Shown: one piece after another, positions 1 to 32,532 of the stretch
Position numbering within the stretch: position 1 is the first letter of the stretch
Layout: the number at the start of each line of letters is the position of its first letter
From: a virus
IMG/VR virus record: IMGVR_UViG_3300020395_000052
Span: 1-32,532 of that record
DNA length: 32,532 bases
Strand: one strand, 5' to 3'
Program-made: the position numbers and the translations under genes
Notes under the pieces: generated by a model
What the model saw: only the letters and a program-made list of their open reading frames with translations
The model's database searches: none
Told to the model about the DNA's origin: nothing

Positions 1-316
1 CTTCTTGTACCTTCTCTACCGTAGTATTAAATAACTCAACGAATGATACCATCTCGCTGAGTTCAAAGTCTTCTTCAGTTGCAGTTGTACCCACAGGATT
101 AAGTGGCATGGGTATAACCTTCCATGAACCATCCCAGAGCTGTACTCTTCCTAAGTTTCTATCCTCAACCCACTTGTCAAGAACCCACTCAGATAATATG
201 GGTTGATTTACTTCAACAAATTTTATTATCTCTGGTATTATAACTTTATACTGATCTCTTAGATTACAAAACGAGGAGAGTGGTGTTAGCACCTCCTCTT
301 GCCAAATTTTTCTCAT
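1..316 (-). CDS. Hypothetical protein, 3' end cut by window edge
   Basis: An open frame starts at ATG 316 and runs off the left edge, giving about 105 residues. The N-terminus reads MRKIWQEEVLTPLSSF, and a WDGSWKVIPMPLNP stretch lies near residue 70. The W-x-V-hydrophobic-P-hydrophobic pattern faintly recalls aspartyl/asparaginyl beta-hydroxylases, which would suit a phage rich in 2OG oxygenases, but the metal-binding region would lie outside the window. I treat it as unknown. It follows the 51-aa gene by 3 bases and so is probably in the same transcript. It is too short for the usual ORF cut-offs only because it is truncated. Confidence 0.6.
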   Translation of the reverse strand, partial: MRKIWQEEVLTPLSSFCNLRDQYKVIIPEIIKFVEVNQPILSEWVLDKWVEDRNLGRVQLWDGSWKVIPMPLNPVGTTATEEDFELSEMVSFVELFNTTVEKVQE

Positions 317-319
317 ATA

Positions 320-475
320 CTATTTTTTAGGACACTCATCACTTCCGTGTACTGGACATTCTACCCCTTCTTTGGTGTGATTGCAAGCTGTCTTTACTTT
401 TCCAGTCTTCTCGTCAACCTTAGGAGCTGGTTCATTGCCATGTTTACGACCATCGGGATCCTCTAACTCAGGCAT
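320..475 (-). CDS. 51-aa Cys/His-rich mini-protein (possible zinc-binding knot)
   Basis: ATG at 475, stop TAG at 320-322. The N-terminal half is acidic/basic and probably disordered (MPELEDPDGRKHG). The C-terminal half is ACNHTKEGVECPVHGSDECP, with Cys and His arranged C-x-H, C-x2-H, C, which could bind one zinc ion; that is inference. It lies 17 bases after the preceding gene's stop and 3 bases before the next start. A perfect 6-bp hairpin (478-492) covers its GAGG ribosome-binding sequence. Function unknown; probably late and structural or virion-associated, because it follows a late-promoter-led gene. Confidence 0.6.
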   Translation of the reverse strand: MPELEDPDGRKHGNEPAPKVDEKTGKVKTACNHTKEGVECPVHGSDECPKK

Positions 476-477
476 CA

Positions 478-492
478 CCTCGATAGTCGAGG
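478..492 (-). promoter_or_regulatory. Hairpin sequestering a ribosome-binding site
   Basis: On the minus strand the sequence is CCTCGA-CTA-TCGAGG, a perfect 6-bp stem with a 3-base loop, sitting between the stop of the 413-aa gene and the ATG at 475. The 3' arm contains GAGG, the only Shine-Dalgarno-like sequence for the 51-aa gene. Folding would hide it; a ribosome finishing the upstream gene could open it. Seen directly; regulation is inferred. Confidence 0.5.
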
Positions 493-1734
493 TTACTTTT
501 TTTCAGTTACACTCCTGAATTTTGAGAATGTAAATGATTCATTCTTAGAAGCACTACTTTTCTTCTTCTTATCCTTACCGAAGTTTGGATTCTTCTTGAT
601 GAATGCTTGTGCTCTGTCTAATTCACCTTGGTCTCTTTTATTTCTTTCCTTCTTCTTACCAAACAACTCAGCAACTTGTTCAACTTCTTCTTTCTTAGCT
701 GTCTTTGCTGAGTCTTTAAAGTCTTTCTCAGTTGGTGCACCCTTGTCACCCTTACTACGCATCTTATCACCACGCTTTCTCTTAGCATGGATGTTAGCAT
801 AGAGACCCTTGCCCTCACCTACGACTTCAGCTCTTTCTTCCTGTTCCTTTTTCTTCTTACTACCTTTACTGTAATTACCCTCTGACTTGATTGCAGGTTC
901 TACGAAAGTCTGTCCATGTGGTCCTGCAGGTAGATCTGTATTTACTTCATCCTGATCAGGATTTCTTTCTGGTCTAGCAACATGCTCATGCACTGCCTCT
1001 TTCTTGATATTGAGTGTCTCAACAGGAACGTCTTTCTCTAGTCCATGCTCGAACATAACATCATAGTGTGTTACTGTTCCATCTTCTAGTAGTGTGTGCT
1101 CTCCTTTTATACAGTTACCTTCACCCCACTCTGCATGTTCTACCTTAGTAGCACATGAATGCTTTACCTTTTTGATGCTTGGTTTGCCTTCTTCACCCTT
1201 TGGTTCTGCAAGTTTCATACCAGGTGCGTCACCACCTCCAACACCATCAGCTCCTTTGCCTTTGATGTCTGTATTACCCATGACTGCGGAGTAATCATAT
1301 CTCCATGTCTCTTCGACACTTTTAAACTTTGTGTTTAGACTTGTTTCTGCAGCTAATTGTGCTAAAGTCTTTTCCTCGTGATGGCTCATCTTATCTTTTT
1401 TGGGATCTGTTGGAATTGTTTGCTTAACTGGAACTGTACCTTCAGGTTTCTGTACCTTCTGGCCAGGTGTAAGCGACATAACATACTCTCGATATGCGTC
1501 AGTACCAGTCTCAAATGCTTCTTTTATGTTTGTAATCCAAGTGCGGAAGGTAGTTTCTTCAGCAGTAAGACACAACACATAGTTAGGTCCTCGACGTAAA
1601 ATCTTTCCTACTTGTCCGTTCTCAGTAAGAATCCATTCACCTTTTTTATAGACTTCATTCTTATAGAACTTATCTTTGGTGATCTTTGCTTCCGCAACTT
1701 TAGTTTTCTTTGCGAATTCAGAGAAAGATTTCAT
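493..1734 (-). CDS. 413-aa late protein with two SH3/Tudor-like segments, unknown function
   Basis: I place the start at ATG 1734 (MKSFSEFAKKTK) rather than the TTG seven codons earlier, because a late-type promoter lies just upstream. Residues about 25-45 (GEWILTENGQVGKILRRG) look like a small beta-barrel. A second such segment near residues 205-250 contains HAEWGEGNCIKGEH and YDVMFEHGLEKDVPVE, like Tudor-type 'wGeG...V.F..G' repeats. The C-terminal third is lysine-rich and probably disordered. It could be a scaffold-, head- or DNA-associated protein; I do not recognise a named family. It is the first gene after a long replication operon and has its own late promoter, so late expression is likely. 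No clear ribosome-binding site is visible. Confidence 0.75.
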   Translation of the reverse strand: MKSFSEFAKKTKVAEAKITKDKFYKNEVYKKGEWILTENGQVGKILRRGPNYVLCLTAEETTFRTWITNIKEAFETGTDAYREYVMSLTPGQKVQKPEGTVPVKQTIPTDPKKDKMSHHEEKTLAQLAAETSLNTKFKSVEETWRYDYSAVMGNTDIKGKGADGVGGGDAPGMKLAEPKGEEGKPSIKKVKHSCATKVEHAEWGEGNCIKGEHTLLEDGTVTHYDVMFEHGLEKDVPVETLNIKKEAVHEHVARPERNPDQDEVNTDLPAGPHGQTFVEPAIKSEGNYSKGSKKKKEQEERAEVVGEGKGLYANIHAKRKRGDKMRSKGDKGAPTEKDFKDSAKTAKKEEVEQVAELFGKKKERNKRDQGELDRAQAFIKKNPNFGKDKKKKSSASKNESFTFSKFRSVTEKK

Positions 1735-1758
1735 TAATATATGTGTACATATCAAGTT

Positions 1759-1766
1759 TATTTATA
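1759..1766 (-). promoter_or_regulatory. T4-type late promoter TATAAATA
   Basis: The minus strand reads TATAAATA, an exact match to the T4 late promoter consensus recognised by gp55. It overlaps the stop codon of the nucleotidyltransferase gene (1762-1764) and sits 25 bases upstream of ATG 1734. The predicted transcript would have a leader of about 20 bases. Exact match seen; activity inferred. Confidence 0.65.
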
Positions 1767-2307
1767 AGCCCATACCACTTCTAACCTTCTGCATGAGCTC
1801 CATCTTCTCATTAGTGTCCAAAGTATCGGGTATTCCCTTTATAAATTCACTAGTTTTTACTTCTTTTGCTGCTTCTCTCATCTTACTTGCGGACATTCCA
1901 GCTGCACCATCCCCATCTGGATCTCTATCACCCGCAGATATAACTTTAATAGTCTTGAATGCATAGTCTATGCTATTTTGTTTCTGTAATAACTTATCAA
2001 AGTCCGCTACTCTATCAGAACCTACCACCATCACTATATCAGTGTACTCTTTCATCATCATATCCTGTGCCACCTTGATAATAGTATTGCAACATGCTTC
2101 AGTTTCTATCTTTGCCCACGGAAACATCTTCTGCATTATTTCTACCTTATATTCATAGGGTAATGGGTTATTTGGTTTCTTAAATGTCTGTGATGGGTAG
2201 ATCAAATAGTCACCAGAACCTGCATAACTTGATACTGCCTTTATAAGTTTCTCATGACCTATGGTTGGTGGATTAAACCTACCAAATGTAAAATGACATG
2301 TCTTCAT
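1762..2307 (-). CDS. HxGH-family nucleotidyltransferase (NMN/cytidylyl-transferase-like)
   Basis: 181 aa. The N-terminus FTFGRFNPPTIGHEKLI carries the nucleotidyltransferase signature in which a GH pair binds ATP phosphates; the first His of classical HxGH is replaced by Thr (T-I-G-H), with another His at residue 5. The C-terminal GMSASKMREAA matches the ISxTxxR-type second motif. VVGSDRV near residue 95 is the expected nucleotide-binding strand. The family transfers a nucleotide to a phosphorylated acceptor (NMN, pantetheine phosphate, glycerol phosphate), so NAD+ synthesis or repair is possible, but the substrate cannot be read from sequence. The start overlaps the upstream ligase-like gene by ATGA, so the two are translationally coupled. 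Last gene of the long operon. Confidence 0.8.
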   Translation of the reverse strand: MKTCHFTFGRFNPPTIGHEKLIKAVSSYAGSGDYLIYPSQTFKKPNNPLPYEYKVEIMQKMFPWAKIETEACCNTIIKVAQDMMMKEYTDIVMVVGSDRVADFDKLLQKQNSIDYAFKTIKVISAGDRDPDGDGAAGMSASKMREAAKEVKTSEFIKGIPDTLDTNEKMELMQKVRSGMGL

Positions 2308-3515
2308 TTACCGTCTCCTGCAACCCAGTTCTTTTCTACGTTGAAGTTTGCAACTGAGAATGTCAAACGATCAACTAACTTCACTGCACCTTTACCTTCT
2401 TGAATAGCAACGTACCCCTCAGGTGCTGTTATCTTGTACCCATTCTCCGTGCGGAGATATGTACCAAATCTTTCACCCTTCTCTAGTTTACGGATGAACA
2501 TTTCCTTTGCTAACTGAAGATTTTTATACAAGTCAATAGTATTAATCAGATCTTTTTCATGTTTTTCAATAAGATCTTGACCCTCATATAACTTAGCAAG
2601 TTTACCTGCCTTACCTTTCGGTGTCTTTAATTTATCTGCTGCCTTCTTACACTCTGCTTCAAAGTATGTCTTAAATTCCTTTATAACTGTAGTAGATGTA
2701 CCCATTTTCTGACCCCTTCTGACATACTGGTTGAAGAATATCTTTAGTCTAGTACCCACAGCCAACTGATCTTTACCTGCATTGTGCTCTGCCATAGTGT
2801 CTAGGAAACTACCTGCCACAAGAGTACCACTTGACGATTTTATTTTAACTAATTCATTCTTCTCAGAACTATTGAGTAAAATATCATTACCAAGTTGCTC
2901 TGTCTCAGCACTCAGTACCAACACATCGTTACTACTATTCAACTTCTTAACATTATATCCAAAAGAAGCTTGCAATGAGCTGATAGTACCACCAGAATAA
3001 CTGGTATGAAATACTATACCAAGTTTTGCTTTCACTGCCTTATCATATAAGTCATCCTCAGAGGGTATACAATAGGTAATAGTGTTAGGTTGGAATATAA
3101 GACAGTCTTTACCATCTATTTTCTTCTTCTCTTTATCATCAGTAAAAAGTAAGTCACCTTGTGCCACCCCTTTGATACCCAGAGCAGGTAGATATGTCAA
3201 ACAGTCCTTCAATTTAGAAGCAAGACCAGGTGAACTACCATGATTTGCATCCACATCTGCGTGTGTAAAATTAATCTTAGCATCTTTGTTGAAGATAGAT
3301 TTACTACCAACAAAGAACCTACCAGTCTCAGGATATGTACCACAAAATACAGCAGGTGCACCGTCCCATTTGGTAGTAATTTTTAAGTTACTGTCACCAC
3401 CAGAACTAAAAGTCTTAGCAAGTTCATCTAAGAACATAAAAGCATCCGTTGCACCCTCCTTACCATCAAGGAGAATACTATCTTCTAAGTGTTCTAGGTG
3501 TGTGTTCTTACTCAT
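2304..3515 (-). CDS. ATP-dependent nucleic acid ligase-like protein (nucleotidyltransferase fold)
   Basis: 403 aa. Residues about 47-57 (TTKWDGAPAVF) contain KxDG, the adenylated-lysine motif I of the DNA/RNA ligase and capping-enzyme superfamily. Possible later motifs are FFVGSKS (motif Ia/III region), GVAQGDLLF, GIVFHTSY (motif IV-like) and GAVKLVDR (motif V-like, K-x-hydrophobic). No clear OB-fold C-terminus is apparent. By family it would seal nicks or join RNA ends through an enzyme-AMP intermediate; DNA or RNA as substrate is unresolved. It overlaps both neighbours (TAATG with the upstream gene, ATGA with the downstream gene), forming a coupled three-gene cassette. Similar proteins are usually unnamed in marine T4-like phages, as far as I recall. 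Confidence 0.7.
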   Translation of the reverse strand: MSKNTHLEHLEDSILLDGKEGATDAFMFLDELAKTFSSGGDSNLKITTKWDGAPAVFCGTYPETGRFFVGSKSIFNKDAKINFTHADVDANHGSSPGLASKLKDCLTYLPALGIKGVAQGDLLFTDDKEKKKIDGKDCLIFQPNTITYCIPSEDDLYDKAVKAKLGIVFHTSYSGGTISSLQASFGYNVKKLNSSNDVLVLSAETEQLGNDILLNSSEKNELVKIKSSSGTLVAGSFLDTMAEHNAGKDQLAVGTRLKIFFNQYVRRGQKMGTSTTVIKEFKTYFEAECKKAADKLKTPKGKAGKLAKLYEGQDLIEKHEKDLINTIDLYKNLQLAKEMFIRKLEKGERFGTYLRTENGYKITAPEGYVAIQEGKGAVKLVDRLTFSVANFNVEKNWVAGDGK

Positions 3516-5038
3516 TAGTATATTTTAGCAAATGGTCCGTATTTTGTGCCTTCTTTTTTGGCAAGAAATACCATGTCAGTTCCAAACTGATCTCTGTCCT
3601 CAGGTGTGAGAGATAAGAACTCACTCAACCATTTAATTTGTTGACATTTAGAGTTTGCTACGTGAGGTTTTGTACCAAATACAAATGCTAGGTTATCGTA
3701 TGCTTCGTCTGCAGATTTAGCATCTATTTGTACTCTATTTTTCTGCAAAATACCGATGAGACCTTTCCAATCAGTACTATCATCAATAAACTCTTTTGCA
3801 GTCTGAGGATATGATGCATTATCTTTTGTAAAGTTTAAATTATAATCTTTTAGTAATTGTTCTACCAATTCAACAGTTGCTTTACCTAATCTAGCAGCAG
3901 TAGCACCAGATGAAGTGGGTTCGTATTTTAAATTAGACATCCCAGTACTATTGTTACCTTTGATCTGGAAATTATATGTGTTACCACCATCCTTTACATA
4001 TACTCTTGTGTCCTGAGTAGTTAAAGTTATTGCTCCTTCTTTATCTTTCTTCTTACCCATCTTACAGTCAGCAGCAATGTATGAAAAACGCATCTTAGCT
4101 AAGTTGGCAAAGAACTCACTCTTATCATTCACAAATTCTATTCGTGCATCCTTTCCTGCAGCTACCTTTTTGAGAGAAATACCAAACACTTGTTTGTTTG
4201 CAAACAACACTCTCATTATAGCATTTAATTCAGTAATTGACTTTGCTTTTGAACGTCCTGTTGATCCAGAATTTACCGCAGTATCTATCCTTTTTGTCCA
4301 CGTAGACTCATTTTGTATCAACCAGATGTCAGCAGGGTTCCAGTTGTCCTTAGCACTGATGTTAAAATTATCTTTAACTATTTTAGTGATGAATTCCATG
4401 AACCCACCGTTACGATTGAACTCTGTGAACGCAGGTTTACCTATCTTGGCAAGCAATGTTTTCTGTTGCTTGTAAAAGTTCTCTAACCAAGTGTCATCTA
4501 CCTCATTTACCTTACCAACTCTCTTCCATATATCTTTAATACCATTCATGGTGACATCATCTGCCTTCAATGCATCTGCATCCTTCCACGTTGCGTTATC
4601 TTGTATTGCTCTCCTAAAAACAAAGGCAGAACCAAGTTCTTGCATCTCTGTCATGGTTGCTTCACTAATACTCTTACCAGTAGAGTCAGTTAGTTTACCT
4701 GTTGCTTGAAACTTTACTTTCTGAGTACCAACAAACAGTGTAATATGTGGTTTAGCACCTGTATTAACATCTAATGGTCTCGCTGCTATGTAACTATTCT
4801 TAAATCGTGTGATCAATCTTCTCACAGCACTCTCACTGGTCTTGAGTGAGATCCAAGGTTGGTCTGGTTTGACACCAAATGATGATTTACCATCCCAGTT
4901 ACCATATTTTATGTTAGGATCATGTCTCCATATAGCATCTTGACCCGCAACATCCATAATCATCTCCATCTCTTCCTTAATCGAACGGGATTTGATTGCT
5001 TTTATTAAATCTCTTTGATCAATGTTCTGGTATGCCAT
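3515..5038 (-). CDS. 507-aa protein with candidate PD-(D/E)xK nuclease core
   Basis: Starts at ATG 5038 (MAYQNIDQRDL). The strongest local signal is KDNWNPADIWLI near residues 235-246, followed about 50 residues later by VFGISLKKV. An acidic residue on one strand followed by a hydrophobic-x-x-K-K strand is the arrangement of PD-(D/E)xK nucleases, with D in 'ADIW' and K in 'SLKK' as candidate catalytic residues. The rest has no motif I know. It shares one base (TAATG) with the ligase-like gene, which suggests coupled synthesis and a joint function in end processing. The nuclease call is inference; the protein could also be structural or a regulator. Confidence 0.6.
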   Translation of the reverse strand: MAYQNIDQRDLIKAIKSRSIKEEMEMIMDVAGQDAIWRHDPNIKYGNWDGKSSFGVKPDQPWISLKTSESAVRRLITRFKNSYIAARPLDVNTGAKPHITLFVGTQKVKFQATGKLTDSTGKSISEATMTEMQELGSAFVFRRAIQDNATWKDADALKADDVTMNGIKDIWKRVGKVNEVDDTWLENFYKQQKTLLAKIGKPAFTEFNRNGGFMEFITKIVKDNFNISAKDNWNPADIWLIQNESTWTKRIDTAVNSGSTGRSKAKSITELNAIMRVLFANKQVFGISLKKVAAGKDARIEFVNDKSEFFANLAKMRFSYIAADCKMGKKKDKEGAITLTTQDTRVYVKDGGNTYNFQIKGNNSTGMSNLKYEPTSSGATAARLGKATVELVEQLLKDYNLNFTKDNASYPQTAKEFIDDSTDWKGLIGILQKNRVQIDAKSADEAYDNLAFVFGTKPHVANSKCQQIKWLSEFLSLTPEDRDQFGTDMVFLAKKEGTKYGPFAKIY

Positions 5039-5044
5039 TCCCTA

Positions 5045-5689
5045 CTAGAAGCTTTTCCAATATTTAGGAGGGAGTAACCCAGATTCTGTGTCAGTTCTAT
5101 GCTTGAGGGTTAAAACGATGTCACCAGCGAGACTAATTCTTCTATGTTCTCTGGGTTGAGGAGTAGTATAGTGTTCAAGATTACCAGGAAACATAATAAG
5201 ATGCTCAGGTTGAGGGGTGATCGCATATCCATCACCGTTGTTAAATCTATTTTCTTTAATAAGTTTAAACGCATCTCCAAACCATTCATTAGGGTTCTTT
5301 TTATGTAGTATTAAGGGGTCACCAGGTGTCTGTATGTAATACACCCATGATATATGTGCACATGAGTGGTAGTGACATGGGAAGTGTTGACCAGGATCAC
5401 ATATAGTAAACCAAGTCTTGACAAAATTGACATCAAAAGTGGATTTATCTATTGCAAACTGATCCAAGTACTCAATGGCACATTTCTTCACGGCTCTAAA
5501 AAATTGTTCTAGTCTCCTATCTTGATGGACTAAAACTTTACCGTTTAATTCACCTGTTATCTTACCAGTACTGTTGTCAAATTTACCATCATCAAATCCT
5601 TTGTATAATATGTTCAAAAAACCAGTAAGTTTCTTCTCATATATGATAAGAGGGAATGCTTGATGAAATTTAGAGGTCGTCTTCTGCAC
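5045..5689 (-). CDS. 2-oxoglutarate/Fe(II)-dependent oxygenase
   Basis: About 214 aa from GTG 5689; an alternative GTG at 5722 would add 11 residues and overlap mazG by 53 bases, and neither start has a convincing ribosome-binding site. FPCHYHSCAHISWVYYI is the HxH/HxD metal-binding region typical of the phage and cyanobacterial 2OG-Fe(II) oxygenase group with H-x-H followed by I-S/G-x-V-Y-Y. MFPGNLEHYTTP supplies the distal His, and HRRISLAGD the 2-oxoglutarate-binding Arg. Such enzymes hydroxylate proteins, nucleobases or small molecules using O2, Fe(II) and 2-oxoglutarate; the substrate is unknown. It lies between mazG and the 507-aa gene in the long operon. Confidence 0.85.
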   Translation of the reverse strand: MQKTTSKFHQAFPLIIYEKKLTGFLNILYKGFDDGKFDNSTGKITGELNGKVLVHQDRRLEQFFRAVKKCAIEYLDQFAIDKSTFDVNFVKTWFTICDPGQHFPCHYHSCAHISWVYYIQTPGDPLILHKKNPNEWFGDAFKLIKENRFNNGDGYAITPQPEHLIMFPGNLEHYTTPQPREHRRISLAGDIVLTLKHRTDTESGLLPPKYWKSF

Positions 5690-6074
5690 GTACTTCCGAG
5701 TAGTTAATATCAAACCTACCACCAGGATATCTTTTCTCTAACTTCTTGATGTTTCCTTTAATTACCTCGTCAAAAGATATGTCCAAAGCCATACAAGCTT
5801 GTGCCACATACCACATAACATCACCCAACTCAATAATGAGATGCTTTCTATTATCATCGTTCCATGGCTTCCCTTGGAAGACCATCTTTTTAACAATCTC
5901 CAGAAACTCTCCAGACTCAGCAGCAAGCCCAACGCCAGCAGTGGTAAGGCGTTCAATATTGGCACCCTTTTGGTCAAGTTCAACCAAACGATCAGCAAGA
6001 TAGACAAAATCTTTAGAACTATCGCTTGTGACAGTATCCACGAAATGACTGTACTTATCAAAATCTATTGTCAT
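5670..6074 (-). CDS. mazG: MazG-like nucleoside triphosphate pyrophosphohydrolase
   Basis: 134 aa. LAAESGEFLEIVKK and IIELGDVMWYVAQ give the paired acidic helices (E-x2-E and E-x2-D) that bind Mg2+ in the MazG fold, and the length suits a single MazG domain. The family hydrolyses (d)NTPs or alarmone-like nucleotides to monophosphates. MazG is a common cyanophage auxiliary gene, proposed to modulate host nucleotide pools or stress signals. It sits 26 bases downstream of gp41, in the replication operon, so early/middle expression is likely. Its 3' end overlaps the next oxygenase gene. Confidence 0.9.
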   Translation of the reverse strand: MTIDFDKYSHFVDTVTSDSSKDFVYLADRLVELDQKGANIERLTTAGVGLAAESGEFLEIVKKMVFQGKPWNDDNRKHLIIELGDVMWYVAQACMALDISFDEVIKGNIKKLEKRYPGGRFDINYSEVRAEDDL

Positions 6075-6100
6075 AGTAAATTCTTTCTCAAATCTATGTA

Positions 6101-7477
6101 TTATACTTTAAGACTGGCAAATTTCTTAGATAAATTCTCCTCGACTTTCTCCATGTCATCTTGTCCTGAATCAGACAAGTTCTGTTGAGCACTTTGCTCA
6201 ACATCATACAACCTCATCTTTGCTCTATCAATACCAATTACAAATCTCTTGTTAACTGTAGGATCATTGTACCTGTTCTTCAATTGTTTAACCATTATCT
6301 GTCCAAGTCCTTCGAGTTCCTCGCTAGAAATGAGAGCGAACATAAGGTCAGCAGTAGCAGGAAGTCCGAAAGATTCAGATGTGTCGGTAAGGTCAATATC
6401 GCTAGAAGCAAACCCAGAACGAGTAGTCTGAGTAGCACTAACAATCGGTAGATTTGCTTCCACAGCAAGACCACGAAGCTCCTCCGCAATCGCCTTGATG
6501 TACGAGTAAGAATTGACATTGCCTGCATTGCCTTTGAAACGTGACGACGCACATATATTGAGGTAGTCTATGAATATTATATCAGGTTTGAATGATTTTT
6601 TCAAGGCCAATTCATTCAGTAATGATTTGAAGTGACCACAGTGTGCTGATGCAGTAGGATATTCTTTAACTATTAACTTACCTTCAGTTTTCTTAGCAAT
6701 ACTTGTCACCTTATTCTCATACATCATCTTAGGTAACTGATTTAAGTTTTGTATATCACAATTTAAAAGGTTACTATCTATTCTTTCGGCAATCTTTTCT
6801 TCTGCCATCTCAAGAGTGATGTACAAAACATCCTTACCTTGGAGTAGAGCAGAGCTAGCAACATGGCACATGAAGAGAGACTTACCCACACCAGTACCTG
6901 CAAGAGCAATGTTGAGAGTTTTATTAGGTAACCCACCTTTTGTGATCTTGTTGAAGAATTCCAGATCAAAAGGTATTTTGTCTTCAGTTTTATGGTAGAA
7001 TTCGTACCTTTCTTCGTAGTCTTCAAGGTAATCGTGACCTATGTGGTTATCGAATGATACTGCTAATGCGTCTGATAGTATAGCAGGTATAGAACCTGCT
7101 GCTCTCTGCTCATCATTGCCTTCTGCAATCTTAATTGAAGACATCAATGCGATATACAATGCTCTATCTTTACACCACTTCTCTGTAACATCCAAAATCC
7201 AATCAGGTTCAGACTTTTCATCGTCTATGCTTCTGATTACGTTTATTATACTCTTATACTGATCATCAGATAGAGTATCTAATTGACCAACTTCAATCTC
7301 TAGTGCTTCCTTAGTAGGTAAAGCATTGTACTGCGTAAAATATTTAGATATAACTTCAAACAAATTCTTCTCTAGAAAGTCATTGAAGTATTCTGCCTTG
7401 ATAAAAGGCAAAGACTTTCTTACAAAGACTTCATCAAGAAGAAGGTTCTTAAGTATTAGGTTCTCTACCCTGTTCAT
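6101..7477 (-). CDS. 41: Replicative DNA helicase, DnaB family (T4 gp41)
   Basis: 458 aa, starting MNRVENLILKNLLL, like other T4-type gp41 proteins and close to T4 gp41 in length. Walker A is LAGTGVGKSLF near residue 190; Walker B is IIFIDYLNIC near residue 300; VSATQTTRSG follows as the DnaB-type sensor region. Gp41 is the hexameric 5'-3' helicase that unwinds the fork with the gp61 primase (not in this window) and gp59 loader. Its start overlaps the preceding oxygenase gene by 29 bases. Regulation should follow the operon promoter at 13230-13258. Confidence 0.95.
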   Translation of the reverse strand: MNRVENLILKNLLLDEVFVRKSLPFIKAEYFNDFLEKNLFEVISKYFTQYNALPTKEALEIEVGQLDTLSDDQYKSIINVIRSIDDEKSEPDWILDVTEKWCKDRALYIALMSSIKIAEGNDEQRAAGSIPAILSDALAVSFDNHIGHDYLEDYEERYEFYHKTEDKIPFDLEFFNKITKGGLPNKTLNIALAGTGVGKSLFMCHVASSALLQGKDVLYITLEMAEEKIAERIDSNLLNCDIQNLNQLPKMMYENKVTSIAKKTEGKLIVKEYPTASAHCGHFKSLLNELALKKSFKPDIIFIDYLNICASSRFKGNAGNVNSYSYIKAIAEELRGLAVEANLPIVSATQTTRSGFASSDIDLTDTSESFGLPATADLMFALISSEELEGLGQIMVKQLKNRYNDPTVNKRFVIGIDRAKMRLYDVEQSAQQNLSDSGQDDMEKVEENLSKKFASLKV

Positions 7478-8012
7478 TAAGTTTCAAAATTAGTGGAACT
7501 GTTAAAGTAATTCTAGTCTCCGTCTGTACGGGAGAACTATGCTCCATATAGGATGGATATATTATAGCATCCCCTTTGTTTATATACAAGCCAGCTGCAT
7601 CTTGCCATTCATCAATGACTGCTGGTTTGAATGCTTGAAGCATTGCTCGTGAGGGATGATGTAATGTATCAGATGCTGCACCATCCACTACATCCACGTA
7701 ATGTATCATAGTATAGTGACTTGGTAAAGTATCAAATCTATCTGTACTTTCTCCTTTCTCTAACACCTTAAGGATGATAGCATCCATAGTGACTTCATGA
7801 GTGTCATAACACCCAATATCAGTAAGAAATTGCTCTATCAAATCAGTATATAACTGAGTTAGATGAGGGTTAAATTCCTTTACACCATATAAAAAAGGAG
7901 AAACAGATGAGAACCTATTTTCCTTCCATATATTAACACAAAAATCAATATAATCTTGGTTATTTTCTACGTGATACTTTCTAACTGGGATTGCAAATAA
8001 ATCGTCTCTCAT
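7449..8012 (-). CDS. 2OG-Fe(II) oxygenase-like protein with missing metal ligands
   Basis: 187 aa. The C-terminal half aligns by eye with its upstream neighbour and with other phage oxygenases: IHYVDVVDG for the 'G-V-x-Y-V' strand, GDAIIYPSYMEHSSPV for the distal His strand, and TRITLTVPL for the 2OG-binding Arg. The segment where H-x-H/D should stand reads STDRFDTLPSHY, so two of three iron ligands appear absent. It may be a catalytically dead or repurposed paralog, or use a different metal arrangement. ATGA overlap with the upstream oxygenase suggests coupled translation and possibly a heteromeric partner. Family membership is moderately sure; activity is doubtful. Confidence 0.65.
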   Translation of the reverse strand: MRDDLFAIPVRKYHVENNQDYIDFCVNIWKENRFSSVSPFLYGVKEFNPHLTQLYTDLIEQFLTDIGCYDTHEVTMDAIILKVLEKGESTDRFDTLPSHYTMIHYVDVVDGAASDTLHHPSRAMLQAFKPAVIDEWQDAAGLYINKGDAIIYPSYMEHSSPVQTETRITLTVPLILKLNEQGREPNT

Positions 8013-8656
8013 ACCTTCACCAAAACACAGTTAAATGCGACAGATATCCTATCTTCTTTTGAATTATTAACGTGTACACCATGACGTAAGTAAGATGGGA
8101 ACAATAATATCTCACCATCCTTAGGTGCAAAATCATATGCAGGAAATATGTCTGTACTTTCTATCAGATCATCAGAATAACCTGCTATATTAGGGTGATT
8201 ATAGTAATTTGGATTTTCAAATTCTATCTTACCACACTCAGGTTGACTTTTAATCCACATAACACCTGCAAGATCACAGTTAGGATGATTATGTCCATTG
8301 TTAAGTGAACCTGGTGGATTAATATTGATCCACATACCTGTCATTTTCAAACCAAATCCTTCTCTAAATCCACCAATGGAAGCTAGACCTTTGGATAGTA
8401 CATTTAGTATGGTTGATTGCTTTGTGTGATAATTATTTTGAGACTGCCAACCATTTATATTAGTTGCTGATGTACCTTGTGGATCTCTACCACGTTCACC
8501 ATAACAGTACCCAATCATTTCATCTTGAAGTTCTGCAAATCCTTTTGCTTTTGCTTGAAATACTAGAGAAGGAAACAGTACTTTAATGTCTGATCCTTGT
8601 GTATTATTTTTATAATCCTCTATGTTAAGAGAGGGAGGTTTCATGCCTGCAAACAT
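8009..8656 (-). CDS. 2-oxoglutarate/Fe(II)-dependent oxygenase
   Basis: 215 aa. NGHNHPNCDLAGVMWIK carries the H-x-H metal motif with the downstream strand of the phage/cyanobacterial 2OG-Fe(II) oxygenase group. ILLFPSYLRHGVHVN gives the distal iron-binding His, and EDRISVAFN the 2-oxoglutarate-binding Arg, so the active site looks complete. The start ATG overlaps the stop of uvsX by one base (TAATG); a second ATG four codons later is possible. Substrate unknown. It is followed immediately by the degenerate homolog, which looks like a tandem duplication followed by divergence. Confidence 0.85.
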   Translation of the reverse strand: MFAGMKPPSLNIEDYKNNTQGSDIKVLFPSLVFQAKAKGFAELQDEMIGYCYGERGRDPQGTSATNINGWQSQNNYHTKQSTILNVLSKGLASIGGFREGFGLKMTGMWININPPGSLNNGHNHPNCDLAGVMWIKSQPECGKIEFENPNYYNHPNIAGYSDDLIESTDIFPAYDFAPKDGEILLFPSYLRHGVHVNNSKEDRISVAFNCVLVKV

Positions 8657-9678
8657 TATACTTTCTCCTTTCCATACTTATACTCTTGACTAGATGCCCA
8701 ATCAAGTTTCTCCATTATCTCTTGTGTGAAATATTTCTCTGGATCCTTAAGTATTGCAGAAGGATATACACTGCTATCATTAACAACGATCCTATTTCCT
8801 TTACGCTCAAAGACTCCATACTTCTCTCCCAATTCTAATAGTCCATAATATTTGTCAAGTCCACGTGCATCAAAGTATAACCTCGTTTCTACTTGTGAAT
8901 TTTCTACTGTTAGACGAGACTTTGCTGCCTTAGCTTTGACAATATTTCCGATGACATCTTTACCGTCTTTCTCTTTTTTCTTCGAGAGGTAAATGATCGT
9001 ACTAGCAGCGTACTTAAGGCCACTACCGCCACCCATTTCTTTGGTTGGGACGTAAGCACCGACGACATCGTAGGTATGATTTGTGACGATAAGAGGGACA
9101 TTAGCTTTTCCTAATTTGAGTGTAAGAATTCTGAATATTGCTTTCACAACTTGTGCTCTAGTCATGTCACGAGTGTCTTTACCCTCGGCACTATCTGCTA
9201 GTTCTTTAGACGTTGAAAGCATTCCCAATGAGTCTAACACAAACATCATTGGTTTGCGATCTTTTGTGTCCAATGCAAGATATTTATCTAATATCTGTAT
9301 TGCTTGAGTTCTGAATTCTTGAACAGTAGTTACAGGAACTAAGATCATACGTGAACCATCAATGTTACGTTCATCTATCATCTCTTTGGTGACAGCAGCT
9401 TCAGACTCAAAGTACACAACACCTGCGTCTAAGTTCTCAGCAAGATAGTTCTGTACAATACCTAGACAAAAGAAAGTTTTACCTGTACCACTCTCTCCTG
9501 CTAGTGCAGTAATTTTATTACTTGGTACACCACCATAGATACTGCCACTACAGAGTGCGTTAAAGATATATGATCCTGTATCAACGAATGAGTTTATGTC
9601 ACCTACTCCACCTTCGTTCATAAGACCAGCATATTCATTGTCAATTTCTTTAACAATGGTTTTTAAAAATGAAGTCAT
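8656..9678 (-). CDS. uvsX: RecA-like recombinase UvsX
   Basis: 340 aa, slightly shorter than T4 UvsX (about 390). [12 protein letters not shown] near residue 48 is Walker [10 protein letters not shown] is Walker B, and IVTNHTYDV is the L2-type region after it. UvsX coats single-stranded DNA and catalyses strand exchange in recombination-dependent replication with UvsY (encoded at 30357-30770) and UvsW (28898-30367). It overlaps gp43 upstream (ATGA) and an oxygenase gene downstream (TAATG), so it is part of the polymerase operon. Confidence 0.95.
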
Positions 9679-12164
9679 GAAAATAAGAATTCTAAATTAG
9701 ATACTTTCTCTGTCTCCCATCCTATCACATTTGTGATGATTCGTAAAGGGTCTAGGAAAGCCTTTTTAAATTGGGCATCACGATCTATCTGCCCTTCCAC
9801 TCCCAGTTCACGTGGAAATGTATTAAGGAAAGAGATCACGTTTTCGTTATTAACTTTGTTTGGTCGCCTCAGGTAAATGTATTTTATTTTTTCGCCCTCT
9901 TGTACGAGTGGGTACTTGTATTCAAGTTTGTTCTTTGCGATATAAAAATTATAAAGCAAAGTTCCACGAACATGTAGAGGGGTGCCCTTTGTATACACGG
10001 TTCCTGACGCTTTAAATTTGCGTAACCCATTGACTGACCTAGGAAATGCTATATCTTCAGGCGGTAACGAATTAAATTCATCCTTAAAAGAATTTATAAA
10101 GGATTGCAAATCGGTTTCTGTGCCATCCATCATGATGTTAATAGCATCTTTAATGGCAGCACGACATGGTGCAGGTGTCGAAGATTTAACTGCTTCGATC
10201 CCCATCATTTTAAGTTTTGGTTTGTTGTATCTTACACCTTCTGAGTCCCACACATTGAGCATGTATCTTTTCTTTGCTGTCCAGATACCACTCGATGCAA
10301 TATTCTCACGTTTCATGATCATCTTCTGATCATATGCGTTTACGTAGTCGGCCAATTCTTGGTAAGAACTTTCAATATACTTTTCAAGTTCCATCTCACA
10401 GACCTTATTAAGGAACGACACAATGCTTTGATCAGTTTTCTCTCTCCCCTTGTATACAGTCTCGACCAGAGGACCCATATTGAGGTAGATACTATCAGTG
10501 TCACTAGCAATAACATAATCTTCTCCTTTTGTTTTCAGTACCTTGTTGAGGTACACATTCATTTTGTCTTCAATCCAACGGATGCTAAATTGCCCACCGT
10601 AAGTAATCGCCTCAGCATTAGATAAGTTGTAGTATCTAAAGTACTGGTTTCCAATGGCACCATAAGCCGAATTGAGCTGTATTTTTCGAGCCATTTGGAT
10701 GTTATTGAATTTACTAATATCTCTTTGTAATTTGGCACTTGGCGAAACTTCATAATCCCGTTTCGCTTGGAGCATTTTCTTTTTATATAACGTACGTTCA
10801 TCATAAATCTTCTGCATAATCTCAGGTAAGAACCCATGTATATCCTTACGATATTGTGCACCATTAGGTGCTACACAATACTCACCTTTTATCTCAACTT
10901 GCTTTTGTAAGAGCTTATCGACCGTAGCGGTTGGGTGTTTTCTGTCCAAGAGCGTTTCTGGGGAAATATTGTACTGCATAATGAGATGAGGATACAAACT
11001 ATTGAGGTCAAAATTAACCACCCAATTATAGCGTCCTGGTATCGGTTCCTTGACATATGCTCCTTCGTACTTTTCGTTCTTGTCTGATCGTTTTGCTGGT
11101 GGGACAACAACTCCTTTATTCTTCAGAAAATTATATATGATGGTGTCCCACATCCTCACCTGATAATATACATCCCTAATGTTTACCTTAGCATCGTATG
11201 CTAGAGCAATAGCAAGTTCTATCAACTTCATCTTGTCTTCTAAACGTGTCACAAGTTCCACGTCAAGAATGTTATAATCAATAAATTTCTGCCAATCTTT
11301 TGTATAGAAATCTTTGAAGTTCTCGAACTCGTTATGGTCTAATTTTCTCTGCCCTAGTTCAACAAAAGCTATATGATCTAAGCGATATGATTCCTGATTA
11401 GTATATGTGAATTTCTTGTATAAGTCAAGGTAGTCCACGACATTAATACCATACATGTTGTACAGTATTTGGGTACGACCTTTTATCTCCATCTCCTCTC
11501 TATGCACGATGCTCCATGGAGACATCTGCTTCATTTCTTTCTCACCAAATAATCTTTCAAGACGACCACAGATGTATGGTACGTCATAAAGTTCTACATT
11601 CCACCCCGTGAGAATATCTGGGAAATTAGTAATCCAATAGTCAAGAAAACAACGGAGCAAATGTTCTTCACCGTCACATAATATATAACGAACGTCATCT
11701 CTATTGTTTTCATACGGTTTGGTACCCCATACGATGATCTTACGGGTGATATGGTCTTGGACTGTAATGCTAAGAAGAGGTTCCGAGCATTCCTGCACGT
11801 TAGGAAAGCCATTTTCACATGCCACCTCGATATCAAGAGATGTAATTTTAAGACTTTTAAGGTCGTAATCAACTTCCTTCGGAAACTCTTTCGATATGAA
11901 TTGATAGAGATACCTGTCATAACCATGAACCTCAAAATTTTGTACTTCAGCGTACTTCTCTCTGAAAGCACGTGCTTCTTTAATAGATTCAAACCTTATT
12001 GGTTTGGCATACCTACCATCAAGAGTTTTATGTTTTGTTTTTTTATCTGTGACAATAAAAAGTGTCGGAGAGAACTTGAACTTACGTTGAATACGTTGTC
12101 CATTCTCGTATCCAAGATAAAGCAAGTTGTCTCCAACCATTTGGACGTTTGTATAGAAACTCAT
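9675..12164 (-). CDS. 43: Family B DNA polymerase (T4 gp43)
   Basis: 829 aa. The exonuclease domain shows SLDIEVAC (Exo I), [12 protein letters not shown] (Exo II) and YNILDVELV (Exo III). The polymerase domain shows [18 protein letters not shown] (motif A), [14 protein letters not shown] (motif B) and [10 protein letters not shown] (motif C), all with intact acidic residues. The C-terminus should carry the clamp-binding peptide (VSNLEFLFS). It replicates the phage genome together with gp45 and gp44/62. Its start overlaps the 79-aa paralog gene upstream by ATGA. No intein, intron or split is visible. Confidence 0.97.
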
Positions 12165-12400
12165 TTGGTAACGATCTCGTATTTCTTTTTGATTTCGTTT
12201 GTCGGTTCTACTATTGTAGCAAGAGTTTCAGAATATAGCAATACGTCTGTGTCAGTTGTGTAACGTGGCCAAGGTTCTAATGTGCCATCATCCTTGACTA
12301 GGTACGGATCCTGAAGGTGGCAATTCGGTTCCTCCTCCAGTTGTTCCACCTTCGATATCAGGTGTATTCCCGATCGTAGGATCACTACCATCACTTCCAT
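12161..12400 (-). CDS. 79-aa SH3/Sm-like paralog, overprinted on the preceding gene
   Basis: I place the start at ATG 12400, the third of three consecutive ATGs, because GGAGG (12407-12411) stands exactly 6 bases upstream. The protein reads MEVMVVILRSGIHLISKV, then QDPYLV, then EPWPRYTTDTDVLL and ATIVEPTNEIKKKYE. Each block matches the 130-, 176- and 126-aa paralogs: V-V-I-L-x-x-G, P-hydrophobic, P-W-x-x-x-(S/T), V-I-T-hydrophobic-x-E-P and a final x-Y. Its first 113 bases overlap the out-of-frame 3' end of the 176-aa gene, and its stop overlaps gp43 by ATGA. A small beta-barrel fold is inferred; function unknown, perhaps replication-linked RNA or protein binding. Confidence 0.75.
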   Translation of the reverse strand: MEVMVVILRSGIHLISKVEQLEEEPNCHLQDPYLVKDDGTLEPWPRYTTDTDVLLYSETLATIVEPTNEIKKKYEIVTK

Positions 12401-12818
12401 CATCATCCTCCAATAATTTTTCTGCTTCTTTAAAGATGTCTTCCATGTCCATGTCATCCTCAAAAGCACCTGCAATGGCATCTTCATGTTTCTTGAAGTT
12501 TTCATTGTAAAAGTCTTCCTTAATGGCATTCACATATTGTTCAGCAATACTATCCAAAGGAGCGTATGCTGTAATCACATGAGAACCAGGTAGAAAGAAA
12601 TCTCTATCCTTACTCAGGGGTGCCCATGGGAACCATGATACTTGATAACCTTTAGTTCTATCAAGCACAATACCACCCTCAGCGTCAGAGACAATCTCTA
12701 GACGAAAGGGTTTGTGCAACTTAAAACCAACAGGGTCTTTAGTCTCAGGATCAAAGACCTCCTGTGCTTCAGTTATAATCTCTTCACCTGATCTTAATAA
12801 TAAAAGCGTTACGCTCAT
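12288..12818 (-). CDS. 176-aa SH3/Sm-like paralog with acidic, Gly/Ser-rich tail
   Basis: Residues 1-90 form the shared domain: VTLLLLRSGEEIITEAQEV, LHKPFRLEIV, FPWAPLSKDRDFFLPGSHVI and a hydrophobic/acidic end. Residues about 110-145 are strongly acidic (DDMDMEDIFKEAEKLLEDDD), and the last 30 are Gly/Thr/Pro/Ser-rich low-complexity sequence. That low-complexity tail is read from the same DNA that encodes the start of the 79-aa paralog in another frame, so its composition may be forced by overprinting. It overlaps the 130-aa paralog by ATGA upstream. Such small genes beside gp43 are common in marine T4-like phages but have no assigned role that I know of. Confidence 0.8.
   Translation of the reverse strand: MSVTLLLLRSGEEIITEAQEVFDPETKDPVGFKLHKPFRLEIVSDAEGGIVLDRTKGYQVSWFPWAPLSKDRDFFLPGSHVITAYAPLDSIAEQYVNAIKEDFYNENFKKHEDAIAGAFEDDMDMEDIFKEAEKLLEDDDGSDGSDPTIGNTPDIEGGTTGGGTELPPSGSVPSQG
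12407..12411 (-). promoter_or_regulatory. Internal Shine-Dalgarno GGAGG deciding the start of the 79-aa gene
   Basis: GGAGG lies inside the 176-aa coding sequence, 6 bases before ATG 12400 and directly before two further ATG triplets. Its position fits independent initiation of the overprinted gene at the third ATG. Confidence 0.6.
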
Positions 12819-13207
12819 TCTACTTGTCCACCCATCTTGCGTACATTAGTAATGTATGTATCACGCAAACTTGGGACTGGTTCTAGGATAGTTATAACCA
12901 TATTATGATTGATTGCTATTCTAGTTTCTGGTGTGAGAGGACACCATGGAGAGTAGTGTACTTTAACTTCTGGATCTTCTACTATACCAGTAGTTCCATC
13001 TGTCTTAGGTTTGTCGTACTCTACTAAGTAAGGGAAATTAAAGATATATGCTTGACGTTGGTTATTAGTCTTATCAACTGCTTCTTGTAAGTCTGTAATA
13101 ATTTGATCACCATTGTGAAGTATAACAACTTTAATCCTATCAGGATTAACGAGTGTATTATCAATACCTTTGGGAGTTACATTAATTGGTTCTTTCTTTT
13201 TTGCCAT
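12815..13207 (-). CDS. 130-aa SH3/Sm-like paralog, first gene of the polymerase operon
   Basis: After a basic N-terminus (MAKKKEPINV) come IKVVILHNGDQIITDLQE, FNFPYLVEYD, HYSPWCPLTPETRIAI and NMVITILEPVPSLRDTYI, the same block order as in its three relatives in this window. The pattern of short hydrophobic strands with a G-D/E-x-I turn suggests a five-stranded SH3/Sm-like barrel; this is inference from pattern only. It begins about 20 bases after the predicted transcription start of a perfect sigma70 promoter, so it should be among the first proteins made from this operon. The next paralog overlaps it by ATGA. Confidence 0.8.
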   Translation of the reverse strand: MAKKKEPINVTPKGIDNTLVNPDRIKVVILHNGDQIITDLQEAVDKTNNQRQAYIFNFPYLVEYDKPKTDGTTGIVEDPEVKVHYSPWCPLTPETRIAINHNMVITILEPVPSLRDTYITNVRKMGGQVE

Positions 13208-13229
13208 TCTAGCTAGCTCTTATATAAAC

Positions 13230-13258
13230 ATTATAAAGGAGGGGTCAACGTTTGTCAA
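13230..13258 (-). promoter_or_regulatory. Perfect sigma70 consensus promoter for the polymerase operon
   Basis: On the minus strand TTGACA (13258-13253) is followed by exactly 17 bases and TATAAT (13235-13230). Both hexamers equal the bacterial consensus. It points at the 130-aa gene starting at 13207 and should be read by unmodified host RNA polymerase, so the operon that follows (three paralogs, gp43, uvsX, gp41 and onwards) is probably early. The -35 and spacer lie inside a hairpin-forming sequence. Confidence 0.8.
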
Positions 13259-13264
13259 CCCCTC
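13239..13264 (-). terminator. Hairpin after hsp20, possible weak terminator overlapping a promoter
   Basis: The minus-strand RNA can form GAGGGGT/ACCCCTC plus two G-U and two Watson-Crick pairs (about 11 bp, 4-base loop), followed by CTTTAT. The short T-run makes it a weak intrinsic terminator at best. The same DNA contains the -35 element and spacer of the downstream promoter, so hairpin and promoter share sequence. Confidence 0.5.
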
Positions 13265-13274
13265 TTATGTAGGA

Positions 13275-13706
13275 CTAGATAAAGTCCTTTCTAGCGTGAT
13301 GGTCTGGAACTACTTTTCCCAGTTGTACCACGAGCAATCCGTCGGTGAATTCGACTCCTCGTATTTCGGTATCATCAGAGAGTGTCCAGACCCTAGAGAA
13401 CGACCTGCTGGCCAGTCCTCTATGTCTAAATTCTCTAGCATCTTCCTGTTCTTCTTTGCTGCCTTGTACATGTAATTTTCCAAACTCCGTAAAGACTTTG
13501 AGTTCATCTTTTTTGAAGCCCGCCAAGGCAACCTCCAACCTCGATTCCACATTGTTAATTTCGATTATGTTATATGGTGGGTAGTTGGAAGTCGTATCTA
13601 CTCCATCCCAGAATCGATTGAGGTATTCATCCATTCCTATGCTGTTACGATTAATCTTCTCTATAAGTTCTGGAAGATTTGCAGCATGGTATCTTGCTAA
13701 GTTCAT
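13275..13706 (-). CDS. hsp20: Small heat-shock protein Hsp20 (IbpA-like)
   Basis: 143 aa. After MNLARYHAANLPELIEKIN, an alpha-crystallin domain runs from PPYNIIEINNVESRLEVALA to about residue 135, including GKLHVQG, HRGLASRSFSRVWTL and GLLVVQLGK. These match IbpA-type Hsp20. The C-terminal I-x-I tail motif is not evident, so oligomer assembly may differ. Hsp20 is a frequent T4-like cyanophage gene; it holds unfolded protein and has been suggested to aid scaffolding or survival of host photosystems. It stands alone, with AAGGAG 7-8 bases before the ATG and its own upstream gap. Confidence 0.93.
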   Translation of the reverse strand: MNLARYHAANLPELIEKINRNSIGMDEYLNRFWDGVDTTSNYPPYNIIEINNVESRLEVALAGFKKDELKVFTEFGKLHVQGSKEEQEDAREFRHRGLASRSFSRVWTLSDDTEIRGVEFTDGLLVVQLGKVVPDHHARKDFI

Positions 13707-13819
13707 AATAGTTCTCCTTAAATAAGCGAGTGTTTAATTTGTGTACCCGAAGCGTACACTATTATTTAAGCACGAACTATAAAAAAGTGTTATGGTATAA
13801 ACCGATACTATGAGTTCGG
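13707..13819 (-). promoter_or_regulatory. Gap between regA and hsp20 with hairpins and weak late-promoter match
   Basis: Just after the regA stop the minus strand has AACCGA...TCGGTT (6-bp stem, 10-base loop, then TTTAT), a weak terminator-like hairpin. CTTAAATA (about 13762-13769) matches the late TATAAATA element at 6 of 8 bases. A second inverted repeat, GTGTAC...GTACAC (13741-13759), sits in the probable hsp20 leader. TTTAAGGAG precedes the hsp20 ATG. None is decisive alone. Confidence 0.4.
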
Positions 13820-14239
13820 TTAATCCTCTTTCTTTTTTCCAATATTGTATTTACTCTCTAATGTCCAATCTCCTTTCTCTTTATAAGCAAGGACTTTTAT
13901 CTGACTTAGAGGTGCTACGTCTGCTATAACTTCTTTAGCGTTGATGGATACTAATCCCCAATCACCTAGCAACTGTACTATGCGATTACGACGTTGTACA
14001 TCATTTGTACTTAAGTTTGCTTTCTTACCATCAAGAGCAAACAGTTCTTTAAAATGTACAATATAATATCTACCCTGTTTGTGAAGGATGTGACACGATT
14101 GATATAACTTCTTTTCTTTACGTGAAGCTACTCCAATACGTGTTAATGTTTCTCTAACCTTAAGGAAGTCATCGGGTTCCTTCAACCCAACTTCCACCAT
14201 CTGTTCGGCAGTCCATTGGACTTCTTCGATCGCATTCAT
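13820..14239 (-). CDS. regA: RegA translational repressor
   Basis: 139 aa. EPDDFLKVRETLTRIGVAS, KLYQSCHILHKQGRYYIVHFKELFALDG and WTLESKYNIGK match T4 RegA block by block; the insertion around residues 75-105 makes it somewhat longer than the 122-aa T4 protein. RegA binds the start regions of early phage mRNAs and shuts off their translation, including clamp and clamp-loader genes in T4. It overlaps gp62 by ATGA, keeping the T4 order gp45-gp44-gp62-regA apart from the insert between gp44 and gp62. Confidence 0.95.
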   Translation of the reverse strand: MNAIEEVQWTAEQMVEVGLKEPDDFLKVRETLTRIGVASRKEKKLYQSCHILHKQGRYYIVHFKELFALDGKKANLSTNDVQRRNRIVQLLGDWGLVSINAKEVIADVAPLSQIKVLAYKEKGDWTLESKYNIGKKKED

Positions 14240-14622
14240 TTCTTTCCTCCCATGTCATATTTGTGTCGTAAAGATTCAATTTGAGATTTGGTTAGAAGAC
14301 TTAATGCGACCTTCGCTTTTTCATTACTATATCCATAGTGTTTCTTGACCAGATCCAAGTCCTCGACTTGTTCTTTCTTCAACCACGGGGAAAACCTTTT
14401 CTTTTTCCTCAAAGTATATAGGTAGAAAGAATACTGCATGTCCTTATCGACATGGGAATTAAGATTTATCTCGTTCGCCAATAAGATACTATCCAGAGTA
14501 CCAGACAAACATCTATTAATGATGTAAGGAGGATAAGAAGATATCGCTGTAGGGTCATCAGCAAGGAGATCTTTCTTACTGAAGTTGATAGAATTAAGCC
14601 AGTCTTTAAGTTCATACTTCAT
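14236..14622 (-). CDS. 62: Clamp loader small subunit (T4 gp62)
   Basis: 128 aa, clearly shorter than T4 gp62 (187 aa). LKDWLNSINFSKKDLL, YPPYIINRCLSG, LANEINLNSH and LRKKKRFSPWLKK are the conserved gp62 blocks. With four gp44 subunits it forms the complex that opens and loads the gp45 clamp. In T4 gp62 directly follows gp44; here five genes separate them. It overlaps the HNH gene by 11 bases upstream and regA by ATGA downstream. Confidence 0.92.
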   Translation of the reverse strand: MKYELKDWLNSINFSKKDLLADDPTAISSYPPYIINRCLSGTLDSILLANEINLNSHVDKDMQYSFYLYTLRKKKRFSPWLKKEQVEDLDLVKKHYGYSNEKAKVALSLLTKSQIESLRHKYDMGGKK

Positions 14623-15103
14623 TGATCAAGGTTGCAAGATTTCCAACACCAGAACTCTTCTTAGTTCTAGCATATTTCCTACCCCTTGTTTCTGACATAT
14701 TTGTCAGATGAGTTCCCCATCTTAAATTCTCAACATGATTACATCTATGTCCTTTTGATCCATGACAGATTTCCTCACCATCACGAGGTGGTCTCATCCA
14801 ACAATCAGCGACCATCAGATGTACAGATCTTGTTGTTTGTTTTATTCTTGTGCCATCTTCATTATGATGAGAAATATTCACACAGAAATAATGATACTTT
14901 GTATCTTTATTATTTCCCTGTAAACCATAATTTAATTTGATGGTTCCCCATTCGTTGATCTCACCAAATCTACCGTTGATATCATACTCTCCTGGTGTAC
15001 GATATATGCCCTCACCATCCCTACTTACATAGTATCTTTTAAATACTGGATGTTGTTTAACACCTTCTGGTGGAGTTAAATCTGGAAATAAGTTTACTGC
15101 CAT
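14612..15103 (-). CDS. HNH endonuclease, probable homing type
   Basis: 163 aa from ATG 15103, which overlaps the stop of the 69-aa gene (TAATG); an upstream TTG is less likely. The C-terminal part SVHLMVADCWMRPP, then EEICHGSKGHRCNHVENLRW and NMSETRGR follows the phage HNH pattern 'vHrlVaeaf...H.dg...n.veNLrW.t...N', with C/H pairs possibly adding a zinc site. The N-terminal half may recognise DNA. Free-standing HNH enzymes in T4-like phages cut related genomes near their own position and spread with neighbouring DNA. It sits within the insert separating gp44 and gp62. Confidence 0.8.
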   Translation of the reverse strand: MAVNLFPDLTPPEGVKQHPVFKRYYVSRDGEGIYRTPGEYDINGRFGEINEWGTIKLNYGLQGNNKDTKYHYFCVNISHHNEDGTRIKQTTRSVHLMVADCWMRPPRDGEEICHGSKGHRCNHVENLRWGTHLTNMSETRGRKYARTKKSSGVGNLATLINEV

Positions 15104-15312
15104 TACCAAACCCTCACAGGACCGACAACACCAGTTTCAGAATTGTTTATTCTGTAAATCATAGTTCTCCCTTGTTTTGTATTACAGTGGATTTCACCAC
15201 CTTGGATTATTGCGGTAGCGATATCGGTACCGAATGTAGAGTATGGACCTCTACGTGTGTGATATAGTTGTGCCTTACCTGATGGCAGTACACGAACCCC
15301 CAAACTTCCCAT
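15103..15312 (-). CDS. 69-aa hypothetical protein
   Basis: ATG at 15312; reads MGSLGVRVLPSGKAQLYHTR and continues with polar, beta-rich sequence (TIYR-like strands, GVVGPVRVW end). It overlaps the 3' end of the Dam gene by 38 bases and the HNH gene by one base, which supports translation. No family recognised. It may be a small accessory of the methylase/HNH pair. Confidence 0.55.
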   Translation of the reverse strand: MGSLGVRVLPSGKAQLYHTRRGPYSTFGTDIATAIIQGGEIHCNTKQGRTMIYRINNSETGVVGPVRVW

Positions 15313-16126
15313 AATTTGTAATTAATAATTCACGACGTTTGTGTTGATCCTTCATGTAAGTACCTGTGGATCTCATTGTATAAGTATGAGCGAAGTCATA
15401 CTGACACCACTCTAAAAATCTCATAACAATATCAGGGTGGTTGTTATAACTTATCATAACATTACATAAGCATTTGTCAAATGTATCAGCAAACCTTGCA
15501 TGATCAAATCCTTTATGCTTATCACCCTTATGTCCATACAGAGCATCCTTAATATCATAAGGAGGATCTGCATAGATGAAAGTTAACGTTTCATCGGAAA
15601 CGAGTTCCTCGTAGGAAAGGTTAGTAATCTTCCATCGTTGGATGAGTTCGCTATATTCTGGCAATCTGTCAATTCCCCGAATGGAGAAGTTTGAATTGCT
15701 TGCTGCTTTTGAGAATGAACTGCTCTCTGTGAGACCACTGAAAGAACACTTATTAATAATATAAAAAAGGACCGCTCTATCCTTCGGGTCAATGTCAGTT
15801 TCATTTAGTTTCTCCTTTGCATCTAAAAATAATATCTTTGCTGATTCTTCATCAGGATGAAAGTTCTTTACTCTCATCAACTCACGATGAAGATAGTCAC
15901 CATTGTCTCTTAACTGAACCCAGAAATTATACAACGGTTCATATAAATCATTAACCCAAATGGGTACCTCCTCAGGTAATCTCCTAGTCATTTCTATGGC
16001 CATGCTACCACCGCCTAGAAAAGGTTCACGATATTCTGTTATATCTCTACTAGGCAAATATTGCAGTAACTTTGGAACTGCCCTAGATTTACCACCAGGA
16101 TATCTTAGAGGGGTTTTAAGTTTCAT
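15275..16126 (-). CDS. dam: D12-class DNA adenine-N6 methyltransferase (Dam-like)
   Basis: 283 aa. PLRYPGGKSRAVPKLLQYLP is the N-terminal D12 signature, REPFLGGGSMAIEM the SAM-binding motif I, WVNDLYEPLYNFW the following acidic strand, and FIYADPPYDIKDALYG the catalytic DPPY motif IV. It transfers a methyl group from SAM to adenine N6; the target is probably GATC-like as in T4 Dam, but specificity cannot be read. It could protect phage DNA from restriction. Coupled by ATGA to the 60-aa gene upstream and overlapping the 69-aa gene downstream, in the gp44-gp62 insert. Confidence 0.9.
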   Translation of the reverse strand: MKLKTPLRYPGGKSRAVPKLLQYLPSRDITEYREPFLGGGSMAIEMTRRLPEEVPIWVNDLYEPLYNFWVQLRDNGDYLHRELMRVKNFHPDEESAKILFLDAKEKLNETDIDPKDRAVLFYIINKCSFSGLTESSSFSKAASNSNFSIRGIDRLPEYSELIQRWKITNLSYEELVSDETLTFIYADPPYDIKDALYGHKGDKHKGFDHARFADTFDKCLCNVMISYNNHPDIVMRFLEWCQYDFAHTYTMRSTGTYMKDQHKRRELLITNYGKFGGSCTAIR

Positions 16127-16305
16127 TCTTCAACACACTCCAATTCTTGTATAGAATCTACTGGTACTTCATTACCACCTATCATATACCAGTGCTGTGG
16201 AATACCAATACTATCTTTTCTAACACCTAAGTATGAGAGATCACTAAAGGAATTCTCTCTTAACATTGCCTGTAATCTCCAATGTATAAGTTCAGACTTC
16301 TTCAT
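16123..16305 (-). CDS. 60-aa hypothetical protein
   Basis: ATG at 16305; MKKSELIHWRLQAMLREN and a polar C-terminus ending in QELECVEE. It overlaps the membrane-protein gene by 14 bases and dam by ATGA, so it looks translated. No motif recognised; no membrane segment. Confidence 0.55.
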   Translation of the reverse strand: MKKSELIHWRLQAMLRENSFSDLSYLGVRKDSIGIPQHWYMIGGNEVPVDSIQELECVEE

Positions 16306-16630
16306 CAGGTGTCTCTAACCAAATAATATAATCATCAGGATCAATCTCCGTTAGATCTATTTGATCACGGTTAAAATCACCTGTTGGAGGTGGGATCAAA
16401 GGTTGGTATAAACCTCTAGGTCTTTCTTGTGGGTAATTGCCAATCAATGCTTCAACTGCTGTATCAAACCATCTGTTCATAGATCTTGCCATAGCACGAT
16501 ATGATGTACCAACATAAAGTTGACCACCTACGACAGCAACAGTTGCTGCACCCCAGAACATATAATAAAATCTAGATTTCATTTGTGCTCTGATCTTGTC
16601 ACGTTTTTTCATTAGTTTTGTCATAATCAT
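16292..16630 (-). CDS. 112-aa single-pass membrane protein, unknown
   Basis: ATG at 16630. A basic N-terminus (TKLMKKRDKIRAQMKSR) precedes one hydrophobic segment, residues about 22-42 (YMFWGAATVAVVGGQLYVG), then a proline- and acid-rich tail. The positive-inside rule predicts a cytoplasmic N-terminus. Overlaps gp44 by ATGA. A membrane protein inside a replication operon is unusual; it might be an anchoring, lysis-related or superinfection protein, but nothing shows which. Confidence 0.6.
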   Translation of the reverse strand: MIMTKLMKKRDKIRAQMKSRFYYMFWGAATVAVVGGQLYVGTSYRAMARSMNRWFDTAVEALIGNYPQERPRGLYQPLIPPPTGDFNRDQIDLTEIDPDDYIIWLETPDEEV

Positions 16631-17571
16631 TTGAATTCACACTCCACCATCAGTTCAGTAAGAGCTGCTAGTAAATTAATTTCTTGGTCAGCAACAAATG
16701 CTGATTGGTATTGATATTTAGAAATAATCAAAACCGCTTGAGGTATACTCTGTGGTTTCAATCCATCATACAAATTATCATATACTGTTCTTAGTATAGC
16801 ATTAGGATCATTATCTAAATTACTGTTAACCCATTTACGTGCAACAGAAAACTCCTTGTTTTTTAATGATGATAATAACTCACCAAGTTTGACGTTATTT
16901 AGTACCGCCAGAATGCCAGTGTCGATATTCCCTGTCGAAGAATACCTCTGGAGTTCGTTGAGTGTTCTTCGGAAGTCTGGGAAGTACTTCTGGACGACCT
17001 CAGCGACCACCGCATTATCAAACCGTACATTTTCTCTGGTAAGAATATCACGACATCGCTCAAAAAATTGTGCTGCGATCTGTTGTTTGTTCTTTCCTCG
17101 GACATTGCAATCAATAACAGTAGTTCTAGAATGTAGTGGTTCAATAATCTTGTTCTTAAAATTACAGGTAAAAATAAACCTGCAGTTCTTTTGAAACTCT
17201 TCTATTGAAGCACGTAATAATAACTGTACATCATGCGTAGTATTATCTGCTTCATCTATGATGATGACCTTATGTTTCGATGATGAGGTCAACGATACTG
17301 TTGAAGCAAACTGTTTAGCATTGTTACGTACAGTGTCTAAAAAACGACCCTCATCTGACCCATTGATCACATAAGAATCAACTCCTAATTCATGGCATAA
17401 TGCTTTTGCCACCGTGGTTTTGCCTATACCAGCAGTACCACATAGGAGTAAGTTAGGTACTTCTCCATTGGTAACAAAAGATTGAAACGTATTCTTTAAA
17501 TCGGATGGAAGAATACATTCCTCAATAGTTTGTGGACGATACTTTTCGACCCACAGAAAATCATCCTTCAT
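16627..17571 (-). CDS. 44: Clamp loader large subunit, AAA+ ATPase (T4 gp44)
   Basis: 314 aa, close to T4 gp44 (319). WVEKYRPQTIEECILP is the RFC/gp44 opening, CGTAGIGKTTVAKAL Walker A, VIIIDEADN Walker B (DEAD box), FIFTCNFKNKI sensor 1, and LHSRTTVID the region after it. The C-terminal collar domain is present. It loads the gp45 clamp together with gp62. It overlaps gp45 by 11 bases upstream. Confidence 0.96.
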   Translation of the reverse strand: MKDDFLWVEKYRPQTIEECILPSDLKNTFQSFVTNGEVPNLLLCGTAGIGKTTVAKALCHELGVDSYVINGSDEGRFLDTVRNNAKQFASTVSLTSSSKHKVIIIDEADNTTHDVQLLLRASIEEFQKNCRFIFTCNFKNKIIEPLHSRTTVIDCNVRGKNKQQIAAQFFERCRDILTRENVRFDNAVVAEVVQKYFPDFRRTLNELQRYSSTGNIDTGILAVLNNVKLGELLSSLKNKEFSVARKWVNSNLDNDPNAILRTVYDNLYDGLKPQSIPQAVLIISKYQYQSAFVADQEINLLAALTELMVECEFK

Positions 17572-18229
17572 ACTTACTATCAGGTTCTAGTGCGATGAGA
17601 TACTCAAGATCTCTGTTTGCGTCTCTGAATAGAGATGCATTCTCTTTACTAATAGTAACCTCATAATCACCAGGTAGCAACTTAAGGTTTTCAACTTTAA
17701 AGTTGAAGCAAAATTCTTTGTCGGTAATCCCTACCTTGACAGCGTAACTATTGGATGTGTCATTCTTCTTGTCCCGAACGACAAGTTTAACACTAGCACC
17801 ATCACCAACAACTGCCAGATCTTCGATCTGATAAATTGCAGCTGCCTTAATGATGTTAGAGATATCACTCCATGCAACATTAAAACATACATCTTTACTA
17901 GGAAGTTCTACTCTGCTCTCAGGAGGTTGAGTAATGGTAGAGGGATCAGCAAAGAAATATCTTGATTGACATTTACTATCTTTGATTACGACAAAGTTGT
18001 CGTTCTCGAAATTGAAATCAGGATTTTCAAATAGTGAAAGACCAGATAGGAATTCACTAAGATCATAGATAGCAAAAGTTTTTGGAAACTCCTCTTCAAC
18101 AACCGCACGTGATAGTATATTCTTCTGTATGGATAGAGTTGATAACTCTGTTCCTTCTTTGAAGCAGATTGATTGGTTTATGTTTGAGAAGTTCTTGAGA
18201 ATGTCAAGTGTTCCTTTTGAAAGTTTCAT
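17561..18229 (-). CDS. 45: Sliding clamp (T4 gp45)
   Basis: 222 aa, matching T4 gp45 (228). MKLSKGTLDILKNFSNINQS is the typical gp45 N-terminus; the rest shows alternating beta strands (FAIYDLSEFLSGLSLF, CQSRYFFADPSTI) expected for the trimeric ring. It tethers gp43 to DNA and, in T4, activates late transcription through gp33 and gp55. Order gp45-gp44 is conserved; it is coupled by ATGA to the DUF3310-like gene. Confidence 0.94.
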   Translation of the reverse strand: MKLSKGTLDILKNFSNINQSICFKEGTELSTLSIQKNILSRAVVEEEFPKTFAIYDLSEFLSGLSLFENPDFNFENDNFVVIKDSKCQSRYFFADPSTITQPPESRVELPSKDVCFNVAWSDISNIIKAAAIYQIEDLAVVGDGASVKLVVRDKKNDTSNSYAVKVGITDKEFCFNFKVENLKLLPGDYEVTISKENASLFRDANRDLEYLIALEPDSKYEG

Positions 18230-18678
18230 TTACTAAAATAATATAATAGTACACAATAGTGCACCGCTTTAAGAATGTCATCCTGTGGACGACCTTTTTT
18301 ATTGTACCTACTCAGGTACTTAATTGCATTAGATCTGCAGAATGCTTCTGCGTCACCAATACTTTCTATCAGATCAAGTGTCTGAAAGTTGCCATTGGAA
18401 TAATGCTGAGAGTATGTACTTTCAATGTACTTCTTTGCCAGTTCTAATGTTTGATCTTCATCATACTTGCAAACAACATCACTGTCAACCGTGAAATCTA
18501 TGTTACCCGTAGGTTCATAAAACTCATAGGGATTTACATCCTCTCTTAAAGGATAATCATCCATTTCACGGATCTCATCCTCTTCAGACCATCTTCCTTT
18601 TGTTTTGTCCATAATAGGATATTCCTCGTCTAGGGTTCCATCCAAGATAGAACCCGCTAAACTCCATGCATTAATCAT
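18226..18678 (-). CDS. 150-aa protein with C-terminal DUF3310-like domain
   Basis: I start at ATG 18678 (MINAWSLAGSILDG), just after the CobS-like stop, because the longer frame upstream overlaps that gene in a frame with no protein-like character. Residues about 105-145, AFCRSNAIKYLSRYNKKG and DDILKAVHYCVLL, match the DUF3310 (SaV-like) pattern 'GNaiKYl.R...KG...eDl.KA..Yl', found in many phages with unknown role. The N-terminal half is acidic. ATGA overlap with gp45 suggests a clamp-associated or nucleotide-metabolism role, but that is only context. Confidence 0.75.
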   Translation of the reverse strand: MINAWSLAGSILDGTLDEEYPIMDKTKGRWSEEDEIREMDDYPLREDVNPYEFYEPTGNIDFTVDSDVVCKYDEDQTLELAKKYIESTYSQHYSNGNFQTLDLIESIGDAEAFCRSNAIKYLSRYNKKGRPQDDILKAVHYCVLLYYFSK

Positions 18679-18679
18679 A

Positions 18680-19750
18680 TCAGTTTTTCTCTTCAAAGTC
18701 AACATCTGCATCCACTTTGTCATATAACTCTTGGAATGCTTGCTTGGTTTCCTCATCGAAACGTGAGATACAAGTAGTAATTGCCTTAGCACGATTACCA
18801 AAGATTTGGTATGCTCTGACGATGTGTACAAGTCTACGTGTACTGATGACCTCATCAATACCACCATCGTAGAATGTCTTACGGATGATGTCTGCCCAAT
18901 CAACTAACTTCTTATTGAAGTCATCCTTAGGATTAAGAAGTTCAAGGATCTTCTGCTCTGATACAGGAGATGGATACTGTTGCTCGAAAGTAACAGGGAA
19001 CCTCTCTAGGAATGCTTCGTTCAATACGTTAGTACCTACGAACCTACCATCATCAGAACCTTTACCCTTAGTGTTAGCAGTTGCAACAACTGTGAACCCT
19101 TGAGCAGGTTGTACGAACTTACCTATCTTCTTAAGGAAGACACCCTTACCTTCTAGGATAGATTGTAAGCATAGGATCTTGTTAGATGCTAGATCAATCT
19201 CATCAAGTAATAGAACTGCACCTCTTTCAAGTGCTTCTACCACAGGACCATTATGCCATACTGTGTTGCCATCAACTAATCTGAAACCACCGATGAGATC
19301 ATCCTCATCTGTTTCGATAGAGATGTTAACTCTGATGAGTTCTCTGTTTGCTTTAGCACATGCCTGTTCCACAGAGAATGTCTTACCGTTGCCAGATAAA
19401 CCTGTGATGAACATTGGGTAGAATAACTTAGAAGTGATAACCTTTTTAACATCAGCAAAATTACCAAATGGAACGAAGGTAGTATCTGTAGCAGGTACTA
19501 GGTTACGCTCTGCTGAGGGCAATACAGGGGGTGCTGATAATGCTTTTTCAAGGATCTCTCTTCCTTCAGTTACAGTTAGGTTCCATGAACCCTTCTTAAC
19601 TTTGAATGCATTTAACTTACGTGCAACTGTAGCGTATGCACAATCGTTTGCTCTTGCAAACTTCTTCACATGAGATGCATCTATCTCACTACCGAATTCG
19701 TCACGTAGTTCATCAATGAAGTTGACGGATAGTTTTCTCTCGAATGCCAT
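18680..19750 (-). CDS. cobS: CobS-like AAA+ ATPase (MoxR group)
   Basis: 356 aa. ITGLSGNGKTFSVEQACAKA is Walker A, VLLLDEIDLAS Walker B and VVATANTKGKG sensor 1. Arg-rich SRFDEE and STRRLVHI lie downstream. The first 80 residues (FIDELRDEFGSEIDASHVKK) form a helical extension seen in cyanophage CobS. Bacterial CobS is a subunit of aerobic cobaltochelatase for vitamin B12; whether phage versions act in chelation is uncertain. The CobT-like gene lies immediately upstream with its own terminator, so the pair can be expressed separately. There is no Shine-Dalgarno before the ATG, only an AT-rich leader. Confidence 0.88.
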   Translation of the reverse strand: MAFERKLSVNFIDELRDEFGSEIDASHVKKFARANDCAYATVARKLNAFKVKKGSWNLTVTEGREILEKALSAPPVLPSAERNLVPATDTTFVPFGNFADVKKVITSKLFYPMFITGLSGNGKTFSVEQACAKANRELIRVNISIETDEDDLIGGFRLVDGNTVWHNGPVVEALERGAVLLLDEIDLASNKILCLQSILEGKGVFLKKIGKFVQPAQGFTVVATANTKGKGSDDGRFVGTNVLNEAFLERFPVTFEQQYPSPVSEQKILELLNPKDDFNKKLVDWADIIRKTFYDGGIDEVISTRRLVHIVRAYQIFGNRAKAITTCISRFDEETKQAFQELYDKVDADVDFEEKN

Positions 19751-19840
19751 AATAAAAAATTGAAATTTGTTGTGTATGTATTAATAATACCAAATAAAAG
19801 ACCCCTGTGTAGGGGTCGTGTGCCACTTTGTCAAGTGGTT
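19751..19840 (-). promoter_or_regulatory. Intergenic region before cobS: hairpins and AT-rich leader
   Basis: It contains two stems (19823-19838 CCACTT/AAGTGG, and the terminator at 19796-19817) and then a leader of about 45 bases with TATTAT and TAATAC -10-like hexamers but no clear -35. The TTGACA at about 19831 lacks a matching -10 at 17 bases. A phage-modified or middle promoter is possible. Confidence 0.35.
19796..19817 (-). terminator. Intrinsic terminator after the CobT-like gene
   Basis: The minus strand reads GACCCCT-ACAC-AGGGGTC followed by TTTTATTT: a perfect 7-bp GC-rich stem with a T-rich tail, 24 bases after the stop codon. Confidence 0.85.
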
Positions 19841-22036
19841 TTATGCGATACGCTCAATGAAGGAAGATAGGATCTTCTTGTTCATTTTCTTACCCTTAAG
19901 AGACTTAGTGAATGCTCTCTTGATCTCTGCCTTAGTAGGATCTTCTTTCTCAATAGTAAACTCATCTTCTGTATTGAGTGCAGATATTGCTAGAGCATAC
20001 TGTACTGTGTATGCAGAAGATAAGCATATGAAAGATCTAGTCTTCTTCCACTCTCTGTCTGCATCTGCCCATGCAGTGTTATCGTTAAGGTCACCATCAA
20101 ACTCATAACCTAAGCATGATCTCTTAAATCTGTACCAGTCATTACCTGAGATAAGACGGATGTTCATGAACTCACACTCAGGAAATCTGTCACGTAGTTG
20201 ATAGATGAATGTATTTGTCTGATCATATCTGTCTGGTACAAACTTGTATTGCTTACCAGTTTGACGATCACGTAAGATAGAAAGTGGATTGCAGTTTCTA
20301 GAGATAACACTAACTTCACCATTGTATTGAGAAACAACCTTCTTACCATATCTTAATGTGAAACCCTCACCATCAGTTAGATTGATAACGTGAACTTTCT
20401 GAGCACCAGTTCTCTTCTTGAATAATGGGATGATAGAGTTTAAAGAAACAACTGCTTCGTTTAATGGAGTTCCACCTAAGTTCATCTTATGAGGTACACC
20501 GCAACTTGTATGGTATTTGAATGATGATGCAAGACGGAATAGGTTTTGTGCCTGTCTGTCATGAGATCTATTGTTACTACCACTTGATAGAACGTTGAGC
20601 ATACGGAAGTCACGTAGGATTACTTTACCTTCTAACTCAGGATCTTCATGGTACTTATGATCATCCTTCTCATAATTATCAGAGAAAAGATATACATCAT
20701 AGGCAATACCAACTTTACGACAGAATGATACTAGAGTGAGTACTTGCTTAACAGTATCTTGAATACAGTTGGACATAGAACCAGACCAATCAACATTGAA
20801 AATTAATCCGTGGTTCTTACCCTCAGGTATAGTAGTTACTTTTCTGAAGATGTCATCATTGTACTTGTATGTGTGTAACTTAGTAGTATCAAGAACACCA
20901 GTTCTGGATGTAGTAGCACGAGCATAACTGTCTGCAGCTTTTTTCATCTCAAACTCTTTTACAAGATAGTTAACTTCTTTGTTTTGTGATACCTTAAACT
21001 TTCTGTACTCAGCATCAGTGTTATCAATATTCTTAGTGTACTCTCTTGCCATGTGTAACTCATACTCATCAGAGAAATCTTTTTGATGTCTAAGGTTCTC
21101 TTTCTGTGTGTAGAAATTATTCATTAGATCACTAACTTCTTTGTTAGATACGAAGAACTTACTAGAGATAGTCTTAGGTAACTCAATGTAATCAAACTCT
21201 TGAGCATCAGAATTAACAAGACTTCTTAATCCATCGTTAAGAGCATCTAGTGTTTCTACACTTGGTACAAACTCTTGAGGTTCCTCTGTGTTTCTACCTG
21301 CTTCCTGACCACCTGATGTTTGTGGTTTTGGTTGTGGTTTTTCTTTACCTTCTGGTGTGTCCTCTGTTTCCTGAGTATCAGATGGTTGAGGTGTGAGACC
21401 TTCAGATAAATCTTCTAAGTCATCACCATTATCAGTACTACCATTAGTATTTGTTGAAGGAAGTTCAACTTCTTCTGTTTTCTCTTCCTGTTGCTTCTCC
21501 CATTGCTCTCTCATGAATGCACAGATCTCTTTAGCAAGTGCAACTGCATCGTCAAATGTTTCTAGAGCATCACACTTAGTAAGGAATGGTTTCTCCTCAT
21601 CACTGAAATTAACATCAATAAAGTTACCGATCTTGTACTGTAAATTTATTCTGTCGATAAAACTTAGTATATCAACATCCTTATCTTGGATCTGGAAGAA
21701 GTCTTGATCAGCAAGAATTTTATAACCTCTGTAAAATGTTTTAGGAATACCTTCATATCTTCTCTTCATTAACTTCTCGATACGAACGTCCTCTATGCAA
21801 TTAACAAACTGCATTGGAACCTCATCAAGAAAGTCCCACTCATTAGGAGTGTATAGGGCATGACCTACCTCATGTGCAATCAGACTATCAATAACTTCTG
21901 CCTGATCATGCTCCCAGATTGGTAGAGTTAGAACTCTAGTCTCAACATTAAACTGTGCAGTTTCTACTGCTCTGCTTTCTACTATTAGATCCTCTTGAGC
22001 AAGGAGTTTAGCAAGTGATTCTTTAACGAGGTTCAT
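19841..22036 (-). CDS. CobT-like protein with HExxH and VWA domains
   Basis: 731 aa from ATG 22036 (MNLVKESLAKLL); I reject the GTG 22 codons earlier, whose codons cross a terminator hairpin. SLIAHEVGHALYTP (residues about 52-65) is a zinc-metalloprotease-type HExxH helix. The middle, residues about 180-260, is acidic and low complexity. NVDWSGSMSNCIQD near residue 430 is a VWA MIDAS D-x-S-x-S, and FSDNYE/LTDGEGF supply later MIDAS-like residues. CobT partners CobS in cobaltochelatase, and MoxR-type ATPases generally pair with VWA proteins, so it likely works with the neighbouring CobS-like ATPase. The added metallopeptidase-like motif is not in textbook CobT and leaves remodelling or cleavage of a target open. 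Confidence 0.8.
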   Translation of the reverse strand: MNLVKESLAKLLAQEDLIVESRAVETAQFNVETRVLTLPIWEHDQAEVIDSLIAHEVGHALYTPNEWDFLDEVPMQFVNCIEDVRIEKLMKRRYEGIPKTFYRGYKILADQDFFQIQDKDVDILSFIDRINLQYKIGNFIDVNFSDEEKPFLTKCDALETFDDAVALAKEICAFMREQWEKQQEEKTEEVELPSTNTNGSTDNGDDLEDLSEGLTPQPSDTQETEDTPEGKEKPQPKPQTSGGQEAGRNTEEPQEFVPSVETLDALNDGLRSLVNSDAQEFDYIELPKTISSKFFVSNKEVSDLMNNFYTQKENLRHQKDFSDEYELHMAREYTKNIDNTDAEYRKFKVSQNKEVNYLVKEFEMKKAADSYARATTSRTGVLDTTKLHTYKYNDDIFRKVTTIPEGKNHGLIFNVDWSGSMSNCIQDTVKQVLTLVSFCRKVGIAYDVYLFSDNYEKDDHKYHEDPELEGKVILRDFRMLNVLSSGSNNRSHDRQAQNLFRLASSFKYHTSCGVPHKMNLGGTPLNEAVVSLNSIIPLFKKRTGAQKVHVINLTDGEGFTLRYGKKVVSQYNGEVSVISRNCNPLSILRDRQTGKQYKFVPDRYDQTNTFIYQLRDRFPECEFMNIRLISGNDWYRFKRSCLGYEFDGDLNDNTAWADADREWKKTRSFICLSSAYTVQYALAISALNTEDEFTIEKEDPTKAEIKRAFTKSLKGKKMNKKILSSFIERIA

Positions 22037-22206
22037 TTCGGTTTTGTTTTGTATATACCTATGATACCAAAAAACCGCCCCTTGGGACGGTTGAGTAGAC
22101 ACTTTTTTAACTGGTTGCGTCGCTTTCTTGCTTGACGCAGTGCCTGAGGTTTAAGGTGGCGTTTCTGTTCCTTCTTGGAATGATGCTGCCAGTTTGGTAC
22201 GTTCAT
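22033..22206 (-). CDS. 57-aa very basic ORF bridging two genes, contains a terminator hairpin
   Basis: ATG at 22206 overlaps the stop of the oxygenase gene (ATGA), and its TGA overlaps the ATG of the CobT-like gene (ATGA). The protein reads MNVPNWQHHSKKEQKRHLKP, continues with ALRQARKRRNQLKK, and ends IGIYKTKPK; about a third of residues are Lys/Arg/His. It could bind nucleic acid. The codons for NRPKGRFF coincide with a terminator-like hairpin and T-run. Double four-base overlap supports a real gene; the hairpin argues the region is also regulatory. No family recognised. Confidence 0.5.
   Translation of the reverse strand: MNVPNWQHHSKKEQKRHLKPQALRQARKRRNQLKKCLLNRPKGRFFGIIGIYKTKPK
22069..22092 (-). 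terminator. Intrinsic terminator or attenuator before cobT
   Basis: The minus strand reads AACCGTCC-CAAG-GGGCGGTT followed by TTTT: eight pairs including one G-U, ending in six consecutive T. It would stop or attenuate transcription from the gp46/oxygenase operon just before the CobT-like gene, yet it lies inside the basic ORF. Confidence 0.7.
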
Positions 22207-22814
22207 AGGATCAATCCAAATACTATAGAATACCTATATATGTATTCTTTTGTGGGTCCTAATCCTTTATGAGGGTAGTGAGATGGGAAGACTATGATCC
22301 TACCAGGTTCATAATCATACTCCTCTAGCATTTCTGATTTGTCCTCAGAAAAGATTTGGAATTTACCACCCCACTCTTTTTCCCATGTCGGGTTAGGCAT
22401 TACCATTATAGTATGCTGAGAGCGATCTGTGGGACCATTGCTGTCAATATGTAACGTTCCGTCACATCCGCTATGCTGAAGGTTCACATCTATCCTGTTG
22501 AGATAGACACGTGTGCTGTCTAAGTCAAGTAATCTGCATAGATGCTCAAACATTTTAAAGAAGGTAGGAGCATTCTCGTTATCCAGATATGATATTATAT
22601 TAGGATGGTTCCTCATAAAAATAGAAGAACCAAATAACCTGTGACTACCTTCCTGATGATATGGCCACGTAAAAGAATTTGCAACGTTGCAAGCTCTATA
22701 TTTTAACTTACCTTGGATGATAGTAAAGATATCGTGGAGATATTTTATATCAAACTTATTATCGTATACTCTAGCAAGCACTATCTTTTCTAAATGTGAT
22801 CTGATTGTCACCAC
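22203..22814 (-). CDS. 2-oxoglutarate/Fe(II)-dependent oxygenase, prolyl-hydroxylase-like
   Basis: 203 aa from GTG 22814; a second GTG at 22811 and one at 22781 are alternatives, so the start is uncertain. GTLHIDSNGP carries H-x-D, IIVFPSHYPHKGLG the distal His, and YIYRYSIVFGL the 2-oxoglutarate-binding Arg. The double-stranded beta-helix layout and spacing are complete, so activity is plausible; substrate unknown. WEKEWGGKFQIF is the strand before the distal motif, as in prolyl 4-hydroxylases. It overlaps the 130-aa gene by up to 44 bases. Confidence 0.8.
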   Translation of the reverse strand: MVTIRSHLEKIVLARVYDNKFDIKYLHDIFTIIQGKLKYRACNVANSFTWPYHQEGSHRLFGSSIFMRNHPNIISYLDNENAPTFFKMFEHLCRLLDLDSTRVYLNRIDVNLQHSGCDGTLHIDSNGPTDRSQHTIMVMPNPTWEKEWGGKFQIFSEDKSEMLEEYDYEPGRIIVFPSHYPHKGLGPTKEYIYRYSIVFGLIL

Positions 22815-23163
22815 CTAGGTTAGCAGTCCATGTTGTATTAGCATGGAAGTGTTCTAGGATGTGATCTAACTTATGGTTGAGTGCATCAAGCTTAGAAATC
22901 ATGTCAAGTCTATCCTGTCTTGACCAGTCATGCTCAACATAACTGTCTGGATGTAATCCACCATTTAAGGATGTCTTACCATTATAATTCATCTCAGGTT
23001 TAGATGGATTTTCTCCTAGACCTGATTCAAATAAATGCTGTTTATCTTCTGGTACATCTGTGCCTGTTGTCTGTGCTGTTTCAGATGTGATTTCTTTACC
23101 AGGTACTGCACCTGATGACATGAATGTTTTTCCTCCATGAGGAACGTCGTTGTAAATTGCCAT
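22771..23163 (-). CDS. 130-aa hypothetical protein
   Basis: ATG at 23163, one base after the gp46 stop. The first 80 residues are polar, Gly/Pro/Asn-rich and probably disordered (GGKTFMSSGAVPGKEITSET). A helix at about 80-110 (SRQDRLDMISKLDALNHKLD) could form a short coiled coil. No family recognised. Sequence style resembles small virion or scaffold-like proteins, but its position in the gp46 operon points to early or middle expression. Confidence 0.65.
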   Translation of the reverse strand: MAIYNDVPHGGKTFMSSGAVPGKEITSETAQTTGTDVPEDKQHLFESGLGENPSKPEMNYNGKTSLNGGLHPDSYVEHDWSRQDRLDMISKLDALNHKLDHILEHFHANTTWTANLGGDNQITFRKDSAC

Positions 23164-23164
23164 G

Positions 23165-24880
23165 TTACTCTTCTTTTGAAATTACTGAGAAGTTTTGTTT
23201 CTTTTCAACCCGTAAGGTAGAAGCGAACTTGTCTTGTAATGATTCTGTTTTATGAGAGATCACAAAGACATTAGTGTTATCGGATACTGTATGTAGTATC
23301 TTGAGAAAATCATCCGTACCTTGTCCATCCAATGAACTGTCGAAGATTTCATCTAAGATTAAAAGATTAGTGTTAGCACTGTTCTTCATCTTAGCAATAG
23401 TTCTCCAAGTGAATAGTAGAGCAAGGTCGATCCTCATCTTCTCTCCTTCAGAGAAAGAAGAATAAGTAAACTCATCTCTGAACCTAGACTTAATAGTCTC
23501 CTCAAAGTTTTCATTGAGATCAAATGAAACATAGAAGTCTAGTTCCTTAAGGTATCTGTTTACCAACTGGTTCATAACTGGAAGATACTTCTTAATGATA
23601 ACTGATTTAATACCAGTATCCTTGAGCATATTAGAAACGACATCGTAGTCGTCCCTTGTCTTCTTACTGTCAAGTAGGGATTCCTCTACCTTCATTCCAT
23701 CTTTGGCAATCTCTTTTAATTTTTCTTTCTCTTTTTTTAGAGAGACAACCGTACCTGTATTAATTTTATCTTCTATATCTTGTATCTGTTTTTTCTTCCA
23801 TTGTATTTCTTTATTGTAAGAACTGATCGTGTCATTAATTTCTCTGATTTCATTGTGTATAATCTGTCTCTCAGCAATTTTCTCTAGTAGGATCTCAAGT
23901 TTCTGTTGTAATGCTACTGTTGCATCATCTAATTCTTTCAATGAAACATTTATAATTTTCTTCTTATCGTTCTTTAATTCTTCTGTAATTGCTTGGTGGC
24001 ATGTGGGACAGTTATCATTCTTATCAAAGAACTTATATTCCTTATCAAAAGATTTCTTCTTAGTTTTAAATCTGTCCTGATATACTAGGAGTTCTGTCTG
24101 CTCCTTATCTAAGTCACCATATGCTTCTAAGCTTTTTTCTTTAGACGAGAGTTCTCCCAATCCCTTTGTAACTGCATCATTTGTGCTAGAGATTTCTCCT
24201 TCAAGATCTTTGATCTCTCCTTTTCGTCTGGAGGTATTTGCATTTGATTGCTCCTGTAAATTAGCAATGAGGTTTTGTTGCATCTCAACCTTGTTCTTAG
24301 CAAGGTCAACTTGATACTCACATTCTCTGAGAGTTTCTTTAACTGACTTTACCTTGTCTCTAAGTAAAGTATTCATGGTAGAGAAGATACGAATATCTAG
24401 GAGATCTTCGATCACCTCTCTACGATTAGGGGGGCTAAGTTGCATGAATGGAACAAAGCATGATGATCCTAAGATCACCACCTGAGTAAATGATTTATAA
24501 TTCAACCTCAGTATACTTTGCTCCAGATGTTTTTGCTGCTCATTCATAGCTGCTTCTTGGGAAAGCATTGAACCATTAAGATAAATTTCAAACAACGTAG
24601 GTTTAAATCCACGTCGTATCATATAGTCACGAGAACCAATACTAAATTCAATCTCAACGAGCAGATCCTTTTCGTTAACCGCATTCACTAATTGTGCTTT
24701 GGTTATCTTACGAAAAGGTTTGTTGAATAAACCAAAACAGATAGCATCCAAGAATGTGGATTTACCTGCACCGTTTGATCCAACTATCAGAGTAGCAGGA
24801 CTTGCATCTAACTGTATTTCACTCAAGGCATTACCAGTTGAAAGAAAGTTCTTCCAACGAACAGTTTTAAAAATAATCAT
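23165..24880 (-). CDS. 46: Recombination nuclease ATPase subunit, SbcC/Rad50-like (T4 gp46)
   Basis: 571 aa, close to T4 gp46 (560). LIVGSNGAGKSTFLDAICFG is Walker A; long heptad-rich arms follow to a zinc hook CPTC near residue 295; SFSEGEKMRIDLALL is the ABC signature and LLILDEIFDSSLD Walker B with D-loop. With gp47 it processes DNA ends for recombination-dependent replication and host DNA degradation. It follows the DUF3110-like gene by 11 bases. Confidence 0.96.
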   Translation of the reverse strand: MIIFKTVRWKNFLSTGNALSEIQLDASPATLIVGSNGAGKSTFLDAICFGLFNKPFRKITKAQLVNAVNEKDLLVEIEFSIGSRDYMIRRGFKPTLFEIYLNGSMLSQEAAMNEQQKHLEQSILRLNYKSFTQVVILGSSCFVPFMQLSPPNRREVIEDLLDIRIFSTMNTLLRDKVKSVKETLRECEYQVDLAKNKVEMQQNLIANLQEQSNANTSRRKGEIKDLEGEISSTNDAVTKGLGELSSKEKSLEAYGDLDKEQTELLVYQDRFKTKKKSFDKEYKFFDKNDNCPTCHQAITEELKNDKKKIINVSLKELDDATVALQQKLEILLEKIAERQIIHNEIREINDTISSYNKEIQWKKKQIQDIEDKINTGTVVSLKKEKEKLKEIAKDGMKVEESLLDSKKTRDDYDVVSNMLKDTGIKSVIIKKYLPVMNQLVNRYLKELDFYVSFDLNENFEETIKSRFRDEFTYSSFSEGEKMRIDLALLFTWRTIAKMKNSANTNLLILDEIFDSSLDGQGTDDFLKILHTVSDNTNVFVISHKTESLQDKFASTLRVEKKQNFSVISKEE

Positions 24881-24891
24881 TTAGACAAAAA

Positions 24892-25152
24892 TTATTCCCT
24901 AGGGGGTACTACTATATCATCAGGAGTGACAACATAATATTCGTGACCGCTAGTGACACAAGCTTGAATGATCTCACGATCATCCACCTCTACCACCGAC
25001 ATATCTGGAAAATCATCAGCTTCCAGGAGTCCAGCATAGCGTAAAGCGTCGTCTTTGTCAAGGAACATGTAAACTAACTGGTTACTTTTTGATCCTTTAA
25101 CTGAGTATGCACCTTCTTTTTCTTTTCCTGTAACTGCCAGGATATACATCAT
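24892..25152 (-). CDS. DUF3110-like protein
   Basis: 86 aa. It reads YILAVTGKEKEGAYSVKG, then VYMFLDKDDALRYAGLLEAD, DFPDMSVVEVDDREI and PDDIVVPPRE. This follows the DUF3110 pattern known in cyanobacteria and chloroplasts: 'N-x-G-I-x-S/T', 'M-F-E-D-x-D-D-A-x-R-Y/F-A-x-L-L', 'D-F-P', 'D-x-x-E-I' and a C-terminal 'P-P'. The function of that family is unknown. Start overlaps gp47 by ATGA. If right, it is a host-derived gene and supports a cyanobacterial host. Confidence 0.7.
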   Translation of the reverse strand: MMYILAVTGKEKEGAYSVKGSKSNQLVYMFLDKDDALRYAGLLEADDFPDMSVVEVDDREIIQACVTSGHEYYVVTPDDIVVPPRE

Positions 25153-26195
25153 ACTACCTCCAGTGCTTCCACGTATAAGGTTTTTAAAATAGATTTAAGT
25201 GCAGTCTTATCTTTGTATTCTATTTCATCAACATATCTTTCAAGGATGGTTAGTGTGTCCTCTTTTTCAATATCAATTTCTTCACTCAAGTCTTGTTCAA
25301 AGGATGGATCCTCAATGACTTTGATCTCATGTACACCAGCAGCATAGAGTTGTGATATAAAGAACTCAAATTTGTCTGTGTCCTTTTTCTTTTCTACTAT
25401 GATCTTAATGAAATGATTTGTATAATCTGTGTACTTAAACTTACTACTATTTAACTGATCCTCATGGTAGTATATTTTTTCATAGATGGCATAAGGGTTC
25501 GGTATAAACTCCAATTCCAAAGTTTCAGTATCAAATATATGGAAACCACGCTTACAATTATAGTCATTCCAATAGATTTGGTAGGGATTACCTAGGTATG
25601 TTATGTTCTCCCTCATACTTTTTTGATGATAGTGACCTGAGAATACCTTATCAAATTTCCTATATGGTGCTGTACTATCACCATGATCCATAATATAACC
25701 ACGGTGTGCTTCAAACCCATTGAGTTCTAGGTGTCCCATTGCTACTGGAGATTTACTTTTCTTTATTAAATCATATGTCTCATCATGATTTTCTTCATTG
25801 ATCCAAGGTATGAATAGAATAGGTAGTCCACCTATCTTTACCTCAGTTGCTTTAGTGTATATTGTTACGTTGTCATACTCTCCAACTGTAGTCACGAGAG
25901 TGTTTACTAAATTAGTATTCTTAAAATATGCTGTGTGATTTCCTACTAAGGCATGAACTTCAACTCCCATATCCTTAAGTACATCAAAATAATTATGGGT
26001 TGCCCACTGTGCTGCCCATATATCTAAGTTTCTACGGTTATCAAATGTATCTCCTAGATCTAGAACTGTTGTGATGCCACGTTCTTTAAGTGTTGGAAAG
26101 AACACATTTCTATAGAACTTCTTAAAGAAGTCGTGAAATATTCTACTTGATTTCCTTGCACCAAAATGCTGATCAGTTATGATTACTATCTTCAC
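25149..26195 (-). CDS. 47: Recombination nuclease subunit, SbcD/Mre11-like (T4 gp47)
   Basis: 348 aa, near T4 gp47 (339). Metallophosphoesterase motifs appear in order: ITDQHFG (D-x-H), DLGDTFDNRR (GDxxDxR), LVGNHTAYF (GNH), MGHLELNG and VFSGHYHQKS (GHxH). It is the nuclease partner of gp46. It is chained by four-base overlaps to the aminotransferase upstream and the DUF3110-like gene downstream. Confidence 0.96.
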   Translation of the reverse strand: MKIVIITDQHFGARKSSRIFHDFFKKFYRNVFFPTLKERGITTVLDLGDTFDNRRNLDIWAAQWATHNYFDVLKDMGVEVHALVGNHTAYFKNTNLVNTLVTTVGEYDNVTIYTKATEVKIGGLPILFIPWINEENHDETYDLIKKSKSPVAMGHLELNGFEAHRGYIMDHGDSTAPYRKFDKVFSGHYHQKSMRENITYLGNPYQIYWNDYNCKRGFHIFDTETLELEFIPNPYAIYEKIYYHEDQLNSSKFKYTDYTNHFIKIIVEKKKDTDKFEFFISQLYAAGVHEIKVIEDPSFEQDLSEEIDIEKEDTLTILERYVDEIEYKDKTALKSILKTLYVEALEVV

Positions 26196-27283
26196 TTTAA
26201 CTGACCCTCAAGTACATGAAAGTATTCATCATTCGCATCAATGGGAATGGTAAACATTCCTTTAAACTCACGTTCAATTTCAATTATCGTTCCGAACTGT
26301 CCTTTGATAGTATAACCTAAATTCTGAAACAAGTCAACCGCCCTTACTACGATGTCCCTGTGCTTCTTCATAAGGAGTTCATCTTCTAGTATTTTAATAT
26401 ATGCAAGACAACTTAAGATGCCTGGCAAACTGAAGCTGTAAGTAAATCCATGCTCCCAGTCAAACCTTCTGGGTAGTGCTTCATGTATCTTGTCATTATA
26501 TAATGCAATACTTAATGGAAAGTATCCTCCTGTGATTGCTTTTCCCATTGTAAAGATGTCAGGATTAACTGGGATCTTCTTCCATCCCACAAAGTTTCCT
26601 GTCTTCCCTCCTCCTGTGAAGATGTCGTCTACTATTATAATAACACCTTTCTTCTGTATCTGTGAGATATTAGTCCAGAACCTTTCACTATGAGGTTTGA
26701 TACCATTGACATAAGGACAACTCTCTACCACAACACACATGACATTATCCCAGTTGTAATGATCCACATAGAAGTCAACTGGCAATCTTAGTATATTCTG
26801 ATATGGTTTCATTGTATAAAATGGATCATTAAACAGACCATCACCCATGCTCTGAGTTAACATAGTAGATCCATGGAAGCTACCTTTGAATGTAACTATG
26901 CCATTACGTTGATGCTGACCTACTTCTTTCTGATATGCACTAGCAAGTTTGACTGCACCTTCAACTGCGTCACTACCACTCAATGAGAATATACTTCTAT
27001 ATCCTGTAATACCCTTGAGCATCTTTGCTAGTTTCCATGTACAGTTGTTTAACTTGAGAGGTTGAGCTTCAAAGAAGTTCTCACCTATCTCAGGTTTGAT
27101 ACACATATTGTCACGTACATAGTTCATGATCTGCATACGACCATACCCTAATGTATAGCAACCAAAATTTAACATAGGATCTACGTACTTCCTACCATCT
27201 AAGTCCATTCTTCCATAGTCCCAACCATACTCTTGCTGCCCGACGTTTTTTTGGGTACCTGGTATTAATCCTGGATATTTCAT
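26192..27283 (-). CDS. Class III PLP-dependent aminotransferase (BioA/GSA-like)
   Basis: 363 aa, shorter than typical class III enzymes (about 420-450). GRMDLDGRKYVDPMLNFG is the N-terminal substrate-side signature, LSGSDAVEGAVKLASAYQ the PLP-phosphate loop helix, VTFKGSFHGSTMLTQS the Y/F-H-G-x-T motif, IIVDDIFTGGGKTG carries the PLP-nitrogen Asp, and FTMGKAITGGYFPLS the Schiff-base Lys. All catalytic residues look intact; the C-terminal domain is reduced. Family members move amino groups in biotin, heme, arginine or polyamine pathways. The substrate is unresolved. It is linked by ATGA-type overlaps to an oxygenase upstream and gp47 downstream, so it is co-translated with core phage genes. 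Confidence 0.88.
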   Translation of the reverse strand: MKYPGLIPGTQKNVGQQEYGWDYGRMDLDGRKYVDPMLNFGCYTLGYGRMQIMNYVRDNMCIKPEIGENFFEAQPLKLNNCTWKLAKMLKGITGYRSIFSLSGSDAVEGAVKLASAYQKEVGQHQRNGIVTFKGSFHGSTMLTQSMGDGLFNDPFYTMKPYQNILRLPVDFYVDHYNWDNVMCVVVESCPYVNGIKPHSERFWTNISQIQKKGVIIIVDDIFTGGGKTGNFVGWKKIPVNPDIFTMGKAITGGYFPLSIALYNDKIHEALPRRFDWEHGFTYSFSLPGILSCLAYIKILEDELLMKKHRDIVVRAVDLFQNLGYTIKGQFGTIIEIEREFKGMFTIPIDANDEYFHVLEGQLK

Positions 27284-27933
27284 CTAGACCTCCTCAATGG
27301 TGGTATCTTACCTGTCATTGCCATACCAAAAAAGTTTAAAGTTAGACGTTCCTTAGTGCCAAAAGTATAAACACCATGGTGTGTATGGTTGTTAAACAAA
27401 ACAAATCTGTTGTATACATTCTCTACCCTGACTGTTGGGGTGTACTGTGCATGTACTTTATTCCAGACCTTTCTATACTCATCTGGATCTACTTCCTCAC
27501 CCCTATAAAGTTTTTCCTTCATGGTAATCTCATCAGGATACTGAAACCCATACCCAGAGGATGTCTTATAAATCGACGTTCCTGAATCTGGGGATGGGTC
27601 TTTGTTTAAGTATACTATACCACCAAAGTGTGTATCAATGTCTTGATGTACCCATCCTCTATTGAGTGGGTCATACTGATCTTCTGAGAAAGGTTGTATC
27701 TTCTGGAAGTGCGTCTGCATATTCCAGTACTCAGGTTTGCCATCATGGAAAAGGAGATGTACTTTCTCACCAAAGTAATTAAAGAACCTCTCTTCTACCA
27801 CATGAAGTTGCTTAGTACGTGTACCTGGCCAGTTACCACGGTCAGGTGGATAGTACTTCAAAGCATTGGCCATCTCCACAATGGCATCAGGATCCTCAAA
27901 GAAATCATCAACTATTGTAATAGGATATGTCAC
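27280..27933 (-). CDS. 2-oxoglutarate/Fe(II)-dependent oxygenase
   Basis: 217 aa from GTG 27933, which overlaps the gp55 stop (GTGA). MTYPITIVDDFFEDPDAIVE is the usual start of this oxygenase group. GWVHQDIDTHFGGIVYLN has H-x-D and the next strand, RFVLFNNHTHHGVYTFG the distal His, and KERLTLNFFG the 2-oxoglutarate-binding Arg. The active site is complete. It is followed by the aminotransferase with a four-base overlap, which suggests consecutive or complementary chemistry. Substrate unknown. Confidence 0.85.
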   Translation of the reverse strand: MTYPITIVDDFFEDPDAIVEMANALKYYPPDRGNWPGTRTKQLHVVEERFFNYFGEKVHLLFHDGKPEYWNMQTHFQKIQPFSEDQYDPLNRGWVHQDIDTHFGGIVYLNKDPSPDSGTSIYKTSSGYGFQYPDEITMKEKLYRGEEVDPDEYRKVWNKVHAQYTPTVRVENVYNRFVLFNNHTHHGVYTFGTKERLTLNFFGMAMTGKIPPLRRSR

Positions 27934-28403
27934 TTAATTCTTAGTTCTACGTTCTCCTTAATTGTATTATAGTCTGAATGTCCAGTCTTGTCATCTGTAT
28001 GGAAGACCTGATCATATCCTGACTTGGTTAGTATCTTATTCTTTATTTCTAACTGTCTCTTCTCTTTCTGTATGCGTCTTAGAAAGGCATAGTAAATGAT
28101 CTGAGTGAAATATGCAAATGGGTTTCTTGACTTCTCTGGATTAAAGTTCTCTATGTACTGTACACAGTTCTCGATGCCATCACATATCATATCCTCACGG
28201 AACATGTAATTGACAAAGTTTGGTTTATATGATAAGTGTGTAGCAATCTTTAAAAAACATTCCCCAATGTAATTGCTGATCTGAGGACGGGGTTGATCCG
28301 CTTCCTTAGCAGCAGCACATTTATCCTTGAATACAATTAGTGCTTCAAGAAACTCTTTATTGTTTACATAATGCTCACTCTGTACCTTCCTTCTAACGGC
28401 CAT
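27930..28403 (-). CDS. 55: Late-transcription sigma factor (T4 gp55)
   Basis: 157 aa, reduced like T4 gp55 (185). IGECFLKIATHLSYKPNFVN, then MFREDMICDGIENCVQYIEN and FAYFTQIIYYAFLRRIQKEK correspond to sigma region 2 as found in gp55; region 4 is lacking, as expected. It directs host RNA polymerase to TATAAATA-type late promoters with gp33 and the gp45 clamp. GGAG stands 7 bases before the ATG, and a sigma70-like promoter lies just upstream, so it is probably transcribed early or middle. Confidence 0.93.
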   Translation of the reverse strand: MAVRRKVQSEHYVNNKEFLEALIVFKDKCAAAKEADQPRPQISNYIGECFLKIATHLSYKPNFVNYMFREDMICDGIENCVQYIENFNPEKSRNPFAYFTQIIYYAFLRRIQKEKRQLEIKNKILTKSGYDQVFHTDDKTGHSDYNTIKENVELRIK

Positions 28404-28412
28404 ATATTATCT

Positions 28413-28457
28413 CCTTATGTATACAGTATACACTATTTTGTTAAAAAACGCAAGGGG
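28413..28457 (-). promoter_or_regulatory. Predicted sigma70-like promoter for gp55, with paired GTATAC sites
   Basis: On the minus strand TTGCGT, 17 bases, then TATACT lead to the gp55 start. The -10 lies in GTATACTGTATAC, two palindromic GTATAC copies one base apart, which could be an operator. The -35 is only 4 of 6 to consensus. Confidence 0.5.
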
Positions 28458-28460
28458 GGC

Positions 28461-28489
28461 TTGACAACTGTTGTAATTCTTGGTACAAT
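28461..28489 (+). promoter_or_regulatory. Strong plus-strand sigma70 promoter with extended -10, opposing all genes
   Basis: TTGACA (28461-28466), exactly 17 bases, TACAAT (28484-28489), with TGG directly before the -10 (extended -10 TGn). Five of six -10 bases and all six -35 bases match consensus. Predicted start about 28496. No plus-strand gene follows, so the transcript would be antisense to the small gene at 28516-28896 and to uvsW. Confidence 0.65.
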
Positions 28490-28515
28490 ACGAGTGTGCG
28501 AGTTCAAGGGATGAC

Positions 28516-28896
28516 TTAGCTATTAAATATTTTATCTAATTTAATACGAGCTTCATCTACGGTAGATATTCTTCCACTACTATTTTTAACAGTATCTGCA
28601 TGAAGTCTTCTTAAAGACATAGCATAGAATATCTGTACCTCTGTATCAACTTCTACGACGGTTATAACCTTGTCCTTCGGGATGAGAAATTCCTCCTCGC
28701 GTGAAAATTTCATCCAAGGTGTTACCTTTGCACCTGCTTTATTACCCTGTAGCATGACCTCTTCGATCTCTATAGGGTTTTGTACTATCATATAGTCACC
28801 GTTCTCATCATTAACATGTTCAGTCACCGCAAGAATTTCTTCTCCCGATACTAATTTGATTGCTGCAAGGAATTCGATTTTCTTTTGCTCTTCCAT
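28516..28896 (-). CDS. 126-aa SH3/Sm-like paralog
   Basis: I choose ATG 28896 (MEEQKKIEFLAAIKL), one base after the uvsW stop; in-frame ATGs further up (for example 28917) overlap uvsW. It reads KLVSGEEILAVTEHV, QNPIEIEEV, VTPWMKFSREEEFLIPKDKV and ITVVEVDTEVQIFYAMS, matching the block order of the three paralogs before gp43, although it lies 15 kb away. The C-terminal 30 residues are charged and helical. Function unknown; it may be a regulator or adaptor of the replication/transcription machinery. Confidence 0.75.
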   Translation of the reverse strand: MEEQKKIEFLAAIKLVSGEEILAVTEHVNDENGDYMIVQNPIEIEEVMLQGNKAGAKVTPWMKFSREEEFLIPKDKVITVVEVDTEVQIFYAMSLRRLHADTVKNSSGRISTVDEARIKLDKIFNS

Positions 28897-28897
28897 G

Positions 28898-30367
28898 TTA
28901 GTCTCTGATTCGGACATCAATGAACTCATAGTCGAAATTTTCTTCATTATATATTTTAACACGTTCTGTCAAATGGTTTAAAGTATAGTTTCTTTTAGTA
29001 GCAGTGGATATATCATCTGCTATATCATATAGCACTGCCTTTGTTTTGTGGTCGCCTTTCCTTAAGACCCTGCCGATCGACTGGAGGTTCCTGATTTTCG
29101 ACTTTGAAGGCGATGCAAAGACAACATTATGTAAGTTCCTAATATTAATACCAGTGCTAAAAGTCCCATAGGATGCCACTATAATTGAATTATTTGTCGT
29201 CTCGGCAATCTCTCTTGCCCTTTCCCTGTCCTCAGTATCGACCCCACCGTGGACTAAGAAGACCAGTCTGTCTTCTCCTACCTTATTATTTATCATATCA
29301 AAAAGGGGCATGCCATGCCGTTCAACGTAGTTGAACAGGACGAGAGTGTTACCAGATAGGTCACAAACTAGGTTACGTATGAATTTATTGCGTCCTTGAT
29401 GGTCAACAAGATAGTCCATCTCCTCCTGATAAGTTTCAAAAGTTCTCTTGTCATGTTTAAGGATAAGTACTTTAATCTCAAACTCAGAAAGGTGTCCTTG
29501 TTTAATTAGTTTTTCAGTACGAGTTATCTTATCAACAGTTCCAAATACACCTTCAAGAACAAGGCGGTTTGTTTCTGTACCATCTAAAGTACCAGTAAAC
29601 CCTATGCGATACTTACAGTCATAGAGTTTATTCATAATACTAGTCAAGGATTTTGCCTTGAAGAGGTGTGCTTCATCTCCTATTATAGCACCAAAATTCT
29701 TAAAGTATGTCTTAGGTAGTTTATATACTGACTGCCATGTGCTAATGATCACGTCCTTGTCAGAACCAGGATTAGTACCTGCATATACTTTGTGGCAATG
29801 CTGTTTGGCATCCCATCCATAATTCTCAAAGTCCTTGTACATCTGTTCGACAAGTGATGTCGTAGGAACTACTATGAGTGTTTGTAATTTCTTTGCTGCC
29901 CAGAATCTAGACAGAGCATATATCATTAGAGACTTACCAGACCCTGTGGGTGACAGTAATAGTTTACGCTTGTTGCGTAGTGCTTCGTAGATACCTTTGT
30001 ACTGATAGTCTCTAACCTTGAACGGTAAGTTAAGTGTCTTAACCCATTCCCCTAGTCCTTGGGGAGTAATGAATCCATCCACTTCTTGTGGAAGTCCATA
30101 AAATTCGTTGTCCCTATGGATAACTTCGTACCCCTTCTCTTCGCAAAACGCAGTAATATAAGGGAGAAGACCAACATAAATTTCGCCTGTACCTGGGGAG
30201 AATAACTTGATTTTTCCATCCCAATACCTCTTCTTGTACGCTGACATGAATTTGGCTTGAGGCACTTCAAAAGTAAACTCATCTGCTAGTTCGTAACCTA
30301 CGTGAGGTTCGCATTCAACAGTAAGATATACTTCGTTCTTCTTCTGAATGTATACATTAGATTTCAT
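28898..30367 (-). CDS. uvsW: DNA/RNA helicase UvsW (SF2)
   Basis: 489 aa, close to T4 UvsW (503). LLLSPTGSGKSLMIYALSRF is motif I, LIVVPTTSLVEQM motif Ia, AIIGDEAHLF motif II (DEAH), RIGFTGTLDGTE motif III, IIVASYGTFSTGINI motif V and NLQSIGRVLRKG motif VI. UvsW unwinds R-loops and branched DNA and switches replication from origin- to recombination-dependent mode. It overlaps uvsY by 11 bases. Confidence 0.96.
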   Translation of the reverse strand: MKSNVYIQKKNEVYLTVECEPHVGYELADEFTFEVPQAKFMSAYKKRYWDGKIKLFSPGTGEIYVGLLPYITAFCEEKGYEVIHRDNEFYGLPQEVDGFITPQGLGEWVKTLNLPFKVRDYQYKGIYEALRNKRKLLLSPTGSGKSLMIYALSRFWAAKKLQTLIVVPTTSLVEQMYKDFENYGWDAKQHCHKVYAGTNPGSDKDVIISTWQSVYKLPKTYFKNFGAIIGDEAHLFKAKSLTSIMNKLYDCKYRIGFTGTLDGTETNRLVLEGVFGTVDKITRTEKLIKQGHLSEFEIKVLILKHDKRTFETYQEEMDYLVDHQGRNKFIRNLVCDLSGNTLVLFNYVERHGMPLFDMINNKVGEDRLVFLVHGGVDTEDRERAREIAETTNNSIIVASYGTFSTGINIRNLHNVVFASPSKSKIRNLQSIGRVLRKGDHKTKAVLYDIADDISTATKRNYTLNHLTERVKIYNEENFDYEFIDVRIRD

Positions 30368-30770
30368 AACCTTTCAGGAATTTAGCGAACTCTATCGCAT
30401 TCTTAATATAGAAGGATCGGTTATTGATCGCCTGCATAATGGCTTTCAATGCCTCAACCATTTGGTTATAGTACTTCAGTTTAAGGACGGACTTAGTGTA
30501 TACTTCATCAGCTTCCAGATATACAGGTACATCTGTCTTGATGAGTTTGATCGGAAATGGTTTCTCCGCTTTACCAGTATAGTACTCCCACCTATCTCTA
30601 TAGGTGCGTTTGACTTCAAACTCCTGTTGATCCTTTAAGGTATTAAAGGAATTGTAAAGTCGTAAGTATTTAGCGTGTAACTTCGGGATTGCTAGAGAGT
30701 CATGGTCTAATTTTTCATCGTCTAGTTGTGAGTCTTTCTCCCACATGTCATTCAAGGTGTCTAGATTCAT
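30357..30770 (-). CDS. uvsY: Recombination mediator UvsY
   Basis: 137 aa, identical in length to T4 UvsY as I recall. LHAKYLRLYNSFNTLKDQQE, RWEYYTGKAEKPFPIK, VLKLKYYNQMVEALKAIMQA and NNRSFYIKNAIEFAKFLKG follow the UvsY helix pattern. It loads UvsX on gp32-covered single-stranded DNA. It is coupled by ATGA to the tail-tube-like gene and lies next to uvsW as in T4. Confidence 0.9.
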   Translation of the reverse strand: MNLDTLNDMWEKDSQLDDEKLDHDSLAIPKLHAKYLRLYNSFNTLKDQQEFEVKRTYRDRWEYYTGKAEKPFPIKLIKTDVPVYLEADEVYTKSVLKLKYYNQMVEALKAIMQAINNRSFYIKNAIEFAKFLKGYEI

Positions 30771-31318
30771 ACTTTATTATTATTCTTATCTGTGATCTCG
30801 TAGAGAGTATACTTAAAATTAACGTCGGCCGTGAGGTAGTTAACATCAGTTGCTGATGCATCGAACTCTAATGTAGTGAGACTAGTTGGGAAGATGTTAA
30901 AGAAATTGATATTTGATATCGTGTTGTAATTACTATTAAGTATAAGTAATCGAGCATCACTCATCATCTTATCAAACTCTTCTGGTCTACCCTTCTCATC
31001 GACACTAGCAAGATACGTTGCGAAATTCTTTTGGTGCTTAGGGTTAGTAAGACCCTTTAACCATTTGTAAATTTCATAATAATTATCCAAGTCTTCATTG
31101 ACTAAGAACCTTAGGTTAAGATCACCGAAGGTCATCTTGTCGCCAGGTAAAGAATACTCTTTGACTGGTGTGGTTATCTCCCTCACACCTATCTCCACTT
31201 GAGGTATGGATGCAGACTGACAAAAATAATCCACATTAGGTGTCCTACCAATAATAAATTTAAAACCTATTGGTGATAGAAAATTTTGATTTTGGGGAGA
31301 AAAAAGATTTGGTTCCAT
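30767..31318 (-). CDS. Tail tube/baseplate-type structural protein
   Basis: 183 aa. GFKFIIGRTPNVDYFCQSAS, PGDKMTFGDLNLRFLVNEDL, YYEIYKWLKGLTNP and ASATDVNYLTADVNFKYTLY have the character of the contractile-phage tail tube fold: an early 'F-x-F/V-x-I', a 'pG...f.dl.l.f.v' pair and a final beta hairpin. It may be a tube or baseplate tube-cap protein rather than the major tube protein, which normally lies elsewhere; I give no gene number. A late-type GATAAATA precedes it, in line with structural expression, although uvsY follows in the same transcript. Confidence 0.65.
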   Translation of the reverse strand: MEPNLFSPQNQNFLSPIGFKFIIGRTPNVDYFCQSASIPQVEIGVREITTPVKEYSLPGDKMTFGDLNLRFLVNEDLDNYYEIYKWLKGLTNPKHQKNFATYLASVDEKGRPEEFDKMMSDARLLILNSNYNTISNINFFNIFPTSLTTLEFDASATDVNYLTADVNFKYTLYEITDKNNNKV

Positions 31319-31340
31319 TAGTTCACGCAGGTCTCCGTAT

Positions 31341-31348
31341 TATTTATC
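31341..31348 (-). promoter_or_regulatory. Late-type promoter GATAAATA
   Basis: The minus strand reads GATAAATA, seven of eight bases of the T4 late consensus TATAAATA. It overlaps the cupin stop codon (31344-31346) and is 22 bases upstream of ATG 31318. The same stop-overlap arrangement occurs at 1759-1766. Confidence 0.55.
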
Positions 31349-31949
31349 CAAGCCAGAAAACTTCTGGATCTCTTATTTTGTCGTAGATATTAAATCTGAA
31401 GTCTTTAAAATCTGGTTTACTTGTTTCGTTATGTGCAGCATCTATCCATGACAACTCGGCATTCTTACCTCTGGTACTCTGCCCTTCCACATCATCAATG
31501 TTGTATTCACCAACATAGTTCTCACCAACTGTAGTAGGTTTGACACCATTCTGCCAGTGTTGTACTGACATGAATATGGATCTACCATCACCCATGAATG
31601 CACCATGTATATCATCATGGTATACCTTAAGGGTAAAAAAATCGGATCGCATTTTACATATCTTCTCTTGTTCTGGATGACTGTCTATCCAATAACCACC
31701 ATGACTAAAACTTATCTTGCCACGTATGTATACTTCATAACTGTCAATGTCTGGATGTCTATGTTCTGGGATGATAGCATGTGGTGGCCAGTTCAAGCAT
31801 TCAACTTGGTACTGTCCTTCCTTGTACATAACCTTTCTATGAAAGTTAGGTACACCAAAGAAATTTCTATTCCAACCTTGGGGTTTTATTATTTCGCGAG
31901 GATTGAAGGTACTCAAATACTCATCAACAAAACCTGTGATGGCATCCAT
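31344..31949 (-). CDS. Cupin-like protein, possible metal-dependent enzyme
   Basis: 201 aa. PEHRHPDIDSYEVYIRGKIS gives the cupin motif 1 pattern H-x-H-x(n)-E-x(n)-G, and HDDIHGAFMGDGRSIFMSVQ may be motif 2 with its His. A six-stranded beta barrel with a metal bound by HRH, E and H is likely. Cupins include dioxygenases, isomerases and binding proteins; substrate unknown. The ATG is preceded directly by the T-run of a terminator and by no ribosome-binding site, so expression is puzzling. It lies between the capsid region and the tail-tube-like gene. Confidence 0.75.
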   Translation of the reverse strand: MDAITGFVDEYLSTFNPREIIKPQGWNRNFFGVPNFHRKVMYKEGQYQVECLNWPPHAIIPEHRHPDIDSYEVYIRGKISFSHGGYWIDSHPEQEKICKMRSDFFTLKVYHDDIHGAFMGDGRSIFMSVQHWQNGVKPTTVGENYVGEYNIDDVEGQSTRGKNAELSWIDAAHNETSKPDFKDFRFNIYDKIRDPEVFWLG

Positions 31950-31951
31950 GC

Positions 31952-31986
31952 ATAAAAAAAGAGGGTCTAATTATTTAGACCCCTTT
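31952..31986 (-). terminator. Intrinsic terminator upstream of the cupin gene
   Basis: The minus strand reads AGGGGTCTAA-ATA-ATTAGACCCTC-TTTTTTT: a stem of about 8 bp (GGGTCTAA/TTAGACCC) with a T7 run. It ends transcripts from the 57-aa gene. The T-run stops one base short of an ATG triplet and 4-5 bases before the cupin start codon. Confidence 0.8.
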
Positions 31987-32009
31987 CAAAAAAGTTTTAG
32001 TGCATAGTT

Positions 32010-32183
32010 CTAATCGAATACATTTTTACACATTGCTTTGCACGATGCAGGTAAGTCGGCACATTCTATTAGGCAGTCAAAATAATCGTCGATCTGATTT
32101 ATGTCGCTTGAAGCTGTATTGGTTGAATTACTATCGGTCATATTCCAACCTGCCAGTTGGTTATGTGAAACTCTATTATGCAT
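32010..32183 (-). CDS. 57-aa protein with twin CX3C motifs
   Basis: ATG at 32183 with GGAG 5 bases upstream (AAAAGGAGATACGATG); stop TAG at 32010-32012. The N-terminal 30 residues are polar (MHNRVSHNQLAGW); the C-terminal part, FDCLIECADLPASCKAMCKN, has C37-x3-C41 and C48-x3-C52, the spacing of a helical hairpin held by two disulfides or a metal site. Terminators on both sides make it a single-gene unit behind the capsid gene, so it may be a late, abundant product. No family recognised. Confidence 0.65.
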   Translation of the reverse strand: MHNRVSHNQLAGWNMTDSNSTNTASSDINQIDDYFDCLIECADLPASCKAMCKNVFD

Positions 32184-32325
32184 CGTATCTCCTTTTATTT
32201 ACCTCATTACAAAGAACTTTGGGAACATCTTGTTTCCTCCAATTCTACTATTATGTAGGCGAATCCACACTGTATTTTCTGCTACAAATTTACAAAAAGA
32301 AATGCCTACGAGTTTATACCTAGAC
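32184..32325 (-). promoter_or_regulatory. Leader after gp23 terminator, with long-range inverted repeat
   Basis: This stretch separates the capsid terminator from the 57-aa gene. It starts with GGTATAAACT, a partial late-promoter match (TATAAA). GTAGGC at 32309-32304 and GCCTAC at 32260-32255 on the minus strand could pair across about 43 bases. It also holds a mini-ORF with a strong ribosome-binding site. Confidence 0.4.
32199..32228 (-). CDS. Nine-residue mini-ORF (leader peptide candidate)
   Basis: ATG at 32228, stop TAA at 32199-32201, encoding MFPKFFVMR. GGAGG (32236-32240) lies 7 bases before the ATG, a better ribosome site than many real genes here have. It ends 15 bases before the next ATG. 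It could be a leader peptide controlling the 57-aa gene, or chance. Confidence 0.3.
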   Translation of the reverse strand: MFPKFFVMR

Positions 32326-32353
32326 AAAAAAAGAGACCCCGTAGGGTCTCTTT
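32326..32353 (-). terminator. Intrinsic terminator after the major capsid gene
   Basis: The minus strand reads AGAGACCC-TACG-GGGTCTCT followed by TTTTTT: a perfect 8-bp stem with a 4-base loop, 22 bases after the gp23 stop. A strong terminator fits a very highly expressed gene. Confidence 0.9.
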
Positions 32354-32374
32354 GAGGAGTATGTAATATCCGAA

Positions 32375-32532
32375 TTACATTAGGTTAGCAACTTTAACTC
32401 TTCTGTAGTAAGCGTTAGCGTTGAGGTTACCTGCAGCTTGTGGATCTGAATCAGATAGAGCAGCAAGTCCCTTAGCAAATGGGTTAAGAACCATTCCGTA
32501 ACGAGTCTTAAACCCGATACGTGGTTGGAATG
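32375..32532 (-). CDS. 23: Major capsid protein C-terminus (T4 gp23), 5' end outside window
   Basis: The last 51 codons are present and end in TAA at 32375-32377. They read FQPRIGFKTRYGMVLNPFAK, then a short Ala/Asp/Asn-rich stretch (GLAALSDSDPQAAGNLNANA) and YYRRVKVANLM. The 'PRIGFKTRYGMV-x-NPF' block and 'YYRRVKVANL' ending are highly conserved in T4-like capsid proteins. Gp23 forms the hexamers of the head. Codon choice is GCT/AAC/GTT-rich, in keeping with high expression. Confidence 0.92.
   Translation of the reverse strand, partial: FQPRIGFKTRYGMVLNPFAKGLAALSDSDPQAAGNLNANAYYRRVKVANLM

Follow-up and report, generated by a model that had tools for sequence, protein, structure and literature searches.

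A short overlap between Sm-like genes upstream of gp43, and its probable lengthening by stop-codon loss in one clade of cyanophages

We analysed the whole of a 32,532-base virus record (IMG/VR IMGVR_UViG_3300020395_000052), which we refer to as the window. Here, the end of a 176-aa gene lies, out of frame, on the start of a related 79-aa gene that precedes the DNA polymerase gene gp43. The initial annotation held that the 79-aa gene had been overprinted on the tail of its relative. We find the reverse. Matches in 343 phage records, a tree, and outgroup comparisons indicate that the 79-aa gene is the older of the two elements, and that the tail of the 176-aa protein is the newcomer. The best explanation overall, to which we give a probability of about 77%, is that the upstream gene lost its stop codon, and that the residues gained were then tuned as a flexible tail on an Sm-like subunit. 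The initial annotation was correct that the paralogs and the two-frame overlap are real; the direction of events was reversed and the composition of the tail misread.

The proposed sequence of events is as follows. Two putative Sm/LSm-type paralogs, T4-GC 176 and T4-GC 417, lie adjacent to each other and upstream of gp43, in a series of genes whose ends touch. The upstream gene would long have ended, in phase 2, within the beginning of the downstream gene. In the clade containing the window, the upstream stop at downstream codons 8-9 would then have been lost, with run-on to a later TGA adding about 29 residues. Subsequently, the tail would have been kept open as third bases of the downstream gene changed, replacing Arg, Tyr, His, and stops with Gly, Thr, Ser, Pro, and acidic residues. 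The outcome would be an Sm-like subunit carrying a flexible and probably disordered tail. The 79-aa protein would initiate at its own internal GGAGG, and its end would be coupled to gp43 by ATGA.

Genes and proteins of the locus

In the phage collection, the isolates closest to the window are the MED4 cyanomyoviruses P-HM1, P-HM2, and MED4-213, with approximately 75% DNA identity over the gp43 region. Four genes, all on the minus strand, succeed one another with touching or overlapping ends. These are a 130-aa paralog (12815-13207; phrog_431, T4-GC 176), the 176-aa gene (12288-12818; T4-GC 176, matching phrog_431 at 4.5e-31 over residues 1-130), the 79-aa gene (12161-12400), and gp43 (9675-12164; phrog_262, E 0). 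The end of the 130-aa gene overlaps the start of the 176-aa gene by ATGA. Alignment shows that residues 1-130 of the 176-aa protein are conserved, and that residues from about 140 to 176 are an added tail, inside the overlap with the 79-aa gene. This overlap (12288-12400) is in phase 2. It is 113 nt long, upstream stop included, and covers codons 1-38 of the 79-aa gene.

The 79-aa frame runs from ATG 12400 to TGA 12161. Note that additional in-frame ATG codons occur at 12403 and 12406; ATG 12400 is the start position common to the 77 intact relatives described below. A GGAGG motif (12407-12411), 6 bases 5' of ATG 12400 and within the 176-aa gene, is the likely ribosome-binding site. In all 31 non-redundant loci with a 113-nt overlap, GGAGG or AGGAG is found no more than 16 bases from the equivalent ATG. 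Hence, internal initiation is likely. Furthermore, re-initiation by ribosomes leaving the upstream frame seems unlikely across a distance of 113 nt. At the other end of the gene, stop and gp43 start are joined by ATGA (12161-12164). Of 90 non-redundant loci, 89 have the same junction and only the outgroup S-MbCM6 lacks it; the junction suggests coupling to gp43. The coordinates, the overlap, and both of these signals had been described in the initial annotation, and all hold.

The 79-aa protein matches DUF6561 (PF20198) with 73.7 bits (cut-off 27; E 1.2e-20), over model positions 1-83 of 84, and phrog_483 at 1.6e-26. Cyanophage genes of this group (DUF6561/phrog_483/T4-GC 417) resemble the window gene in family, in having a similar length, and in their position before gp43. 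The family gene is annotated as T4-GC 417 in P-HM1, P-HM2, and S-MbCM6, and its product as a hypothetical protein in these phages and MED4-213. A profile of 16 family members finds PDB entry 3BY7, nearly full length (positions 2-77, E 4.5e-7). The AlphaFold2 model of the 79-aa protein (mean pLDDT 92.1) superposes on 3BY7 with a Z score of 14.0 and an rmsd of 1.2 Å over 77 residues; Foldseek gives values of 1e-4 to 6e-4 for the same pair. Matches to Lsm and Sm chains have Z scores of 7-8 over about 60 residues. We conclude that the 79-aa protein has a predicted Sm/LSm fold, shared with 3BY7 and TIP60. Sequence identity to 3BY7 is about 22%. 3BY7 itself is a protein from an uncultured source, structurally similar to Sm/LSm-like RNA-binding proteins, and is matched by TIP60 nanocages; our literature search found no paper on 3BY7 itself. 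An excerpt of PMC12389965 describes the Sm-like part of TIP60 as a five-fold assembly. By analogy with 3BY7 and TIP60, the phage Sm-like proteins may form rings, and they could bind nucleic acid.

As initially annotated, the 79-aa frame belongs with three other small SH3/Sm-like proteins in the window. The 176-aa and 130-aa proteins are both phrog_431, and align with each other at 4e-12. Their scores against DUF6561 are 24.4 and 22.8 bits, below the cut-off of 27. The 79-aa protein also matches phrog_431, at 5.2e-5, and its pairwise E values are 2e-6 to the 130-aa protein and 4e-4 to the 176-aa protein. Comparing profiles of the 79-aa and 176-aa families gives a probability of 97.7% (E 2.4e-12). 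The third protein, of 148 aa (28516-28962, minus strand), matches the Sm_like family PF16243 at 1e-9 and belongs to phrog_471. Judged by these sequence matches, the 79-aa protein has three paralogs in the window, of 176, 130, and 148 aa. The 176-aa protein may also have an Sm/LSm-like fold. Its own AlphaFold2 model, from a single run, has a pLDDT of 42.7. A predicted P-HM1 protein of 141 aa (E3SMY1) is matched by the 79-aa model with a TM score of 0.86 by query length, and the length of E3SMY1 equals that of the P-HM1 T4-GC 176 gene.

The 148-aa gene adjoins a helicase gene that we take to be UvsW. Its start is uncertain. Initiation at GTG 28962 gives a 65-nt overlap with the end of the upstream helicase gene (28898). 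The alternative, ATG 28896, is the beginning of the conserved part, and the true start may be there. Sm-like cyanophage proteins carry the label 'methylamine utilization' (phrog_471 in PHROGs and BFVD A0A0E3FQP9), which looks like a carried-over misannotation. Among the replication genes, a 363-aa frame (26192-27283, minus strand) has the look of a class-III aminotransferase.

Loci found through the 79-aa protein cannot show loss of the 79-aa frame. Hence, we used loci seeded with the 176-aa protein, taking the best 80 of 89 relatives. The initial annotation held that relatives keeping the 176-aa tail with no intact 79-aa frame would count against it. None was found among the 77 loci where the 79-aa frame is intact, and the remaining 3 of the 80 are cut by contig ends. 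Intact frames have 79 codons in 66 cases and 80 codons in 11, with the ATG at the same place. We conclude that the 79-aa gene is genuine and old.

The overlap series and its origin

In the loci of our first two scans, the overlap is 113, 107, 65, 56, or 26 nt long; the third scan's 80 loci stand outside every count given here. Close tail-less relatives have the 26-nt overlap. In a further group, a gene named T4-GC 530 in P-HM1 lies between the paralogs and overlaps the 79-aa gene by 13 or 16 nt. P-HM1, P-HM2, and MED4-213 have another gene directly upstream, with a 16-nt overlap; the P-HM records name it T4-GC 530. In P-HM1, this intervening gene (locus L001:2886-3347, minus strand) is of a different kind from the two paralogs.

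We built a tree from 84 loci, using the 176-aa domain, codons 41-79 of the 79-aa gene, and the start of gp43, with midpoint rooting. Six of the 90 non-redundant loci were excluded, comprising five with less than 240 nt of gp43 and the outgroup S-MbCM6. All rows with overlaps longer than 26 nt form one clade of 36, with support of 98/92. By overlap, the clade has 27 members at 113 nt, one at 107 nt, four at 65 nt, and four at 56 nt. The main form of the T4-GC 530 arrangement requires about four changes on the same tree. Two groups are on very long branches, of 0.73 (L082, L109, L114, and L115, of the 56-nt group) and 0.68 (L072, L079, and L154). In L082 and L101, of the first of these groups, the start of gp43 is only about 42-54% identical to other groups, in contrast to a much closer neighbouring segment. 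This pattern suggests that the 5' part of gp43 was exchanged.

We also compared ten distant cyanophages, picked for diversity. Each has a phase-2 overlap between T4-GC 417 and the upstream paralog, of 17-71 nt compared with 113 nt in the window, and every length is 2 modulo 3. These lengths use annotated starts, except in S-B68, where the start is from tblastn. In nine of the ten, the tail frame holds further stops before offset 110; S-B68 has only its own. In that phage, the 79-aa family member (L239:1601-1954, plus strand) is unannotated, is open for 117 codons from ATG 1601, and has a 56-nt overlap; the record instead annotates a 61-aa CDS (1926-2111) in front of the polymerase. Since all ten outgroups have short overlaps, and overlaps longer than 26 nt form one clade, the short phase-2 overlap is apparently the ancestral state, and the long tail the derived one. 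Note that this polarity rests on the outgroups, the tree being midpoint-rooted. The 79-aa gene and a shorter overlap in the same phase are already present in annotated cyanophages, and the long tail is apparently a lengthening.

The groups differ in sequence at the presumed old stop. In the 26-nt group, the 176-aa-type gene stops at codons 8-9 of the 79-aa gene, using an out-of-frame TAA. Among 20 distinct genes of this group, these codons are CTT AAG in 18 and CTT AAA in two. In 30 tail genes, codon 8 is CTG, CTC, CTA, TTG, or TTA, followed by AAG or an Arg codon, and no stop forms.

Upkeep of the tail frame and codon use within it

For counts of boundaries and codon use, the tail set comprised the 30 distinct genes with 113-nt or 107-nt overlaps. 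The tail-less sets were 20 genes of the 26-nt group and 24 of the T4-GC 530 group; rows with 65-nt or 56-nt overlaps stood outside the tests of stops and rates. We defined a stop-capable boundary as a codon boundary, at offsets 23-103, where synonymous choice could make a stop in the tail frame. None of 193 such boundaries is closed in tail genes, compared with 50 of 107 in the 26-nt group and 56 of 125 in the T4-GC 530 group (106 of 232 together). The tail frame is open across offsets 23-103 in 30/30 tail-bearing genes and 0/44 tail-less genes. In random synonymous redraws that preserved the 79 amino acids and followed phage codon use, the frame was open in about 3% of cases.

Changes along the tree tell a similar story. 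By whole-codon count, stop gains in the tail frame on tail branches number one inside the overlap and 13 downstream, compared with 19 inside and 15 downstream on tail-less branches (Fisher p 0.0029). The sole gain inside the overlap on tail branches is that of the 107-nt gene (L112), two codons before the usual end. Five overlap changes on tail branches are double changes in one codon, ending at TCA or GAA rather than a stop. Four of these are switches between GAA and TCA at offset 47, where changing one base alone would pass via TAA. In the 79-aa gene of tail-bearing relatives, codon 16 changes at its end jointly with codon 17 at its start on four branches, avoiding a TAA in the tail frame. 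Selection to keep the tail frame open is well supported by these patterns, and both frames appear to have been kept open in the overlap beyond chance.

Codon use in the 79-aa gene also differs inside the overlap. In codons 10-36, GC3 is 0.66 for tail genes compared with 0.17 and 0.16 for the tail-less groups. In codons 40-79, the equivalent values are 0.28, and 0.28 and 0.24; in gp43 they are 0.37, and 0.31 and 0.27. Codon 23, for Glu, is GAG in 30/30 tail genes, compared with 0/20 and 2/24 tail-less genes. With GAG at this codon the tail reads Gly instead of Arg; a stop is impossible here with either Glu codon. Because the long tail arose once on the tree, the codon shift is for the most part a single inherited event.

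For codons 10-36, the synonymous rate in tail relative to tail-less genes, normalised to the rest, is 0.55 (CI 0.25-1.11; 0.25-1.09 in a second estimate), which is marginal. The value for codons 18-33, normalised to codons 40-79, is 0.39 (CI 0.15-0.92), in a stretch picked after seeing the data, and for codons 10-17 it is 0.72 (CI 0.19-2.04). The initial annotation held that a lack of excess constraint in the 79-aa frame would count against it. This outcome was not seen, as GC3 and stop gains do differ in the overlap; the rate over codons 10-36 is marginal evidence.

Richness of the tail in Gly, Ser, Pro, and Thr had been thought the expected result of reading through an older domain in another frame. 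If so, tail-less genes should have the same composition in that frame. They do not. The mean share of these four residues is 62% in 113-nt genes, compared with 35% in the 26-nt group and 26% in the T4-GC 530 group, where the frame instead encodes Arg, Tyr, and stops. This rules out that the tail simply owes its composition to read-through of the older domain. The Gly/Ser/Pro/Thr make-up would thus have arisen with, or later than, loss of the stop. Selection on the tail residues is likely rather than established, going by these sequence comparisons, and the tail would be an appendage of the protein. From its composition, we judge that it is probably flexible and disordered. In BLAST with the low-complexity filter on, none of 50,697 phage records matched the tail peptide at an E threshold of 1.

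Full tail length is dispensable in the 65-nt and 56-nt rows (four of each on the tree). In the 56-nt rows, a single stop interrupts a frame that otherwise stays open as far as the 113-nt end, as expected of later truncation. The 65-nt rows adjoin the window on the tree and contain extra stops. Decay after tail loss was considered for these, and was set back by mosaic identities in one of them, L090. Compared with its best 113-nt relative, identity is 0.985 upstream of the 79-aa gene, 0.99 at offsets 150-240, and 0.95 in gp43, and falls to 0.91 at offsets 0-66 and 0.89 at offsets 66-150. At offsets 66-150, L090 is about as close to tail-less rows (0.87-0.88). Hence, an imported segment, introduced by recombination, is possible in the 65-nt rows.

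Alternative explanations and significance

Could the overlap be retained for translational control, with the tail peptide a by-product? Ribosomes ending the 176-aa frame would either occlude the 79-aa start or be delivered to it, thereby determining how much 79-aa protein and gp43 is made. The GGAGG internal to the 176-aa gene, ATGA junctions on both sides, and the phase-2 overlap in all ten outgroups are consistent with such a role. However, a need for an open frame alone leaves unexplained the use of GAG, rather than GAA, at Glu codons 22 and 23, where it makes tail Gly rather than Arg and has no effect on stops. We regard this explanation as rather unlikely. Another option is that the tail is a neutral run-on, its odd codon use coming from a recombined GC-rich segment. 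In support, the 65-nt rows look mosaic within the 79-aa gene, so recombination may happen there, and in only 6 of 11 phages (the ten distant phages and the window) do the overlapped codons have the higher third-base GC. However, the codon shift is confined to the overlap among segments compared, and stop gains on tail branches avoid the overlap. In addition, third-base T is lower in overlapped than in other codons in all 11 phages, though with 3 to 35 overlapped codons each and shared ancestry. On balance, neutral run-on is unlikely.

Less probable again is a clade-specific RNA element in the overlap that constrains synonymous sites, the open frame being incidental. Folding of the window overlap is somewhat stronger than that of shuffled sequences (z -2.36), and a stretch around codons 18-33 is near-invariant. 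Against this, none of 24 predicted pairs has compensatory changes (a weak covariation test, most pairs being invariant), and Rfam has no match at gathering score in the window. Nor would such an element explain the 0/193 closed boundaries. Finally, beyond the overlap itself, nothing suggests that the 79-aa frame is spurious, or a recent ORF that was overprinted on the tail of the 176-aa gene. We dismiss this almost entirely given Pfam and PDB-level homology, matches in 343 phage records (tblastn, E up to 0.01; 200 cover at least 80% of the protein), and intact frames in 77 of 80 loci, the other three being cut. Stop-codon loss followed by tuning of the tail is thus our preferred reading, with both frames presumably translated. 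A more specific form of it is conceivable, and we propose it tentatively. Here, an overprinted segment between paralogs would have been selected at the amino-acid level, and an Arg/Tyr/stop frame rewritten to give a Gly/Ser/Pro/Thr/Asp appendage of a hetero-oligomeric Sm-like ring beside the polymerase.

Excerpts of PMC3887535 and PMC2268670 describe unidirectional overlapping genes as arising by stop-codon loss. Like the cases described there, the upstream gene in the window enters a downstream gene on the same strand after apparent stop loss. Unlike them, as far as those excerpts go, the overlap joins two paralogs and differs in length within a single gene pair among close relatives, and downstream codon use differs strongly inside it. 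In titles and the openings of abstracts, we found no literature on the T4-GC 176/T4-GC 417 gene pair, and the terms 'T4-GC 176', 'GC 417', and 'Sm-like' do not occur in the main text of PMC3037559, as far as it was available.

The locus provides a graded natural series of one overlap (26, 56, 65, 107, and 113 nt), with tail-less controls at the same site. This makes it possible to trace, base by base, how an overprinted protein segment is born, tuned, and lost. It also indicates that an overprinted tail can be of low complexity for other than passive reasons; here, the low complexity accompanies shifted codon use in the older gene. In addition, an uncharacterised cyanophage module before gp43 is now tied to the Sm/LSm fold.

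Follow-up and report, generated by a model that had tools for sequence, protein, structure and literature searches.

Why would a phage keep an oxygenase and an aminotransferase between the genes for its late sigma factor and its recombination nuclease? The question is raised by a 32.5-kb viral fragment (the window, meaning the whole stretch of DNA analysed), whose minus strand carries a T4-like gene order: uvsY, uvsW, an Sm-like gene, gp55, a DUF6445 oxygenase, a class III aminotransferase (AT), gp47, a DUF3110 gene and gp46. Judged by its sequence, the window is cyanophage-like and similar to three phages of Prochlorococcus: P-HM2, P-HM1 and MED4-213 (Eurybiavirus). These three phages share the gp55–DUF6445–gp47 order, with an oxygenase in the same position that is 63% (P-HM2), 55% (P-HM1) and 57% (MED4-213) identical to that of the window, but none of them has an AT between the oxygenase and gp47.

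The gp55–gp47 slot and its contents

The first-pass annotation had described gp55, the oxygenase, the AT and gp47 as chained by GTGA or ATGA junctions, with both enzymes co-translated with core phage genes. The chain of junctions was confirmed, and both enzymes lie in the gp55–gp47 operon. The gp55/oxygenase, oxygenase/AT and AT/gp47 junctions are 4-bp overlaps (GTGA, ATGA and GTGA, respectively), as is the gp47/DUF3110 junction (Table 1). Such overlaps show that these genes are tightly packed and are likely coupled in translation. We rejected a more special meaning, since 14 of the 39 junctions in the window gene set have 4-bp overlaps, and a feature this common in the genome is, on its own, no sign of a special link. 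Across all AT loci, the junction between the AT and the next gene is 4 bp in 54 of 80.

Table 1. Features of the gp55–gp47 region, with positions in the window
Feature	Position	Strand	Basis and remarks
DUF3110 protein, gene after gp47	24892-25152	-	PF11360, E 6e-19
gp47 recombination nuclease subunit	25149-26195	-	phrog_100, E 6e-116; right edge of cargo slot
Class III aminotransferase (AT), 363 aa, PLP Lys248	26192-27283	-	PF00202, E 1.8e-42
Shine-Dalgarno GAGGAGG of AT, inside oxygenase gene	27286..27295 (approximate)	-	Sequence
2OG-Fe(II) oxygenase-like protein, DUF6445	27280-27933	-	DUF6445, E 2e-11
gp55 late sigma factor	27930-28403	-	phrog_234, E 5e-69; left edge of cargo slot
Sigma-70-like promoter (TTGCGT, 17 nt, TATACT) before gp55	28425..28453	-	Upstream regions of ~40 relatives

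The Shine-Dalgarno sequence of the AT is strong. Upstream of gp55, the sigma-70-like promoter occupies a fixed position in ~40 relatives, where it is nearer the consensus than in the window; a general promoter scan of the region gave matches that were not above chance. The oxygenase and AT are probably transcribed together with gp55 and gp47 from this sigma-70-like promoter.

The gap between gp55 and gp47 is a cargo slot. Among the 80 gp55 loci listed in our survey, a sample rather than a census, 29 have nothing between the two genes; in the others the gap contains small ORFs, an oxygenase with no AT (10 loci), or an insert that, when read by eye from sequence, is an HNH-like protein (L142), a nuclease-like protein (L151) or a Trp-halogenase-like flavoprotein (L129). 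Beyond those 10 contigs among the gp55 loci listed, the oxygenase occurs without an AT in P-HM1, P-HM2, MED4-213, S-H25 and S-RIM4.

In each of the 26 window-type AT loci, the gene immediately upstream of the AT encodes a DUF6445 oxygenase; seven loci (L015–L021) carry two oxygenase genes in succession. The oxygenases that partner the AT occupy separate places in the oxygenase tree: a main clade of 20 (SH 0.92) and, for the seven loci with two oxygenases, one branch near MED4-213 for the first copy (SH 0.66) and another near L152 for the second (SH 0.89). The AT of these seven loci is nested within the window-type ATs. Since its partners sit on separate branches, the AT has been combined with oxygenases of more than one background, always behind an oxygenase. 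Co-occurrence of the two genes in related phages, which the first-pass annotation had proposed to survey, holds in one direction: the slot AT is always found behind the oxygenase, whereas many oxygenase genes have no AT beside them.

Two apparently intact enzymes

The oxygenase looks intact, and 2OG turnover is predicted from its residues. The iron ligands H96-x-D98 and H186, along with the distal arginine for 2OG (R196), are kept in 49 of 49 sequences – the HxD...H plus Arg pattern of 2OG-Fe(II) oxygenases. On the basis of this motif we rejected the name ‘minor coat protein’ that PHROG 1644 carries.

The AT is a class III aminotransferase by its Pfam match (PF00202), with the PLP lysine and cofactor motifs present, and K248, D219, S102-G-S-D105, H137-G138 and T281 are invariant in 38 AT homologs. 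An AlphaFold2 model built from 38 viral sequences (pLDDT 82, pTM 0.85; pLDDT 71 in an earlier AF2 model) matches class III transaminases with a Z of ~36 over ~345 residues, at 17–24% identity and through the last helix. Searched against viral structure models, it returned low-identity aminotransferases only (≤14%). The AT also looks intact, with transaminase activity predicted from sequence and model. Its dN/dS of 0.11–0.19 is near that of the oxygenase (0.13–0.25) and higher than that of gp47 (0.08–0.09), and both enzymes are under purifying selection. The earlier view that a complete PLP enzyme and a complete iron oxygenase are encoded here is thus upheld by invariant catalytic residues and purifying selection, with the active-site lysine kept in all 38 AT homologs and the iron ligands in all 49 oxygenases compared.

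With class III aminotransferases such as omega-transaminases, BioA, ArgD and putrescine aminotransferase, the AT shares the fold and the PLP Lys, Asp, SGSD, HG and Thr motifs, but its C-terminal domain lacks 30–40 residues. Following the conserved Gly331 there are 32 residues in the AT, compared with ~60–70 in Escherichia coli GabT, ArgD and BioA, and a shortening of ~30–40 residues is found in all relatives (38 viral ATs). Because the structural match reaches the terminal helix, the loss lies inside the C-terminal domain, and sequence and model together indicate an internal deletion that keeps the terminal helix and is a trait of the family. The first-pass annotation had taken the shortened C-terminus as a sign of changed specificity in the window enzyme; this is not supported, since every member of the viral family has the shortening.

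In many class III enzymes an arginine four residues before a proline binds the substrate carboxylate. No arginine precedes the proline by four residues in any of the 38 ATs, though this domain is hard to align with confidence, and a global hhalign of it was arbitrary. This is suggestive of an AT that lacks the usual carboxylate-binding arginine, for which a basic residue near position 338 could substitute.

We located at least 100 AT loci in viral contigs through scans of 2.9 million contigs. Among 84,980 genomes of bacteria and archaea, scanned twice, there was no AT relative above 29% identity – the first confirmed none and the second returned eight general class III enzymes at 23–29% – though these scans rest on short patterns that could miss a distant AT source. 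Matches in named phage records were rejected as orthologs, being at most 29% identical and mostly from bacterial contigs filed as phage or from unannotated records. Within the collections searched, the AT sequences thus form a clade found in viruses only. In the phylogeny that the earlier annotation had envisaged, with BioA, GSA, ornithine and diaminobutyrate enzymes for comparison, the viral ATs group together on a single long branch, separate from those of BioA, GSA aminomutase, GabT, ArgD, PatA and diaminobutyrate AT. Scored against curated NCBIfam subfamilies (BioA, ArgD, OAT, GabT, putrescine AT and others), the AT reaches at best 127–139 bits against cut-offs of 372–729, far short of what membership in any named subfamily requires.

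An amidinotransferase partner in other viruses

Outside the window lineage, an amidinotransferase lies close downstream of the AT on the same strand in 55 of 57 AT loci. The reverse count gave a similar picture, with an AT upstream in 53 of the 57 amidinotransferase loci that have enough flank, and the pairing is kept in 24 of 26 cases after removal of near-identical ATs. This linkage is the strongest association in our analysis. The AT represents a branch of a known enzyme class that, in the collections searched, is confined to viruses; it occupies a cargo slot and has a partner enzyme in other viruses. The open-access literature that we searched contained no description of the AT family or of the AT–amidinotransferase pair, which is not proof that none exists.

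The viral amidinotransferase matches the profiles of solved enzymes – HsvA (1e-49), arginine:glycine amidinotransferase (AGAT, 1e-38), SxtG (7e-37) and StrB (2e-36) – and conserves D175, H215-x-D217 and C341, the Asp, His-x-Asp and Cys of pentein amidinotransferases. It differs from these enzymes in having no Pfam match at E 0.1 and in its fixed position beside a class III AT. Amidinotransferases are also present in Campylobacter phage CP220 and Synechococcus phage S-SCSM2R (27% and 22% identity), and 2OG genes lie near the S-SCSM2R gene, but the neighbours in these phages are radical-SAM and sugar-transferase genes, and no such class III AT is annotated in the regions read.

A search of the window lineage for an amidinotransferase found none, whether in the window itself, in relatives of 129 kb and 52 kb, or in the complete genomes of P-HM2 and MED4-213; the window-type genomes are incomplete. 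Window-type ATs form a clade (SH 1.0) that is sister (0.92) to the amidinotransferase-linked clades. Two histories would fit: the AT was transferred into the slot and its partner did not come along, or the partner was once present and was lost. Given the absence of the amidinotransferase from the sampled window lineage, the AT may have taken on a new function there.

Possible roles of the oxygenase and aminotransferase

We tentatively favour, with confidence a little short of even, a reading in which these genes form an optional cargo cassette whose AT makes a primary amine that becomes a guanidine in other viruses and is the endpoint in the window lineage. The cassette would be a metabolic one in the variable gp55–gp47 slot of P-HM2-like cyanomyoviruses. 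The oxygenase is the more widespread occupant of this slot, and the AT would have come to it from a pool of viral genes where it forms half of a near-fixed pair with the amidinotransferase. The amine would arise by transfer of an amino group to a small-molecule aldehyde or ketone, and this step may draw its carbonyl, or a hydroxylated substrate, from the neighbouring 2OG oxygenase. In other phages the amidinotransferase would convert the amine to a guanidine with arginine as the donor; in the window lineage the pathway would end at the amine, or the amine would be used otherwise. We infer the enzyme activities, the direction of the reaction, the acquisition route and the end at the amine.

The weakest step of this proposal, which we consider a substantial possibility but a doubtful one, is that the oxygenase and AT share a substrate. 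That the two enzymes modify one substrate in turn had been suggested by the first-pass annotation, and part of the evidence agrees: an oxygenase precedes the slot AT throughout, and 23 of 26 non-redundant ATs elsewhere have a neighbour with a 2OG motif, these neighbours belonging to three or more other gene families, compared with 19% of distant genes, although the motif is loose (present in half of size-matched distant genes) and the compared loci are related. Against it, the oxygenase is common alone, and these genomes are rich in 2OG genes. The window carries at least three further Pfam-supported 2OG genes besides the DUF6445 oxygenase, 14 of 16 cyanophage genomes in one survey have 2OG genes (PMC3037559), and ten are present in S-CREM1 and 24 in S-SCSM1 (PMC9964418). 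A 2OG neighbourhood is thus weak evidence for joint action.

If the substrates differ, the AT and oxygenase would be two unrelated cargo enzymes in a permissive, well-expressed insertion site. We regard this as a serious contender, if still on the doubtful side. It accounts for a slot that holds many unrelated inserts or none, for the occurrence of the oxygenase alone in cultured phages, and for the fact that the strongest link of the AT elsewhere is to the amidinotransferase rather than to an oxygenase. It fits less well with a slot AT that never occurs without an oxygenase, across at least two oxygenase lineages, or with the 2OG-type neighbours, from different gene families, of other ATs.

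A role for the AT in ornithine, polyamine or arginine nitrogen metabolism seems improbable. Here the AT would elsewhere handle ornithine released by the amidinotransferase, or make or use a polyamine; its effect in the window lineage would be to shift host nitrogen pools. The class III enzymes related to the AT include ornithine (ArgD) and putrescine aminotransferases, and HsvA, the nearest solved amidinotransferase, is a polyamine enzyme according to a citation in PMC12833800. Together with an AdoMet decarboxylase that adjoins the AT–amidinotransferase pair in one group, this hints at polyamines. However, the decarboxylase is found neither in the window nor in its relatives or the group-2 genomes tested, and we rejected it as a general part of the system because most genomes tested lack it. 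Neither the scores of the AT, far under every named subfamily cut-off, nor its apparent lack of the canonical carboxylate arginine, in a region where the alignment is uncertain, favours this role.

We consider it very improbable that both enzymes mainly shift the host 2-oxoglutarate/glutamate level and hence the NtcA nitrogen response, from which cyanophages are believed to profit. Such a role would suit a class III transaminase, since these enzymes frequently act with 2OG/glutamate. The same effect has been proposed for cyanophage 2OG oxygenases (PMC3037559). However, NtcA-like sites occur in the window at a frequency near chance, and one is present before gp55 in only part of the relatives, so we rejected NtcA control as not conserved; the conserved active sites of these single-copy enzymes also suggest specific substrates. 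Most improbable of all is modification of a base in the phage genome by oxidation and then amination: the order of the chemistry would fit, the genes adjoin replication and recombination genes, and phage thymidine hypermodification offers an analogy, but DUF6445 is the sole match of the oxygenase, with none to TET/JBP-type models, and an unsystematic look through the window turned up no other hypermodification gene.

The favoured reading, an optional amine-forming cassette, could extend to a viral pathway in which 2OG oxygenases, the virus-only AT and the amidinotransferase act in order to add an amine and then a guanidine to a metabolite or macromolecule, with window-type cyanophages having kept the first two steps and using the amine. 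In this fuller form we judge it unlikely. Cyanophage 2OG oxygenases are very common and their function is unsettled, and an AT that lies beside one here, and next to an amidinotransferase in other viruses, provides a concrete chemical hypothesis – oxidise, aminate, guanidinylate – that is testable with purified enzymes; the AT–amidinotransferase pairing hints at a small, virus-run amine chemistry.

Four amidinotransferase loci depart from the pairing. Their contigs contain no AT, and the gene lies between gp23 and a tail-tube/gp3 gene, beside a DUF6875-like protein. The DUF6875 family is also a weak match for a neighbour of the AT–amidinotransferase pair in some loci, and DUF6875 proteins have been described as tryptophan-oxidising haem proteins (PMC13307353).

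Neighbours of the aminotransferase–amidinotransferase pair

In one viral group, the virus-only class III aminotransferase and its downstream partner, an HsvA/AGAT/StrB-like amidinotransferase, sit within a larger cluster. A Trp-halogenase-like gene, a DUF6875-like gene, and a 2OG gene precede the pair, and a methyltransferase-like gene, an AdoMet decarboxylase gene, and a second 2OG gene follow it – an arrangement that resembles a biosynthetic gene cluster of small size. The 236-kb contig L082 encodes the pair, an AdoMet decarboxylase, and two additional amidinotransferase-like genes, one of which contains an in-frame TGA. A HemC (porphobilinogen deaminase) gene lies close to the pair in marine phages (L022 2770-3684 and 11 other loci).

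In T4-like phages, a DUF6875-like protein and an amidinotransferase are inserted with gp23 on one side and a tail-tube/gp3 gene on the other (L238, L239, L240, and L242), and the aminotransferase is absent alongside this insert in all four loci.

Aminotransferase variants and the gp55-gp47 slot

In a short ORF of L037 (7077-7340; likewise in L038), the beginning of a 2OG oxygenase is fused to the final part of an aminotransferase: the scar of an earlier tandem aminotransferase–oxygenase duplication. The aminotransferase of the window-type locus L015 (6001-7140) carries an ~17-residue insertion with a CxxC motif (TCRDCGDGRKIPVK), as do those of L016-L021. The sole slot cargo of L129 (4468-5751) appears by eye, from its sequence, to be a Trp-halogenase-like flavoprotein.

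Other features of the window

Comparison of upstream regions found that nearly all relatives retain TTGTCAAGCCCCC and the ACTCGTATTGTAC stretch ahead of the gp55 promoter. The conserved protein upstream of gp3 had no matches in Pfam or PHROG; by eye, it contains an HRH-type cupin-like motif. Beyond the gp55-gp47 oxygenase, the 32 kb encode four 2OG-Fe oxygenase-like genes, two of them neighbours.

Coordinates of features in the window and in related viral loci
Feature	Position	Strand or scope
TTGTCAAGCCCCC + ACTCGTATTGTAC stretch, ahead of gp55 promoter	window 28455-28467 and upstream	-
Larger cluster around the pair	L075 3398-11000; also L080-L089	one viral group
DUF6875-like protein + amidinotransferase insert	L238 1322-2835	
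DUF6875-like protein + amidinotransferase insert	L239 2961-4474	
Conserved 201-aa protein	window 31344-31949	-
2OG-Fe oxygenase-like gene	window 5045-5722	-
2OG-Fe oxygenase-like gene	window 7449-8012	-
2OG-Fe oxygenase-like gene	window 8009-8656	-
2OG-Fe oxygenase-like gene	window 22203-22814	-
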